Shown here piece by piece: positions 1 through 64,000 of a DNA stretch of 64,000 bases (position 1 is its first letter; each line of letters opens with the position of its first letter). The notes beneath the pieces are model-generated. The model made no database searches. It had not been told where the DNA came from and was given only the letters and a program-made list of their open reading frames with translations. This stretch comes from Salinisphaeraceae bacterium (GTDB lineage Bacteria > Pseudomonadota > Gammaproteobacteria > Nevskiales > Salinisphaeraceae): positions 62,001-126,000 of the forward strand of contig NYTH01000028.1 in assembly GCA_002683405.1 (NCBI GenBank). The letters are read 5' to 3'. A program made the position numbers and the translations under genes.

Positions 1-668
1 GTGATCAGCAGCGCCCGCGCGTTGGCGCCAAAGCCCAGCCCGTCCGAAATACCGACGGCGATGGCCAGCACGTTCTTGACCGCACCCCCCACGCCCACGC
101 CGGCCACGTCCGTAGAGGTGTACACGCGGAAGGTGCTGTCATGAAATGCCGCGGCCATATCCGCCGCCATGCCGGCGTCGCTGGAGGCAATCGTGACGGC
201 GGTCGGCATGCCCTGCCCCACTTCGCCCGCAAAGCTCGGCCCGGACAGCACCGCCACCGGCCGACCGGCGCCCAGCACTTCATCCGCAACAATGTGCGGC
301 AGCTTGGCCGACTCCGGTTCCAGACCCTTGGTGGCCCAGATGATGCGCTGCTCAGATGTTAGCAGCGGCTTGAGCCGCAGAAGCGTTTCGCGCAGCGCGT
401 GGCTGGGCACGGTGACCAGCACGTCCTGCGCGCCATCCAGCGCCGCCTCCAGATCGGGCTCGCCGGTCAGCGTATCGGGAAAGGAACAGCCGGGCAGATA
501 GCGCGCGTTCTCGCGTTGCGCCCGCATGTCGCTCACGTCTGCCGCGTTGCGACCCCACAAGCGCGTTGCGACGCCGTTGCGGCCGAGCTGGATGGCCAGA
601 GCGGTGCCCCAGGAGCCGGCACCGATGGCCGCCATGCGGGTGGGCTTTTGCTCTGCGCCGGAGGCCAT
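1..668 (-). CDS. gpsA: Glycerol-3-phosphate dehydrogenase [NAD(P)+], partial
   Basis: Makes sn-glycerol 3-phosphate from dihydroxyacetone phosphate for phospholipid synthesis in the cytoplasm. The translated N-terminus begins MASGAEQKPTRMAAIGAGSW; the GAGSWGTALA stretch is the Rossmann dinucleotide loop, and GPSFAGEV plus the later GVGGAVKNVLAIAVGISDG segment are hallmark GpsA motifs, the latter carrying the catalytic Lys. The gene runs off the left edge, so the C-terminal third is missing. The start ATG lies 3 bp downstream of the secB stop, so the two form one unit as in many gammaproteobacteria. Family assignment is secure; the full length cannot be checked here. Confidence 0.95.
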   Translation of the reverse strand, partial: MASGAEQKPTRMAAIGAGSWGTALAIQLGRNGVATRLWGRNAADVSDMRAQRENARYLPGCSFPDTLTGEPDLEAALDGAQDVLVTVPSHALRETLLRLKPLLTSEQRIIWATKGLEPESAKLPHIVADEVLGAGRPVAVLSGPSFAGEVGQGMPTAVTIASSDAGMAADMAAAFHDSTFRVYTSTDVAGVGVGGAVKNVLAIAVGISDGLGFGANARALLI

Positions 669-671
669 GCG

Positions 672-1160
672 TCAGTGCTGCGCCTGACCGCCGCCCTGCT
701 GCTCCTTCTGGCGGTGCTGAAGATACAGCGCGTCGAAGTTCACCGGCTGGAGCAGGAAATGGGGAAAACCGGCTCGCTGCACCAGGTCACCCACCACTTC
801 CCGGGTAAAGGGAAATACCAGGCTGGGGCAGTAGGCGCCCAGCACCTGGCTATGCTGTTCGCCCTCGAACCCGGTGACCTTGAACACGCCGGCATGCTGC
901 ACTTCGACGATGTAGGCGGTCTGCTCTTCCTTGTAGGCCGTGAGGGTGACCGTCAGCGTGACCTGGTGGGAGTCGTCGCCCAGATCGGACACGTGGGTGT
1001 TCAGGTCCACATCGAGCTTGGGCCGAAACTGGGTCTGAAAGATGGCCGGGCCATCGGGCACTTCCACGGACGCATCCTTCACGTACATCTTCTGCAGCAG
1101 CACCTGACGTCCGGCCTGCTGACCCGACGCGGCCTGCGGGTTCTTGTCCTCTTCGGTCAC
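672..1160 (-). CDS. secB: Protein-export chaperone SecB
   Basis: Cytoplasmic tetrameric chaperone that keeps preproteins unfolded and hands them to SecA. 162 aa, close to the family's usual 150-165. The core has the SecB pattern (QKMYVKDASVEVPDGPAIF, then LDVDLNTHV, EVQHAGVFKV and the LGAYCPSLVFPFTREV stretch). I chose the GTG at 1158-1160 because GGAGGT sits a few bases upstream and the residues before it do not resemble SecB. It lies directly upstream of gpsA. The rhodanese gene is upstream on the same strand; the grxC gene often found between them is absent. Confidence 0.95.
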   Translation of the reverse strand: MTEEDKNPQAASGQQAGRQVLLQKMYVKDASVEVPDGPAIFQTQFRPKLDVDLNTHVSDLGDDSHQVTLTVTLTAYKEEQTAYIVEVQHAGVFKVTGFEGEQHSQVLGAYCPSLVFPFTREVVGDLVQRAGFPHFLLQPVNFDALYLQHRQKEQQGGGQAQH

Positions 1161-1258
1161 GACACCTCCACTACAAACCCGTTTTCTGTATATCGATGGT
1201 ATAACGCCGGACCCGGGTCCGGCACGCCGCTGCGCACGGCAGAGTCGAAGGCCGCGCT

Positions 1259-1684
1259 TTACTTGCGCGTGATCGGCAGGCCCGCCGACTGCCAGGCCGT
1301 GATGCCGCCCTTCAGCGATACCGCATTGTGATAGCCCATACTCTTGAGCTTGGCGCAGGCCGCCGTGGACGTGTTGCCCATGGCGCAATAGCAGATGATG
1401 TTGGCGTCCTTGTCCTTGGAGATTTCCTTGGCGCGGGTATCGAGGCCGTTGTGCGGCACATGGATGGCGTTGAGGATATGCCCCTTCTTGAAGTCGGACG
1501 CGGCCCGGACGTCCACGATGCGCGCATCACCACTATTGATCAGGCGCACGGCCTCGCCCGGGGTCACGGGCTGCGGCCCGCGTAACCGGCGCCAGGCCTC
1601 CACCGCAATCAGCGCCACCACGATGACGAAAAAGGCGGTCCAGAGCAGCGGATGATTGCCTACAAATTCGTAGAGTCTGTCCAT
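1259..1684 (-). CDS. yibN: Membrane-anchored rhodanese-domain protein (YibN-like)
   Basis: 141 aa. One N-terminal membrane helix (about residues 12-29, LLWTAFFVIVVALIAVEAW) precedes a single rhodanese domain. The domain includes DARIVDVRAASDFKKGHI and the active-site loop around CYCAMGNTS, then GYHNAVSLKGGITAW. Rhodanese domains carry sulfur as a persulfide on a loop Cys; the physiological partner is unknown. Position upstream of secB-gpsA matches the yibN locus of gammaproteobacteria, so a link to envelope or export functions is only inferred. Transcribed away from envC. Confidence 0.88.
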   Translation of the reverse strand: MDRLYEFVGNHPLLWTAFFVIVVALIAVEAWRRLRGPQPVTPGEAVRLINSGDARIVDVRAASDFKKGHILNAIHVPHNGLDTRAKEISKDKDANIICYCAMGNTSTAACAKLKSMGYHNAVSLKGGITAWQSAGLPITRK

Positions 1685-1873
1685 AGGGAGAGATTGTTCC
1701 TGCGGATGGCTGAGCCAGGTCCGGGCCGCTGCCGGGCCGGCCGTGCCGGCGGCAGGCAGCCCGCAGCGTCAGACCGGCCACGAACCGGCCGGCGGGCGCT
1801 GGCGGCGCGCATTATTGCACACCTGACCCGCCGCGGATGAGACGCGCGCCCGGCATGGCTTAAACTGCCGCGT

Positions 1874-3061
1874 ATGCCCGCCGTGACCGCGCCAACCGAC
1901 ACCGCATGCCGCCCGCGCGGACCGCGCCTGCTTGGCGGGGGACTCGCCGCGCTGCTGCTCTTCGGCAGCCTCGCCGCGGCGCAGGACATGAACAAGGCCA
2001 ACCGGGAACTCGAGCAGGTGCGCTCGCGCATCCAGGCCATCCAGCGGGATGTGGAGCGGGAACAGGGCCGGCGCGCCGACCTGAGTCAGGCGCTGGCAAC
2101 GGTCGAGCGGGAAATCGGCGCGCTGGGCAAGCGGCTGCACGGCCTGAAGCAGGACGTGGCGGCCCGGCAGTCGCAGATCGAAAAACTTGACGCCCGGCGG
2201 CGCGCGCTCAAGTCGCGTCTGGGCGGCCGGCTGGATCAGCTCTCCGGTCAGTTGCGCTCGGTTTTCATGAACGGCCAGCAGAGCAAGCTGCGGGTCCTGC
2301 TCTCGCAGGACAGCCCGGAAAAGCTGGGCCGCATGCTCGCCTACTACGATTATCTGGCCACCGCCCAGGTCGAAGACATCCGCTCGTTGCGGCAACAGGC
2401 CGCCGAACTCATCGAAACGCGCCAGGCCCTGACCGCCCAGCGCGATGCGTTGAAGGAAGACCAGTCGCGTCTGCAGGCCACGCTGGCCAAGCTGAAAGAC
2501 ACCGAAAACGAGCGCGAGCGCGCGCTCGCCGCCGTCGAGCAGACGCTGGCCAGTCGCGGACACGACCTGCAGTCCGCCCGCCGCGACGAGAACCAACTGC
2601 AGAACCTGATCGCGGAAATTCGCAAGAAACTCGCCTCCGTCGACACCACGGCGCGCGCCAAGCCCCTGCAGAAGAGCAAGGGGCGTCTCACCGCGCCCGT
2701 AGCCGGCAGAACACTCGCCCGCTTCGGCCAGAGCAAGCCCGGCAGCAACCTGCAATGGCAGGGCGTCTGGCTGCAAGCGGCCAATGGCGACCCGGTGCGG
2801 GCCGCCGCGCCCGGCCGGGTCGTCTATGTGGGCTGGATGCACCGCTACGGGCTGATCGCCGTGCTGGATCACGGCAACGATTTCTTCACGCTCTACGGCC
2901 ACGCCCAGTCGGTCTACCCCGAGGTGGGAGACTGGATCGAGGCTGGTCAGGTGATCGCCGCGGCCGGTAACAGCGGTGGTCACCGGCAGACCGGCGTCTA
3001 TTTCGAAATCCGCCAGGGCCGCAAACCGCTTGATCCGGCCGCCTGGCTGCCCCGCAGCTGA
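1874..3061 (+). CDS. envC: Murein hydrolase activator EnvC-like, coiled coil plus LytM domain
   Basis: 395 aa. A hydrophobic segment at about residues 20-37 ends in LAAAQ and looks like a signal peptide. A long coiled coil follows (about 40-260, rich in Lys, Arg, Glu and Gln), then a C-terminal M23/LytM domain (about 285-395: PGRVVYVGWMHRYGLIAVLDHG, GNSGG, YFEIRQG). The last zinc-ligand motif (HxH in active M23 enzymes) reads VYFEIR, so the domain is probably catalytically dead, as in EnvC proteins that activate amidases at the division septum. It precedes ctpA, a common gammaproteobacterial order. Confidence 0.9.
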   Translation: MPAVTAPTDTACRPRGPRLLGGGLAALLLFGSLAAAQDMNKANRELEQVRSRIQAIQRDVEREQGRRADLSQALATVEREIGALGKRLHGLKQDVAARQSQIEKLDARRRALKSRLGGRLDQLSGQLRSVFMNGQQSKLRVLLSQDSPEKLGRMLAYYDYLATAQVEDIRSLRQQAAELIETRQALTAQRDALKEDQSRLQATLAKLKDTENERERALAAVEQTLASRGHDLQSARRDENQLQNLIAEIRKKLASVDTTARAKPLQKSKGRLTAPVAGRTLARFGQSKPGSNLQWQGVWLQAANGDPVRAAAPGRVVYVGWMHRYGLIAVLDHGNDFFTLYGHAQSVYPEVGDWIEAGQVIAAAGNSGGHRQTGVYFEIRQGRKPLDPAAWLPRS

Positions 3062-3201
3062 TCGGCGCGGCCGGCCCGCAGGACACGGGGCCGGAAACCC
3101 CAGTGTCTATGCTATCTTCGCGTCCTCGCCATTCTGCACGCGCCGACCGCCTTGCTAGGCCGGTCAAACGGGCGCCTTGGCCGCAACGGAGAACAACCCT
3201 C

Positions 3202-4572
3202 ATGGCCAGATATTCGCTGAGCACCCCTGCACTCGCCCTGCTCGTGCTGGGCGCCATCGCCGCCGTCATGCCCTGCGCGCTTCGGGCCGACGAGACCGCG
3301 GCCGCGATGGAAGCCGAAACCGACACTCTGCCGCTGGAGGAACTGCGCACCTTCGTGGAAATTCTCAACCGCGTGAAGCAGGGGTACGTGGAGGATGTCA
3401 GCGACGAGAAACTGCTGGAGAACGCCATTCGAGGCATGCTCGACGGCCTGGATCCGCATTCAGCCTATCTGGCCCCCGAGGAATTCAAGGAAATCCAGAT
3501 TTCGACGTCGGGCAAGTTCGGCGGCCTGGGCATCGAAGTGCAGATGCAGAACGGCTTCGTCAAAGTCGTCACCCCCATCGACGACACCCCCGCCAAGCGG
3601 GCTGGCGTGAAGGCGGGCGATCTGATTGTCCGCATTGACGACACTGCGGTGAAGGGACTGTCCCTCATGGATGCGGTGAAGAAGATGCGGGGCGAGCCGG
3701 GCACCAGCATCACGCTCACCATCCTGCGTGAGGGCCGCGATGGCCCGTTCAACCTCAGTATCGAGCGCGACGTGATCAGCGTGCGGAGCGTGCGCGCGCG
3801 CATGCTCGAGCCCGGCTATGGCTACGTGCGCATCAGCCAGTTCTCCAGCCAGACCGGCTCGAACCTGGATGGCGAGATCAAGGAGCTGATGGCCCAGGCC
3901 GACGGCCAGCTCAACGGCCTGGTGCTGGACTTGCGGAACAATCCCGGGGGCGTGCTCAACGCGGCGGTCGACGTGTCCGATGCCTTCCTCAACGCCGGCC
4001 AGGTGGTCTCCATCAAGGGCCGTGGCGAGGACACCGAACAGCTTTTTGATGCCCAGGATGGCGATCTGCTCAACGGCCGGCCGATCGTGGTGCTGGTGAA
4101 CGAGGGGTCGGCCTCGGCCTCGGAGATCGTCGCCGGCGCGCTGCAGGATCACGGTCGCGCCGTCGTTATGGGGCACAAGACGTTTGGCAAGGGGTCGGTT
4201 CAGACCATCCTGCCACTGCGCAACGATGCCGCGCTGAAACTCACTACCGCCCGCTACTACACACCCAGCGGCCGCTCCATCCAGGCCGAAGGCATCGAGC
4301 CCGACGTGCTCATCCAGAGCATCAAGGTCGAGGCGGACGACAAGGAAAACCTCATGCCGTTCTCCGAGGCCGATCTGGTGGGCTCGCTGGCCAACGAGGA
4401 CAGCAGCGAAGACGCGCCGGCCGGCCCGGCAAGCGACGGTCAAAGCCAGAAAGGCCCGGCCCTGGCCGAGGAGGACTTTGCCCTGTATGAGGCGTTGAAC
4501 CTGCTCAAGGGGTTGTACATTCTGGGCCAGCACCAGCTGACGCCCGTGCAGCAGGCACGGCTGAGCCCGTGA
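3202..4572 (+). CDS. ctpA: C-terminal processing peptidase, S41 family
   Basis: 456 aa periplasmic serine protease. Signal sequence at residues 1-30 (LALLVLGAIAAVMPCALRAD), then a PDZ domain (about 95-180: GKFGGLGIEVQMQNGFVKVV) and the S41 catalytic core. The nucleophile Ser lies in NEGSASASEIVAGAL and the general-base Lys in FGKGSVQT. The ATG at 3202 is preferred because it begins the signal peptide and a GGAG lies upstream; an in-frame extension to 3103 has no signal-like sequence. The last about 60 residues are acidic and poorly conserved. The stop overlaps the start of the next gene by 4 bp. Confidence 0.93.
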   Translation: MARYSLSTPALALLVLGAIAAVMPCALRADETAAAMEAETDTLPLEELRTFVEILNRVKQGYVEDVSDEKLLENAIRGMLDGLDPHSAYLAPEEFKEIQISTSGKFGGLGIEVQMQNGFVKVVTPIDDTPAKRAGVKAGDLIVRIDDTAVKGLSLMDAVKKMRGEPGTSITLTILREGRDGPFNLSIERDVISVRSVRARMLEPGYGYVRISQFSSQTGSNLDGEIKELMAQADGQLNGLVLDLRNNPGGVLNAAVDVSDAFLNAGQVVSIKGRGEDTEQLFDAQDGDLLNGRPIVVLVNEGSASASEIVAGALQDHGRAVVMGHKTFGKGSVQTILPLRNDAALKLTTARYYTPSGRSIQAEGIEPDVLIQSIKVEADDKENLMPFSEADLVGSLANEDSSEDAPAGPASDGQSQKGPALAEEDFALYEALNLLKGLYILGQHQLTPVQQARLSP

Positions 4573-5141
4573 CGGCAAGCGGGCCACGCAATCCGAGCGC
4601 CCTGGTGCTGCTGGCCGACGGCAGTGAGGAAATCGAGGCGGTCACCGTCATCGACATCCTGCGCCGCGCCGAGATTGAGGTCACTGCGGCCGGTGTCACC
4701 CAGCGCGACATCACGGCTTCGCGCGGGGTGCGTTTGATGGCTGACGCCGTGTTGGCGGATGTCACGGATGCGCCGTTCGATGTCGTGGTGTTGCCGGGTG
4801 GTGCCCGGGGCGCCGAGACCTTTCGCGACAGCCGCGCGGTGCAGCAGCTGCTCGAGCGCCAGCATCAGCGTGGCGGTCGACTGGCCGCCATCTGCGCCGC
4901 GCCCTCCGCATTGGCCTCGGCCGGGCTGCTCAGGTCGCGCCGGGCGACCAGCTATCCGGGCTTTCTCGCCGAAGCCGATGCCGCGCAGCTCAGCGAAGAC
5001 CCGGTCGTCACGGACGGGCTGATCACCACCTCGCGCGGGCCGGGTACGGCCATGGGCTTCGCGCTCGCGCTGGTCACGTTGCTCTGCGGCGAAACGCGGG
5101 CCCGCGACGTTGCCGCCAAGGCCCTGGCCGAGTATCCCTGA
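4569..5141 (+). CDS. DJ-1/PfpI family protein (YajL-like)
   Basis: 190 aa, DJ-1/ThiJ fold. The start is GTG inside GTGA, overlapping the ctpA stop, which implies translational coupling. SALVLLADGSEEIEAVTVIDILRR is the conserved N-terminal strand and helix with the catalytic Glu. AAICAAPSALASAGLL holds the nucleophile-elbow Cys. VVTDGLITTSRGPGTAMGFAL closes the fold. Family members act as chaperones or aldehyde-adduct deglycases; the precise role is debated and cannot be decided from sequence. The closest type looks like YajL rather than the PfpI proteases. Confidence 0.87.
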   Translation: MTASGPRNPSALVLLADGSEEIEAVTVIDILRRAEIEVTAAGVTQRDITASRGVRLMADAVLADVTDAPFDVVVLPGGARGAETFRDSRAVQQLLERQHQRGGRLAAICAAPSALASAGLLRSRRATSYPGFLAEADAAQLSEDPVVTDGLITTSRGPGTAMGFALALVTLLCGETRARDVAAKALAEYP

Positions 5142-5185
5142 GCGGCGCCGACCGATGCCGACACGCGTGTTCACAGGTCGACACC

Positions 5186-5983
5186 ATGTTTCGTAGGGTC
5201 ACGCTGCTGGGCGGCGGCGTGCTGTTCCTGTACGCCGCCATGGGCGCGCTGCTGTACTCGCAGCAGCGGGAACTGATCTATTTCCCCACGCCGCCCGCAG
5301 AAATCGACCAGTACGAGCTGCGGGAGATCACGGCCGGTAGCGGCGACACCATTCAGGTCTGGCGCCGCAATACCGGCAAGGCCAGGGCGTTGATCTACCT
5401 GGGCGGCAATGCCGAATCACTACAGGCCACCGGCGCGCTGCTGCGCACCCTGTTTCCCGAATACGCCATCTATCTGCCGCTCTACCCCGGCTATGCCGGC
5501 GCGCCGGGCGAACCGAACGAACAGTCGCTGTACGACGAAGCGCTGGCGCTATACGACGACATCGAGGGCCGGCACAGCGAAATATCGGTCATCGGCCGCA
5601 GCCTGGGCAGCGGTGTGGCCACCTATCTGGCCGCCGAGCGGCCGCTGCACAAGTTGGCGCTGGTCACGCCGTTCGACAGTATGCAATCGCTCGCGCAGGA
5701 GGTCATTCCCATCTATCCCATGGGTCTGATGTTGCGGGACAAGTACGACTCCGCCGCCCGGGCGCGACAGATCGACGCACCCACCCTCATGATCATTTCC
5801 GGGAACGACGATATCGTGACCCGACCGCACTCGGATCGGCTCAGGGTGGCGTTCGACCCGGACCAGGTGGAGCAGGTCGTGGTCGAGGGCAGCACGCACA
5901 ACAACATTCACATGAAGCAGGAGTTCGCCATGGCGCTACTGCTGTTTTTTGACCAGCTTCATCGCAGGCCGCAGCTGCAGTAG
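5186..5983 (+). CDS. Membrane-anchored alpha/beta hydrolase (BEM46/YfhR-like)
   Basis: 265 aa. An N-terminal membrane anchor (VTLLGGGVLFLYAAMGALLY) is followed by the typical FPTP segment of this family (ELIYFPTPPAEIDQYEL) and an alpha/beta-hydrolase core. The nucleophile elbow is GRSLGSGVA, the acid is probably the Asp in SGNDDIVT, and the catalytic His sits in EGSTHNNIH. The substrate is unknown; serine-hydrolase activity at the inner membrane is expected. It follows the DJ-1 gene by 44 bp on the same strand and converges on ubiB, leaving one base between the two stops. Confidence 0.82.
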   Translation: MFRRVTLLGGGVLFLYAAMGALLYSQQRELIYFPTPPAEIDQYELREITAGSGDTIQVWRRNTGKARALIYLGGNAESLQATGALLRTLFPEYAIYLPLYPGYAGAPGEPNEQSLYDEALALYDDIEGRHSEISVIGRSLGSGVATYLAAERPLHKLALVTPFDSMQSLAQEVIPIYPMGLMLRDKYDSAARARQIDAPTLMIISGNDDIVTRPHSDRLRVAFDPDQVEQVVVEGSTHNNIHMKQEFAMALLLFFDQLHRRPQLQ

Positions 5984-5984
5984 A

Positions 5985-7619
5985 TCAGGGCCGGGTCGGC
6001 GTCCGATTGAACAAGGCGGTCGCCCAGCACGCCAGCCCGGCCAGCATTCCCGCGCCAGCGGTCCAGCCCGGCGCGCCTTCCAGCACGGCCGCCGCTAGCG
6101 GTCCGGCCACCAGCAGCGCCGCGCCGGCAATCACGAACTGGGTCCGCGCCGCGCTTCGGTGAATTTCCGCCTCCAGCCGGCGCATGTCGGCCTGACGCGC
6201 GCGCTCGGCATCCCGCGCCCGCATGGGCTGCTCGCTCCAGTAGCTCAGCGTTTCGGGGAGGTTATCCAGGATGGCGGGCAGTCTTGGCTGCAGCTCCCGT
6301 AGCGCGGTGGAGGGGTTCAGGCGATCCCGCATCCATTCTTCGAGAATCGGCTTGGCCGTCGCCCACAGGTCCAGCTGGGGATAGAGGATGCGCCCCAGCC
6401 CTTCGATATTGAGCACGGTTTTCTGCAGCAGCACGAGTTGCGGCTGGACTTCCATGTTGAAGCGACGCGCGGTGGCAAACAGGCGTATCAAGAACGCACC
6501 GAAGGAAATCTCGGCCAGCGGCTTGTTGAAAATCGGCTCGCAGACGCTGCGGATCGCGCCCTCGAATTCGTCCACGCGGGTAGACTCGGGCACCCAGCCC
6601 GAATCAATGTGCAGCTCGGCCACGCGCTTGTAGTCGTGATTGAAGAAGGCCAGGAAGTTTTCGGCCAGATAGCGCTGGTCGGAGGGCAGCAGCGAGCCGA
6701 CGATGCCGAAATCCACGCCGATGTAGCGCGGCCGCTCCGGGTTGCTCACGTCAACAAAAATGTTGCCCGGGTGCATGTCGGCATGAAAGAAATTGTCGCG
6801 GAACACCTGCTTGAAGAAGATTTCCACGCCCCGCGCGGCCAGCACCTCGAAATTGACCTGCTCGGCCTGCAGCGCCTCGATATCGTCGATGCGGATACCG
6901 CGGATTCGCTCCATGACGAGCACGTTTTCCCGCGTGTGCTCGAACATCACCACGGGGTGGTAGATCAGGTCGGACCCCAGCCAGTTACGACGCAGCTGAC
7001 TGCAGTTGGCCGCTTCCCGAATCAGGTCCAACTCGTCATAGATGACGCGCTCGTACTCCGCCACGACTTCGCGCGGGCGCAGGCGGCGGGTCTCGGGGAT
7101 ATGTCGCGCCGCCAGGCTGGCGAGCAGGTGCATGAGCTCCAGATCCCGGCGAATATCCTCGCGCACATTGGGCCGCAGCACCTTGACCACCACGTCCATG
7201 CCCGGCTGGCCGTCTTGCCCGTGCAGCCGGGCCGGGTGAACCTGGGCCACGGAGGCCGCCGCCAGCGGCTCGTCCCCGAACCATTCGAAGATATTTTCCA
7301 GCGGCTCGCCGTAGGCTTTCTCGATGGCCGCCCGCGCCAGCGCGCCGTCAAACGGCGGCACGCGATCCTGTAGCCGCGCCAGTTCATTGGCATAGTCCGG
7401 CGGCAGCAGATCACGCCGGGTGGACAGGGTCTGGCCGAATTTCACGAAGACCGGGCCCAGCGATTCCAGCGCCTCACGCACCCGCTGACCGGGCGGGTCT
7501 TCATGCCGGCCGCCAGCGGACAGCCAGCGCAGCACGCGACGGTCGGGCAGCAACTCTCCCAGCCCGAAACGCCGGAACGTCCGGATGATCTGCCACAGCC
7601 GGCGGCTTTGCCGCATCAT
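5985..7619 (-). CDS. ubiB: Ubiquinone biosynthesis atypical kinase/ATPase UbiB
   Basis: 544 aa member of the ABC1/ADCK/UbiB family needed for coenzyme Q synthesis. Visible motifs are the KxGQ loop ([19 protein letters not shown]), the Ala-rich nucleotide loop ([15 protein letters not shown]), the catalytic segment [15 protein letters not shown] and the VDFGIVG metal-binding Asp. Two C-terminal transmembrane helices (about 498-540, [14 protein letters not shown] and [16 protein letters not shown]) anchor it to the inner membrane. The start overlaps the ubiJ stop as ATGA, so ubiE-ubiJ-ubiB form a tightly coupled operon. Confidence 0.95.
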
Positions 7620-8233
7620 CGTGCGGTCTCCCGGCGCTGGCGCAATCGTTTCACGCGGGCGGCCAGGCGGTCGGTGTCCGCCCGCAGGCGATCAACCTGC
7701 CCGGTCCACTCGTCAATCTCGGCCCGATGGACCAGATCGCGGGTCTCCTCGCGGAAATACTCCACGGTATCGCGCGAAAAGCCCGCGCCGGCGCGCTGCA
7801 GAAAGCCGCCGGCCTCACGCAGCGCGCGACCCAGGAAATGGGCCGGCAGGTCGCCCAGACGCTCGCCCAGCCAGTCTTCCAGCTCGATATCGACATGCCG
7901 GAGCATGTTGGCAAAGCCCTGCGCCAGCGCCACATCGCCTTCGATCCGCAGATCGCCGCCGGCCAGGCTGGCCGCATCGGCCGCAAAAAGGGTTCGCGCA
8001 AAGCCGGCCAGGCTGCCGCTCAGCTTCACGTCGGGCTGGCCGTCCCAGTCATCCATGAGCTGCACGCCGCCCGAATGCGGTAGCAGGAAGAAATCGAGGC
8101 CCGCGTCGGTCATGGCCAGCTGCATGCAGCGGCCCTTGAGTCCCGCGCAGCGCTCCAGCGCGGCCGGATCGCTGCCAAGGTACTGATTCAGGGCGATTTC
8201 CAGACCACCCAGCGCCACACCCGGCAGCCTCAT
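7616..8233 (-). CDS. ubiJ: Ubiquinone biosynthesis accessory factor UbiJ (SCP2 domain)
   Basis: 205 aa. An N-terminal SCP2-like lipid-binding domain (about 1-120, with [17 protein letters not shown] and [16 protein letters not shown]) is followed by a C-terminal amphipathic coiled coil ([21 protein letters not shown]). UbiJ helps assemble the soluble Ubi enzyme complex around the lipid intermediate. The ATG at 8233 overlaps the ubiE stop by 4 bp; upstream in-frame sequence belongs to the ubiE coding region in another frame, so a longer start is unlikely. Context between ubiE and ubiB is decisive. Confidence 0.9.
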
Positions 8234-8982
8234 GCCTTGAACCCGCGATGCACGGCCACGATGCCGCCGGTGAGATTGTTGTAACTGCAGCGCACCAGGC
8301 CGGCCGTTTCCATCATCTGCTTCAGGGTGTCCTGATCGGGGTGCATGCGAATGGATTCCGCCAGATAGCGGTAGGCCGCCTCGTCGCCGGCCACGTTGCG
8401 ACCCAGCCACGGCAGCACGCTGAAAGAATACTGATCATAGAGCTTGCCCAGACCGGGGACCGCAGGTTTGGAAAACTCGAGCACCAGCACCCGGCCGCCG
8501 GGGCGCAGCACGCGCTGCATCTCGTTGAGCGCGGCCTGCTTGTCGGTCACGTTGCGTAGCCCGAAGCCGATGGTCACGCAGTCGAAACTGCTGTCGGCGA
8601 AAGGCAGGCTCTCGGCATTGGCCTGCACGAAATCCAGATTGCCGGCCACGCCGCGGTCGAGCAGACGTTCGCGGCCCCGGCCCAGCATGCTGGCGTTGAT
8701 ATCCGACAGCAGCACGCGGCCGCTTGCGCCGGTGGCCCGCGCCATCGCGGCGGCCAGATCACCCGTGCCGCCGGCCAGGTCGAGAATATGTTCACCGGGC
8801 CGAACTGCGGCGAGCTGCACCGTGAAGTGCTTCCAGACCCGATGCACGCCCAGCGACATCAGGTCGTTCATCAGGTCGTAGTTGCCGGCGACCGAATCGA
8901 ATACGGCGCCCACGCGCCGGGCCTTGTCGCCGCGCGCCACGCGTTCGTAGCCGAAATCAGTGGTGTCCTGATCGTTGTTCAT
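8230..8982 (-). CDS. ubiE: Ubiquinone/menaquinone C-methyltransferase UbiE
   Basis: 250 aa class I SAM-dependent methyltransferase that C-methylates the benzoquinol ring of ubiquinone precursors. The family signature [17 protein letters not shown] is near the N-terminus, followed by SAM motif I ([15 protein letters not shown]), the acidic loop ([10 protein letters not shown]) and [17 protein letters not shown]. The C-terminus [12 protein letters not shown] is typical of UbiE. First gene of the ubiE-ubiJ-ubiB operon; 38 bp separate it from the lipase-like gene upstream. Confidence 0.96.
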
Positions 8983-9020
8983 AGAGGTCTCGCTCGCCGG
9001 GAGCGCAAAGAGTACAGAAA

Positions 9021-9818
9021 TTAATGGGCGTCGGCCGGCCCTTCTTCCGCCGGCGGATCGAAGCGGCCTTTCTCGAGAAACGCCCGTGTCTGCTCGAGCG
9101 TACCGCGGGACGACAGAATCAGCGGATGGCTGTGCGGCAGGACCCTGAAGTCCTGCATGCCGTCCAGGCGCGCGCGCTCGACGGCGACCTTGCCGTCATC
9201 ATCACCGGGAATCAGGCGCGACAGCAGTAGATTGATCGAGCGGTCACCCGCCAGCACGCCCACCGGTATGAGCGCCGGCCCCAGTCGGTTGGGCAAGGAC
9301 TGTTCGCCGGTTCCCAGCTGGCCTCCGGCCGGCCCGTGCCACCAGCGAAACAGCCACCACTCGCCCAGCACGTCCACGACTTCGCTGCCCTGGTTGGGCG
9401 GGCTGATCATGACCGCACGGCCGATTTCGCCAGGGCGATCGGCCAGCAGGCCCTCGGCGAGCATCTGGCGCAGGACGATGCCGCCCATGGAATGCGTCAC
9501 GAAATGCCAGGTACCGGCCGGTTTTTCGCAGGCACCCTGGTCCAGCTGCCCGGCCACCTGCCGCGCCGCCTGCTCGACCGGACCGGCCGTGGACGGGTAA
9601 TCCACGTTGATGACGTTGAACCCGGCTTCAACCAGGCCGTCGCGCAGCCCCGCCATCGACCGATTACTGCGCGCCAGTCCGTGCAGGAGCACCACGGTGC
9701 GATCGCTGTCCGAACAGATGCGCTGGGTTTCCGCCCATAGCGACGGCGCCAGCCAGGTCGTCAGGCCCAGCAGGATCAGGACGGTGACGGCGCCCAGCGC
9801 CTTGAGTCGGTTCGACAT
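9021..9818 (-). CDS. Secreted or anchored alpha/beta hydrolase (lipase/PGAP1-like)
   Basis: 265 aa. An N-terminal hydrophobic segment ([22 protein letters not shown]) works as signal peptide or anchor. The oxyanion-hole strand is [14 protein letters not shown] and the nucleophile elbow is [10 protein letters not shown], with Ser catalytic. [17 protein letters not shown] resembles triacylglycerol lipases and PGAP1-like hydrolases, and the His is likely in LPHSHPLIL. No lipase foldase is nearby. Substrate unknown; the same-strand position between hslU and ubiE may be incidental. Confidence 0.8.
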
Positions 9819-9837
9819 CAGACTGTCGACGGTGTGG

Positions 9838-11232
9838 CTACAGGATGTATCGCGACAAGTCCTCGTCCGCGGCCAGATCCTTGAGCTTGTCGTCGACGTA
9901 GGCGGCGTCGATGGTCAGGGTCTGGCCGTCACGTTCGGAGGCGTCGAACGACACCTCTTCCATCAGCCGCTCCATGACAGTGTGCAGACGGCGGGCGCCG
10001 ATATTCTCGGTGCCCTCGTTGACCCGGAAAGCCACCTCGGCAATGCGCGCCACGCCGTCGTCGCTGAAGCTCAGCGACATGCCCTCCACGCCCATCAGCG
10101 CCACGTACTGTTCCGTCAGCGAGCAGCTGGGCTCGCGCAGGATGCGCACGAAATCATCGGCCGATAGCGCCTCCAGCTCGACCCGGATGGGCAGGCGGCC
10201 CTGCAGTTCGGGAATCAGGTCGGAAGGCTTGCTCACGTGAAACGCGCCGGAGGCCACGAACAGGATGTGGTCGGTACGGATGGAGCCGTACTTGGTCGAC
10301 ACGGTCGAGCCCTCCACCAGCGGCAGCAGATCGCGCTGCACGCCCTCGCGGGACACATCCGCGCCGCTTGCGCCGTCGGCACGCTTGGCCACCTTGTCGA
10401 TTTCGTCGATGAACACGATGCCGTTCTGCTCCACCGCCTCCACGGCAGATGTCTTGATCTGCTCCTCGTCGACCAGTCGGGCCGCCTCTTCATCGACCAG
10501 CATGCGGAAGGCGTCCTTGATGGGCAGCTTGCGGCGCTTGGTCTTGTCGCCCCGCATGTTCTGGAACATGCCCTGCAGCTGCTGGGTCATTTCCTCCATA
10601 CCGGGCGGCGCCATGATCTCGACGCTCGCACCGGCGTGCTGCAGGTCCAGCTCGACTTCCTTGTCATCGAGCTTGCCCTCGCGCAGACGCTTGCGGAACA
10701 CCTGCCGCGTCGCGGACGCCTCGCTGCCGGACTGGGCGCTGTCGCTGTCAGACTGCGGCCGGGGCAGCAGCGCGTCCAGAATCCGCTCTTCCGCGGCCAG
10801 TTCGGCCTTCGGACGCACACGCTGCATGAACGACTCGCGGGTCATCTTCACGGCCACGTCGATCAGATCGCGAATGATCGAATCGACCTCCTTGCCCACA
10901 TAACCCACTTCGGTGAACTTGGTGGCCTCGACCTTGATGAACGGGGCATCCGCGAGCTTGGCCAGCCGCCGGGCGATTTCCGTCTTGCCGACACCGGTCG
11001 GACCGATCATCAGAATGTTCTTGGGGGTGATCTCGGCGCGGATGTGTTCGCCCAGCTGCATGCGCCGCCAGCGGTTGCGCAGCGCAATGGCCACCGCCCG
11101 CTTGGCCTCGTGCTGACCCACGATGTGGCGGTCCAGCTCGGACACGATTTCCCGCGGCGTCATCTGCGAACGGCCGAAGGTCACGGCGGCTGCCTCTTCG
11201 CCGTTTGTCAGACTCTCGGCGGAATCACTCAT
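9838..11232 (-). CDS. hslU: ATP-dependent protease ATPase subunit HslU
   Basis: 464 aa AAA+ unfoldase that feeds substrates to the HslV peptidase in the cytoplasm. [33 protein letters not shown] is the family N-terminus with only minor variation. Walker A is GPTGVGKTE, Walker B is IVFIDEIDK, and the I-domain insertion lies between (about 115-245). The conserved C-terminus LSRYIL docks into HslV. The ATG at 11232 overlaps the end of hslV by 8 bp; the longer in-frame start reads through hslV and was rejected. Confidence 0.97.
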
Positions 11233-11767
11233 TGGGCAGCTCCTCGACGGTAATGAAATCGTTGGTGTAGATGCAGATCTGCGCGGCAATCCTCAGGGCT
11301 TCCTCGGCCACCTCGCCGGCAGGCAGCTCGGTATGACGCAGCAGGCTCAAGGCGGATGCCTGGGCGTAATTGCCGCCGGAGCCAATGGCCATGACGTCGT
11401 ACTCGGGTTCCATCACGTCGCCGGTACCCGACAGCATGAGGGTCGTGCTGCTGTCGGCCACCAGGAGCAGCGCCTCCAGCCGGCGCAGCATGCGATCGGT
11501 ACGCCAGTCCTTTGCCATTTCCACGGCCGCTTTCGTCAAATGGCCGCTATGCGCCTTGAGCTTGGCCTCGAAGCGCTCGAACAGGGTGAAGGCATCGGCG
11601 GTACCGCCGGCGAAACCGGCGATAACCTTGTCGTCGTACAGGCGCCGCACCTTGCGCGCGTTACCCTTGAATGTGGTGTCGCCCATCGACACCTGACCGT
11701 CACCGGCAATGGCCACCCGACCGTTGCGGCGCACGCAGACGATGGTGGTCCCGCGAAACTGCTCCAA
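11225..11767 (-). CDS. hslV: ATP-dependent protease peptidase subunit HslV
   Basis: 180 aa proteasome-like Ntn hydrolase. The catalytic Thr that becomes the N-terminus is in GTTIVCVRR, preceded here by a six-residue leader (MEQFRG) that must be removed. Further motifs are [37 protein letters not shown] and the [20 protein letters not shown] segment. It is co-transcribed and translationally coupled with hslU. Often heat-shock regulated in this class, but I do not see a clear sigma-32 promoter upstream. Confidence 0.97.
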
Positions 11768-11872
11768 AATCCTCTCCTCGTCGATGCCCGCCGAACCCGG
11801 CGAACGAGCGATACGGACAAGCTACGGTGGGGCCCGCCCGGAGCGGATTCAAGTGGACGGCGGGCCGGGTGC

Positions 11873-12784
11873 TCAGCCCTTTTCGCGCCCGTCGCGAGCC
11901 CGCGGATGCGCCGCGTCATACACCTCGGCCAGACGCTGGAAATCAAGGTGGGTGTAGATCTGGGTGGTGGAAATGTTGGCGTGGCCCAGCAATTCCTGCA
12001 CCGCACGCAGATCGCCGCTGGACTGCAGCACGTGGCTGGCGAAGGAATGCCGCAGCTTGTGCGGATTAAGTCTTACCGGCAGGCCCTGGGCGCGGGCACG
12101 GGTCTTGAGCCGCTGCGCCAGCGCGCCGGGCGAAAGCCGCGTGCCGCGCTGGCTGACAAACAGCGCGGGCTCGTCCGGCGCCGCCAGTTCACCGCGACAG
12201 GCCAACCAGGCCCCCAGCGCCTGGCGGGCGATACGTCCGACCGGCACGCGCCGCTGCTTGCTGCCCTTGCCCAGCACCTGGACTTCACCGGTCGCGATGT
12301 TCAGATCGCTGCAGTCCAGACCAAGCAATTCGGCGCGCCGCAGGCCAGAAGAGTAGAGCAACTCGAACATGGCCTGGTCGCGCAAAGCGACAACATCGCC
12401 GGCGGCCGGATCGACATTGAGCAGCTGACTCACCTGGTCGGCATCCAACGTGCCGGGTAACGGCCGCCGGCGTTTGGGGCCGCGAACACCGGCCGCCGGA
12501 TTGTGGCCGGCATGACCCTCGCGAATGAGCCAGTGGTAGAAGCTGCGCAGGGCGGAGAGCAGCCGGGCCAGGCTGGCCGGCGAGGCCCCCGCACGGTGCC
12601 GGGCACCCACCAGACCGCGCACGCCGTGCACGTCCAGTCCCGACCAGGTATTGATTCCGCGGTCGTCGCAGTATTGCAGGACCGCATTCAGGTCACGCCG
12701 GTAGCTGTCCAGCGTACGTGGCGAGAGCCTGCGCTCGTGACGAAGATGATCGCGGAACGCGCGGACCTGTTCACCCGGCGTCAT
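11873..12784 (-). CDS. xerC: Site-specific tyrosine recombinase XerC
   Basis: 303 aa, the normal XerC length. An N-terminal SAM-like core-binding domain (about 1-90, [12 protein letters not shown]) is followed by a catalytic domain with the full tyrosine-recombinase set: Arg in [11 protein letters not shown], Lys in [12 protein letters not shown], HxxR in [12 protein letters not shown], His in LGHANIST and the nucleophile Tyr in QIYTHLDF. It resolves chromosome dimers at dif with XerD. The dapF-DUF484-xerC order is the classic gammaproteobacterial arrangement, which supports XerC over other integrases. Confidence 0.95.
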
Positions 12785-12799
12785 GAGCAGCGGTCGATG

Positions 12800-13510
12800 C
12801 TAGAGCAGCGCCGAATCCACATGCCGGCGAATCGCCGTGGTCACCAGCTCGCCCATCAGTTCCAGGAACAGCGTGCCCATGTCGGGCACAAAGTGCTTCG
12901 GGTCGCGGCTGCCCAGGACCAGCACACCACGCACCTCGCCTTCGCCCAGCGGCACCATGGCCGCGGACTGGGGCGCATTCTCCCCCTCGTCGGGGAACAG
13001 GGCGGCAATCTGTGCGGCGTTCAGCGGGCCGCAAACCGGCTTGCCGCGACGAAAAGCATTGGTGACTGCCTTGAAAGCCTCACCCTCGGCCGTCAGCTTT
13101 TGCAGGCGCCGCGTCGGTTCGAATGCGTCGTTCTGAATGCCGATGAAAATGGCATCCACCGCCAGCTCACGCCGCAGACACAGACGCAGCCCTTCCACCA
13201 GCGTGTCGGGCGAATCCGCCGCGATCAGCGCCCGCGCCAGGCTGTTCAGATGCTGCACCCGCAGCTCGTTGTCGCGCGCCGTGGTAATCAGATCGGTCAA
13301 ATGCCCCTGGAGCTTGCTGTTGTGCCGCCGCAGCGACACGACCTGCCGCTCGATCAGCGAGACGGCACGGCCACTTTCATGCCGCAGCTCCAGGGCCTGC
13401 AGGGCTTCCGGATGGCGATCCAGAAACTCCGGCTTGCGCTGCAGGAAAAGCGCGACCTCTTCCTCATCGAGTTCCGGCTGCGCCACTTTTTCCTTTGTCA
13501 CTTCGCTCAT
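12800..13510 (-). CDS. DUF484 family protein
   Basis: 236 aa, DUF484 (YigA-type). The N-terminal helix region (EVALFLQRKPEFLDRHPEAL) and a coiled-coil segment (ERQVVSLRRHNSKLQGHLTDL) precede a GAF-like domain (about 105-230) that ends in FLELMGELVTTAIRRHV. No enzymatic residues are recognised. It sits between dapF and xerC, the usual place for this family, which suggests co-transcription. The function is not established. Confidence 0.88.
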   Translation of the reverse strand: MSEVTKEKVAQPELDEEEVALFLQRKPEFLDRHPEALQALELRHESGRAVSLIERQVVSLRRHNSKLQGHLTDLITTARDNELRVQHLNSLARALIAADSPDTLVEGLRLCLRRELAVDAIFIGIQNDAFEPTRRLQKLTAEGEAFKAVTNAFRRGKPVCGPLNAAQIAALFPDEGENAPQSAAMVPLGEGEVRGVLVLGSRDPKHFVPDMGTLFLELMGELVTTAIRRHVDSALL

Positions 13511-13531
13511 AAGAATCTTTTGCTTTTTGCT

Positions 13532-14410
13532 TCAGGCGTTTGTTTCTGCTGTCTGCGCCTCGCCGACCTGCGGCATGCTACCGAAATCTACCTCGCCGTC
13601 GAACACACGGACCGCCGGGCCCGTGAGATAGACAGGCTGACCCTCGCCTGCCCACTCCACGGCGAGTATACCCCCGCGCACGGCCACCGAAATCACGCTG
13701 CCCAGGCCCAGTGATCGGCGGGCCGCAATCCCCGCGGCACAAGCGCCGCTGCCGCAGGCAAGGGTCTCGCCGACCCCGCGCTCGTACACGCGCAGCTTGA
13801 TCCGGTCCTGACCATCGGGCTGCATGAACCCCACGTTGACCCGCTGCGGGAACCGCGGGTGGCGTTCCAGCAGGGGCCCCAACCGCTCCACGGGCGCACT
13901 CTCCACATTGTCGACCTCGAGCACCGCGTGCGGATTTCCCAACGACAGCGCCTGCAGATGGACCTGTTCGCCGCCGGCCTGCACTGCGTAGTGCAGCGCC
14001 GCTTCGGCGGCCTCGATAGGGATATCGGCTGGTTCGAATCGGGGCACACCCAATTCGGCCCGGAACCGACCAGCGGTCAGCCGCTCGATACGCATGTGCC
14101 CGCCGGGCACGTCCACGGTGATGCTGTCGCGGCCGGACAACCCCTTTTCCCGCACGAACAGCGCAAAGCAGCGGGCGCCGTTGCCGCACTGGCCCGATTC
14201 CGAGCCGTCGGCATTGAAAATGCGGTAGGTGAAATCTGCCTGCGCAGTCCGCGGAGGTTCGACCACGAGAATCTGGTCGCATCCGATGCCGAAATGCCGG
14301 TCGGCGATGAAGGCGGCCCGGGCGGGCGTCAGCGACAGCGGGGTGCGCGTGGCGTCGAACACCACGAAATCATTGCCCAGGCCGTGCATTTTCGAAAACG
14401 GAATCAGCAT
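13532..14410 (-). CDS. dapF: Diaminopimelate epimerase
   Basis: Converts LL- to meso-diaminopimelate for lysine and peptidoglycan. 292 aa from the ATG at 14410 (MLIPFSKMHGLGNDFVVFDA); a GTG two codons further upstream (14416) is an alternative start. The two catalytic Cys motifs are both present: QCGNGARCF and ACGSGACAAG. It is a PLP-independent racemase-fold enzyme. It is followed on the same strand by DUF484 and xerC. A tail of about 20 residues rich in Gly and Val after the core is unremarkable. Confidence 0.96.
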   Translation of the reverse strand: MLIPFSKMHGLGNDFVVFDATRTPLSLTPARAAFIADRHFGIGCDQILVVEPPRTAQADFTYRIFNADGSESGQCGNGARCFALFVREKGLSGRDSITVDVPGGHMRIERLTAGRFRAELGVPRFEPADIPIEAAEAALHYAVQAGGEQVHLQALSLGNPHAVLEVDNVESAPVERLGPLLERHPRFPQRVNVGFMQPDGQDRIKLRVYERGVGETLACGSGACAAGIAARRSLGLGSVISVAVRGGILAVEWAGEGQPVYLTGPAVRVFDGEVDFGSMPQVGEAQTAETNA

Positions 14411-14484
14411 GTTCACCCCGGGGCCGCCGGCCCGGTACTGCCCTGCGCGAAAAATCAGCGGGCCCGAAGCTCAGGCCCGGCGTG

Positions 14485-14943
14485 TCAGGAGTCGCGGCGA
14501 ATGCTGGCCGCCATGGGGAAGCGCGCCTTCTCGGCACCACACACGAAGACCACCTCGACCTTGTCGCCGGCGCTGTATTGCAGCCGCGGCGAGAACAGCA
14601 TGAGATGCTTTCCGCCCGGCTGGAAGTTCAGTGTCGCGATCGGAGGAACCGTAGCGGTATCAATCGGCCGCATCGCCATGCCGTCGCCGTCACGAATGGT
14701 TTCGTGCATTTCGACCCGGTCGAAATCCGGACTCTCGATCGCGACCAGGCGAATGTCGTTCCCGGTGGGATTGTAGGCGTCAAAATAGCCTGCCTGCACC
14801 GAGGCGCCCGGGGGAGCCTCGCGAATCCAGAGGTTGTTGATGATCAGCCCCTCGCAATCGGGCGCTACGCTGCCGCAACCGGTCAGCAACATGAGCGCTG
14901 CCATCATGCAGACGCCCGGGCGAATTGTCTTGGACACCGTCAT
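14485..14943 (-). CDS. Copper chaperone PCuAC (DUF461) lipoprotein
   Basis: 152 aa. The signal peptide ends in a lipobox (MLLTGC), so it is probably an outer-facing lipoprotein. The PCuAC copper signature is intact: H(M)-x10-M and later HxM, visible as MHETIRDGDGMAM and GGKHLMLF. It binds Cu(I) for delivery to periplasmic targets such as the CuA site of cytochrome oxidase. It is divergent from the merC-like gene, and the shared 180-bp intergenic region may carry a common metal-responsive operator, though I could not recognise one. Confidence 0.88.
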   Translation of the reverse strand: MTVSKTIRPGVCMMAALMLLTGCGSVAPDCEGLIINNLWIREAPPGASVQAGYFDAYNPTGNDIRLVAIESPDFDRVEMHETIRDGDGMAMRPIDTATVPPIATLNFQPGGKHLMLFSPRLQYSAGDKVEVVFVCGAEKARFPMAASIRRDS

Positions 14944-15122
14944 ATCTGTGATTTCCGATTCGTGCTATTCGTTTATACTGGCCGGCCGGCGGGCCAGCAA
15001 TACAATCTATCGATGCCGGCAACACGAGCCGCCGCGGCGCAGAGCGGATGCCGCAGTGCCTGGCCGACATTGTTTTTCTTGACGCGTTGGCACCGAGTCT
15101 AGCGTCTTTTGGATGCGCGCAC

Positions 15123-15518
15123 ATGATCAAACAGGATTCCACACGGCTCGACAGCCTCGCGCTGATTCTGTCAGGCATTTGTCTGGTTCACTGCCTGCTG
15201 CTGCCCGTTGCCCTGACAATCATGCCGATACTGGGCGCCCACATGATGAGCCACGGCGATTTTCACGCGCTGATGCTGGTCATCGCCCTGCCGACCAGCG
15301 TGCTGGCATTCGGCATCGGCTGCCGCCAGCATCGCCGCGGTTCGGTCCTGTTGCTGGGCGCCGCCGGATTGACGCTGCTGGTGGTGGCAGCCTTTGCTGT
15401 GGAAAGCACCTGGGGTGCCGAGGCCGAACGGTGGATCACCGTGCTGGGCGGCATCGTGCTCGCCATTGCCCACGTGCAGAATTTCCGTTTTTGCCGTGAC
15501 CAGGATTGCGCGCACTGA
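15123..15518 (+). CDS. merC: MerC-domain membrane protein
   Basis: 131 aa with four predicted membrane helices (about 12-35, 44-62, 70-92 and 100-118). The Cys-containing first helix (LSGICLVHCLLLPVALTIMPI) is the MerC metal-binding pair region. MerC-like proteins outside mer operons are thought to move mercury or other thiophilic metals, and often sit in Zur or Cu regulons. The ATG at 15123 starts the conserved DSLALILSGICLVHC region; the upstream in-frame extension lacks similarity. The stop overlaps the next ATG (TGATG). Confidence 0.82.
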   Translation: MIKQDSTRLDSLALILSGICLVHCLLLPVALTIMPILGAHMMSHGDFHALMLVIALPTSVLAFGIGCRQHRRGSVLLLGAAGLTLLVVAAFAVESTWGAEAERWITVLGGIVLAIAHVQNFRFCRDQDCAH

Positions 15519-15772
15519 TGGCGGGCCTGGATAAACAGCTGCTGGAAATTCTCGTCTGTCCCGTTACGGGCGCCGCGCTGGATCTGATGAACGATGACGA
15601 GCTTGCCGCGCTCAACGCCCGGATCGACAACCACGAGTTGCACCAGGCCGACGGCGAGCCCGTCACCGCGCCACTGCAGGCGGCGTTGCGCACGCGTGAC
15701 AAGCGCTCGGCCTACCCCGTAGACGACGGCATTCCCGTGATGCTGCCGGAAAAGGGCATCGCGCTGGACTGA
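15518..15772 (+). CDS. Trm112/YcaR family protein
   Basis: 84 aa. The N-terminus LDKQLLEILVCPVTGAALDL is the Trm112/YcaR pattern, but only one Cys remains of the CxxC pair seen in zinc-binding homologues. The C-terminal DKRSAYPVDDGIPVMLPEKGI is the conserved finishing strand. Small proteins of this family partner methyltransferases or stay uncharacterised in bacteria. The ATG at 15518 overlaps the merC stop by one base, so translation is probably coupled; an upstream TTG was rejected. Confidence 0.85.
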   Translation: MAGLDKQLLEILVCPVTGAALDLMNDDELAALNARIDNHELHQADGEPVTAPLQAALRTRDKRSAYPVDDGIPVMLPEKGIALD

Positions 15773-15789
15773 ACGCCGCGCCGCGGCCG

Positions 15790-16659
15790 TTATTCTTCCA
15801 GCAGCAGCTGCGGGTCCAGCCGCTGGTCCAGCCAGTTGATCCCCCAGTGCAGATGCGGCCCGGTTGCCCGCCCGGTCATGCCGACCTCACCCAGCTTGTC
15901 GCCGGCTTGTACGCGGTCCCCCACGGCCACGCTCATGCGGCTCATGTGGATCAGCGTCGAGGACAGACCCAGCCCGTGATCCACGATGACCGTATTGCCC
16001 GAGTAGTACAGATCCGCTGCGGCCAGCACGACGTGCCCGGCGGCCGGCGCCAGGATGGGTGTCCCGATGGGCGCGGCGATGTCCAGCCCCGCATGCGGAT
16101 TCTTCGCGACCCCGTTCAGAATGCGCTGGCTGCCATATACCCCTGAAATGCGGCCCTTCACCGGCCAGAGAAACTGCGCTCGATAGCCCTTTGTATCGCT
16201 GCGCCGGGCGCGCGCTGCGTCGATGGATTTCTGTTCACGGGCGATTCGATCCAGAGCCGCCTGGTCGGGCGTGACCTTGCCCTGCGGCAGACCATCGATA
16301 CGCTGTACGTCGTAAGCACGGGGCCGGATGGCCAGCGAGTGGGTCTGCGATGCTCCGTCTGGCGCCGTGACCTCCAGCCGGACCGCTCCCGAAGCATCCC
16401 GTCCCAGCCCGAAGATGAAATAGCCCTCGTCATCCAGGCTCAGCGGCCGGCCATTCATCCGAACACGATTGCCGGGCGCAGTCCGGCCGCGAATCAGCGC
16501 GCCCGGCTGCACGTCACCCGCAATCTCGACTTCCGGCGTCGGGGCCGCTGCCCTCGCGCCGCCGGCCGCAGCACCCGTCAGCCAGAGCGCCAGCAGAAAC
16601 AGTCCCATGCAGCCGGCATGCCGGCCGGCGCGCACTCCCGACAGCGTCGAATGCATCAT
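15790..16659 (-). CDS. M23 family metallopeptidase (LytM)
   Basis: 289 aa secreted peptidoglycan endopeptidase. Signal peptide (FLLALWLTGAAAGGARA), an Ig-like beta domain (about 45-110, PGALIRGRTAPGNRVRMNG), a linker helix, and the M23 catalytic domain (about 165-285). Zinc ligands are visible in HAGLDIAAP and in the HLH of TGPHLHWGINW, and GHVVLAADLYYSGNTVIVDHG-type core strands are present, so unlike the EnvC-type protein this one should be active. It converges with the Trm112-like gene and diverges from dihydroorotase. Confidence 0.9.
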   Translation of the reverse strand: MMHSTLSGVRAGRHAGCMGLFLLALWLTGAAAGGARAAAPTPEVEIAGDVQPGALIRGRTAPGNRVRMNGRPLSLDDEGYFIFGLGRDASGAVRLEVTAPDGASQTHSLAIRPRAYDVQRIDGLPQGKVTPDQAALDRIAREQKSIDAARARRSDTKGYRAQFLWPVKGRISGVYGSQRILNGVAKNPHAGLDIAAPIGTPILAPAAGHVVLAAADLYYSGNTVIVDHGLGLSSTLIHMSRMSVAVGDRVQAGDKLGEVGMTGRATGPHLHWGINWLDQRLDPQLLLEE

Positions 16660-16698
16660 CCCGCTGTTATACCATGCGTGCAGCCAACAGGAGTGCAG

Positions 16699-18036
16699 AT
16701 GAATTCAACGCTGATCAGCAACGCCCGGGTCGTGAACGAAGGCCGGATTTTCGACGCCGATGTACTCGTGAAAGACGGCCGGATAGACAAGATCGACAGC
16801 AGCATCAGCGCGCCCGAGGGCGCCCGCGTGATCGATGCCCGGGGCCGGCATCTGCTCCCCGGCATGATTGACGACCAGGTGCATTTCCGCGAGCCGGGGC
16901 TGACCCACAAGGCCGAGATCGCCACCGAATCGGCCGCGTGCGTGGCCGGCGGCATTACAAGCTTCATGGAAATGCCCAACGTCAAACCGCCCACGCTCGA
17001 CCAGGCGGCCGTGGAGGACAAGCGCGAGCGCGCGAGCCGGAAATCGCTGGCCAACTTCGCCTTCTACCTGGGCGCCGCGAACGACAACATCGACGCCATC
17101 CGGTCCATTGACCCGACCATTGCCTGCGGCCTGAAGGTCTTCATGGGCGCCTCCACCGGCAACATGCTCGTGGACGACGACAACACGCTGCGCCGCATTT
17201 TTGACGAATCGCCGCTGCCGATCATCACGCACTGCGAGGACACGCCGCTGATCACCGCGAACGAGCAGGCCGCGCGCGAGAAGTACGGCGAAGACGTGCC
17301 GCCCGAAGAGCATCCCTACATCCGCTCCGAAGAGGCCTGCTGGCTGTCATCGGCCAAGGCCGTGGCGCTGGCGAAGGAATACGACAGCCGGCTGCACGTC
17401 ATCCACGTGACCACGGCCCGCGAGCTGCAGCACTTCACGCCGGGGCCGGTGGCCGGCAAGCGGATCACGGCGGAGGCCTGCGTGCATCATCTGTGGTTCG
17501 ACGAATCCGACTATGCCGAGAAGCGGCATCTGATCAAGTGCAACCCGGCCATCAAGCGGGCCGAAGACCGCGAGGCGCTGCTGAAAGCGGTGGCGGAGGA
17601 CCGGATCGACGTGATCGCCACCGATCATGCGCCCCACCTGGCGGAGGAAAAGGCGCAGCCCTATTTCGGCGCGCCGTCCGGTCTGCCGCTGGTTCAGGAG
17701 GCCCTGTTGACGGTGCTGGAACACGTGCGCCGCGGCGTTTTCAGCCTGGAGCACGCCGTCAAGAAGACCTCGCACAGCGTCGCGGAGTGCTACCAGGTGG
17801 CCGAACGCGGCTTCATTCGAGAAGGCTACTGGGCCGATCTGACGCTGGTAGACCTGGAAACCCCCACCGATGTGGACGCGCAGCCGGTGTTCTCCAAATG
17901 CGGCTGGACGCCCTTCGCCGGCACCCGCTTCTCGTCGAGCATTGCGGCCACAATGGTTTCTGGCCAACTTGCCTGGTATGAAGGTAAAATCGACCGTGAC
18001 TGCCGCGGTCGGGCGCTTCTGTTCGATCGCTCCTGA
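16699..18036 (+). CDS. pyrC: Dihydroorotase (amidohydrolase superfamily)
   Basis: 445 aa. It closes N-carbamoyl-aspartate to dihydroorotate in pyrimidine synthesis. The metal-binding DDQVHFREPGLTHKAEIATES motif (HxR), the lysine segment, HVTTARE, EACVHHLWF and ATDHAPHLAEEK are typical of the long (class I type) dihydroorotases, which are related to hydantoinases and allantoinases. ATG at 16699 has an AGGAG seven bases upstream. A related cyclic amidohydrolase role is possible, but the motifs favour DHOase. It is followed by fur after 35 bp. Confidence 0.88.
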   Translation: MNSTLISNARVVNEGRIFDADVLVKDGRIDKIDSSISAPEGARVIDARGRHLLPGMIDDQVHFREPGLTHKAEIATESAACVAGGITSFMEMPNVKPPTLDQAAVEDKRERASRKSLANFAFYLGAANDNIDAIRSIDPTIACGLKVFMGASTGNMLVDDDNTLRRIFDESPLPIITHCEDTPLITANEQAAREKYGEDVPPEEHPYIRSEEACWLSSAKAVALAKEYDSRLHVIHVTTARELQHFTPGPVAGKRITAEACVHHLWFDESDYAEKRHLIKCNPAIKRAEDREALLKAVAEDRIDVIATDHAPHLAEEKAQPYFGAPSGLPLVQEALLTVLEHVRRGVFSLEHAVKKTSHSVAECYQVAERGFIREGYWADLTLVDLETPTDVDAQPVFSKCGWTPFAGTRFSSSIAATMVSGQLAWYEGKIDRDCRGRALLFDRS

Positions 18037-18071
18037 AATCTCCACGGCCACCGGCCGCTAGCCGATAACCT

Positions 18072-18509
18072 ATGGAAACCAGCGAATTACGCAAGGCCGG
18101 CCTGAAGGCCACCCTGCCCCGTCTCAAGATTCTCGAGATACTGCAGGCCAACAAGGACGATCATCTGTCCGCGGAAGACGTCTATCGTCTGCTGCTGGAG
18201 GAAGATGAAGACGTCGGGCTGGCGACCATCTACCGGGTGCTCGCACAGTTCGAGGACGCCGGGCTGGTGGTGCGCCGCCACTTCGAGGAAGGCCATGCGC
18301 TGTTCGAACTGGCAGAAATCGGCCCGCACGATCACATCGTTTGCCTGGGCTGCGGCAAGGTGGAGGAATTCTCCGACGAGAATCTGGTGAATCGGCTCGG
18401 CGAAATCGCAAAGGAGTTGGGCTACGAAATGCACAACCACACGCTGGTGCTCTACGGGCAGTGCTCGGACGACAACTGTCCGCGGCGAGCGAAATCCAGG
18501 CCCGTGTGA
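18072..18509 (+). CDS. fur: Ferric uptake regulator Fur
   Basis: 145 aa iron-responsive repressor. The N-terminal winged helix includes LKATLPRLKILEIL and DVGLATIYRVLAQFEDAGLV. The dimerisation domain has the metal-binding HFEEGHALFELAEIGPHDHIVCLGCGKVEEF stretch. The C-terminal CSDDNC pair is a probable structural zinc site. It ends at a strong intrinsic terminator. Zur and other Fur-family members differ in the metal-site spacing; Fur is the best fit. Confidence 0.94.
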   Translation: METSELRKAGLKATLPRLKILEILQANKDDHLSAEDVYRLLLEEDEDVGLATIYRVLAQFEDAGLVVRRHFEEGHALFELAEIGPHDHIVCLGCGKVEEFSDENLVNRLGEIAKELGYEMHNHTLVLYGQCSDDNCPRRAKSRPV

Positions 18510-18513
18510 CCTG

Positions 18514-18542
18514 AAAACGGACCCCGGCGGTCCGTTTTTTTT
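18514..18542 (+). terminator. Rho-independent terminator of fur
   Basis: Seven-bp stem ACGGACC / GGTCCGT with a CCGGC loop, followed by a run of eight T on the plus strand and preceded by A residues that extend pairing. It begins 4 bp after the fur stop codon. Confidence 0.93.
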
Positions 18543-18618
18543 GACCCTGTATTCCCTGCCCTGATGCACAGCTCATCGGGACGGCCCCGCCGAACAATAT
18601 AGACAACGGATTGCACTC

Positions 18619-19806
18619 ATGATCAAACCGCACGGCTCGGACGCGCTCAACGCCCTTTACGTCAGCAGCAGCGACCAGCGCGCCGCGCTTAATCGCGAGG
18701 CGGCGGACCTGCCCTCGATCACCCTGTCTTCGGCCGCTGCCGCCAATGCGGTCATGCTGGGCGCCGGCTACTTCAATCCGCTCAGCGGCTACATGACGCG
18801 GGCCGACGCGCTCTCGGTGGGCGAAAAGCTGCAGACCGCAGACGGCCTGTTCTGGCCCGTGCCCATCCTCAATCTGCTGGAAGACGCCAGCGGCATCGAA
18901 CCCGGCAGCCGCATCGCGCTGCGCGACCCGAACGTCGAAGGCCAGCCCGTGCTGGCCATCCAAACCGTCAACGGCGTGGATGAGTTCACACCCGACGAAA
19001 TCGACAGCCTGGCCGAGCAGATCTTTGCCACCGGCGATGCCGACCATCCCGGCGTGGCCACCTTCAAGGCGCAAGGCCGCTTCGCGGTGCACGGCCCGAT
19101 TGAAGTGCTGAACTTCAGCTATTTCGAGAACGATTTTCCGGACACGTTCCGCACGGCGCAAAGCATTCGCGACGAGTTCGCCGAGCGCGGCTGGCACAAG
19201 GTCGTTGCCTTCCAGACCCGCAACCCCATGCATCGCGCCCACGAAGAGCTTTGCAAGATGGCGCTCAAGGACACCGGCGCCGACGGCGTGCTCATCCACA
19301 TGCTGCTGGGCAAGCTCAAGCCCGGTGATATTCCCGCGGACGTACGTGATGCCGCCATCCGCAAGATGGTCGAAGCCTACTTTCCGGAAAACAGCTGCAT
19401 GATCACCGGCTATGGCTTCGACATGCTCTACGCCGGCCCGCGCGAAGCCGTGCTGCACGCGGTGTTCCGCCAGAATGCCGGCTGCAGCTACCTGATCGTC
19501 GGCCGCGACCATGCCGGCGTGGGGGACTACTACGGCCCCTTCGATGCCCAGACCATCTTTGACGAACAGGTGCCCGACGACGCGCTGGATATCGAAATCT
19601 ACCGCGCCGACCACACCGCCTACTCCAAGAAACTGGAGCGCGTGGTGATGATGCGCGACGTGCCCGACCACACGAAGGACGACTTCGTGCTGCTCTCCGG
19701 CACGAAGGTCCGGGAAATGCTGGGCAACGGCATCGCGCCGCCGCCGGAATTCTCGCGCCCGGAGGTGGCCGAAATTCTGATGAATTACTATCAGCAGAAG
19801 GCCTGA
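18619..19806 (+). CDS. sat: Sulfate adenylyltransferase (homomeric ATP sulfurylase)
   Basis: 395 aa. An N-terminal PUA-like domain (LSGYMTRADALSVGEKLQ) is followed by the nucleotidyltransferase core with QTRNPMHRAHEELCKMAL (QxRN and HxxH loops), HMLLGKLKPGD and VGRDHAGVGDYYGPFDAQ. It makes adenosine 5-phosphosulfate from ATP and sulfate, or the reverse in sulfur oxidisers. It is the homomeric type found in dissimilatory sulfur bacteria and many halophiles rather than CysDN. No APS reductase or kinase gene is in this window, so the direction of use cannot be told. Confidence 0.95.
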   Translation: MIKPHGSDALNALYVSSSDQRAALNREAADLPSITLSSAAAANAVMLGAGYFNPLSGYMTRADALSVGEKLQTADGLFWPVPILNLLEDASGIEPGSRIALRDPNVEGQPVLAIQTVNGVDEFTPDEIDSLAEQIFATGDADHPGVATFKAQGRFAVHGPIEVLNFSYFENDFPDTFRTAQSIRDEFAERGWHKVVAFQTRNPMHRAHEELCKMALKDTGADGVLIHMLLGKLKPGDIPADVRDAAIRKMVEAYFPENSCMITGYGFDMLYAGPREAVLHAVFRQNAGCSYLIVGRDHAGVGDYYGPFDAQTIFDEQVPDDALDIEIYRADHTAYSKKLERVVMMRDVPDHTKDDFVLLSGTKVREMLGNGIAPPPEFSRPEVAEILMNYYQQKA

Positions 19807-19810
19807 AGCC

Positions 19811-20118
19811 GAGCCACAACTGCAGTAGGCCTGAAGGAGCGCAGCGGATTCAGGCGCAGCTCAAGGCGCCTGCAAGCATCTACCGTGACGGGCGCAGCGA
19901 CTACGTGCATGGTGCGCTTGGCACTTTGTGATGAATTAAAGACCGGATAGACCTCGTCAAGAAAAGTTTTTGAACCACAAAGGCACGAAGCACACAAAGA
20001 AATTCATTATCTTTTCTCTGTGTCTCTGCGCCTGCCGTGGTTAATCTTTTTTTCTCCCAGTCTTATGTGATTCCACCACGCCGGATTCCGGTCTGTGACC
20101 TCCATCCGGCCTACGAGC
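19811..20118 (+). repeat. Tandem ~300-bp duplication, copy 1
   Basis: Noncoding. It starts with a gagcc(a/g)c...gtaggcctgaaggagcgcag block and ends with a ccggattccggtctg...ccggcctacg block. It contains the motif TTTTGAACCACAAAGGCACG followed by a partly complementary TGTGTCTCTGCGCC...GTGGTTAATC segment, an imperfect long inverted repeat. Copy 2 lies about 20 bp further on. The pair fills the 619-bp gap between sat and the next gene; no ORF in it looks real. Confidence 0.85.
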
Positions 20119-20140
20119 TATCGGCAAGCACGCGGGGGCC

Positions 20141-20428
20141 GAGCCGCGATTGCCGTAGGCCTGAAGGAGCGCAGCGGATTCAGGCGTAGCTCAAGCCGCC
20201 TGCAAGCGTCAACCGTGGCGGGCGCAGCGATTACGTGCCTGGTGCGCTCGGCACCTTGTGATGAACTGAAAACCGGAAAGGCTTCGTCCAGAAAAGCTTT
20301 TGAACCACAAAGGCACGAAGCCCACAAAGACTCTGTGTCTCTGTGTCTCTGTGGTTAATCTTTTTCTTCCAGTCTGACGTGACACCAGCCCCACGCCGGA
20401 TTCCGGTCTGCGACCTCTATCCGGCCTA
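20141..20428 (+). repeat. Tandem ~300-bp duplication, copy 2
   Basis: Near-identical to copy 1 with scattered substitutions and small gaps. In this copy the inverted repeat is clearer: AACCACAAAGGCACGAAG opposite TCTGTGTCTCTGTGGTT. It ends at the stop codon of the convergent sterol-desaturase-like gene, so the outer edge overlaps that codon. The accac-aaag-gcac hairpin type recurs in many bacterial genomes; its function is unknown. Confidence 0.85.
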
Positions 20429-21223
20429 CGGGCGTTTGTCGTTTCTGAAAGGTTGCGTCAGCAGGCTCGGCAGGCGGGATTCGCGACTGGCGCGGAACTG
20501 GTCGAGACCGATGGTTATGCCGTCCTGGCCGGCTTCGGGCTGGGCGCGATAGGTCCCGAATAACCGGTCCCACCAGGGCAGGTTGAAGCCGAAGTTGGAA
20601 TCGGTCTCGCGGCGCACCCAGGAGTGGTGCACCCGATGCATGTCCGGCGTCACAACCAGCCACCGCAGCCGGCGATCAAGAGCCACCGGCAGTTTGACGT
20701 TGCCGTGGTTGAACATGGACGTGCCGTTGAGCACCACTTCGAATATCAGGACCGCCACTGCCGGCGCCCCCAATGCCGCGACCACCGCCCACTTGAGCGC
20801 CATGGAAATCAGGATTTCCAGCGGATGAAAACGCAGGCCCGTGGTGACATCGAAGTGCAGATCGCTGTGATGCATGCGGTGAAGCCGCCAAAGCACCGGC
20901 ACCTTATGGAAAACCACGTGCTGGGCATAGATCACTGCGTCCAGCACCAGAAAAGACAGCACCCCCGCCAGCCAGACCGGCACCGCAAGCTGGTTGAAGA
21001 TACCCCATCCCTGCTGGCCGGCCAGTACCGCCATACCCACCGCTGCACCGGGAAACACCAGGCGCAGCGCCAGGGCGTCCAACACCACAATGCCCAGATT
21101 GCCCGGCCAGCGCCGCCGCCGGGCTGGAAACTCACCACGCCGTGGCGCGAGTAGCTCCCAACCCATCATTGCGGCCAGAATGCCGAGAAAAATGGCTATG
21201 CGTATCCAGGCTTCCGAGTCCAC
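20426..21223 (-). CDS. Sterol desaturase/fatty acid hydroxylase family protein
   Basis: 265 aa integral membrane di-iron enzyme. The His clusters are visible as HVVFHKVPVLWRLHRMHHSD, the spaced His of GLRFHP and NHGN, and DMHRVHHSW. Four to five hydrophobic helices flank them (for example WIRIAIFLGILAAMMGW and VPVWLAGVLSFLVLDAVIY). The lipid substrate is unknown. The gene start overlaps the end of the porin-like gene by 28 bp on the same strand, so the two are probably co-transcribed. Confidence 0.88.
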   Translation of the reverse strand: MDSEAWIRIAIFLGILAAMMGWELLAPRRGEFPARRRRWPGNLGIVVLDALALRLVFPGAAVGMAVLAGQQGWGIFNQLAVPVWLAGVLSFLVLDAVIYAQHVVFHKVPVLWRLHRMHHSDLHFDVTTGLRFHPLEILISMALKWAVVAALGAPAVAVLIFEVVLNGTSMFNHGNVKLPVALDRRLRWLVVTPDMHRVHHSWVRRETDSNFGFNLPWWDRLFGTYRAQPEAGQDGITIGLDQFRASRESRLPSLLTQPFRNDKRP

Positions 21224-22131
21224 GTTCCAGTCCGTCTCCGCTCATACCGTGTCTCTCCCCGTTGACCGCCGGTCGGGGCTTTCGCTTTCGCGCTGAGCTG
21301 GAAGCTGCGGGTCACCGCCGCCACCCACCGGGGTCCCACCAGGTCCGAGGGTAGAAACAGGGGGCTCACATCATCGCTGTCATGCCAGCGCACGTCGAGG
21401 GTGAAGCGGTCGATGACGTAGGACAGCCCGAGATCGTAGAACGTGTAGTCAAGGTCGGGCACACCGCGGGTCTCATCGAAGGTCTGCTCCCCATAAATGC
21501 CCGAAATGGAGAGTCCGTCCAGCCAGCCGTTGAGCCAGCCGCCCGGCACGGCTTGGGCGCCGTACAGCTCGTAGGACACGGCCGGGGTGTCCGGCAGACA
21601 ATCATCGCCGGAGTAGTCATCCGCGTACCAGATATTGGGTGACAGGCTGAAACCGCCGTGCGTGAATGTGAGGTAGAGGTAGACCTCGCCGTAGTCGATA
21701 TCGACATTCTCCGTCTGGCCATCGCCGTCAAGATCCAGCTCCGCGCTGGGGTAGAAATAGGCCCAGTAGCCCACGTCGTAACTGAATGGGCTGTCGCCGA
21801 TCTGCCCGGCATACCCGACGAATGGGTCGATCTCCATCGTGCTGCCCTGGCCACCAAAGTCGGTGTTCGAGGACCACACGCCCAGATAAAAGCCGTTGGC
21901 GAAAGCCCAGGTCAGATCGGCCTGAATCTGCGGCCCGCCGTCGGTGTTGGTAAACCCGCGAAAAACGTAGTCCGTGGCGAGCCGAACATTGCCGCTTACC
22001 TCGCCAAAATCCAGCGACGTGTCTTTGGTCGATGGCCCTACATTCTCGCCGTGATCGTCCTGCGCCGACGCGGTGCCGGCCAGCAACACAACGCCCGCCG
22101 CGAACGCGGCCATGCTCTTTGCTGCAATCAT
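21196..22131 (-). CDS. TorF-family putative outer-membrane porin
   Basis: 311 aa. Signal peptide (residues 1-23, ending in TASAQ). The barrel opens with GNVRLATDYVFRGFTNTDGGPQIQADLTWAF, the pattern of the Gcw_chp/TIGR02001 family of putative porins, and runs through alternating aromatic strands. A normal barrel would stop at AVTRSF (about residue 279). Instead the frame continues for about 32 basic, non-barrel residues (SAKAKAPTGGQRGETRYERR...) into the next gene. This could be a recent stop-codon loss or frameshift, or an assembly error. Confidence 0.75.
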   Translation of the reverse strand: MIAAKSMAAFAAGVVLLAGTASAQDDHGENVGPSTKDTSLDFGEVSGNVRLATDYVFRGFTNTDGGPQIQADLTWAFANGFYLGVWSSNTDFGGQGSTMEIDPFVGYAGQIGDSPFSYDVGYWAYFYPSAELDLDGDGQTENVDIDYGEVYLYLTFTHGGFSLSPNIWYADDYSGDDCLPDTPAVSYELYGAQAVPGGWLNGWLDGLSISGIYGEQTFDETRGVPDLDYTFYDLGLSYVIDRFTLDVRWHDSDDVSPLFLPSDLVGPRWVAAVTRSFQLSAKAKAPTGGQRGETRYERRRTGTWTRKPGYA

Positions 22132-22352
22132 GACGCCTCCCAGACCTTGTTCTTATCCAGCCTTGCCACTAACAGGATACCGCGCGCAGCGCGGCACGGC
22201 TTGCGGTGGGCGGCTCATCGTCGCCAGGCGGGGCTTAATGTCACCGCGCGCAAGGCCCGAACAGTGAAGACGTGAACAAGCGAGAACATGGACAGCGCGG
22301 GCCAGGCTAGGTAGCGGCCCTGCCCGCCGACTGAGACGCGGTGAGATATCCG

Positions 22353-22832
22353 TCAGCCGCAGGCCTGCTCGATCACGGCGCGGGTGTCGTTCATGCGCTT
22401 GTCCCACTGGTCGGGCGTCATCTGCACCGGCCCGTCGTCCGTGGGCAGGCGCAGCCGGTGAGCCGGGTGCTGCTCCAGGAAGGTCTTGCGTTGACGGGCC
22501 TGCTCGCAGGCCGCCTGTCTCTGTGCAGCCGCCTGCTCGGCCGCCGCCTTTTGCGCCTGTTGCGCCTCGCGGGCTTCCCGCTGCTCGCGAAAATAGGCGG
22601 CCGACGACTCGATATCCGATCGGATTACGTTAGCGGCCGGCGGCTCATACTTTTTGCCGGCCGGCGCCGCAGCACTGTCGGAAAAATGCACGTTGCCCTG
22701 CTCGTCCACCCACCGATAGACCTCTGCGCAGACAGGCCTGCCCAACAGGGCCGCAGCCAGGACAAGCATGGCCATCGGCGCTCTGAAATACCTCGCGGAT
22801 CGCGTCACGGGCTGCCTCCCCTTGAAGGACAT
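22353..22832 (-). CDS. DUF4124 domain protein
   Basis: 159 aa. A signal peptide (AMLVLAAALLGRPVCA) is followed by a DUF4124 segment (EVYRWVDEQGNVHFSDSAAA). This is a short beta unit common in gammaproteobacterial envelope proteins. A Gln/Ala/Glu-rich helical region follows (REQREAREAQQAQKAAAEQAAAQR). No catalytic residues are recognised. It lies just upstream of gltX on the same strand. Function unknown. Confidence 0.82.
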   Translation of the reverse strand: MSFKGRQPVTRSARYFRAPMAMLVLAAALLGRPVCAEVYRWVDEQGNVHFSDSAAAPAGKKYEPPAANVIRSDIESSAAYFREQREAREAQQAQKAAAEQAAAQRQAACEQARQRKTFLEQHPAHRLRLPTDDGPVQMTPDQWDKRMNDTRAVIEQACG

Positions 22833-22846
22833 TGACCGGAATCGAA

Positions 22847-24280
22847 TCAGTTATCGGCCGATCGATCCAGCTTCTCAAGCGCCCGGTCTATGCGAGCGAG
22901 GGTCGCGTCGCGGCCCAGTACGGCGAGCGTGGTATCAATGGGGGGCGAAACCGGCACACCGGCCACCGCCACGCGAATGGGCTGCGCCACCTTGCCCAGC
23001 CCCGCATCGTTGGCTTCGGCCACACCGTGCACGGCCTCATGGATGGCTTGGGGCGACCAGTCCGGCAATGCGGCCAGCCGATCGCGTACCTGCGCGAGCA
23101 ATTCCAGGTTCACCGGCCGGCAGAATTTCTTGACGGCCTTCGCGTCGTACTCGGTGGGCGCCACGAAAAACATCTCCGCCTTGTCCGCCATCTCGACCAT
23201 CGTGGCGCCCCGCTCGCGCAGGATATCGGCCACGGCAGCCACGTCGACCTCGCCAGCCATCGAGACGCCGCGCTCGGCCAGATAGTCCGCGAGCAGCCCG
23301 CCCAGACGCTCGGCCGGCATGGCCTTGATGTGCTCCTGGTTCACCCAGAGCAGCTTGTCCGGGTCGAAGGTGGCCGCCCCTTTCTGGACGGATTCCAGCC
23401 GGAACGACTCGACCATCTCCTCGCGCGAGAAAATTTCCTTGTCGCCCTGCGACCAGCCCAGCCGCACCAGGTAGTTGATGAGCGCCTCGGGCAGGATGCC
23501 CTGTTCGCGGAACGTCATGACGCCGACCGCGCCGTGCCGCTTGGACAGCCGCTTGCCGTCCGCGCCCAGAATCATGGGCACGTGGGCGTAGTGCGGCAGC
23601 TGGCTCTCGTCGCCCACCAGCGCGCGGAAGATGTTGATCTGCCGCGGCGTGTTGTTCACGTGATCATCACCGCGAATGATGTGGGTGATGCCCATGTCCA
23701 TGTCGTCCACCACGACGCAGAAATTGTAGGTGGGCGTGCCGTCGGAGCGGGCGATGATCAGGTCATCCAGCTCGGTATTGGAGATGGTGATGTCGCCCTT
23801 GATCAGATCATGGATAACCGTGTCGCCCTCGAGCGGATTGGCAAAGCGCACCACGGGCGGCACATCGGCCGGCGGTTCGGGCAGCGTCCTGCCGGGCGAC
23901 GGGCGCCAGCTGCCGTCGTAGCGCGGCTTTTCGCCTTTCGCTCGGGCGGCTTCACGCATCGCCTCGACTTCCTCGGCCGTGGAATAGCAGTGGTAGGCCT
24001 TGCCCTCGTCGAGCAGCTGCTGGATGACTGCCTTGTAGCGATCAAAGCGTTCGGTCTGGTAGACCGGCGCCTCGTCGGCATCCAGCCCCAGCCACGTCAT
24101 GCCGTCCAGAATGGCCTGCACGGCCTCCGGGGTGGAGCGTTCTCGGTCGGTGTCCTCGATACGCAGCACGAAACGACCGCCGTTCTGGCGGGCGTGCAGC
24201 CAGGAATACAGCGCCGTACGGGCGCCACCGATATGCAGATAACCGGTGGGGCTGGGGGCGAAACGGGTAACAACGGACAT
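22847..24280 (-). CDS. gltX: Glutamyl-tRNA synthetase
   Basis: 477 aa class I synthetase. HIGH motif: PTGYLHIGGARTALYSW; KMSKS-like motif: GKRLSKRHGAVGV; FVLRIEDTDRERS binds glutamate and ATP. The C-terminal anticodon domain includes LEPLAQVRDRL-type helices. It is the standard bacterial length. The downstream DUF4124 gene may be transcribed with it. The region upstream carries REP-like palindromes, not a tRNA or a leader I can recognise. Confidence 0.96.
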   Translation of the reverse strand: MSVVTRFAPSPTGYLHIGGARTALYSWLHARQNGGRFVLRIEDTDRERSTPEAVQAILDGMTWLGLDADEAPVYQTERFDRYKAVIQQLLDEGKAYHCYSTAEEVEAMREAARAKGEKPRYDGSWRPSPGRTLPEPPADVPPVVRFANPLEGDTVIHDLIKGDITISNTELDDLIIARSDGTPTYNFCVVVDDMDMGITHIIRGDDHVNNTPRQINIFRALVGDESQLPHYAHVPMILGADGKRLSKRHGAVGVMTFREQGILPEALINYLVRLGWSQGDKEIFSREEMVESFRLESVQKGAATFDPDKLLWVNQEHIKAMPAERLGGLLADYLAERGVSMAGEVDVAAVADILRERGATMVEMADKAEMFFVAPTEYDAKAVKKFCRPVNLELLAQVRDRLAALPDWSPQAIHEAVHGVAEANDAGLGKVAQPIRVAVAGVPVSPPIDTTLAVLGRDATLARIDRALEKLDRSADN

Positions 24281-24311
24281 GGTTTTAGCCTATTGAATCG
24301 GTATTACGACA

Positions 24312-24485
24312 GCGTAGGCCGGATGCAGCGAAGCGGCATCCGGCAACTGGGTCAGCGAGACCGCCGTGCGCCACGCCGCAGGCCGACCCTGCACCTACCC
24401 GTAGGCCGGATGAAACGCAGTGTAATCCGGCAGGCCCGTCAGACAACCTCACGCCGGATTCCGCGCTTTGCGCTGCATCCGGCCT
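24312..24485. repeat. REP-like palindromic cluster
   Basis: Three palindromic units of the form gtaggccggatg...catccggc or ccggatt...ccggcctac lie in alternating orientation in the gltX-rpmE2 gap, at about 24314-24350, 24411-24440 and 24453-24487. They resemble the REP/BIME family of enterobacteria in core sequence. Related ccggcctac ends also border the tandem duplication near 20 kb. No gene is seen in the 308-bp gap. Confidence 0.75.
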
Positions 24486-24502
24486 ACTCATGTGTCGCAC
24501 AC

Positions 24503-24529
24503 AAAAAGGCCAGGAGCGCTGTCCTGGCC
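24503..24529 (-). terminator. Rho-independent terminator of rpmE2
   Basis: On the minus strand, stem GGCCAGGA / TCCTGGCC with a six-base loop is followed by a T run. It lies about 60 bp downstream of the rpmE2 stop, so it most likely ends that transcript. Confidence 0.88.
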
Positions 24530-24588
24530 TTGTCTGTTCATCATGGGCGCCCGGTTGGATTGGGGCCCGGCGCGGCGACGCCTTGCGG

Positions 24589-24840
24589 CTACTTGCCGCC
24601 CATCTGGTAGCGCTTGCGGAAGCGCTCCACCTTGCCGGTGGCGTCCATGATGTTCTGCTTGCCGGTGTAGAACGGGTGGGTCGCGCTGGACACGTCAAGC
24701 TTCACCACCGGGTATTCGTTGCCGTCTTCCCAGGTGATGGTCTCGTCGGTCCGGGCCGTGGAGCGCGTCAGAAAGGCGAAATCTCCGCTCATGTCCTTGA
24801 AGACGACCTGGCGGTAGTTCGGGTGAATGTCTTTTTTCAT
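24589..24840 (-). CDS. rpmE2: 50S ribosomal protein L31 type B
   Basis: 83 aa. [28 protein letters not shown] is the type B L31 start, and [25 protein letters not shown] the end. No Cys residues are present, so this is the zinc-free paralogue (C-) that replaces zinc-bound L31 under zinc limitation in many bacteria, usually under Zur. No zinc-binding rpmE is in the window. A Zur box was not visible upstream. Confidence 0.95.
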
Positions 24841-24886
24841 GTCAGCGGCTCTTTCGTGCTCGATCTGGGTTGCAATTCATGGCGAA

Positions 24887-27800
24887 TCAGCCGGTCTGCA
24901 GGCGGGAAATCCCCAGCCTCAGACGCAGGCCATCGATATCAAATTCTTCCGTCTGTTCCCCGGACGGCGCGTCCGAGGCGTTCAGTTCACTGGCCAGGGT
25001 TTCGCGGGCCAGCCATTGCTGCTGCGATTCCATGGCTGCGGCGAGATCGCTATCTGCCTGATATTCCACACGAATTCTGTCTGACACGTGGAAATCGGCC
25101 GTCTTGCGCAGGCGCTGAATCCGGTTCACCGCCTCGCGCGCAAGACCACGCTCCCGCAGCGAGCCGGTAATTGTACTATCCAGAGCCACGGTAACGCCAT
25201 CCTCGCGGCCGACCAGCCATCCCTCCACGCCCTCGGCGGAGACGATCAAATCCTCCTCGTCCAGTTCGACGGGGTGGTCGGCGAAGTCCAGGGTCAGGTG
25301 TCCATCACGCTGGAACGCCTCGATCTGCTCGTCGGAAAGTTCCGAAACGGCCCGCGCCACCGGCTTCATCAGCTTGCCCAGCCGTTTGCCCAGCGTCTTG
25401 AAGTTGGGCTTGGCGCTGCGCTTGACCAGATCACCCGTGCCGGCGATGTATTCGATGGCGTCGACATTGAGCTCTTCGAGGATGATTCCGCGCACGGCCT
25501 CCACGTCAGCCTGCGCCACGCCCTGCTCTTCCACCACCAGAATACGTGACAGCGGCTGGCGCACGTTGATGCCGGCCTCGTTGCGCAGCGCCAGCACGTT
25601 GCCGACCACGGCGCGGGCCAGGCCCATGCGGCGTTCCAGGTTGGCGTCCACCCGCGTTTCATCACGCACGGGAAAGTCCGCCATGTGCACGGATTGGTCG
25701 GCGCCGTATTCGCCCACCGACAGGTTCCGGTGCAGCCACTCGGCAAAGAACGGCGCAATGGGCGCCATCATGCGGGCCACCGCCGTCAGGCACTCGTGGG
25801 TAGTGTGGTAGGCAGCCAGCTTGTCGCGACTGTCCGCATCGCTGGCCACATCAGCGCGGGCGCCCGACCAGAAACGCGGCCGGCTGCGGCGGATGTACCA
25901 GTTGGACAGCTCATCGACGAAACGCTCGACGGCGCGCGCAGCCGTGGTCGGATTGTAGTCGTCCAGCGCCTTTACGGCTTCGCCGGCCGTGGACTGCAGG
26001 CGCGAGATGATCCAGCGGTCCAGTTCGGGCCGCTCGGCCACGGGGGGCGCTTCGGCGGATAATTCAAAGCCGTCGATATTCGCGTAGGTAGCGAAAAAGG
26101 CGTAGACGTTTTCCAGCGTGCCGAACAGCTTGGTGCGGGTTTCGCGCAGGCCGCGCTCGGCGTATTTGGTGTTATCCCAGGGCGGGCTGTTGGCCATCAT
26201 GTACCAGCGGATGACGTCCGCACCGTGGGCCTCCAGCGCCTCGAACGGGTCCACCGTGTTGCCCTTGGACTTGGACATCTTCTCGCCGGCCGCGTCCAGA
26301 ATCAGGCCGTTGACCACCACGTTTTTAAACGCCGGGCTGTCCTTTACCAGCGTGCCGATAGCGTGCAGCGTGTAGAACCAACCGCGGGTCTGGTCGAGGC
26401 CTTCGCAGATGAAGTCCGCCGGGAAATTCGCCTCGAATTTTTCCTTGTTCTCGAACGGGTAATGCCACTGCGCGAAGGGCATGGCGCCGGAGTCGAACCA
26501 CACGTCGATGATTTCCGGCACGCGCCGCATGGTGCCCCCGTCCGGAGCGGGCCAGGTGATGTTGTCGACGTAGGGCTTGTGCAGGTCGAGGGCGTCGCCT
26601 TCGGGCACGGCATCGCCCGCCTTTTCGCGCAGCTCGGCGACCGAGCCGATGACTTCCACGTATTCCGGGTCCTTGTCCGACACCCAGATGGGCAGCGGTG
26701 TACCCCAGTAGCGATGCCGCGACAGCGCCCAGTCCACGTTGTTGGCCAGCCAGTCGCCAAAGCGGCCCTTGCCCACCTTGCTCGGGTGCCAACCGATCTG
26801 CTCGTTGAATTCGACCAGCTTGTCCTTGTGCGCCGTGGTGCGGACGAACCAGGACTCCACCGGATAGTTCATCAGCGGCGTGCCCTTGCGCCAGTCGTGC
26901 GGGTAGTTGTGCACCGTCACATCGCGCTTGAACAGCAGGCCGCGTTCCTTCAGATCACGGATGATGGGCTTGTCCGCATCCTTGAACCACAGGCCGCCGA
27001 CGATGGGCTGGCCGCCGACAAAATGCCCGTCCGGCCCGACCGAACTGATCATGGGAATGTCGTGAGCCTCGGCCGCGGCGTAGTCGTCGCCGCCGAAGGC
27101 CGGCGCGATATGCACGATGCCCGTGCCGTCCTCGGTCGAGACGTAATCGGCCGTGATCACCTGCCAGGCGTTGCCCATGTCGTGCGCGGCCTTGAAGTGC
27201 TCGAAGACCGGTTCGTAACGCGTGCCGGCCAGCTGGGCGCCGGTAAAGCGGGCCTCGACCTCGTAGTCGCCCTCGATGATCTCCAGCCGGTCCTCGGCCA
27301 GCACCAGCGTTTCGCTCTCGGTGCGAATGCGCACATAGTTGACCTTCGGCCCCACCGCCAGCGCGGCGTTGGCAATCAGCGTCCAGGGCGTGGTGGTCCA
27401 GGCCAGGAAATAAATCGGCTGATCGCCCGCCAGAAAATCCGGTGTGCCGCCGGTGCGCCGCAGCTCGAAGCGCACGGTCACCGACGGGTCCTGCACTTCC
27501 TGGTAGCCCAGACTCACCTCGTGGCTGGAGAGCACCGTGCCGCTGCCCGGCGAGTACCAGTGAATCTTGTGGCCCTTGTACAACAGTCCCTGATCCCAGA
27601 GCTGCTTGAGCAGCCACCAGACCGACTCGATGTACTCGCTGGAAAAGGTCACATAGGGGTCGTCCAGATCGACCCAGTAGCCGATGCGGCGCGTCAGCTC
27701 ATCCCACTGACTCTTGTAGCGCAGCACCGAAGCCTTGCAGGCCGCGTTGTACTTCTCGATGCCGTAGGCCTCGATGTCCTCACGCGATTGCAGGCCCAGT

Positions 27801-28099
27801 TCCTTTTCGACCTCGATTTCCACCGGCAGGCCATGCGTATCCCAGCCGGCCTTGCGGTCCACCCGGAAGCCGCGCATGTGCTTGTAGCGGCAAAAGCAGT
27901 CCTTGATGGTCCGCCCCAGCACATGGTGAATACCCGGCCGGCCGTTGGCCGTGGGCGGGCCTTCATAAAAGGTGAACACGGGCGCATCGGCCCGCGCCTG
28001 GCCACAGCGCTCGAACACTGACGCCTTGTCCCACCAGGCGCGAATGTCCCCGTCCATGGCAGGCAGATCGAGATTCTTGGTTTCGGGGAACTGGCTCAT
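24887..28099 (-). CDS. ileS: Isoleucyl-tRNA synthetase, IleS2-like
   Basis: 1070 aa, about 130 residues longer than the usual gammaproteobacterial IleS. The HIGH-type motif reads PPTANGRPGIHHVLGRT and the KMSKS motif GEKMSKSKGNTVDPFE. The editing domain (about 190-400) has the GTGIVHIAPAFGGDDY motif. The C-terminus ends without the Cys-rich zinc finger of IleS1. Length and motif variants place it with the eukaryote-like IleS2 type, often associated with mupirocin tolerance. The normal ribF-ileS-lspA neighbours are missing, which suggests transfer or replacement. Confidence 0.92.
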   Translation of the reverse strand: MSQFPETKNLDLPAMDGDIRAWWDKASVFERCGQARADAPVFTFYEGPPTANGRPGIHHVLGRTIKDCFCRYKHMRGFRVDRKAGWDTHGLPVEIEVEKELGLQSREDIEAYGIEKYNAACKASVLRYKSQWDELTRRIGYWVDLDDPYVTFSSEYIESVWWLLKQLWDQGLLYKGHKIHWYSPGSGTVLSSHEVSLGYQEVQDPSVTVRFELRRTGGTPDFLAGDQPIYFLAWTTTPWTLIANAALAVGPKVNYVRIRTESETLVLAEDRLEIIEGDYEVEARFTGAQLAGTRYEPVFEHFKAAHDMGNAWQVITADYVSTEDGTGIVHIAPAFGGDDYAAAEAHDIPMISSVGPDGHFVGGQPIVGGLWFKDADKPIIRDLKERGLLFKRDVTVHNYPHDWRKGTPLMNYPVESWFVRTTAHKDKLVEFNEQIGWHPSKVGKGRFGDWLANNVDWALSRHRYWGTPLPIWVSDKDPEYVEVIGSVAELREKAGDAVPEGDALDLHKPYVDNITWPAPDGGTMRRVPEIIDVWFDSGAMPFAQWHYPFENKEKFEANFPADFICEGLDQTRGWFYTLHAIGTLVKDSPAFKNVVVNGLILDAAGEKMSKSKGNTVDPFEALEAHGADVIRWYMMANSPPWDNTKYAERGLRETRTKLFGTLENVYAFFATYANIDGFELSAEAPPVAERPELDRWIISRLQSTAGEAVKALDDYNPTTAARAVERFVDELSNWYIRRSRPRFWSGARADVASDADSRDKLAAYHTTHECLTAVARMMAPIAPFFAEWLHRNLSVGEYGADQSVHMADFPVRDETRVDANLERRMGLARAVVGNVLALRNEAGINVRQPLSRILVVEEQGVAQADVEAVRGIILEELNVDAIEYIAGTGDLVKRSAKPNFKTLGKRLGKLMKPVARAVSELSDEQIEAFQRDGHLTLDFADHPVELDEEDLIVSAEGVEGWLVGREDGVTVALDSTITGSLRERGLAREAVNRIQRLRKTADFHVSDRIRVEYQADSDLAAAMESQQQWLARETLASELNASDAPSGEQTEEFDIDGLRLRLGISRLQTG

Positions 28100-28226
28100 G
28101 GCGACATACAGCGGCTGAAGGGCAGCCCGGCCCGGGCCGGACCGGCGATTCGGGCGCGAATGATAAACGCTTGCATCAGCGGGCGAAAATGCAGACGAGC
28201 AGGCCTGGCGTCCCGGCCGACCCCGC

Positions 28227-28244
28227 GCGTCACGAAAGCGTCAT
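28227..28244 (+). promoter_or_regulatory. Candidate Pho box upstream of phoD
   Basis: Two GTCA half-sites start at 28229 and 28240, exactly 11 bp apart as in PhoB-binding Pho boxes. The GCGTCACGAAAGCGTCAT core resembles the CTGTCAT repeat only partly. The same TCACGAAA(N)CGTCA core recurs upstream of the PhoX gene. It lies about 100 bp before the phosphatase start. Confidence 0.5.
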
Positions 28245-28341
28245 GGCTAAAAGATAGCTTTCCGGTTTAACCGGCACGAAATGCGGGCTGCAGCCCGCTC
28301 CGGCAAGCAGCCACCGCTCTGCCTCTGACCAAAGCAGTTTA

Positions 28342-30150
28342 ATGGGTAAACCCAATATTCCACGACCGCGCTGGCCCGGCCGTCTGAGCCGCCGGCTGTT
28401 TCTTCAGCGGGCCGGCTGGCTGGGCGGGGCCGGTCTTGCGGCAACCGTACTTTCCGGCTGCGGTGGCGGGGGCAGCAGCGGTGCCGCGGCGGGCCGGGTG
28501 CCGGTCTCGGACGACCCGGATACGGGCGGCGATGCGGCGCAGGTCTTCCCGCACGGCGTGGCCAGCGGCGACCCGCTGCAGGACCGCGTCATGCTGTGGA
28601 CGCATGTTCTGCCCGCGGCCAGCAACGCCGGGGAATCCATTGCCGTGACCTGGGATCTGGCGCTTGACCCCGACATGCGCATGCCTGTCGCCGCCGGCAA
28701 CACGGTGGCCCGGGCCGAGCGGGATTTCACCGTCAAGGTCGACGTGACCGGTTTGCAGCCGGGTACGACCTACTACTATCGGTTTACCGCGCGAAATCGA
28801 CAGTCGGTCACCGGTCGCACGCGCACCCTGCCCGCCGGCGCCACCGACCGCCTGCGCATGGCGGTGGTGTCCTGCGCCAGCCTGCCGCACGGCTTTTTCA
28901 ACGCCTACGGCCGCATCGCGCAGCGCGCCGATCTGGACCTGGTCGTGCATCTGGGGGACTACCTGTACGAATATCCCGGCCGCGGCGTGAGCGAAGCCGA
29001 GAACCCGGATGAGTACGGCGACGGCCGCGCCATCGGCCGGGCGCCGGAGCCGCCCCACGAGATCATCACGCTGGACGACTACCGCACGCGCCACGCCTGC
29101 TACAAGCTCGACCCCGATCTGCAGGCACTGCATCGCCAGCATCCGATGATCTGCGTCTGGGACGACCACGAATCCACGAACGATTCCTATATCGACGGGG
29201 CCCAGAACCACAACCCCGAGCGGGGCGAGGGCGATTGGCCATCGCGCAAGGCGCGCGCCATTCAGGCCTACTACGAATGGCTGCCCATCCGCCAGACCCC
29301 CGGGGCCGACGAGGCGCGCATCTACCGGCAGTTTGCGCTGGGCGACCTGGTAGACCTGTTCATGCTCGACACCCGCCTGCTGGCCCGCGAACAACCGGGC
29401 GAGCCGGCCCTCGCGGTGCCAGGCCTGCCGGCCGGCGCGTTTACGGACTCGGGGGATATCGCTCGCCCGCGTGACCTGCTCGGCCCGGCCCAGGCCGACT
29501 GGCTTGATACCGGACTGACGGGCTCGCAGGCGCGCTGGAAGCTGCTGGGCCAGCAGGTCATGTTTGGGCAGCTCAAGGTGCTGGGCGCCGCCAACGCCCT
29601 GAACCTGCAAAACCCCGGCGGACAGGGCGGCGCGTTTCTCAACCCCGACCAGTGGGACGGCTACCCTCGGGCACGCGAGCAGGTCTGGCGCATCATCCGC
29701 GGCGGCCAGCCCGCCCCGGCGGTGGCCGTGGACAACGTGGTGGTGCTCACCGGGGATATCCACACGTCCTGGGCCATGGATCTCACCGAAGACCCGAACA
29801 ACCTGGTGGCCTACAACCCGTTGACCGGCACGGGCGCACTGGGCGTGGAGTTCGTCACCCCGTCAGTCACCTCGCCCGGTCTGGACGAGCTGTCTGGCGT
29901 AGGCGAGCCCACGCTGATGACCCAGAACCCGCACATGAAATACATCAATCTGTCCGAGCACGGCTACATGCTGCTCGACATCACCCCGGAGCGAATTCAG
30001 ACCGAATGGTGGTTCGTGGACCGGCTGGACGCGCCGGACGACGGCGAAACGCTGGCCGCCGTGGCGGTTACGCAGTCCGGCAGCCGGCACGTGGTGGTGG
30101 GCGGTCAGGCCAGCGCGCCGGCGGCTGATCCGCCGGCACTGGCCCCCTGA
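28342..30150 (+). CDS. phoD: PhoD-like alkaline phosphatase, Tat-exported lipoprotein
   Basis: 602 aa. The Tat signal SRRLFLQRAGWLGGAGLAATVLSGC ends in a lipobox, followed by a Gly/Ser-rich linker (GGGGSSGAAAGR). A PhoD N-terminal domain (AQVFPHGVASGDPLQDRVMLWTHV) precedes the metallophosphatase core. Metal ligands are visible in VVHLGDYLYEYPGRG, CVWDDHESTNDSY and VLTGDIHTSWAMD. It frees phosphate from phosphodiesters and monoesters outside the inner membrane with Ca and Fe. First of three phosphatases in a row; convergent with the PhoX gene. Confidence 0.93.
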   Translation: MGKPNIPRPRWPGRLSRRLFLQRAGWLGGAGLAATVLSGCGGGGSSGAAAGRVPVSDDPDTGGDAAQVFPHGVASGDPLQDRVMLWTHVLPAASNAGESIAVTWDLALDPDMRMPVAAGNTVARAERDFTVKVDVTGLQPGTTYYYRFTARNRQSVTGRTRTLPAGATDRLRMAVVSCASLPHGFFNAYGRIAQRADLDLVVHLGDYLYEYPGRGVSEAENPDEYGDGRAIGRAPEPPHEIITLDDYRTRHACYKLDPDLQALHRQHPMICVWDDHESTNDSYIDGAQNHNPERGEGDWPSRKARAIQAYYEWLPIRQTPGADEARIYRQFALGDLVDLFMLDTRLLAREQPGEPALAVPGLPAGAFTDSGDIARPRDLLGPAQADWLDTGLTGSQARWKLLGQQVMFGQLKVLGAANALNLQNPGGQGGAFLNPDQWDGYPRAREQVWRIIRGGQPAPAVAVDNVVVLTGDIHTSWAMDLTEDPNNLVAYNPLTGTGALGVEFVTPSVTSPGLDELSGVGEPTLMTQNPHMKYINLSEHGYMLLDITPERIQTEWWFVDRLDAPDDGETLAAVAVTQSGSRHVVVGGQASAPAADPPALAP

Positions 30151-30163
30151 GCATCCGCCGGGC

Positions 30164-31660
30164 TCAGCCCGGCGCGGCGCCGCGAAACTGCGGGGGAATG
30201 TACAGCTCGAAGGTCACGCCATTGCCGCTGCTGCCGGTGGCGCCGGCGCCGGGGCCTCGCTGCGAGCTGAAGTAAAGCCGGCTGCCGTCCGGCGAAAAGG
30301 CCGGCCCGGTGATCTCCGAGCCCTCGTGGCCGGTCATGGAGAGCACTCTGGCGCCCACATTCGGGATGACCACCATGATGCGCTGCATGGCGCCGTCTTC
30401 GGCCACCAGAATGTCGCCCCAGGGGCTGATGGTCACGTTGTCCACGTCGTTGAAGTCCGGCGCGATCTGCGTGTTGTCGAAGACCAGCTCGACCAGCTGA
30501 TTGTCGATGTCCAGTGCCCAGATGCGGTTGTCGCCCTTGGTCGAGAAATACACCAGCCGCGTGGTCGGCACGGTGCCGCCAGCCGGGGTGGCCAGCGGCA
30601 CGGGCAATTCGTAGAACCAGAGCCCTTCCCCGCCGTCGAAAACGGTGCCGGGCGGGTTCGTCATGCCGGCCCGCACGGCCGCCTGGCCACTTCCGGGCGA
30701 TTGCACATCTACCCAGCTGACTGGCGTGAGCTGCTGCAGCTGGCTGTCCTGATCCGGATAGCCGCCATTTTCAAAGCCCTGGATATTCATGACCTGCAGC
30801 GTGCCTGCCTCCATACGCAGCCGCGGCTGGCCGTTGCCGTCGGTGAACAGATCACTCGCATCGGCCACGAAACGATAGAAGCGGCCGTCGCCCTGGTCCT
30901 CCGTCAGATAGACCGTGCGGTTGTCGATATCCACCACGGCTGCTTCGTGTGAGAACCGGCCCAGCGCCGGTTTGGGCACCGCTTCCAGCGGCGAGCCATA
31001 GGGATTGGTTTCCCACACCTGCCCGGCCACGCCGATAGGCAGATCGGCGCTGAAGTCGAATTCCTCGCAGGACAGCCAGGTCTGCCAGGGCGTCTTGCCG
31101 CCCGCACAGTTCACGCTGGTGCCCAGCAGAATGGGATAGGCCGCCGCAATGGGGGCATCGTCGCTTTCCGAGGCCGGCGGATCGAAGGCGAGCGCGCCCA
31201 CGCCGCCGGCCGCCGGGACCTCGCTGTTGGACACGTAGACCCATCCGCCGTTATCCAGCGGATAGGTGGCGCCGCCATCGGGAAACGTGTGCCACAAATA
31301 CACGCTGCCGCGACTAATGGCCGGCTGCGCCCCGGCCCGCGCCACCACGCGAATGCGGAACGGCTCGCCGCCATCGCTGACTTCCGGAATGGCGGCGCCG
31401 TCGGCATTCATGGCGCCCAGCGCGGGAATGCGGGCGAGCGGCCCGGTCGGAATGTTCAGCTGCGACGACCCCGCCGGCCCCAACGGCGTTGGCGCGCTCG
31501 GGCCCGAGGGCGTCCCCGGCGTGGGCACGGTCGCGCTGTCGCCCCCGCTGCCGCCGCCTCCGCAGGCCGCCAGAAACTGCGGCAGGGACAGCGCGCCAGC
31601 ACCCAGATAAAGGGCTCGCAGGGTGCGGCGACGGTTGAGGGACACGATGGGTTGCTTCAT
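30164..31660 (-). CDS. phoX: PhoX-like phosphatase (DUF839), probable Tat lipoprotein
   Basis: 498 aa. The N-terminus [25 protein letters not shown] is a twin-Arg type signal with lipobox, then a Gly/Ser/Pro linker. The DUF839 beta-propeller carries SCEEFDFSAD, the conserved GRFSHEAAVVDI and YLTEDQGDGRFYRFVAD segment, and DNVTISPWGDILVAEDG. PhoX enzymes are Ca/Fe-dependent alkaline phosphatases common in marine bacteria. Shorter and more divergent than classical PhoX, so the substrate is inferred from family and neighbours. Confidence 0.85.
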   Translation of the reverse strand: MKQPIVSLNRRRTLRALYLGAGALSLPQFLAACGGGGSGGDSATVPTPGTPSGPSAPTPLGPAGSSQLNIPTGPLARIPALGAMNADGAAIPEVSDGGEPFRIRVVARAGAQPAISRGSVYLWHTFPDGGATYPLDNGGWVYVSNSEVPAAGGVGALAFDPPASESDDAPIAAAYPILLGTSVNCAGGKTPWQTWLSCEEFDFSADLPIGVAGQVWETNPYGSPLEAVPKPALGRFSHEAAVVDIDNRTVYLTEDQGDGRFYRFVADASDLFTDGNGQPRLRMEAGTLQVMNIQGFENGGYPDQDSQLQQLTPVSWVDVQSPGSGQAAVRAGMTNPPGTVFDGGEGLWFYELPVPLATPAGGTVPTTRLVYFSTKGDNRIWALDIDNQLVELVFDNTQIAPDFNDVDNVTISPWGDILVAEDGAMQRIMVVIPNVGARVLSMTGHEGSEITGPAFSPDGSRLYFSSQRGPGAGATGSSGNGVTFELYIPPQFRGAAPG

Positions 31661-31723
31661 TTCAGATCAGACTGCGATTGAGATTTTCGACGCGGAACAG
31701 CCTCTTATGATCGCCAGGCATTT

Positions 31724-31741
31724 TGACGATTTCGTGAAAGC
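31724..31741 (-). promoter_or_regulatory. Candidate Pho box upstream of phoX
   Basis: On the minus strand CTTTCACGAAATCGTCA carries TTCA and GTCA half-sites 11 bp apart. It shares the TCACGAAA(N)CGTCA core with the site at 28227. It lies 64-80 bp upstream of the PhoX start. Confidence 0.5.
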
Positions 31742-31754
31742 CATCTTGTCGAAT

Positions 31755-33341
31755 TCAATCCGCGTCGAGGATGCGGGTGAACAGGGCTACGCCCGCGACG
31801 TCCCTGAGCGTCACCGTGAGCTGCTGCCCGTCTGACGACACATCGACCTGACCGAAGAACTGCATGCCTGCGCTGGGCGGCAGGTTCATCTCGCCGTCCG
31901 CCGGCGCCTTCTGGTAGAGCACTTCGGGCCCGAAGCTGCGGTCCAGCTCGTTCGGGCCAAAGGTGCCGGCGTTGAGCGGCCCGCTGACGAACTCGTAAAA
32001 CGGCAGAAAATCCTGAAAGGCCGCTCGGTCCGGGTGATAGTGGTGGGCCGCGGTGTAATGCACGTCGGCGGTCAGCCAGACCAGGTTGCGGATGTCATGG
32101 CGCCGCACGAACGCCAGCAGGTCGGCCACCTCCAGTTCCCGTCCCAGCGGCGCGCCGTGGTCCGCGTTGGCCACCGCTTCGAAATGGTCACCGTCGCGCA
32201 CGACCAGGCCGATCGGCATGTCCGCCGCGATGATTTTCCAGCGGGCGCGCGAACGCCGCAGGGCTGTTTTCAGCCAGGCCAGCTGCTCACTGCCCAGAAA
32301 CGCCGTCGCCGCACTTGACCGCGACTGAAGGTTGGCCGAATTCGGGCCGCGGAAGCTGCGCATATCCAGACGGAATATTTCGAGATGCGGCCCGCAGGAA
32401 AAGGACTGATACAGCCGCCCACGCGGCCCGAAGCGCACCGGCATGTACTCCGCAAACGCACGGTGCGCCCGCGCGGCAAGCACGTCCACCGACTTTTCGT
32501 CATAGCGGTCGTCGTCGAGCAGTTCGCCGGGATACCAGTTGTTCACGACCTCGTGATCGTCCCACTGCGCGTACATCGGCACCTGGGCATTGAACGCGCG
32601 CAGGTTGTCGTCCAGCAGGTTATAGCGGTAGTTGCCGCGGAACTCGTCCAGCGTCTGCGCCACGGCCTGCTTGGCCGGCGTGACCCGATTTCGCCAGACG
32701 ACCCCGTCCGGCAGCGTCACTTCAGGTTCTATGGGATTGTCGGCGTAAATGCTGTCGCCGCAGTGAATGAAGAAGTCCGGGGCCAGGCGGCGCATGGTGT
32801 CGAAAATGCGCATGCCGCCCAGCTCCGGATTGATGCCCCATCCCTGCCCCGCGACGTCGCCCGACCACAAAAAGCGGACCGGGCGGGCCGTCGCCGCCGA
32901 GGTGTCTGCGGTGGGCGTCACGAACCTGCCGTGCCGGGGCGCGCTGTCATGTCGGCCGCCGTCCAGCGATTCGAACCAGATTCGATAGACATGCGCGCGA
33001 CCCGGCGTGAGCCCCTGCACGTCCAGCCTGGCCGTCATCCCGGTGTCCGGCGACGCCACCGGCCCGCGCCCCCGCCGCGCGTTTCGAAACGCGTCATTGT
33101 CCGCCAGCTCCACCCACATCCGCGCCTCGTGATCCGCGTAGCTCCAAAGCACCGCGCGGTCATGCAGCACGTCACCACACTGAACGCCGTACGGCGCCGC
33201 GATCCTGGCCGGCTTTGCCGCACGCGCAATCGCAAACGGCGTCACCACGGCCGACAACGCGCCAGCCACGGCGCCGCCCTCCTTCAGCAGTTGGCGGCGG
33301 CTGATGTCGCGGGTGTGCCCGGGTTTGCTGCGAGTCGCCAT
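31755..33341 (-). CDS. PhoD-like alkaline phosphatase, Tat-exported
   Basis: 528 aa from the ATG at 33341, chosen because it places the Tat motif (SRRQLLKEGGAVAGALSAVV) near the N-terminus. PhoD N-domain (GVQCGDVLHDRAVLWSYADHEARMWVEL) and metallophosphatase motifs FIHCGDSIYADNP, AQWDDHEVVNNWYPGE and VWLTADVHYTAAHHY. A second PhoD, clearly diverged from the one at 28.3 kb, so probably with a different substrate range. It runs on the same strand as the PhoX gene with 94 bp between. Confidence 0.9.
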   Translation of the reverse strand: MATRSKPGHTRDISRRQLLKEGGAVAGALSAVVTPFAIARAAKPARIAAPYGVQCGDVLHDRAVLWSYADHEARMWVELADNDAFRNARRGRGPVASPDTGMTARLDVQGLTPGRAHVYRIWFESLDGGRHDSAPRHGRFVTPTADTSAATARPVRFLWSGDVAGQGWGINPELGGMRIFDTMRRLAPDFFIHCGDSIYADNPIEPEVTLPDGVVWRNRVTPAKQAVAQTLDEFRGNYRYNLLDDNLRAFNAQVPMYAQWDDHEVVNNWYPGELLDDDRYDEKSVDVLAARAHRAFAEYMPVRFGPRGRLYQSFSCGPHLEIFRLDMRSFRGPNSANLQSRSSAATAFLGSEQLAWLKTALRRSRARWKIIAADMPIGLVVRDGDHFEAVANADHGAPLGRELEVADLLAFVRRHDIRNLVWLTADVHYTAAHHYHPDRAAFQDFLPFYEFVSGPLNAGTFGPNELDRSFGPEVLYQKAPADGEMNLPPSAGMQFFGQVDVSSDGQQLTVTLRDVAGVALFTRILDAD

Positions 33342-33419
33342 GGGTCGAACCGGTCGCGGATTAAGTTCTTTGTGCCACGCGCCGGGCAATGCCGCGTCAT
33401 GAGCCGCAGCCCGGGCCGC

Positions 33420-33453
33420 AAAACACCGCGCCCTCCACCCGGAGGACGCGGTG
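33420..33453 (-). terminator. Terminator downstream of the GDPD gene
   Basis: Minus-strand stem CACCGCGTCCTCC / GGAGGGCGCGGTG with a short GGGT-type loop and one mismatch, followed by TTTTG. It lies 15 bp after the GDPD stop. Confidence 0.7.
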
Positions 33454-33468
33454 CGGTAGGCGGTGACG

Positions 33469-34869
33469 CTAGCGCTGCCCTTTGCAGTTGGCGTAGAAGG
33501 TGGTGGTGGCCGGCCAGTCGGAGAATATGCCGATGATGCCGACGTCGCGGGCCAATGTATCCAGCGCGTCCATCATGTCGCCGTCGTTGTTGATGATGCC
33601 CGGCTGGGGATCGGCCGCGTTCGGGTTCTGGCCGTTGAGCGTCTGGAAATAGAAGCCGCCGCCGTTGTTCAGCGGGCCGTCGCGCTCAAACGTCCAGGTG
33701 ATGATGTCCAGCCCGGCGCGGCGGGCGGCCCGCGCATAGGTTGACGGGACCGAGCGGCCGTTGTCGTTCTCCAGCAGCACCCACATGGGCGGGGCGATGA
33801 TCTGCAGGCCGCTGGCCGCCAGCTCCTCCATGGAGGGGTTCCACGTGTCCGGATCGCGATGGTCGAAGGCGGGGTCTTCGTAGCGTCCGTCGAGCCATAC
33901 GGCCTGGCGACCGAAGTCGGGATTCCGGTTGATCCAGTAGAGCACGTCATCGAGGTTGAAGGACTGGGCGTAGACGTCACGCGGACGCACGCGTTCCTCG
34001 CGGTATTCGTCGATCATCTTCTGGGCGTAGCCGGCCTGCGTCAGGCCCTGATACGGCAGCGGCACGCTGGCGCTCTTGAGCTCCGGCGTCATCTTTACGC
34101 CGAGCTTGCGGAACAGGCGAATGCTCTCGCGGTGGGTCAGTAGCGTGGCCTGGCCTTCGTACAGGTCGGTGCGCCAGTCGGCCGTGCCCGCCATATAGCC
34201 TTCCACGGTGGTGGCGCTGGCGTCTGCGGCATCCATTTTGCCTTCCAGCGTCCTGAACTCCGCCAGCGTGATGTCACTCGTGCAGCAGCGAGCCTGCGCC
34301 GGCTGAACCACGACGCCGTCTGCCCCCACCACAGCGGGCTGGAAGGGCACGCTGCATTTGGCGGCCAGCGGCGTGGCGAGAATATTGGTGGTGGCATGCA
34401 GATCACACTGGGAGTGCCGGCAGACCAGTTCCTTGTCGCGGGTGAAGGTCACGTCGCACTCCACAATGCCCGCGCCCATGCGCGCCGCGGCTTCGTAGGA
34501 TTCCTTCGTGTGCTCGGGGAACTGCAGCGGCGCGCCGCGGTGGCCGATGGAGAAGTCGCTGGTCTTGTAGTGCTCGCGCTTCTCGGCACAGGTCTGCAGC
34601 TCTCGCTTCAGGCGGCTGTCGTCCATGTTGTCGACCAGCCAGAACGGGCGCGGACCCAGCTGCGCTGCACCGGCAGCATGCGGCTTGCCGTCGCGCTTGT
34701 GACCGCGATCATCGCGGTCGTGATCGCGGCGGTCACGCTTTTCGTGTTTCTGCGGCCCCCAACCATGGTCGCGTTCCCAGCCGTGGCCTTCACCACGATC
34801 ACCGGCCATTGCCCACAGGGGCCAGGTGCACGTCAGTGCGACCGCCAGAACCTTTTGCCATCCCTGCAT
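33469..34869 (-). CDS. Glycerophosphodiester phosphodiesterase family protein
   Basis: 466 aa, secreted (signal peptide ending in WAMAGD). A strongly charged His/Asp/Arg/Lys-rich linker (about 24-65, [20 protein letters not shown] and on) precedes the GDPD TIM barrel. Catalytic residues are visible in [35 protein letters not shown] and ELKSASVPL. It releases glycerol 3-phosphate from deacylated phospholipid headgroups. Its place after two PhoD and one PhoX gene makes a phosphate-scavenging role likely. A short insertion with a Cys pair ([10 protein letters not shown]) is unusual. Confidence 0.88.
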
Positions 34870-35054
34870 GATGCGTTCTCCCTTGCGCTAGTTGAGTGAT
34901 GCACCTCGTGTGCACCCCAACAAGCTAACCGGCAGATGTTGCGCAGTCGTGGACGCAACGTGAACAGTTCATAACGCATCAGTCGTCAATGACTTGCGTT
35001 GTTCAGGCGCGAGAATGTGACTTTTCGGAGGCTCTGGCATGTCAGCCATGGGTC

Positions 35055-35330
35055 TCAGTGACGTCGGCTGTTGCCCGGTGGCTCGCGGCCGTCACGCGGC
35101 GGGGGTACCGGGTCGTCCCCGCCCGCGTTCAAGGGGTGGCAGCGGGTGATGCGCCGCAGCGCAAGCCAGCCGCCATAAAAAGGCCCGTGGCGATCAAGCG
35201 CTTCCAGCGCATAGGCCGAACAGCTCGGAACAAACCGACAGCGTGGCCCGAGTAGCGGCGAGAGGAAGCGCCGATAGGCATGCACCGGCAGTTTGAACAG
35301 CCAGACCAGGATTTGTCGTAAAAGCGTCAT
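35055..35330 (-). CDS. yidD: Membrane protein insertion efficiency factor YidD
   Basis: 91 aa. [43 protein letters not shown] and [18 protein letters not shown] are hallmark YidD sequence, including the three conserved Cys. It supports YidC-mediated membrane insertion at the inner membrane. YidD normally sits in rpmH-rnpA-yidD-yidC; here it is alone, next to noncoding DNA. A short Pro/Arg-rich tail follows the core. Confidence 0.92.
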
Positions 35331-35771
35331 GTCGATACGCCCGGTGAACAGGCCCGCCGCGAACGCGGCCGAGTTCCGACGCCATGGTAGCGTTATCGCG
35401 CGCCGTTCGTCGGCATAGCCTATTCAGATCATCACCGACCGGATGTTTCCCTTTACCATGCCGCATCCGCTTCGCACCACGAATGCCCCGCCTGTCGGCG
35501 CATCGCGAATGGAGACCGGTCGACATGCCCTTCGCACCTCAATCGACTTGCCAATCGAGACTGCCGCGCCCGCCGCGCAACCTCAAACGGCCGGTCCGAT
35601 ACCCCTTACCCCGCCGTCTGCCCCCGGCGTGCGAATTGCAGCACCGGCCTCCGAAAGCGGCGGCAGACCTCCGCCCAGCCGTTGGCGTTGACCGTCCGGC
35701 AGATCGGCGCACCCCGATTCGCACACGAGGCCTTAAAAATGAGGTGTTGATCAGGGACGAAGGAAAGCGCA
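35331..35771. other. Noncoding gap, no feature recognised
   Basis: About 440 bp between yidD and the DUF4123 gene. Open frames exist on both strands, but they encode low-complexity Arg/Pro/Ala-rich peptides without family resemblance. The last 30 bp hold an AAGGAAA ribosome-binding site for the next gene. I see no RNA gene, repeat or clear promoter. Confidence 0.6.
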
Positions 35772-36590
35772 ATGACTGAACAGCACTTTCGCCACGAGCC
35801 GCCAGACTGCTGTCTTGTCCTGAACCCGACCGGGGTCGCGGACCCCTGCTGGGCCAGCGCCGGGCTGTCGCTGGCGCCCGATTCGCTCGCCGAGCACGCC
35901 GAGGCCCTGCCCCGGCTGGCCGCCTACGGCATGCTGGATGCGGAGCACCGAGCCGCACTGGATGCCAGACCGTTGATCGTGGTCGCCAAGGCCTATTCCG
36001 AAGCAACGCCGGAGGAGACCGCCGCGCACCTGAAGCAACAGATGATGGCGCGCAACCCGCTGGGCCAGCGCTACTTTCTGCGCATGCACGACCCGCGGAT
36101 TTTTCGTCACCTGCCGGAATGCCTGACGGCCGGGCAAATGAGCCGGCTGCTCGGCCCCATTACCGCTTGGCATTATCGGGAGGAGCCCGGCTGGTCCGTC
36201 TATCAGCGCCCCGGCCGGCCCGCGCGAACGGGCGGGCTGCATCTTAAACCGAGCCAGTTTTCTCGCCTGCAGCGCATCGGCCAGATCAATCAGGTGCAGC
36301 AGCAACTGGACCAGATGACCGGTCAGGCGGCGACCATCGAACACATCGACCGATGGCTGGTGTTCGCCGCCCGGCAGGGGCTGCGGGCCCAGGAGGATCG
36401 CGTGGCCTTCGCGGTTCACGGTCTGACGAAGCACCCGGACTTCCACGCGCATCCGCTTTTCCAGGCCGTGCTCACGCGCAGCAGCGAGCCGGAATTCAGC
36501 TACCGGCTGGCCACGCTTGAGCTGGACGAGAGCGACTGGCAGCGCATCAGCCACGACATGGATCGCCGTCGGGCCGCCTCGCGCGGCTGA
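35772..36590 (+). CDS. DUF4123-like domain protein (orphan)
   Basis: 272 aa. The N-terminal half resembles DUF4123, the domain of type VI secretion adaptor (Tap/TEC) proteins: AYGMLDAEHRAALDARPLIVV, then the conserved RYFLRMHDPRIFRHLPECL and LLGPITAWHYRE. The C-terminal half is rich in Gln, Arg and charged helices (FSRLQRIGQINQVQQQLDQM). In T6SS loci this domain hands effectors to VgrG. No VgrG, Hcp or effector gene is nearby, so the partner must be elsewhere or the role has changed. Confidence 0.65.
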   Translation: MTEQHFRHEPPDCCLVLNPTGVADPCWASAGLSLAPDSLAEHAEALPRLAAYGMLDAEHRAALDARPLIVVAKAYSEATPEETAAHLKQQMMARNPLGQRYFLRMHDPRIFRHLPECLTAGQMSRLLGPITAWHYREEPGWSVYQRPGRPARTGGLHLKPSQFSRLQRIGQINQVQQQLDQMTGQAATIEHIDRWLVFAARQGLRAQEDRVAFAVHGLTKHPDFHAHPLFQAVLTRSSEPEFSYRLATLELDESDWQRISHDMDRRRAASRG

Positions 36591-36648
36591 AAGCGCCTGC
36601 CTCAGACCCGATTGACAGCAAGAGGTCATCGGCCGGACTATTCCGCTG

Positions 36649-36930
36649 ATGCGCCGCACCGCCCTCTTCCGATGGACACTGCTTACGGCTCTGCTACTGG
36701 TGCAGGGGCTGACGGTGGCGCACAGCCTGGATCACCCGGCGCTGGACCATGCGGACCATCCCTGCGTGGTCTGCGCACATGGGCAGGGGCTGGATTTCCT
36801 GCCCTCTTCGGAGGCGCTCCAGCCGCCCCAGACGCCCGTTCTTTCGCCCTCTGCGCGAAGTGGCTTCGCGGGCGCGCCAAGCCCCAACCGGTTTCACTTC
36901 GACAGCCGCGCGCCACCCGCTCTTCGCTGA
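36649..36930 (+). CDS. Small exported His/Cys protein
   Basis: 93 aa. A signal-like N-terminus (LFRWTLLTALLLVQGLTVA) is followed by HSLDHPALDHADHPCVVCAHGQG, a His/Asp-rich stretch with a CxxC pair, and then a Pro/Ser-rich tail. Similar small proteins often sit upstream of zinc-type TonB receptor genes; here the receptor starts 89 bp downstream. Metal binding is inferred, and no family is certain. Confidence 0.6.
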   Translation: MRRTALFRWTLLTALLLVQGLTVAHSLDHPALDHADHPCVVCAHGQGLDFLPSSEALQPPQTPVLSPSARSGFAGAPSPNRFHFDSRAPPALR

Positions 36931-37018
36931 TTTTCCATTAATGCATGCGCGCCAGCCGCCCGGCCGGCGCGCCACAGACTGGCGCCCCCGAAGGTGCCGT
37001 CAATCAGCGAGATTCAAA

Positions 37019-39035
37019 ATGAAACGTGAACTGTTCAGCGCCGTTTCGGCGCTTGCATTGCTACCGTGCGTGGCGCCCCTTCAAGCCGCGGAACCCGACG
37101 GCGAACGCCTGGAAACCCTGACCATCGAAGCGCTGCCGCTACAGGATGTCAGCGCGGCTGAATCCGTTCAGCCGGCGAAAGTCGTGGCCGGCGAGGAACT
37201 CATCAAGCAGCGTGACCGCAGTCTCGGCCGCTCATTGTCGAGCGAGCCGGGCATATCCTCGGCCGACTTCGGCATTGGTGTGGGCCGTCCTGTGGTACGC
37301 GGCCTGTCCGGCCCGCGGGTTCGGGTGCAGGAAAACGGCCTGAGCGCGGCCGATGTGTCCACGCTGAGCGTGGATCATGCCGTAAGCATCGATACGCTCA
37401 CCGCCCGGCAGATCGAAGTACTCAAGGGCCCGGCCACCCTGCTGTACGGCTCCGGCGCCATCGGCGGCGTGGTCAACGTGGTCACCGACCGCATCCCGCG
37501 CTCCGCCCCCACCCGCGTGGGCGGCGAGATCGACTTCAGCGTCAACGACAGCACCGTGGGCGGCGCCGCGACCGCGTTGTCGCTCACCGGCGGGCTGGGC
37601 GACTTTGCCTGGCGTCTGCATGGCGACACCCGCCAGACGGGCGATTATCAGGCTGACGGCGACCAGCGCCTGGACAACAGCGCCACCGAAACCGATACCT
37701 CCGGCGCCGGCGGCTCCTGGAGCGGCAGCCGCGGCTACCTGGGCGCGGCCGTGGCCAGCCATGCCAGCACCTACGGCATTCCCGGCGAGGAGGCGCAGAT
37801 CGACCTGTCGCAGGACCGCATCGACCTGGCCGGCGAGTTGTACGAACCCTTCCCCTACTTCGAGCGCCTGAAAGTCAGCGCCGCCCACACCGACTATCTG
37901 CATACCGAGGGCGAGGCCGGCATCCCGGAAGTATTCTTCGACAACGAGGAAGCCGAAGTCCGGGTGGAGCTGAACCACGCGCCGGCGGGCGGCTGGCGCG
38001 GCGCGCTCGGCCTGCAGGCCACCGATCGCCAGTTCGAGGCCTTTGGCGAGGAGGAAGTGTTCGTTCCGCCGACGGATACCCGATCCGCCGCGCTGTTTGC
38101 CGTGGAGGAATACAGCTTCGGCAACGGTTTGGACAATGCAGGGCGGTTTCCGCGCCGAGCGGCAGGAGCATGACGCCGGTGACGGCAATCCGGACCGCGA
38201 CCACAGCCCGCTGAGCCTGTCGGCCGGCGTACTGAAGCGGCTGGGCGAACAGCACAGCGCCACGCTCAATGTCGGCCGCTACCAGCGTGCGCCGGCTGCC
38301 GAGGAGCTGTACAGCTTCGGCCCGCACGAAGCCACCCAGACCTTCGAGCGCGGTGACCTGGATCTGGACGAAGAGACCGCGCTGAATGTCGATATCGGTC
38401 TGCGCCGCGACCGCGGCCGCCTGCGCTGGTCGGCCAACGCGTTCTACACGCAGTACGAAGACTTCGTGGTGCTGCGCTCGGTGGACGAGGGCCTGAACGC
38501 CGACGGCAGCGGCACGCCGGTAGCCGACGGCATGGCGGACCGCGTTAACGAGGAAGGCGAATTCGAAGTCGACGGCGAACTGCTGCTGCAGGACTACGGC
38601 GCGTTTGACGCCACGTTCTACGGCGCCGAAGCCGAGATCAGCTTTGATCTGCTCACCGCGCCCCATCGTCTGACCGCCACGCTGCAGGGCGATTACGTGC
38701 GCGGCGAGCTGGATGACGAAAACGAGGACCTGCCGCGCATCACCCCCGGCCGCTATGGCGTGGGGCTGGCCTACGAGGGCAGTCACTGGCGGGCCAGCAC
38801 CAACGTGCTCTACGTGAGCGAGCAGACCCGCACCGCGCCGCTGGAAGACGAAACCGACGCCTTCACCGACTTGACCGCGTTCCTGGGCTATCGCATTCCC
38901 GTGGGCGAGGAAAGCGCGCTGATCTACCTGCGCGGCGAGAATCTGCTGGTCGAGGAAATCATCCGGCACAGCTCGTTTCTGCGCGTCGCCCAGCCGGGTC
39001 GACGCTTGACCACAGGCGTGCACGCCCACTTCTAG
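37019..39035 (+). pseudogene. TonB-dependent receptor (ZnuD-like), frameshifted
   Basis: Outer-membrane receptor, probably for zinc. The signal peptide and plug are intact (LGRSLSSEPGISSADFGIG, PVVRGLSGPRVRVQENGL, IEVLKGPATLLYGSGAIGGVVNVVTDRIP). The first frame ends at 38173 in a nonsense tail (NAGRFPRRAAGA) just where a strand motif is expected. The barrel then continues one frame over (MQGGFRAERQEHDAGDG...) to a normal C-terminal aromatic (GVHAHF). The shift lies at about 38138-38150 and looks like a one-base insertion. Either a real inactivation or a sequencing error. Confidence 0.82.
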
Positions 39036-39275
39036 CACCATAGCCTACCCCCGGTCCGGCCCTGCGCCGGGCCGGGGCATTCGCGCGCGATTGCCGCTGC
39101 GTTATGCTGTCACCCGCCCCAAAGCTGGCGAGACTGCCGGCCGGCCCGATGACCGCGTCACTTGTCTCGCACGCTGTTCGCCGGGGCGGCGCCAACGGGT
39201 CCGCTTTCGCGCGGGCCGGTCGGACCGAGCGCCGGGACGCCACTCATCCGGTGAATCCACAGCCAAGCGATTCGC

Positions 39276-40148
39276 ATGACTGTCAGTTTCAAAACGCATC
39301 TGGCCGGCCTGCTGGTCGTCCTGTTCAGTCCCGCCGCCGTGGCGATGAATGTGTTCGCCTGCGAACCGGAATGGGCCGTGCTGGCGCGCAGCCTTGGCGG
39401 CAGCGCAGTTCAGGTCGTGACTCTCGGCGATCAAACCCCCGCCTTCCGGCCCCGACCCGGCGGCTTCGCCGCAGTCCGCGCAACCGACCTTGTGGTCTGC
39501 AGCCGTGACGCCCGGCCCGGCAGCGGACTGCTGCGTCTGCTCCAGCGATCGGACAATCGGGGCGCGCTGCCCGGCGAACCCGGCTTTTTCAATCCGCGTG
39601 ACTCGATCCCGGCGGGTGGCGCCGCGGGCGCATCAGCAACGCGTGACCCGGCCATCCATCTGGACCCGCGCAATATCATGCGGGTGGCCCGCAGCCTCAC
39701 CGGCCGTCTCGTCGTGCTGGACCCGGACAACGCCGAAATCTACAAGCGGGGCGCGCTCGCCTTCTTTCATCGGTGGAGGGCTGCCATGAGCAAATGGGAA
39801 GCGCAGGCCCGCCCACTGCGTGACACGGCGGTGGTGCTGGATCGGCCCGACTGGCAGCACTTGAGCAACTGGCTGGGGCTGCGCCCACTGGGCCCGCTGC
39901 AGCATCGCGCCGCCGTACCGCCCTCGCTGCATCGCCTGAGCCGCCTGCTCGAGCAGGCGACCGACCAGCCCGACGCCATTGTCATTCAGACCGCACACGC
40001 GCCTCAGCAGGCGTCCGCCTGGCTGGCCAACCGCGCCAGTCTGCGCATCGCCCATCTACCCGACAGCGTGAACCCGGCTGACGATGAGCCGCTGATCACG
40101 CTGTTCTACACCCTGATCGAACGACTTTCGAACCCGCAAACTCAATGA
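39276..40148 (+). CDS. Zinc-type ABC substrate-binding protein, ligand-degenerate
   Basis: 290 aa, signal peptide 1-23. NVFACEPEWAVLARSLGGSAV and HLDPRNIMRVARSLTGRL match the EPEW subgroup of cluster A-I zinc-binding proteins. In that subgroup the metal His residues usually lie in a QDPHH-type loop, an HxDPRN-type loop and a YHKDW-type loop. Here the first reads GDQTPAF and the third LDRPDW; only the IHLDPRN His remains. It may bind zinc poorly or not at all. It overlaps the permease gene by 4 bp. Confidence 0.75.
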   Translation: MTVSFKTHLAGLLVVLFSPAAVAMNVFACEPEWAVLARSLGGSAVQVVTLGDQTPAFRPRPGGFAAVRATDLVVCSRDARPGSGLLRLLQRSDNRGALPGEPGFFNPRDSIPAGGAAGASATRDPAIHLDPRNIMRVARSLTGRLVVLDPDNAEIYKRGALAFFHRWRAAMSKWEAQARPLRDTAVVLDRPDWQHLSNWLGLRPLGPLQHRAAVPPSLHRLSRLLEQATDQPDAIVIQTAHAPQQASAWLANRASLRIAHLPDSVNPADDEPLITLFYTLIERLSNPQTQ

Positions 40149-40924
40149 ATTTCGAATTGCTTCTGTTGCCCTCGCTGGCCGGGCTGCTGGTCCTGTTGAT
40201 GATTGTGCCGCTGGGGCGAATCGTTGTTGACCAGGGCATCGTTTTCGTTGACCTGGCCATTGCCGCCGTGGCGGGCATCGGCGCACTGGCCGCTCAGTTC
40301 GCGGGCTACTCGGACATCTGGGTACTCCGGGCGGCCGCGACGGCTGCCGCGCTGCTCGCCGGCCTGCTGCTTGCCTGGTGCCACGGGCGCTTTCCCGCGT
40401 CGCGGCAGGCGGCGGGGGGCGCCGTTTTCGCGTTGGCATCCGCCGCGGGGCTGCTGCTGCTCGACCAGCAGCCGCAGGCCGATGTACATCCGTTTGCGCT
40501 GCTCATCGGCGACCTGCTCTGGACCACACCGCAAATGCTCTGGCCCGCGGCGGTCGTGACCCTCTGCGTACTGACGGGTCTGATCGCGGGGCAGCTTCGG
40601 CTGGCGGCCGATAGCGTGGCCGCCAGGCTGCTGTTCTTCCTGCTGCTTGCCCTGGCCGTGAACAGCGCCGTGCAGATTGCCGGCGTACTGCTGGTGTTCG
40701 CCAGCCTGGTCCTGCCGGCCCTCGCCGTGCGCGGCGCCGGCGCCGCAGCCGGCATTACCCTGGCGCTGCTGGTGGGCATCGCGGGCTTTGCCGGCGGCCT
40801 GCTGGGTTCGCTGTATATCGACCTGCCGGCGGCCGGGCTGATAGTGGCGTGCCTTGGCGCCGCGGCCCTGCTGTGCGGGGGCCTGCGCGCCCTCATCGCC
40901 CCGTCCCGCGACGCGGCCGGCTGA
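40145..40924 (+). CDS. Zinc/manganese-type ABC permease (ABC-3 family)
   Basis: 259 aa with seven to eight membrane helices and the ABC-3 core (DQGIVFVDLAIAAVAGIGAL; LAVNSAVQIAGVLLVFASLVLPALAV). It would form the inner-membrane channel for the substrate-binding protein encoded just upstream. No ATPase (ZnuC type) gene follows; the next gene is sufE after about 150 bp. A remote ATPase must be used, or the transporter is no longer functional. Confidence 0.85.
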   Translation: MNFELLLLPSLAGLLVLLMIVPLGRIVVDQGIVFVDLAIAAVAGIGALAAQFAGYSDIWVLRAAATAAALLAGLLLAWCHGRFPASRQAAGGAVFALASAAGLLLLDQQPQADVHPFALLIGDLLWTTPQMLWPAAVVTLCVLTGLIAGQLRLAADSVAARLLFFLLLALAVNSAVQIAGVLLVFASLVLPALAVRGAGAAAGITLALLVGIAGFAGGLLGSLYIDLPAAGLIVACLGAAALLCGGLRALIAPSRDAAG

Positions 40925-41071
40925 ATCATTCCGTAGGCTCCGGTCCGAACCGACAAACCGGCGAGCCACGAGCAAGGTCAGTCGCAGCGACCTTGAATAA
41001 GCCGCATCAGGAACCAGTTTTCGTGATAGCCCCGCGGTATCATCCGCGCCCTATTCAACCCCGGCTGGAAC

Positions 41072-41491
41072 ATGGACCCGCAAGTCGAAACCCTGCGAGA
41101 CACCTTCGAAATGCTGCCCGACTGGGAGGAGCGTTACCGCTTCATCATCGACCAGGGCAAGAAACTCGAGCCGTTGCCCGAAGACGCCTACGCCGACGAG
41201 CACAAGGTGCGTGGCTGCATGAGCCAGGTCTGGCTCATTGCCAAGAGCGGCGACGATGATCAGATGATTTTCCTGGGCGACTCCGACGCCCACATCGTGC
41301 GCGGCCTGATCGCCATCCTGCTGATGATCTTCTCCGGCAAGACCGCCCGCGAAATCGTCGACACCGACATCCAGGCTATCTTCGAGGATCTCCAGCTCGA
41401 ACAGCACATCACCATGAACCGCCGCAACGGTCTGTACTCCATGGTGGAAACCATCCAGCGCCTGGCCAACGCCCGTCTGGCCGGGGACTGA
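41072..41491 (+). CDS. sufE: Cysteine desulfuration protein SufE
   Basis: 139 aa. It accepts persulfide from SufS for Fe-S cluster assembly. LPDWEERYRFIIDQGKKLEPLPEDAY and VRGCMSQVWLIAK (Cys is the acceptor) are conserved, as is GLIAILLMIFSGKTAREI. It is alone here, away from the sufBCDS genes. Its end marks the boundary of the CRISPR region. Confidence 0.94.
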   Translation: MDPQVETLRDTFEMLPDWEERYRFIIDQGKKLEPLPEDAYADEHKVRGCMSQVWLIAKSGDDDQMIFLGDSDAHIVRGLIAILLMIFSGKTAREIVDTDIQAIFEDLQLEQHITMNRRNGLYSMVETIQRLANARLAGD

Positions 41492-41591
41492 GCCGCTGCA
41501 GGCATGTGCGATCAGCTACAGCAGGGGCACGCACGAGCCTTAATGGCCGCAAAGATCGGCTGACGACGACCCCTCTGTTAAACGACGGAGC

Positions 41592-41619
41592 AGTGCATCC
41601 CCGCAGGCGCGGGTAACGC
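41592..41619 (-). repeat. Relic CRISPR repeat 1
   Basis: Plus-strand GTGCATCCCCGCAGGCGCG matches the array-1 repeat except for one base, then diverges at the outer end (GGGTAACGCT). It stands alone, about 870 bp from the first array repeat and in the same orientation, so it is probably a decayed trailer end of the array. Confidence 0.8.
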
Positions 41620-41809
41620 TTAACGAAGCCACATCGGAGCGGCGTCACGTCCACACTCAAGCCGAATGAGGGCGGCCTCTGAACGGTCGACAGGTGGGAC
41701 CTCATCTCCACGTGCTCCAGCGAGCATCTGCTCGACGGTAGGCCGGAAGGTCGGTTTCCGGTCGTATGCCGAAGCCTGAGATTACCACCCAAAGCGCACT
41801 TGCTCGGCA

Positions 41810-41838
41810 GATTTATCCTCGCAGGCGCGGGAATACAT
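41810..41838 (-). repeat. Relic CRISPR repeat 2
   Basis: Plus-strand TTTATCCTCGCAGGCGCGGG followed by AATAC keeps the core with several substitutions and one deletion. It has the same orientation as array 1. The 190 bp between the two relics hold no other repeat I can recognise. Confidence 0.72.
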
Positions 41839-41918
41839 TCCCCCTAATCATCTGTTACACGGCAACAAGAACACGTCTCTCGTACACTTGAAGCAATGTT
41901 GAAAGCTGGGAGTCGCAC

Positions 41919-42179
41919 TTGCCCGAGGTGAGCCGCTTTTTCGGCATCATTATCGCGTTGTACTACAACGATCACGCACCGCCGCATTTCCATGCCAAGT
42001 ATGGAGGCGCCGAAGCTACGAACCTCATCGAATCGGGCGAGGTGCTCGACGGAAATCTCAGCAAAAGAGCATTGCGGCTGGTCGAGGAATGGCGTGCATT
42101 GCATTAAGAAGAACTCATGGAAGATTGGAAATTAGCACGAGAGCGGCAGCCTCTGAACAAGATCGAGCCGCTGGAGTAA
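41919..42179 (+). pseudogene. DUF4160 protein, interrupted by an in-frame stop
   Basis: Begins with TTG (MPEVSRFFGIIIALYYNDHAPPHFHAKYGG), a full DUF4160 start. An in-frame TAA at 42105 follows EEWRALH. The same frame then continues with the expected rest of the domain (EELMEDWKLARERQPLNKIEPLE) to a TAA at 42177. So the family-length protein (86 aa) is split by one stop codon. DUF4160 and DUF2442 are usually paired as a putative toxin-antitoxin system. It lies between the relic repeats and the array. Confidence 0.85.
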
Positions 42180-42184
42180 TAGCA

Positions 42185-42424
42185 ATGATTCCTAAAGTTA
42201 AAAAAGCAGAATATTTGGAGGGCTACAAACTCTGGATCGAATTCGCCGACGGAAAGTCTGGCGTAGTCGATTTGACGGAAGAATTATGGGGTCCCGTGTT
42301 CGAGCCGCTAAGAGAGCCCAGGACATTCCGCCAAGTCCGCGTTCATCCCGAGCTAGAAACCCTCAGCTGGCCAAATGGTGCAGATTTTGCCCCCGAGTTT
42401 TTGTATAAGCAGGTTGCCGCGTAA
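42185..42424 (+). CDS. DUF2442 protein
   Basis: 79 aa from the ATG at 42185. IPKVKKAEYLEGYKLWIEFADGKSGVVDL and TFRQVRVHPELETLSWPNGADFAPEFLY are typical of DUF2442, the usual downstream partner of DUF4160. It starts 5 bp after the end of the interrupted DUF4160 frame. Reading frame intact. Whether the pair was a toxin-antitoxin module is inferred from the family pairing only. Confidence 0.88.
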   Translation: MIPKVKKAEYLEGYKLWIEFADGKSGVVDLTEELWGPVFEPLREPRTFRQVRVHPELETLSWPNGADFAPEFLYKQVAA

Positions 42425-42457
42425 CAAGTCGCCGGAGACGGACGGTTGTGTCGCTAC

Positions 42458-45400
42458 GGGTTCATCCCCGCAGGCGTGGGGAACACGGAGTCACCATGTC
42501 AATCATCGCCTACGCAGGCGGTTCATCCCCGCAGGCGCGGGGAACACGGCTGCGTTTTGCCGCATGGCCTCTTTCACCGCGGTTCATCCCCGCAGGCGCG
42601 GGGAACACGGCCCCTTCCCCCTGGCGCGGGTATCCCCCGCCGGTTCATCCCCGCAGGCGAGGGGAACACCTTGACTGCCGGTGCGCTCGAATTCTTCTTC
42701 CGCGGTTCATCCCCGCAGGCGCGGGGAACACATTTATATTTTTTATTTCTTTATTGTCAATTATGGTTCATCCCCGCAGGCGCGGGGAACACGCCGGTGT
42801 ATTCAGGCGGCGAAACCACGTCGACGGTTCATCCCCGCAGGCGCGGGGAACACGGGCGCACGCCGGCGATGGTCCGCTTCATTGCCGGTTCATCCCCGCA
42901 GGCGCGGGGAACACTACGATGAGCGGGAGCGGTGGTGATGGAACATCGGTTCATCCCCGCAGGCGCGGGGAACACCATTTTTCCGGGCATCGAATTCTCG
43001 TCCTGCCCGGTTCATCCCCGCAGGCGCGGGGAACACGACCAGAATGTTTTTTCGCTGATCCGCCGGTACGGTTCATCCCCGCAGGCGCGGGGAACACCAC
43101 ATGGTGCAGCCCCGGGCCTGGAAGAAGCACGGTTCATCCCCGCAGGCGCGGGGAACACTCTGTCGATGCCTGTATAAGCCTGTAGCCGGGCGGTTCATCC
43201 CCGCAGGCGCGGGGAACACGCCCTCAAAAATCTTGACCGAATCCGCCTCGACGGTTCATCCCCGCAGGCGCGGGGAACACGACGTGGCAGTTTTCGTCGG
43301 CCCACTCTCCGCCGGTTCATCCCCGCAGGCGCGGGGAACACTCATGCGTCAGTACCCGCGAGCGGCAGAGGCCCGGTTCATCCCCGCAGGCGCGGGGAAC
43401 ACTCTGGGCACCACGGTCATTCTGGTGGTGGTGTTGGTTCATCCCCGCAGGCGCGGGGAACACGTGACCCCCTTCACGCCTTCGCGCTCGATCAGCGGTT
43501 CATCCCCGCAGGCGCGGGGAACACGCATGCGAAAGTCTCCTGTCTGGTAGAAGACCCGGTTCATCCCCGCAGGCGCGGGGAACACTTCTTCCGCCCCGCT
43601 GCGCTTTCTGGCGCGTTCGCGCCAGGCCATGAGTTCGGTTCATCCCCGCAGGCGCGGGGAACACGCCTGAACAAGACCGCCACGGGCGTATCCATGCGGT
43701 TCATCCCCGCAGGCGCGGGGAACACGCACATGGCGGTAAAAACCTCGTGGAACCTCCCGGTTCATCCCCGCAGGCGCGGGGAACACCTATGGCGCACTCA
43801 AGAGCACGTTTACAACGTGGCGGTTCATCCCCGCAGGCGCGGGGAACACGCGGAACGCCGCATTTTCCGCGCTGTAAGTGACGGTTCATCCCCGCAGGCG
43901 CGGGGAACACCAAGATCGCGGCCGCGTTTGCCTCGCTTGTGCCGGTTCATCCCCGCAGGCGCGGGGAACACGATCTAGGCCGCTCGTTTCCCATCGGCAA
44001 CACCGGTTCATCCCCGCAGGCGCGGGGAACACCGATCGGTCTCGGCCTTGGCGTCGGCGGCAGCCGGTTCATCCCCGCAGGCGCGGGGAACACCGAGCAG
44101 GGCACGGCGGATTACGGCTGCGTTGCGGTTCATCCCCGCAGGCGCGGGGAACACCGCTGGATGCCTCGCCAAAGGTCAGCGGGTTTTCGGTTCATCCCCG
44201 CAGGCGCGGGGAACACTGGAGGATGCAGACGGGGTGGCCATAGAGATGAGGTTCATCCCCGCAGGCGCGGGGAACACGAAAGCCCGACTATTCGGCGGCG
44301 CTGCGATCTACGGTTCATCCCCGCAGGCGCGGGGAACACGGGTGGGTTGTCGGTCATGCCCTGCCCTCCGGCGGTTCATCCCCGCAGGCGCGGGGAACAC
44401 ATCTACCTAGCGTAGAAACGGCATCCGGCATCCGGTTCATCCCCGCAGGCGCGGGGAACACAAATCGACCGCCTCACCGCCCGCGTTGCCGAGCGGTTCA
44501 TCCCCGCAGGCGCGGGGAACACGGGGAGATTCTGGAGTGCGCAGGCAGAAGATGCGGTTCATCCCCGCAGGCGCGGGGAACACATAGGCGCGAAGGCTAA
44601 TCAGCAAGACCTGCACGGTTCATCCCCGCAGGCGCGGGGAACACTTCTTGTCGAGATCACGGCGAATAAATGCAAGCGGTTCATCCCCGCAGGCGCGGGG
44701 AACACGTCGGCCGGCGGCGCCCATCGGTTGATAATCGCGGTTCATCCCCGCAGGCGCGGGGAACACCGCTGGATGAGCGTCTTGCTGCCCTCAAAAATCG
44801 GTTCATCCCCGCAGGCGCGGGGAACACCTGCGCCAGGCCACGGAAGACGCGGGCGATACCGGTTCATCCCCGCAGGCGCGGGGAACACCCTCGGCCTCAC
44901 GATCTACATCATCGGCACGGCGGTTCATCCCCGCAGGCGCGGGGAACACCCCAGGACTCCCGATCAGCCGCCCCCTTGTTTCGGTTCATCCCCGCAGGCG
45001 CGGGGAACACGCAAGCACGTAGCCGATCAGGGGTCGCCAGCCGCGGTTCATCCCCGCAGGCGCGGGGAACACTTGGCGTCAATACGCCATGTTGGGAATT
45101 ATCGCGGTTCATCCCCGCAGGCGCGGGGAACACTCGCAATTTGACGAAGCCGTTTCTGTTCATTTGCGGTTCATCCCCGCAGGCGCGGGGAACACCGACA
45201 GGACCGTCAGACTGGTATCAGGGATACGCGGTTCATCCCCGCAGGCGCGGGGAACACGCCTATCTGCTCGCGGTGCGTGAATCGGCTCTCGGTTCATCCC
45301 CGCAGGCGCGGGGAACACGCGAGTTTTCGACCAAAATTCGGAGCATCTCGCGGTTCATCCCCGCAGGCGCGGGGAACACTTTAGGCTGCATTGCGAATCA

Positions 45401-46112
45401 CCTCGCCGTGCTGGTTCATCCCCGCAGGCGCGGGGAACACGGGACGCATCTCTTGCCTGACGGCCTGTATATCGGTTCATCCCCGCAGGCGCGGGGAACA
45501 CGCACGGAAGATCGCATCGAACACCGCATAGACCGGTTCATCCCCGCAGGCGCGGGGAACACCCTGCCGGCGTACACCGTTGATGAGACCGGGACGGTTC
45601 ATCCCCGCAGGCGCGGGGAACACCCAATGCCGAGCTGCTCGGCAATCGTTGCGAGCGGTTCATCCCCGCAGGCGCGGGGAACACTCCCACACCAGCAGCG
45701 CCCGCTCGCCGTCGATCGGTTCATCCCCGCAGGCGCGGGGAACACTCGCTGGGCACCGCTGACTTGGCCAATGTTGAGCGGTTCATCCCCGCAGGCGCGG
45801 GGAACACACCAGCTCGAATCGCACGCCGCCCCGCCAGCCCGGTTCATCCCCGCAGGCGCGGGGAACACGAATTCCAGCCGGCTCATGATGCGAATTCAGC
45901 CGGTTCATCCCCGCAGGCGCGGGGAACACCGCCCCGGCGGCCAGCAGCACGGTCTGGCGGTCGGTTCATCCCCGCAGGCGCGGGGAACACGCGTGCAGGG
46001 GCCGGGCGGGGCCGACTTTGAGCGGTTCATCCCCGCAGGCGCGGGGAACACCCCACCGGCCCGACCTATGAAAAGTTGATGTTCGGTTCATCCCCGCAGG
46101 CGCGGGGAACAC
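42458..46112 (-). CRISPR. Type I-E CRISPR array 1, 60 repeats
   Basis: I count 60 repeats of 29 bp and 59 spacers, most 32 nt (several 33, one 34, one 50). Read on the minus strand, the repeat starts GTGTTCCCCGC, has the loop GCCT, and ends GCGGGGATGAACCG; the 8-nt handle is ATGAACCG, as in type I-E. The leader is on the right, next to cas2, so the left end is oldest. The leftmost repeat (42458) and the fourth (42641) carry substitutions. Repeat identity is otherwise near perfect, suggesting active use. Confidence 0.99.
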
Positions 46113-46246
46113 TCTTCCTTTAACTTGCTGAAATTTATATCAAATTCGAGTCGACTTAAATCCACCAAGCATTTTGGTTAAAAAATAACCAACCAAAGAC
46201 GGAAGAAATATCTTCGATTTTTCGGGTTGTTAAAGAGCGTAATTGA
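46113..46246 (-). promoter_or_regulatory. Leader of CRISPR array 1
   Basis: AT-rich 134-bp stretch between cas2 and the newest repeat. It contains TTGGTGGATTTA on the minus strand (46157-46168), 44 bp before the first repeat; the same 12-mer occurs in leader 2. An inverted repeat TTGGTTA-AAAAA-TAACCAA lies at 46174-46192. It should hold the array promoter and the Cas1-Cas2 integration signals. Confidence 0.88.
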
Positions 46247-47453
<1,207 letters not shown>

Positions 47454-47458
47454 GGCGC

Positions 47459-47890
47459 TTACTGCCAGTCCGAGATATGCCGAATATGTTGGCCGCCGGC
47501 GACTTTACGCAGATAGGCCTCGTCCGCGGTAACCAGCACACTACGCTGAACAATGGCCAGGGCATGATAGGCCGCGTCGTAAAACGCCACCCGGTATTCG
47601 CCGGCCAAGCGGCAGGCCTGCTCCAGCCAGCTTGTTGAAGGCTCGGGCTCGTGCATGCCCAGACCCTGCAGCGCCTCCATCAGCTCGAAAGCATGCTCCG
47701 GATATTTGCGCGCCAGCGTGTTCCCCGCCTCGTAGCGCCACAAGGGTGGCACCACGAAAGAGATTTCGCCGTCCAGAAATTGGTCACGCAACCGCATGGC
47801 CTGTTCGGCGTGCGGCTCATCTTCGGCGGGCAGTGCCCATTTCAGAATGACAGACGCATCCGGCACGACGAGCGCACTAGTGACTGTCAC
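47459..47890 (-). CDS. PIN-domain ribonuclease toxin (VapC-like)
   Basis: 143 aa from the GTG at 47890. The PIN acidic residues are visible: VPDASVILKWAL (Asp), YEAGNTLA (Glu), FYDAAYHALA (Asp) and LVTADEAYLRKV (Asp). VapC toxins cut tRNA or rRNA. It overlaps the antitoxin end by 14 bp and lies inside the cas operon between cas6e and cas1. A longer ATG-like start upstream would read through the antitoxin gene and was rejected. Confidence 0.88.
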   Translation of the reverse strand: MTVTSALVVPDASVILKWALPAEDEPHAEQAMRLRDQFLDGEISFVVPPLWRYEAGNTLARKYPEHAFELMEALQGLGMHEPEPSTSWLEQACRLAGEYRVAFYDAAYHALAIVQRSVLVTADEAYLRKVAGGQHIRHISDWQ

Positions 47891-48101
47891 GATCTTCGCG
47901 AATCCACTGTTCCGCGCTGCCCGCCAGCGGCTGCATCTTGCCGCGCAAGGCATCCAGCCTGGTAGCCGCATCACGGCGTCGGCGTATTGTCAGCTCCGAC
48001 ACCAGCGCCTCGCTGACCACTTCGCTGCGACGCCCCTTGGGAATCTCCTGCAGCATGGACCAGGCTTTGTCACTTAAGACCAGATTAGTGCGGTGAGACA
48101 T
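47877..48101 (-). CDS. VapB-like antitoxin (ribbon-helix-helix type)
   Basis: 74 aa. MSHRTNLVLSDKAWSMLQEIPKGRRSEVVSEALVSEL has the ribbon-helix-helix pattern, followed by a charged C-terminal tail that would wrap the toxin (RRRRDAATRLDALRGKM). It sits directly upstream of the PIN toxin. A palindrome just before its start is a likely operator for autorepression. Confidence 0.83.
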   Translation of the reverse strand: MSHRTNLVLSDKAWSMLQEIPKGRRSEVVSEALVSELTIRRRRDAATRLDALRGKMQPLAGSAEQWIREDRDSH

Positions 48102-48105
48102 TTTT

Positions 48106-48134
48106 ACACCATTTGTGTGTATATTTGTTACACA
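48106..48134. promoter_or_regulatory. Candidate operator of the vapBC-like pair
   Basis: TGTGTA-7 bp-TACACA (48116-48134) is a perfect inverted repeat in an AT-rich stretch, and overlaps a second one ACAC-CATTT-GTGT (48106-48118). It lies 5-33 bp upstream of the antitoxin start, in the 40-bp gap after cas6e. This fits binding by the RHH antitoxin. Confidence 0.6.
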
Positions 48135-48141
48135 TCATAAT

Positions 48142-48825
48142 TCACGCCGGGCGGACCAACAACAAGCCACAGCCGAAGCTCTTGGCGGGGCCTATGCCGT
48201 GATACAGGCCAGCCTGGAAGGCCTCCACGTCGGTGATTTCCAGCAGACCCTTCACGTCCAGGCTGCTGAATCGAATGGGCGATTTCTTTTTCCCCGGATG
48301 AAAGCGATGCTGGCGATAGCCCTCGGCCAGCAGGGCATCGTCTACAAGACGAAAGCCATACTGGTCAGCGCGGCTGGCCACCCACTTCAGCCCCGCAGCC
48401 TGTTGCAGCGCCGGCATGTCTATGCCGTTTTCGCCATCGCGCAGATCGCGCTTCATGTCCATAACCAGATCATGGCGATGCTGTCGGCCGTTCGCGTCCC
48501 GGCTTTTCTTTACCGGATTCAGCCGCAAATCGAACTGCAGGCGCATGCCAGCTTTCAGCCTGGGCTCGAACGGCTTGGTCGCCAGGCTCCAGTAGCCGTC
48601 GCGATCCTCGGGCGCTTCGTCCGAAAGCAGATAGAACATCGGCGTGCGGCTGTCTTCTAGTTGCCGATACAGAAATGGCCGCGGCTTGTCAGCGTCTTCC
48701 CCTACCCCGCTACTGAACAGGCGCCAGACCAACTGGTGGGCGGCATAGGCGTGTCCGGAAGTTATTTGCAGTAATTGACCCGCCGAACAGCGGGCCGGAT
48801 CAATTCGGGCGCGACTCATGTACAT
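48142..48825 (-). CDS. cas6e: CRISPR RNA endoribonuclease Cas6e
   Basis: 227 aa. It cuts array RNA at the base of the repeat stem and stays bound to the crRNA. SGHAYAAHQLVWRLF carries the catalytic His region, and GIGPAKSFGCGLLLVRPA is the C-terminal Gly-rich loop. MYMSRARIDP is the normal N-terminus. Its start overlaps the cas5e stop by one base. Confidence 0.96.
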   Translation of the reverse strand: MYMSRARIDPARCSAGQLLQITSGHAYAAHQLVWRLFSSGVGEDADKPRPFLYRQLEDSRTPMFYLLSDEAPEDRDGYWSLATKPFEPRLKAGMRLQFDLRLNPVKKSRDANGRQHRHDLVMDMKRDLRDGENGIDMPALQQAAGLKWVASRADQYGFRLVDDALLAEGYRQHRFHPGKKKSPIRFSSLDVKGLLEITDVEAFQAGLYHGIGPAKSFGCGLLLVRPA

Positions 48826-49580
48826 CAGGTTTGCTCCTCGGGCACCCAGGCGAAGTGCTCCTCGCGTGAGGAAAACTGCCAGCGGCTGCGGCTGTAAGCC
48901 CGGTCGCGCCGGGTAACCGTTTGCTGCGCGGGTAAGGGGGCAGCCGGGTCGCCCTCCCAGTACAGGGCCGGCGCGCTACCCGCCTGTCGTGTAATCGGGG
49001 CAAAAAGTTTTGCTTCATCTTCGGGCCGCTGTGCCTGCGCGGCCTGGAACGCCGCCAGGCAATGCTCGGCAGCAACAACCCGCGGCAATAACGGCAACGC
49101 CAGAGGACAGGCCTTTCGGCCCAGATAGGGCACGAACCCCGGCTGCCTGAGTGCTTTCATCAGGCTATCCAGACTGAAAGCGGTCTCCTCGCCCTGTAAC
49201 CAGACGGCAATATCGAACAAGGCATCGCAGCGATAGTCGCGCTGGGAGAGCACCGTCCCGATGCTCGTGGCGGCCAGTTCATCGGCGCGGGTGTAATAGC
49301 GTTCGTTTCGACGTTCGTGCGGCGTTTGTATGGTGTGGTAGTCGCGCAGCAACTGGCCGGTCGACCAGGCATAGATTGCCAGGCCCAGCGCGGCATCCAG
49401 TTCCAGATGCGCCTGCTCCTCGTCGCGGCGCAAACCCAGCGCCCCGGCGAGCAGGCCCATGATCGCGGAACGGGTGGGATGATCGGCACTGGGCCGCGTG
49501 CCACCCACGGCCACGTCCCCCCAGGACACCATCGGCCCGTACAAACGGAATACCAGGTACCTCGTCATTTGACCGGTCAT
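48825..49580 (-). CDS. cas5e: Cascade subunit Cas5e
   Basis: 251 aa RAMP protein that caps the 5-prime handle of the crRNA. TRYLVFRLYGPMVSWGDVAVGGTRPSADHPTRSAIMGLLAGALGL is the Cas5e signature. An ATG five codons further in (MTRYLV) is an equally good start. The C-terminus extends with RAYSRSRWQFSSREEHFAWV. It follows cas7e after 6 bp. Confidence 0.95.
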   Translation of the reverse strand: MTGQMTRYLVFRLYGPMVSWGDVAVGGTRPSADHPTRSAIMGLLAGALGLRRDEEQAHLELDAALGLAIYAWSTGQLLRDYHTIQTPHERRNERYYTRADELAATSIGTVLSQRDYRCDALFDIAVWLQGEETAFSLDSLMKALRQPGFVPYLGRKACPLALPLLPRVVAAEHCLAAFQAAQAQRPEDEAKLFAPITRQAGSAPALYWEGDPAAPLPAQQTVTRRDRAYSRSRWQFSSREEHFAWVPEEQT

Positions 49581-49586
49581 GGCCGG

Positions 49587-50663
49587 TTACTCCTGCACGA
49601 ATTCGATGATCTCGCGCAGCGAGCCCTGCCCCGCCGGCACGTTCATTACGCGGTGGGCATCCGCGCAGCCGTCATAGGCGCTGTCCATGTTCGCGCGCAT
49701 GGTTTCCAGATTGCCGATGGCGTGTTCAGCCACAGACTCGCCGTACACGGGTTTCAGGAATGAAACCGACAGCGACCGCGGCTGCTGATCGCCTGTTTCC
49801 GCCAGTACATAAATAGCGTGAGCGGTGGACCCGAAACTGTTCCGCTTACCTTTGGGGGCCACCTTGGCGACCGCCTCGGTCAGTCCCGCCAGTGCCTTTC
49901 TGGCCAACGCTTCGTCGCCGCCGAGATTCTCTACCAGCAGGCTGCGGTCCACGCAGATATACAAGTAAAAGAGTCCCGCGCCGAATTCGGTTTCGCCGAT
50001 GTGCGCAGCACCGCGATCCACTTCGCCAGTGTTCAGGTCATCCACTGCGGTGAAATAGTCGTTCTCCACCGCCACCTTGTGCACGGTAATGGCATGTGCG
50101 ACTTGCGCCGCCGCCTCGATGTTGAATTTGGGCACGCTGGCCAGCATCCGGCCGAATAGCGCAATGTCAGCCGCGCTTTGCTGCTTGCGCAACAACTCCA
50201 GTTCCCCCTCTTCGGGGGCGCCGCCGCGTTGCGCCAGGGCGGCGACCAGTTCATCGATCAAGCGCAGTTCTTCAGGGCTGAAATGCGCGAGCTGCTCAAT
50301 TTCCAGTTCCGGCATGTCGCTCACGGCTTCCTCGTCGTCTGCCTTTGCCTTGCCGGATTTCAGCTTGCCGAACTGGCCTGCAATGTCCTTCGCCCACTTC
50401 TTCGCGTCCGATTCCTTCACACCAGCGTTGGTCAGGTCCTGAAAAATCTTGACGCCCATTTGCTTGGTCCGCGTACCGAGGTGACCGTCCAGCCCCTGCT
50501 GAAACACGTCGGACGTACGCCAGGCCCGCTTGAGGCTTTGCGAGGAAATACGCAAGCGGTTGGCACCGCCCATGACGGCCGTCTTGGGCCGACCCAGATC
50601 ATCACGATTGACGTTGGACGGCGGGTAAGAGGTGAGCAAATGCAGTTGCAGAAAACGCTTCAT
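49587..50663 (-). CDS. cas7e: Cascade backbone subunit Cas7e
   Basis: 358 aa from the ATG at 50663, which has a GGAG upstream and starts MKRFLQLHLLTSYPPSNVNRDDLGRPKTAVMGG, the Cas7e N-terminus. RLRISSQSLKRAWRTS and the later GAAHIGETEFGAGLFYLYICVD are conserved. Six copies line the crRNA. A variable Glu-rich insert lies at about 95-165 (KADDEEAVSDMPELEIEQL). A longer in-frame extension overlaps cse2 and was rejected. Confidence 0.96.
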   Translation of the reverse strand: MKRFLQLHLLTSYPPSNVNRDDLGRPKTAVMGGANRLRISSQSLKRAWRTSDVFQQGLDGHLGTRTKQMGVKIFQDLTNAGVKESDAKKWAKDIAGQFGKLKSGKAKADDEEAVSDMPELEIEQLAHFSPEELRLIDELVAALAQRGGAPEEGELELLRKQQSAADIALFGRMLASVPKFNIEAAAQVAHAITVHKVAVENDYFTAVDDLNTGEVDRGAAHIGETEFGAGLFYLYICVDRSLLVENLGGDEALARKALAGLTEAVAKVAPKGKRNSFGSTAHAIYVLAETGDQQPRSLSVSFLKPVYGESVAEHAIGNLETMRANMDSAYDGCADAHRVMNVPAGQGSLREIIEFVQE

Positions 50664-50692
50664 CTTCAAGTCTCCGAGTGTGTTCGTGAAAT

Positions 50693-51268
50693 TCAGCCAG
50701 CCTGCTGTCGCGATGGCAGCTCGGCGTAGTAGTCGTAGGCCCACTGGCGGCGCTGGCGGTCACCGCGAAAACGATCGCCCCACAGCCAGATGTCGTTGGC
50801 CAGAACCGGCACATCGACGCTGCCACTCAGCAACGGCAAAGTGCGCCGCAGCATGGCGTAGAAGCTTTCCAGGTCCGCGGCCTGCAACATGCGACGGAAC
50901 CGCAATTCGCTGATTTGCGGCGCGTCGCTTTCCTTCTTGCGCTGCGCCATGAGCACGGCGGTTGTCGAGCCGTAAGCCCGCTCCAGGGGCACATGGGTTT
51001 TAACCTGGGCCAACGCGCCGGCCACTGCGGCCGCCGCCAGTCGGCCCGTTTCGCTGTTCAGCGTCTTGCTGGCCGAACCATCCCCGGCCAGCGCCGGTCG
51101 CAGACCGTGCAGAAAACTCTGGTACACGGGCGTAATGACAATGCCGGTCAAGTCCGGTGCACGCCGGAGTTGTGCCCGGCCCTGCCGGTCCTCGGTTGTC
51201 AGCCGGCGCCAGAACTCAAGGACGTATTCGCCCGCTGGCTCGTCGCTGGAAAAAATATGCTTGCTCAT
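50693..51268 (-). CDS. cse2: Cascade small subunit Cse2 (Cas11e)
   Basis: 191 aa. GEYVLEFWRRLTTEDRQGRAQLRRAPDLTGI and the C-terminal DVPVLANDIWLWGDRFRGDRQRRQWAYDYY are typical of CasB/Cse2. It stabilises the R-loop on the non-target strand. Two copies per Cascade. It sits between cas8e and cas7e, 14 bp after the former. Confidence 0.94.
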   Translation of the reverse strand: MSKHIFSSDEPAGEYVLEFWRRLTTEDRQGRAQLRRAPDLTGIVITPVYQSFLHGLRPALAGDGSASKTLNSETGRLAAAAVAGALAQVKTHVPLERAYGSTTAVLMAQRKKESDAPQISELRFRRMLQAADLESFYAMLRRTLPLLSGSVDVPVLANDIWLWGDRFRGDRQRRQWAYDYYAELPSRQQAG

Positions 51269-51282
51269 GGTGCTCCTGCCGT

Positions 51283-52890
51283 TCAGGCGGCCTTGCGAGA
51301 GGTACCCAGGCCCAGCAGCTTGCGCAGCTTCGGCCCATTCAGGTTCTTTTGCAGGTCGTTATGCGCGGTGGCAATTCGGCGCGGGTCTTCGGCCTCGAAA
51401 TAGCCCGCGCTTGCCCATTGATCAAACAGCTTGATCGCGCGGCTTTTCAGGGCGACATGCCAGGAGACGGTAATATCGCTCAGCGCATGGTCTTCTGCCG
51501 CTTCGCTGTCGTGTTCGCCATCCAGCACAGCCACCAGGCGCCGCATGTGGGCATAGAAGTCGCCCTCCATGGTTTGCCAGAAGCTGTCGGTGATAAAGCT
51601 CACATCGCCCTTGGCATCCCCGGGCCGCTTGAACCAGGACTGCTTCAAAGCGGCTCGCAGTACGCGGCCAACCTGGTCGGCCGACTCAATCAAAGCCTGT
51701 ATCCGTTCGGCGAAGCGCTCCGGATTTTGCTGTACGTAATGCAGCGGCATGAGCGCTTCGTACCAGCAGCGGGCTTGCATGTTGTCCATATCGAAACCGA
51801 AGGCCCATATGTGCGGCACTCCAGCTACCGATGAGAACTGATCCCGCCGCTGCTGCCATTGGCTAACCACCGCGGCGGGCCGCGACAGATTCTCGCGATA
51901 CCCGGTGAATCCGAGCCAGTAACGAAACGGCAGCCCACCCGGCTGCGGGTGAAACGGCATGGGACCTTTATCGCTCTCGTGGTAGGGGCTCAGGGGATGC
52001 AGCCAGGCGCCTTCATAATTCGCCCCGTAGTTTTTGGTCGTATAGCCCGTCAACAGGGATTCGCATTCCCGCCCGGTGACATCGCAGACGCCCGCCTGAG
52101 TGTTGTTCCAGTCAAGGCGAATCCTGCGGGGCATGGCCCAGTACATGACCAGCGGATGCGCGTCTTCCGGGGTGGTGGGGTCACCGGTTTTGTCGCTTAC
52201 ACGGCAGGGCGCCAGCCAGGGGAATATCTGCTCGGACTTGTTAAGTGAGGCCTGCCCGGACAAGCCGTTGAAGCTCTTGGCCGTCAGCACGTTCAACCAG
52301 AGGTTGTGCCAGAGCGTGTCCTTTTCGCTGCCCGGCGCATTCATCATGAGCGTGGTGAGCGGGCCGCCACCGCGCAGCGACGTGCGGTGGCCGACGCCGC
52401 CGGACGGCGCATTGACCTGCAGGGCCAACAAGGCCATAGCAGCCACTTCCGGGCAGATGCCATTAACCTGGCCACGTTTGACGAAAACGTCCTTGTTCTC
52501 CTTGAGCGTGTTTCCGCCCGGCGCTTCTATAAGTAGACCAGCAATAGGCTTGTCGCTTTTGCCCTCCAGCTCCAGATCTTCCATGAAGCTGGGCCGATCA
52601 GGACCAAAATTGAAGGCGGCTGCGAACTCCGAAAACGCAGCCTTTAGCGCGGCCGGTTCGGGCGGATCGGAAAACGTCGTCTTCCAGTTGCTCTCGCGCT
52701 CGGGGGCAAAGGCAGTCTGCAGCAAGGCGATGAGGAACTGCTGCAAAGCCCCCGTAAAATCCGCCCGCGGCGCGTCCACGGCGATGATGGGGTCGTCCTT
52801 CAGACCTTCAGTGATCTGCCACGGGGCAATCCACTTGTGCTGGCCGCTGCGGGTGCGGACGGGTATCCAGTTATTAGTCAATAAATTCAT
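51283..52890 (-). CDS. cas8e: Cascade large subunit Cas8e (Cse1)
   Basis: 535 aa. MNLLTNNWIPVRTRSGQHKWIAPWQITEGL is the CasA/Cse1 start, and ALQQFLIALLQTAF and LVMYWAMPRRIRLDW are conserved. It reads the PAM and recruits Cas3. First gene of the Cascade transcript; the preceding 299 bp hold the mini-CRISPR, its target site and a structured segment, so its expression is probably controlled there. Confidence 0.96.
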   Translation of the reverse strand: MNLLTNNWIPVRTRSGQHKWIAPWQITEGLKDDPIIAVDAPRADFTGALQQFLIALLQTAFAPERESNWKTTFSDPPEPAALKAAFSEFAAAFNFGPDRPSFMEDLELEGKSDKPIAGLLIEAPGGNTLKENKDVFVKRGQVNGICPEVAAMALLALQVNAPSGGVGHRTSLRGGGPLTTLMMNAPGSEKDTLWHNLWLNVLTAKSFNGLSGQASLNKSEQIFPWLAPCRVSDKTGDPTTPEDAHPLVMYWAMPRRIRLDWNNTQAGVCDVTGRECESLLTGYTTKNYGANYEGAWLHPLSPYHESDKGPMPFHPQPGGLPFRYWLGFTGYRENLSRPAAVVSQWQQRRDQFSSVAGVPHIWAFGFDMDNMQARCWYEALMPLHYVQQNPERFAERIQALIESADQVGRVLRAALKQSWFKRPGDAKGDVSFITDSFWQTMEGDFYAHMRRLVAVLDGEHDSEAAEDHALSDITVSWHVALKSRAIKLFDQWASAGYFEAEDPRRIATAHNDLQKNLNGPKLRKLLGLGTSRKAA

Positions 52891-52939
52891 AGCGATAAAC
52901 CAGTTTCTGGGCCTCCGTCGCAGCGTTTGGACCGCTACG

Positions 52940-52998
52940 AGCGAGGTCGAATTTGCCCGTTACTGGAGGTTTGGACGCTCCGGGCAGTGGACCTCGCT
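52940..52998 (-). promoter_or_regulatory. Structured segment in the cas8e leader
   Basis: A perfect 9-bp inverted repeat AGCGAGGTC (52940-52948) / GACCTCGCT (52990-52998) encloses a second, 6-bp one TGCCCG (52954-52959) / CGGGCA (52981-52986). The nested arms would fold a strong stem-loop in the untranslated leader of cas8e, or in a plus-strand RNA. A GTTTGGAC(C)GCT direct repeat (52924 and 52969) borders and enters it. Role unknown. Confidence 0.6.
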
Positions 52999-53041
52999 GG
53001 AGACCTTGCTCGAGACTTTACGCTTAGCAACGAATTAAGTA

Positions 53042-53076
53042 AAGGCAGATATGTAATGAGACGAGGAAACTCAATA
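53042..53076 (+). promoter_or_regulatory. Cascade target-like site: AAG PAM plus partial protospacer
   Basis: AAG at 53042-53044 is followed by GCAGATATGTAATGAG (53045-53060). The mini-CRISPR spacer begins GCAGTGATGTACTGAG. Thirteen of 16 bases match; mismatches are at 5, 6 and 12, and 6 and 12 are flipped out in type I-E. The rest of the protospacer does not match, so binding without cleavage is expected. The site overlaps a minus-strand TTGAGT (53069-53074) with TATCTG (53046-53051) 17 bp further on, a weak cas8e promoter candidate. Confidence 0.7.
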
Positions 53077-53139
53077 TTTTCGCTACAATGTTCTTTGTTC
53101 CCCGATGCCGTTGGGGATGAACCCGCAGTGATGTACTGA
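53056..53139 (+). other. Candidate mini-ORF beneath the target site
   Basis: AAAGG (53041-53045) precedes ATG-TAA at 53051 and then ATG-AGA-CGA-GGA at 53056, a start with two rare-type Arg codons. The frame continues for 28 codons into the mini-CRISPR (MRRGNSIFSLQ...). RNA toxins of CreT type act through a ribosome-binding site, a start and rare codons. This resemblance is suggestive only; no plus-strand promoter is convincing. Confidence 0.25.
53084..53089 (+). promoter_or_regulatory. -10-like box of the mini-CRISPR
   Basis: TACAAT differs by one base from TATAAT. A start about seven bases downstream would fall at 53096, the first base of the first degenerate repeat. No good -35 is visible at 17 bp, which may mean a weak or activated promoter. 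Confidence 0.55.
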
Positions 53140-53185
53140 GGAACTCTGCGATAATCGCGTTCCCCATTTTGTGGGGATTTTTCCG
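53096..53185 (+). ncRNA. Degenerate mini-CRISPR (crRNA-like guide gene)
   Basis: Repeat-like 1 (53096-53124) has TGTTCCCCG, a changed core, and GGGGATGAACCC. A 32-nt spacer (53125-53156) follows. Repeat-like 2 (53157-53185) has GCGTTCCCC, a new core ATTTTGT, and GGGGATTTTTCCG. The 29-32-29 geometry equals that of the arrays. The 8-nt handle would be ATGAACCC. Repeat 2 folds as TCCCCA / TGGGGA with a TTTTG loop plus a T run, a short terminator. It is transcribed opposite to cas3 and cas8e and lies between them. I infer a CreA/CreR-like guide RNA. Confidence 0.8.
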
Positions 53186-53189
53186 CTAC

Positions 53190-55958
53190 CTAACGTCGTT
53201 TGACCTCCAGACCGGTCCCGGGCGTATATCTGAGTTCCATCGGATCGCCGGCCTGCGAAACTCCGGCTCCAAGCCAATCCGCTTTGCCGCAGAGCATTAG
53301 CACCGGCTGCACCCAGCGGAATAAGTTCGGATGCGCTGCCTGCAACGCGGCAAGAGCCTCGCGCGACGGCGCGTCATTTGGCTCAACTGCCGCTTCCACC
53401 AACGCCGACCGCACCGAAACCTGACTCATCTGCCAGGGAAAATCGCTGTCATCGTCGTATAGCGGACGCAGTTGCTCGCCGTCCCAGGCCAGCAGGCATA
53501 GCGTGGTGGTGGGGTCGCCCAGGCGCGTGGGCGCCGAGCTTTCCTCGTACCAGCGCTGCTGATTCGGGATATAGCCATCCGCGAACGTGAGCATGTTGTA
53601 GCGGGCCACGCTGCTATCCGCGCTGTTCTGGCCGGCCGCCGTCAGAGCGATCTGCTGCAAGGCATCGGGGGCTTCAAGCGGCTCGTCGCCGTGTACGCCC
53701 TCTATCAGTTCGCGGGCGGCTTCGGGCATTCGGATTTCGCCCCGGTCCTGCATCAGTCGGGCCGTGCGCCACAGCACGGCGTGATCGGGATATACCGCGC
53801 CGGTTCCGGGCAAGAGCCGCCTGATCCATTTGCCGTCGGCGTCGTCATCAGGTGGCGGCGACAGGATTTGCAGGCAGGGGGGCGGCCGCTGGTCCGGGCC
53901 ATCGCTCAGGCGATTACCGCTTACATCTCGCGCGTGCCGATGCAGCCGGCCGGCGCGCTGGATGAGCAGATCGACCGGGGCGAGGTCGCTGAACATCACG
54001 TCGAAATCCAGGTCCAGTGACTGTTCGACAACTTGCGTGGCGATCAACACCCGGCCGCGGCGCTGTTCGGCGGTCGATACCTTGCCAAACCGTTCCAGCA
54101 CGCGGCGCTCGATATCCAGCCGGTCGCCCATCATGAAGCGGGCGTGAAAGAGTTCGACATGCTCGCCCAGTGTTTCGACCAGTTCCTCATAAGCGGCGGC
54201 GGCATCGCCCACCGTGTTGCGAATCCAGCAGACGCAATGCCCGGCCTCGGCGGCCAGCAGAATGCGGCCGATGACATCTTCCTCGCTGCTGACCAGTTGT
54301 GTCTGCACGGATCGCGACGCGCGCTCGGACGCGGTGATCGGCGACGTGACCAGGCCGCCCTCACAGCAATAGCTGAGCAATGGATAACGATTGTCCTGCA
54401 CGGGCGGCAGGTCCAGATGATTACGGCCTTCGGCAAAAGCCTCCAGAAGCTGGGCACGCATACGCCTGGGCAGTGTGGCCGACAGCAGCACGGCGCTACC
54501 GCCCGCCGCGGCGTGAAAGCGCAGCAAGGCGCACAGCAGGCGATGCACGTACGCATCGTTGGCATGCACCTCATCCACGATCAGCACCTTGCGGAACAGC
54601 CCCAGCAGCCGCATGGACTGATGGCGTGAGTGCAGAATGGCCATGAGCGACTGGTCGATGGTCCCCACCCCGACGCTGGCCAGCAACGCCTTCTTGCTGT
54701 TGTCCGCCAGCCAGGCGGCACAGCGTGCGCTGGCGGTGGTTTCGCCGGTGTCAGGCAATGGTGCCTCTGCTGGCACGTTGCCCCTCGCCTCCTCCGGGAC
54801 TAGTACGGATTCCGTGAAGTTGTTCATCAGGCGGCGCTGGCTATGCGCGAGAATAAGAGACGCTTTTTCGATTTCGGCAAATAGCAATGGATGAATTTGC
54901 TGTATACGCTCGAACATGGCGTTGGCCGTGGCCATGGTAGGTAGCGCGAAAAACAGGCCGTCGGCGGCGCCGTAATGCATCATTCGGTGAGCCAGCACGG
55001 CGGCGGCTTCGGTTTTGCCGCTGCCGGTCAGGTCTTCAAGAATGAATAGCTGGGGCTGGTCACGCACAGCGAAACTTTCGGCGGTTTGCTGCAGGTCCGT
55101 GGGTGTGGCGCCGGGCGGCAGAAAACTGTCAAGGCCCCGGAGCGGACCAGACGCGACGGGGAGAAACCCGGCCTGGTTCACGGCGATTTCGGCCTGCTTC
55201 AAGGCTTCCACCCAATAGGTTTCGAGCGAATCCACCGGCCCCGAGCGGTAGGCGAAATAAGATTGATTGGAGCCCAACCAGTCGCAAAGTACGGCCACAC
55301 CCGCCAACCACCAGGACACGGCTGGCATGGCGTCCTCGAATTGCTCCGGGTCCAGCGTGACGCGATCCACGTCCCGAACGAGAAAATCCAGTGCCCGCAT
55401 GAATTCCACGGCGGCGGCGATATCAGCGCGCGTCGCCTCGTCGTCCAGCGCATTCGGCAGACTGCCCGGCGGCCGGCCGTGATGGCCCGCCACGCACCCC
55501 ATCCAGAGTGTGAAAGCGGGTAGAAGGTCTTCGAGGTCTTCGCCGAGCAGGAACGGGTCGCCAGTATTGAATTCATCTCGCAATCGCTTGCACCACAGCG
55601 CGTAACCAAAGCTGTCATGGCGCGTGCGATACGTCTTGCTGGCCTCGATGCATTGCAAACGCTGAAACAGCTCGGGCACCTGCGCCTGAAAGCCCTGCCC
55701 GAACTTGCCCACATCATGCAGCGCCAAGAAATACACCATCCACGCGGCGAATACCTCCTGCGGAAGACCCATGGGCGCGGCGAGTTCCTGCGCCAGCCGG
55801 GGGTGCCGGCGCAATAGCACCTGCCCGACGGCGGCCACGTCCAGGCTATGAAAGGCAAGCTGATGGAAGCCGTCGTTGTCGGCATGGTCGTCCGGCCGAG
55901 CTTTACCCCAGTGGGCGAAATAGGCCGGCCGGTCGGAAATGTGGTGCGAATCGCTCAT
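53190..55958 (-). CDS. cas3: CRISPR-associated nuclease/helicase Cas3
   Basis: 922 aa. An N-terminal HD nuclease domain (AFHSLDVAAVG, LHDVGKFGQGF, MGCVAGHHGRPPG) is fused to a superfamily 2 helicase: Walker A LTGSGKTEAA, DEVH box LIVDEVHAND, motif III LLSATLPRR, and motif VI QRAGRLHRH. It is recruited by Cascade and degrades target DNA. Its stop is 4 bp from the mini-CRISPR end. It starts 47 bp after the WYL-domain gene and has the same direction. Confidence 0.97.
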   Translation of the reverse strand: MSDSHHISDRPAYFAHWGKARPDDHADNDGFHQLAFHSLDVAAVGQVLLRRHPRLAQELAAPMGLPQEVFAAWMVYFLALHDVGKFGQGFQAQVPELFQRLQCIEASKTYRTRHDSFGYALWCKRLRDEFNTGDPFLLGEDLEDLLPAFTLWMGCVAGHHGRPPGSLPNALDDEATRADIAAAVEFMRALDFLVRDVDRVTLDPEQFEDAMPAVSWWLAGVAVLCDWLGSNQSYFAYRSGPVDSLETYWVEALKQAEIAVNQAGFLPVASGPLRGLDSFLPPGATPTDLQQTAESFAVRDQPQLFILEDLTGSGKTEAAAVLAHRMMHYGAADGLFFALPTMATANAMFERIQQIHPLLFAEIEKASLILAHSQRRLMNNFTESVLVPEEARGNVPAEAPLPDTGETTASARCAAWLADNSKKALLASVGVGTIDQSLMAILHSRHQSMRLLGLFRKVLIVDEVHANDAYVHRLLCALLRFHAAAGGSAVLLSATLPRRMRAQLLEAFAEGRNHLDLPPVQDNRYPLLSYCCEGGLVTSPITASERASRSVQTQLVSSEEDVIGRILLAAEAGHCVCWIRNTVGDAAAAYEELVETLGEHVELFHARFMMGDRLDIERRVLERFGKVSTAEQRRGRVLIATQVVEQSLDLDFDVMFSDLAPVDLLIQRAGRLHRHARDVSGNRLSDGPDQRPPPCLQILSPPPDDDADGKWIRRLLPGTGAVYPDHAVLWRTARLMQDRGEIRMPEAARELIEGVHGDEPLEAPDALQQIALTAAGQNSADSSVARYNMLTFADGYIPNQQRWYEESSAPTRLGDPTTTLCLLAWDGEQLRPLYDDDSDFPWQMSQVSVRSALVEAAVEPNDAPSREALAALQAAHPNLFRWVQPVLMLCGKADWLGAGVSQAGDPMELRYTPGTGLEVKRR

Positions 55959-56005
55959 GGCGACCTTGTAGCAAACAGCACTCGCAAAACCTGCGAGCGA
56001 AAAAT

Positions 56006-56971
56006 TTATTCGTATTGACGCGCGGCCTCGGCGTGCAGATCGGCCACTCTGTTTCTGAGATCGGCAGGCGCGACAATTTCTACAGCCGGGCCATGCTTGA
56101 GAACATCCATCATGAGTTCTTCGGCGTGGCGGAAGGGAATATGCAGCTCCAATCGTCCGTCGGGTAGCCGGGCTGATGTCTGATCCGGATGCCAGCTTTC
56201 ATCCGCCACCCACTCGGCTCGCTCCTTCGAAAACCGCAGCACCGCTCGCTGATCCGCCGTACCGGCAAAGATGCCGAACGACCCGCCTAGCTCTTCATTC
56301 AGTAGTTGCTCGCTAACATCGCGTGCATGTTCCGCTTGCGATTCAATAGCTGAAATTCGGTCCACCGAGAACGTGCGCAAAGCGCTGGCCTGGTGACACC
56401 AGGCGTCCAGATACCAGTTGTCACGGTAGTGTGTGAGTCGCTGCGGGCAGACCAGGCGCCGGCTGTGCTGATTCGATCCGCGCGATACATAATCGAAACC
56501 AAGTTGCTTTCGCGACAGCACCGCTTGCGTACACAAGCGCAAAGCGAGCGGTTCGGTAAAACGACCCAGCGTTCGCAGAATTCTGATGCGCCGCAGATTG
56601 TCCAGGCTGGTCTGATCGCCATTGCCCAACAGACTGCGAATCCGCGTGCGTAACGGCTCCAGCGCATTGCCAATCAGGCCCGGATCGAGTTCGGTCAGTA
56701 ATTGCTCGGCCGCCAGCAGCGCGTAAATTTCTTCTGCGGAAAACCAGAGGCCTGGCAATTCGAAGGCCCCAAGCGAATCATCGTAGCGGTAACCGGGTGG
56801 ATCGGAACTCGCGACGACGGGGGCGCCCAACTCGTCTCGCAACTCGGCCAGTACTCGATAAAAAGTAGCGTCCGAGCAGGCTAGTTGTTCCAGAAGGCGA
56901 GCCTTCGGCACTGGTACCCGGGCGTGCATGAGCATCTCGTGCAATTTGAGTAGCCGCTCCCGGCGTCGCAT
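56006..56971 (-). CDS. WYL-domain transcriptional regulator
   Basis: 321 aa. An N-terminal HTH (RERLLKLHEMLMHARVPVPKARLLEQLACSDATFYRVLAELRDEL) is followed by a WYL domain (about 145-230, SRRLVCPQRLTHYRDNWYLDAWCHQASALRTFSVDRI) and a C-terminal WCX-like domain. WYL regulators are often linked to CRISPR-Cas, where they bind nucleic-acid ligands and control cas genes. It sits between cas3 and leader 2, and a shared promoter region (56972-57145) lies upstream. Confidence 0.9.
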   Translation of the reverse strand: MRRRERLLKLHEMLMHARVPVPKARLLEQLACSDATFYRVLAELRDELGAPVVASSDPPGYRYDDSLGAFELPGLWFSAEEIYALLAAEQLLTELDPGLIGNALEPLRTRIRSLLGNGDQTSLDNLRRIRILRTLGRFTEPLALRLCTQAVLSRKQLGFDYVSRGSNQHSRRLVCPQRLTHYRDNWYLDAWCHQASALRTFSVDRISAIESQAEHARDVSEQLLNEELGGSFGIFAGTADQRAVLRFSKERAEWVADESWHPDQTSARLPDGRLELHIPFRHAEELMMDVLKHGPAVEIVAPADLRNRVADLHAEAARQYE

Positions 56972-56999
56972 GCTGTAATCGCTCCGTATTGAGTGATCG

Positions 57000-57145
57000 C
57001 CGTCACCGAAACAGGCCGACGCTTAACTCATTACTTCGGCTCTTTTACAACTAAATTGATGCCCACCTTGAGCGCATAAATTCGGGCGAATTTGTTGGTG
57101 GATTTAGCAAACCGATAATTTATTTTTCTTTTCAAAAAATTAAGA
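57000..57145 (+). promoter_or_regulatory. Leader of CRISPR array 2
   Basis: AT-rich stretch before the first repeat of array 2. TTGGTGGATTTA at 57095-57106 is identical to the 12-mer in leader 1 and lies 39 bp before the repeat. Both leaders end in AAGA before GTG. It also separates the divergent WYL gene. Confidence 0.85.
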
Positions 57146-57786
57146 GTGTTCCCCGCAGGCGCGGGGATGAACCGCATGAGCTACTGCGACAAGTGGACAT
57201 ACTGCGGTGTTCCCCGCAGGCGCGGGGATGAACCGGTCTTGTATTTCCAAACTTTTCGGAGTTCAACGTGTTCCCCGCAGGCGCGGGGATGAACCGCCCG
57301 AGAAATTAGTAAGAGTGAACCGCCGCAGGTGTTCCCCGCAGGCGCGGGGATGAACCGGACGCCATCGCCGCATAAGGCGCCGGTACCACGTGTTCCCCGC
57401 AGGCGCGGGGATGAACCGGACGTGGAGATAATGCCGAGCTTGTCCCCCACTGTGTTCCCCGCAGGCGCGGGGATGAACCGCTGCTGCGCTCCCGATGGCG
57501 AGAGGACCCCAGGTGTTCCCCGCAGGCGCGGGGATGAACCGCGCTACGCATCGATCGACCGCAATCTGCGCCCGTGTTCCCCGCAGGCGCGGGGATGAAC
57601 CGCGCACTGAGGAGCCCGAAGACGACGAGGACGACGTGTTCCCCGCAGGCGCGGGGATGAACCGTTAGCCAGCAGGGTTTCGACGCAAGCAAATGCGTGT
57701 TCCCCGCAGGCGCGGGGATGAACCGGAGGCGCGCAACGCATCCGGCGATGCGACCATGTGTTCACCGCAGGCGCGAGGACCAATCG
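57146..57786 (+). CRISPR. Type I-E CRISPR array 2, 11 repeats
   Basis: Eleven 29-bp repeats and ten spacers of 32-33 nt. The repeat starts GTGTTCCCCGC, has the loop AGGC, and ends GCGGGGATGAACCG. Loop and its closing bases are reverse-complemented relative to array 1. The last repeat (57758-57786) is degenerate (GTGTTCACC, GAGGACCAATCG), which marks the trailer end. The array reads rightward from its leader, away from the cas genes. Confidence 0.98.
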
Positions 57787-57810
57787 GGCTTCGACAGGCT
57801 CAGCCCGAAC
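57785..57810. repeat. Short palindrome of a widespread dispersed repeat type
   Basis: CGGGCT (57785-57790) and AGCCCG (57802-57807) flank TCGACAGGCTC. The TTCGACAGGCTCAGCCCGAA core is a familiar dispersed palindrome of many GC-rich bacteria. It abuts the degenerate last repeat of array 2. Confidence 0.65.
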
Positions 57811-57930
57811 GGTTGGCCGGGTTCGCCGGGGACACGGCATGCCAGCGATGGATTGCGATACTCGCGACTTATTGCGATAGCCGGTACTGGTATCCTCAGA
57901 GCCTCGCCTTTCGCTGGATTGGAATAAACC

Positions 57931-58797
57931 GTGAACCTGGGTATATACGGTCGGCCGCAGCGCAGGTTTGCCGCGTGCCTGGCCCTTATGCTGACCAGTG
58001 CGCTGGCTGGCCTTGCAGGCGAGGCCAGCGCGGCGCGCGCCGGGGATGTGACGTTGTCCGTCGGCTGGACGCATATCCGCGCGAACGAAACCAACCGGGC
58101 GCCGCTGAACCGGCTCCGATCCAACGCGCTGTTTCCCGTGCTGGGCGTGCAGGAGGAATTCCGGTCCGACGGGGTGGACATCAAGCCGCGCGACGTCAAC
58201 ACGCTGGCGCTGGTGGTCGAGTACCACTTTACCCATCGCTGGTCGCTACAGTTCATCGGCGGCTATCCCCCCACAGCGAAGACGGACGCCAGCGGCCCCG
58301 TAGCGCCCACCGGCCCGGTCGGGGCGGTGGCCAACATCAATCTGGGTGAGGCGCAGTTCCAGCCGGCGGGCCAGGCGCGGCAATGGTCGCCCGCGCTGGT
58401 TCTGGCCCGCTATTTCGGGCGGCCGGCGGACCGCTGGCGCAGCTTTGTGGGGTTGGGCGTGAACTACAGCTGGTTCACCCAGGAGAGCCTGAACGACAAC
58501 CTCGAGCGGGCCATTAATCGGCGATTCGGCGCGCCGCTGGCCCTGGCGGCCGGCCGCTCGGGTCCCACACAGGTGGACAGCCGGCTGGAGGCCGAGTGGG
58601 CACCGGTGCTGACCGTGGGCGCTCGCCTGAAGCTGGCTTCTCGCTGGTCGCTGAAGGGCAGCCTGGCCTATATTCCGCTGGCAACCACCGCTGTGGTGGA
58701 CCTCGCCGCGGCAGACGGCACGGCGCTGGGCAACAGCCGCACGCGTATCGAGTTCGACCCCGTGGTCGCTACGCTGCTGCTGGGGTACCGTTTCTGA
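57931..58797 (+). CDS. OmpW-like outer-membrane beta-barrel protein
   Basis: 288 aa from the GTG at 57931. A signal peptide (LALMLTSALAGLAGEASA) precedes a barrel starting GDVTLSVGWTHIRANE and ending ATLLLGYRF with terminal Phe, as in OmpW. The NTLALVVEYHFTHRWSLQFIGGYPP motif is characteristic. OmpW forms a narrow hydrophobic channel. An about 35-residue loop with repeated polar residues is variable. Same strand as the dehalogenase after 61 bp. Confidence 0.82.
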   Translation: MNLGIYGRPQRRFAACLALMLTSALAGLAGEASAARAGDVTLSVGWTHIRANETNRAPLNRLRSNALFPVLGVQEEFRSDGVDIKPRDVNTLALVVEYHFTHRWSLQFIGGYPPTAKTDASGPVAPTGPVGAVANINLGEAQFQPAGQARQWSPALVLARYFGRPADRWRSFVGLGVNYSWFTQESLNDNLERAINRRFGAPLALAAGRSGPTQVDSRLEAEWAPVLTVGARLKLASRWSLKGSLAYIPLATTAVVDLAAADGTALGNSRTRIEFDPVVATLLLGYRF

Positions 58798-58858
58798 CCG
58801 GCAGCGCCGTTCGCCGTTGCGGACCGGTCATGCCGCAGAACATCGAGGAGAGCGAATC

Positions 58859-59740
58859 ATGACGCAGTCCATCAGCCCGGCATTCGATTTCGAGTCCCGC
58901 TACGCCGACGTACACGGGCAGCGCATGTACTACGTGGATACCGGCGGGCATGCGGACAGGCCGGCGGTGGTGTTTCTGCACGGCAATCCCACGTCGAGCT
59001 ACCTGTGGCGCAACATCATTCCGCATGTGTCCGGCCAGCGGCGCTGCATCGCGCCCGATCTGATTGGCATGGGGCGGTCCGACAAGCCGGACATTGCATA
59101 CCGCTACGCCGACCACATGCATTATCTCGAAGGCTTTCTGGAGCAGATGGCTCTGGAGCAGGTCGTGCTGGTGGTCCACGACTGGGGGAGCGGGCTGGGT
59201 CTGGACTGGGCCCGGCGGCACGCGGATCAGGTGGCCGGCATTGCGGCCATGGAATTCATCCGGCCGGTGGCGAGCTGGGACGACTGGCCGGAAAACCTGC
59301 GCCAGCCGTTTCGGGCCTTTCGCACGCCCGGCGTGGGCGAGGAAATGATCATGGACAACAACATGTTCGTGGAGCAGATTCTGCCCGGGGCCGTGAGCCG
59401 CGGCCTCACCGAAGCCGAAATGCAGCACTACCGGGCGCCCTACCCGGACGCGGCCTCGCGCAAGCCGCTCTGGCAGTGGCCCAACGAACTCCCGATCGCC
59501 GGCGCGCCGGCCGACGTGGTCGAACGGGCCGAGGCCTATATGGACTGGCTGGACACTACGCCCATCCCCAAGCTGCTGTTTTCGGCCGACCCCGGCATTC
59601 TGCTCTCGCCCGCAGGCGCGAGGCAGCTGGCGCAGCGGTGGCCGGCCTGCGAACTGGTAGAGCTGGGCGAAGGGCTGCACTTTGTGCAGGAGGACCATCC
59701 GCATGCGATTGGCCGCGCCATCGCCGACTGGCTGGACTGA
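58859..59740 (+). CDS. dhaA: Haloalkane dehalogenase, HLD-II type
   Basis: 293 aa alpha/beta hydrolase. The nucleophile Asp is in VVHDWGSGLGLDWA with the second halide Trp next to it; the first halide residue is Asn in HGNPTSSYLWRN. The HLD-II catalytic Glu is in MEFIRP and the His in GLHFVQEDHP. It frees halide from haloalkanes in the cytoplasm. The ATG at 58859 is preceded by GAGAGCG. No halogenase or degradative operon is nearby, so the natural substrate is open. Confidence 0.9.
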   Translation: MTQSISPAFDFESRYADVHGQRMYYVDTGGHADRPAVVFLHGNPTSSYLWRNIIPHVSGQRRCIAPDLIGMGRSDKPDIAYRYADHMHYLEGFLEQMALEQVVLVVHDWGSGLGLDWARRHADQVAGIAAMEFIRPVASWDDWPENLRQPFRAFRTPGVGEEMIMDNNMFVEQILPGAVSRGLTEAEMQHYRAPYPDAASRKPLWQWPNELPIAGAPADVVERAEAYMDWLDTTPIPKLLFSADPGILLSPAGARQLAQRWPACELVELGEGLHFVQEDHPHAIGRAIADWLD

Positions 59741-59743
59741 CAG

Positions 59744-62700
59744 TCAGTCTTCGTCCAGCGCCAGCAGGCTGGCGTTGCCACCCACGGCCGCGGTATTCAC
59801 CGTCACCGTCTGCTCCGTGGCGAAGCGCGACAGATAGTGCGGGCCGCCGGCCTTCGGGCCCGTGCCCGACAGCCCCTGCCCGCCAAACGGCTGCACGCCG
59901 ACGATGGCGCCGACCATGTCGCGGTTGACGTAGCAATTGCCCACGCGGGCCCGCTCGGCAATGTATTTCGCGCGCGACTCGATACGGCTGTGGATGCCCA
60001 GCGTCAGGCCGTAACCGCTGTTATTGATTGCGTCGATCACCGAATCCAGCGCATCGGCTTCGTAACGCACCACGTGCAGTAGCGGACCGAAATGTTCCTC
60101 CTGCAGTTCGGCCATCGAATCGATCTCGAACACGCGCGGCGCGACGAAATGGCCGGAAGGCAGCTCGGGCGACAGCGGCGTTTCGGCCAGCAGCCGACCG
60201 GCGCGCGTCAACTCGGCCGCGTGCCTTTCCAGATGATCGCGGGCGGCGGCGTCGATGACGGGCCCCACGTCGGTGTCGATACGCGCCGGGTCGCCCACGC
60301 GCAGCCGCTGCATGGCGCCGGCCAGCATGGCAATGATGCGATCGGCGACGTCCGTCTGCAGGTAGAGCACCCGGAGTGCGGAACAGCGCTGGCCGCCCGA
60401 GCCGAAAGCCGAGGTCATCACATCCCCTACCACCTGCTCGGTCAGCGCCGACGAATCCACGATCATCGCGTTCTGTCCGCCTGTTTCGGCCACGAGCGTT
60501 GCGATGGCGCCGGGCCGCTGCGCCAGCGAACGCTGAATCTGCCGCGCGGTAGCCAGCGAGCCGGTGAAGGCGACCATGGTCACGCGGGGGTCAGCCACCA
60601 GGGCAGCGCCCACCGCGGCCCCGTCCCCCGGCGCGAGCTGAAGTACGGCGTCGGGCACGCCTGCTTCCTGCAGAATCCGCACGGCGGCCTGCGCGATCAG
60701 CGGCGTCTGCTCGGCGGGCTTGGCAATCACGCTGTTGCCGGCCAGTAGCGCAGCCGAGGTCTGCCCCAGGAAAATCGCCAACGGAAAGTTCCACGGGCTG
60801 ATGGTTAACGCCACGCCGCGACCGCGCCACTGCAGCCGGTTGGACTCGCCTGTATAGCCGGGCATGCGCTGCGGCGCCGCGAATTGCGATCGCGCCTGCA
60901 CGGCGTAGTAGCGTAAAAAGTCGACCGCCTCGCGAATTTCCGCGATTGCGTCGGCCAGCGTCTTGCCGGCCTCGTGTACGCACAGACTCAGCAATTCGCC
61001 GAAGCTCGCTTCCAGCCTCTGGGCTGCGGCTTCAATGATGTCGGCCCGGGCGTCGGCGCCCCGCGCATCCCATGCCGCCTGCGCCGCCACGGCAGCTTCA
61101 ACAATCTCCGGCACGGCTTCTGCCTGAACCGGCCGCCAGCGGCCGATGACGCGGCCGGACGTGGGATCGCGGCTGTCCCGCGCGGCGGCGGGCGGCGTGT
61201 CGATGCCGTCCGCAAGCATTGGCCCGGTGGACCAGTCTCCCGGCGGATGGCGGTTCAGCAGGGTCTGCAGCCGAGCCAGCACCAGCGGATCGGCCAGATT
61301 CAGGCCGCGGGCATTGGGCCGGACCGGCTGGAACAGATCGTCCGGCAGCGGAATCTTCGGATGAGGCGATATCGGCCTGCGCGCCAGCGCCGTGACCGGA
61401 TCCGACGCGAGGCGCTCCGGCGCCACGCCCTCGTCATTAATCCGGTTGACGAACGAGCTGTTGGCGCCGTTTTCCAGCAGACGGCGTACCAGGTAGGGCA
61501 GCAGCTCGGCGTGGCTGCCGACCGGGGCATATACCCGCACCGGCCGATCCCGACCGGGACTGTCGCGGTAGGTGGCATAAAGGGCCTCGCCCATGCCGTG
61601 CAGGCGCTGCAACTCGATGTCCCGCTCACCGGCCATTTCGTCAACCCAGGCCAGGCTGTGCGCGTTGTGGGTGGCAAACTGCGGGGCGAAGCAGTCGCCG
61701 TGATCCAACAGGCGCCGCGCACAGGCCAGCCAGGCAACATCGGTATGCGCCTTGCGGGTGTAGACCGGGTAGCCTGCCAGACCCCGCTGCTGGGCCTGCT
61801 TGATCTCGGCGTCCCAGTAGGCGCCCTTGACCAGGCGAACGGGAATGCGTCGCCGGCGGGCCTGCGCCAGAGCGGCCAGCCAGTCTATCAGCATGGGGCA
61901 GCGCTTCTGGTAGGCCTGGACCGCCAGCCCGAGGCCCTGCCATTGGCCCAGGGATGAATCGGCGAATACGGCTTCGAAGCAGTCCATCTGCAGCTCCAGG
62001 CGGTCGGCCTCCTCGGCGTCGAGCGTCAGCTGAATATTGGTCCGGGCAGCGGCCTTGGCGAGCTGCAGCAAACGCGGCGGCAGTTCGCTGCGCAGCCGCT
62101 CGCGCTGGCGATAGTCGTAGCGTGGATGCAGCGCCGAAAGCTTGACCGAAATGCCCGGCGCGTCGACGGCATTCGCGTAAGGGCCCTCAGCCGCCAGGCA
62201 GGCAAAGGCATGGGCATAGCTCTGCAAATAACCATCGGCGTCGGCGTCGGTCAGCGCCGCTTCGCCCAGCATGTCGAAGGAATAACGATATTGGGCGTTG
62301 TCGCCCCGGCGCGAGCGCCGCAGTGCCTGCTCGATGGATTCACCCAGCACGAATTGGCGACCCATCAGACCCATGGCCGCACGCAGGGCCGAGCGGACAA
62401 CCGGCTCGCCGGTCCGCCGCACCAGCGCCTGCAGCGGTCGGGTGAAGTCCCGCCGTGATTTCGGCGGCAGATTGATCATGCGCCCCGTGAGAATCAGGCC
62501 CCAGGTAGAGGCGTTCACGAACAGGGATTCGCTATGGCCCAGGTGGGCCGCCCAGTCGGCGCCGCCGAGTTTATCGGCAATCAGCGCCTCGGCAGTGTGG
62601 TCATCGGGTATGCGCAACAATCCCTCCGCCAGGCACATAAGTAAAACGCCCTCTTCCGACGACAGATCGTATTCCCCCATGAAGGCATCGATGCCGTGCG

Positions 62701-62920
62701 CCCCGGCGCCGCTGGCGCGCACCCGGCGAATCCAGTCGATCGCGTTCCGTTCGACCCGTTGGCCCACGCCAGCGGGCACCCGGGCCTCGTCGATCCGTGC
62801 CGCCACCGCCGCGCACTCCTCGGCCAGATAAGCCGCGCGCAACCGCGCTCCAGGCGCGTCGGCTGCCTGGCTCGCGGACCGTTCGCGGGGATCGCTCTGC
62901 ATACCCTCAGCTTCGCTCAT
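59744..62920 (-). CDS. putA: Bifunctional proline dehydrogenase/P5C dehydrogenase
   Basis: 1058 aa from the ATG at 62920; a GTG at 62977 is an alternative. The proline dehydrogenase TIM barrel (about 80-480; RLVKGAYWDAEIKQAQ, ATHNAHSLAWV) is fused to the aldehyde dehydrogenase (about 560-1050; nucleophile Cys in SGGQRCSALRVL, Glu in LVAETGGQNAMIV). It turns proline into glutamate. The N-terminal DNA-binding ribbon-helix-helix of trifunctional PutA is absent, so it does not self-regulate. It stands alone, convergent with the dehalogenase. Confidence 0.95.
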   Translation of the reverse strand: MSEAEGMQSDPRERSASQAADAPGARLRAAYLAEECAAVAARIDEARVPAGVGQRVERNAIDWIRRVRASGAGAHGIDAFMGEYDLSSEEGVLLMCLAEGLLRIPDDHTAEALIADKLGGADWAAHLGHSESLFVNASTWGLILTGRMINLPPKSRRDFTRPLQALVRRTGEPVVRSALRAAMGLMGRQFVLGESIEQALRRSRRGDNAQYRYSFDMLGEAALTDADADGYLQSYAHAFACLAAEGPYANAVDAPGISVKLSALHPRYDYRQRERLRSELPPRLLQLAKAAARTNIQLTLDAEEADRLELQMDCFEAVFADSSLGQWQGLGLAVQAYQKRCPMLIDWLAALAQARRRRIPVRLVKGAYWDAEIKQAQQRGLAGYPVYTRKAHTDVAWLACARRLLDHGDCFAPQFATHNAHSLAWVDEMAGERDIELQRLHGMGEALYATYRDSPGRDRPVRVYAPVGSHAELLPYLVRRLLENGANSSFVNRINDEGVAPERLASDPVTALARRPISPHPKIPLPDDLFQPVRPNARGLNLADPLVLARLQTLLNRHPPGDWSTGPMLADGIDTPPAAARDSRDPTSGRVIGRWRPVQAEAVPEIVEAAVAAQAAWDARGADARADIIEAAAQRLEASFGELLSLCVHEAGKTLADAIAEIREAVDFLRYYAVQARSQFAAPQRMPGYTGESNRLQWRGRGVALTISPWNFPLAIFLGQTSAALLAGNSVIAKPAEQTPLIAQAAVRILQEAGVPDAVLQLAPGDGAAVGAALVADPRVTMVAFTGSLATARQIQRSLAQRPGAIATLVAETGGQNAMIVDSSALTEQVVGDVMTSAFGSGGQRCSALRVLYLQTDVADRIIAMLAGAMQRLRVGDPARIDTDVGPVIDAAARDHLERHAAELTRAGRLLAETPLSPELPSGHFVAPRVFEIDSMAELQEEHFGPLLHVVRYEADALDSVIDAINNSGYGLTLGIHSRIESRAKYIAERARVGNCYVNRDMVGAIVGVQPFGGQGLSGTGPKAGGPHYLSRFATEQTVTVNTAAVGGNASLLALDED

Positions 62921-63099
62921 CCGGCCCACCGAGTGAAGCCAGGCCGTTCGACCCGCGTCGCGGCGGGGTTTGCCCACGGCTGCCCGGCAGAACGACTACA
63001 GCGATGTCGGATATTTCCTACAGGTATACCCTTGCGTAAAACTACCTAGCTCAATTAGGCTATTGATATCTTGCAAATCCCAAGCAATTGGAGAATTCA

Positions 63100-63309
63100 A
63101 TGTCGCAGTCCCGTAAATCCGCCGAATCGCCTCGCTTTCGCGGTACCGGACTGATCATCGCTGTTCTGGTGGCCTTGTTTTTCTACGTGGCGATGGGTTT
63201 CGGGCCGTTCGGGGCCGACGCCTACGACACCAAGGGCCAGCCCGTGCAGGTTCAGCAATTTGGCAGCACCGCCATGGGCAGCGCTGATTACCGCGTCGGT
63301 CAGCTCTAG
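63100..63309 (+). CDS. Small single-pass membrane protein
   Basis: 69 aa from the ATG at 63100, with GGAG eight bases upstream. One membrane helix (LIIAVLVALFFYVAMGFGPFG) is followed by a polar tail (YDTKGQPVQVQQFGSTAMGSADYRVGQL). No family is recognised. It has a credible ribosome-binding site and codon use, so I think it real. The gene converges with the zeta-toxin-like gene. Confidence 0.7.
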   Translation: MSQSRKSAESPRFRGTGLIIAVLVALFFYVAMGFGPFGADAYDTKGQPVQVQQFGSTAMGSADYRVGQL

Positions 63310-63328
63310 GCCGACTCCCGTAGCCGCA

Positions 63329-63958
63329 TCAGGTCCCGGGCAGCCGGTACGGACGTAGCTGGTCGCGATACAGGGCTCTTGCCCAGGCCGGCAGACTGCG
63401 TTCCAGCTTGACCACCCGTCCGCGTACCAGCGTCATCAGCCATCGCGGCGGCCGGGCATAGCGCGAGCAGTCGTACACGCGGGTCACATCGGCCAGCAGC
63501 GTGGCTTCACGAATCAAGGCCTGATTCCGCGCATGGCGCTCACGCGTCTTCGCTTCGGGCACGGCATGACCGCCTTCCACCACCCGCTGCGCCACGCGCG
63601 CCACCGAGATGTCCGCGTTTCGGACATGCAGGTGATACAGATTGATGGTGTAGCCCGCCATGCGGGCCTGGCGGAGCAGATCAAGCTTGGAGGGGTGCGA
63701 AAACACCGTTTCCGCGACAAAGGATCGGCCCTCGCCAATCAGGGTATCGCGCTGCGCTGCCGCCCTCTGAGCCGCCACGTAGCTGTCCAGCGTCTCGCCT
63801 GCCTGTCGCGCGGCCCGCTCGATCTCGTCGGCGTTGATGAACGGCGCCTGGCTGCTGCGGGCCAGCAACTGGTAGTAGAACGTCGTCTTGCCGGCGCCAT
63901 TGGGGCCGACAATCAGGTGAAGTATCGGGTGCTTTTCCCCGCCCAGCGGATCATGCAT
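63329..63958 (-). CDS. Zeta-toxin-like AAA ATPase
   Basis: 209 aa. Walker A is VGPNGAGKTTFYYQLL, followed by FINADEIERAARQAGE, EGRSFVAETVFSHPSKLDLL and NLYHLHVRNADISVARVAQRVVEGGH. These match the zeta-toxin/UDP-GlcNAc-kinase-like P-loop family that pairs with short antitoxins. A reading frame ending GDTKNLGD-like at 63970 just upstream may be the partner's end. Kinase substrate unknown. Confidence 0.82.
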   Translation of the reverse strand: MHDPLGGEKHPILHLIVGPNGAGKTTFYYQLLARSSQAPFINADEIERAARQAGETLDSYVAAQRAAAQRDTLIGEGRSFVAETVFSHPSKLDLLRQARMAGYTINLYHLHVRNADISVARVAQRVVEGGHAVPEAKTRERHARNQALIREATLLADVTRVYDCSRYARPPRWLMTLVRGRVVKLERSLPAWARALYRDQLRPYRLPGT

Positions 63959-63969
63959 GCCCGAGCGCT

Positions 63970-64000
63970 TCAGTCACCCAGGTTTTTCGTATCCACGCCA
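63970..64000 (-). CDS. Possible end of an upstream gene, partial
   Basis: On the minus strand a frame reads WVDTKNLGD and stops at TGA (63970-63972), 11 bp upstream of the zeta-like start. This is the usual place of a short antitoxin gene, but only about ten codons are visible, so the identity is unknown. Confidence 0.3.
   Translation of the reverse strand, partial: GVDTKNLGD

Follow-up and report, generated by a model that had tools for sequence, protein, structure and literature searches.

Two CRISPR arrays with reverse-complementary tetraloops at one type I-E locus of a Salinisphaeraceae bacterium

A stretch of 64,000 nucleotides from a Salinisphaeraceae bacterium, here called the window, carries two CRISPR arrays at a type I-E CRISPR-Cas locus, and their repeats are the same except for the tetraloop. 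Array 1 has the loop GCCT, and array 2 has its reverse complement, AGGC. We consider it probable, with reasonable though far from full confidence, that this is a normal two-array type I-E locus in which the loops drifted independently and came to mirror each other by coincidence, in which one Cas6e serves both arrays and in which array 2 is nearly frozen.

Results and discussion

Structure of the locus

The features of the locus are collected in Table 1. A complete type I-E cas operon sits between array 1 and array 2. The signature of type I-E is found in full, as the subtype models score above their cut-offs for cse1, cse2, cas7e, cas5e, cas6e, cas1e and cas2e. The helicase and HD models of Cas3 are also above cut-off in the window; the full-length Cas3 model PRK09694 is under its cut-off (531 vs 569). 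Both arrays have the 29-nt palindromic repeats and the spacers of about 32 nt that are used as a criterion for type I-E.

Table 1. Features of the type I-E locus, in positions of the window.
Feature	Position	Strand	Details
CRISPR array 1	42458..46112	-	60 repeats, loop GCCT; 59 spacers, 50 of them 32 nt
Isolated degenerate repeat	41591..41619	-	outside array 1, past its old end; loop GCCT
50-nt spacer	43586..43635		in array 1
IHF-like box TTTCAGCAAGTTA	46121..46133	-	in the leader of array 1; gap to the first repeat 8 nt, as is usual
Leader motif TTGGTGGATTTA	46157..46168	-	array 1, GGT start 54 nt upstream of the repeat
Complete cas operon	46247..55958	-	type I-E
cas2e	46247..46561	-	TIGR01873
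cas1e	46542..47453	-	TIGR03638
PIN-domain gene and 74-aa frame	47459..48101	-	between cas6e and cas1
cas6e (cse3/casE)	48142..48825	-	TIGR01907; sole Cas6 found in the genome (Cas6e and PF10040 searched)
cas5e	48825..49580	-	TIGR01868
cas7e	49587..50744	-	TIGR01869
cse2	50693..51268	-	TIGR02548
cse1	51283..52890	-	TIGR02547
cas3	53190..55958	-	TIGR01587 and TIGR01596 above cut-off
HTH-WYL-WCX regulator	56006..56971	-	directly upstream of cas3
Leader motif TTGGTGGATTTA	57095..57106	+	array 2, GGT start 49 nt upstream of the repeat, not 54
IHF-like box TTTCAAAAAATTA	57130..57142	+	array 2 leader, 3 nt before the first repeat, not 8
CRISPR array 2	57146..57786	+	10 perfect repeats and 1 degenerate, loop AGGC; 10 spacers, 8 of them 32 nt

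Two neighbouring regions of the operon are recorded here as side observations. The PIN-domain gene between cas6e and cas1 appears to be VapC-like, and together with the 74-aa frame upstream of it, which has no Pfam match, it may form a toxin-antitoxin pair inside the cas operon. The gene that separates cas3 from array 2 codes for an HTH-WYL-WCX protein, which may regulate the CRISPR locus.

The repeat of array 1, GTGTTCCCCGCGCCTGCGGGGATGAACCG, is exact in 54 of the 60 copies, and its loop is GCCT in all 60. The repeat of array 2, GTGTTCCCCGCAGGCGCGGGGATGAACCG, is present in ten exact copies and a degenerate eleventh at 57758, all with AGGC. The first-pass annotation had described the arrays as differing in the loop and sharing the remainder, and this is borne out, as all 25 non-loop positions, stem and flanks, are the same in the two consensus repeats. 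Its further claim, that the plus strand of both arrays reads the same core CCCCGCAGGCGCGGGG even though the arrays are read in opposite directions, also stands: in both arrays the leader motif lies upstream of the first repeat, and degenerate repeats lie at the opposite end from the leader (41591 and 41809 in array 1, 57758 in array 2). The loops do not mix within either array, and degenerate copies keep the loop of their own array. Both repeats are predicted to form the same hairpin, at -14.4 kcal/mol each. In the 3.72-Mb, 58-contig assembly there is no further array with this stem at up to two mismatches; the matches at this threshold, 10 forward and 60 reverse, all fall within the window.

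No spacer is common to the two arrays, and the longest word that they share is 11 nt. Array 1 contains one spacer of 50 nt, where 32 to 34 nt is usual. One old spacer of array 1 (42670-42702) has a match, with 3 mismatches in 33 positions, in the gene for the large terminase subunit of Salmonella phage Fels-1. This match was also considered as a source of a PAM from which to orient the array. However, its flank is CCG, the same as in the repeat, and nothing follows from it on the orientation. A search of array 2 against phages gives two records, each aligned in two to three pieces that cover 55-64% of the query at about 69-70% identity; the plasmid search gives three, at 72-74%. These records are presumed to be other arrays, matched via their repeats.

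Loop variation among type I-E loci

Arrays were read around cas6e in the order, class and phylum samples, where 70 of the 75 other matching genomes were used, and in addition around cas7e in the best 80 named genome contigs and in five chosen stretches of relatives. The survey comprises 156 loci including the window; 119 of these have counted arrays of this repeat type, with 137 arrays and 5258 repeats in total.

The tetraloop varies freely, and with the window left out 112 of 127 loop-locus combinations fit the pattern RNNY. This pattern maps onto itself under reverse complementation, so that two loops that differ are reverse complements with a probability of 0.018. Fourteen loci have several arrays, from which 11 differing same-locus loop pairs are obtained. 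The pair of the window is the only reverse-complement pair among the 11 and also the only one in which all four loop positions differ, the other ten differing at one to three. That the 25 non-loop positions are identical is seen in the window and likewise in 4 of the 10 other differing pairs. Within arrays, 103 of the 5258 repeats carry a minority loop, which in 77 cases is one substitution away from the majority loop and in none is the majority loop flipped.

Some relatives have more than one loop in a single array. The family relative L046 has an array (5160-5860) with CTGC in seven repeats, ATGC in five and ACAC in one, showing that loops can change inside one array. A single array of L052 contains CTAC 24 times, CCAC 16 times and CCTC once, and in L107 loops are also mixed within one array. 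The first-pass annotation had stated that orientation would be meaningless if both loop forms coexisted at random within one array in relatives. The mixing itself is seen in these three relatives, but none of them pairs a loop with its own reverse complement. As loops vary freely and several relatives mix them, the orientation of the loop probably carries no information.

A separate observation comes from the same order, where in L162 (4737-9736) an array with a different repeat, in about 41 copies, runs straight into an I-E array with the loop GGAC.

The leader of array 2

In total 133 leaders of 90 nt were compared, of which 101 have the leader motif and 32 have no motif. What we call the leader motif, a putative upstream anchoring motif, and the IHF-like box are named from resemblance and position only. 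The distances from motif to repeat, motif to box and box to repeat are 54/33/8 in 78 of the 101 leaders with a motif, array 1 included. In array 2 they are 49/33/3, i.e., the distance from motif to box is normal, and among the 81 leaders with this distance of 33 it is the only one in which the gap from box to repeat is not 7 or 8. The leader ends in TTAAAGGAAGA in array 1 and in TTAAGA in array 2, which fits a simple loss of 5 nt. The small second array of L190 also has the GGT of its leader at 49, and there no box is present at the usual spacing.

In E. coli adaptation, the IHF site is described as spanning -9 to -35 and Cas1-Cas2 as touching positions -1 to -4, with further elements upstream at -50 to -55; bending of the DNA brings these sites together (PMC10011333). 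A change of 5 bp corresponds to half a helical turn, so the first repeat of array 2 should be out of phase. Judging from this leader spacing, array 2 may be impaired in spacer uptake. Its small size adds little weight to this, since short arrays are also found with canonical leaders: 16 of the 78 arrays of that kind have at most 11 repeats. The median number of repeats is 33.5 with canonical leaders (78 arrays), 19 with other geometries (23) and 29.5 without a motif (32). The leader of array 2 is a natural test case for how strict the acquisition complex is about spacing.

Origin of the two arrays

In the family of the window, repeats with this stem are present in 8 of 17 genomes. AGGC is the commonest loop there and occurs in four of the eight (the genome of the window, G010, G011 and G013), and GCCT was read among family repeats in the genome of the window only. 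AGGC need therefore not derive from array 1. Two AGGC repeats stand at the end of the cas contig of G013, where their side and strand correspond to those of array 1, and in G012 two contigs differ in their loop, with ATGC in one and GGAC in the other. Neither of the two 25-nt repeat cores was found in the other 368 genomes of the 369-genome class sample, so that no sister with the same loop pair was found in this sample. An array of L045 and one of L178 have as their most frequent repeat an exact copy of the full array 2 repeat (60 of 61 and 8 of 20 repeats, respectively); the full repeat of array 1 is the repeat of no other array read in the survey.

The first-pass annotation had proposed either separate origins or an inversion event. 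In the former case only one of the arrays arrived together with the cas genes, the second being an I-E array, older or foreign, that the family already possessed. We regard this as a real possibility that deserves somewhat less than even credence; it also overlaps with the main explanation, as it is one route by which loops can drift. The distribution of AGGC and GCCT in the family fits separate origins, and the lack of common spacers points the same way, as does the average likeness of the leaders of array 1 and array 2 when compared as a whole (identity 0.36, ungapped over 70 nt). However, the flanks of the two repeats are identical, whereas the AGGC arrays of the family (G010, G011, G013) mostly start with CCG and not GTG. 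Further, a 58-nt leader segment aligned on the motif is more alike in the two arrays than in most pairs. Its identity is 0.586, a value reached or exceeded by 7.6% of the 3240 leader pairs, and among 81 leaders none matches either segment better than that of the partner array does. Same-locus pairs elsewhere whose loops differ have identities of 0.47 to 0.78 in this segment. Judged by this resemblance, array 1 and array 2 may be of common descent, and this keeps the hypothesis of a flip alive. Very different leaders are reported for two putatively active arrays of Escherichia, in a study that also accounts for runs of variant repeats by copying from the neighbouring one (PMC2886076).

Is loop inversion a process?

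Inversion of a whole array can be rejected, because it would have flipped the outer ends of the repeats too, and these are not flipped. A more restricted event would be a flip of the 16-bp palindromic core in one array, from AGGC to GCCT or the reverse, through a template switch or a cruciform event between the stem arms. We consider such a flip unlikely, and equally so the accompanying idea that it took place in the leader-proximal repeat and then spread by repeat duplication. A flip would account at once for exact reverse complements that differ at all four loop positions with 25 of 25 other positions identical, a relation for which the likelihood by coincidence is about 0.018, and the mutual best or tied-best match of the leaders in the compared segment also agrees with it.

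The survey argues in the other direction. Flips are absent among the 103 minority repeats and among the ten other differing same-locus pairs. The first-pass annotation had proposed a search for intermediates; neither array 1 nor array 2 contains any, and even the degenerate old repeats carry their own loop. On the side of a flip, reverse-complement loops between loci are modestly more frequent than in column shuffles (0.0169 vs 0.0099, with a fraction of 0.002 of the shuffles at or above the observed value). However, this excess is non-specific: among 23 transformations with non-zero expectation the reverse complement ranks fourth, and since the three above it are arbitrary, correlations between loop positions suffice to explain it.

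Close relatives are not enriched for flips either. Cas7e was usable in 111 of the 119 loci, and at 70% or more Cas7e identity one of 199 differing pairs is a flip, against 92 of 6533 below; this is a weak test, as only about three were expected among the 199. The control adds to this weakness: single-base changes make up 47 of the 199 close pairs against 1201 of the 6533, a marginal enrichment (p = 0.064) that a rank test does not show (p = 0.97). A limited literature search gave no paper on loop inversion in CRISPR repeats by title. Loop inversion as a general process is thus not supported. Slightly more doubtful still than the flip as such is the full scenario, in which the core flipped as a unit and was fixed throughout one array by duplication, while the other array, locked by the loss of 5 bp from its leader, kept the original orientation. 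If it is true, the flip would show a mutational route along which CRISPR repeats can change and still keep their stem.

Processing by Cas6e

According to the first-pass annotation, either Cas6e accepts both hairpins or one array depends on a different nuclease. A search of the organism's own genome finds one match to Cas6e and none to the PF10040 Cas6 model, a count that covers these two Cas6 models; it also finds one cas1 (two matches in one frame). The hairpin and its energy are the same for both loops, and in another structured repeat cluster the conservation of loop residues is relaxed, namely in cluster 3 of Kunin et al. 2007, where they are less conserved (PMC1896005). The repeats of both arrays are therefore likely to be served by the one Cas6e, and the first of the two options is the one that we retain. 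A separate nuclease for one array is unsupported by the Cas6 count.

It is very improbable that the two loops mark two functional channels, by different nucleases or by selective crRNA loading: such channels would agree with loops that never mix between array 1 and array 2, but they are at odds with the single Cas6 and single cas1 found by these searches, with several loci that have two or three different loops at one cas operon, and with loops that differ even among systems with about 90% identical Cas7e.

Comparison with known systems

The type I-E system of E. coli K-12 has the same cas gene set as the window, 29-nt repeats and spacers of about 32 nt, and both of its arrays carry one loop. 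Like the window it has two arrays. Differences lie in the array upstream of cas3, which in the window is directed away from the operon, in the loops, which differ between the arrays of the window, and in the leader of array 2, which lacks 5 nt beside the repeat. E. coli has an IHF site close to the repeat and a further element upstream at about -50 to -55 (PMC10011333), which the IHF-like box and the leader motif of the window resemble. The window also resembles repeat cluster 2 (Ecoli subtype) of Kunin et al. 2007, a structured cluster with stem-loop repeats to which the Ecoli-subtype cas genes are assigned (PMC1896005).

Eight other loci (L046, L050, L090, L106, L107, L110, L130 and L175) have, like the window, one cas operon and at least two arrays with differing loops. 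In these the loops differ at one to three positions, and unlike in the window there is no reverse-complement pair. The locus of the window is ordinary in kind, i.e., a two-array type I-E locus with freely drifting tetraloops.

A model for the two loops

By what is known of type I-E systems, it is the stem and flanks of the repeat that Cas6e and Cas1-Cas2 recognize. The tetraloop would thus be only weakly constrained in sequence, and each array could have fixed a loop of its own (array 1 GCCT, array 2 AGGC). As a new repeat copies its neighbour, a single loop spreads through the whole array. The reverse-complement relation between the two loops would then have arisen by coincidence, at about 2% per pair, with the odds raised by the prevalence of the self-mapping RNNY pattern in I-E loops. 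One Cas6e would process both transcripts. The 5-nt loss seen in the leader of array 2 would rotate the integration site out of phase by half a turn of the DNA and impair uptake, and array 2 would have been left small and nearly frozen, with a loop that is found in several members of the family.

We suggest that the mirror relation between GCCT and AGGC is most probably a coincidence. The locus also suggests that, in type I-E systems, the identity of the loop should not be taken as a sign of the orientation of an array or of the choice of nuclease.
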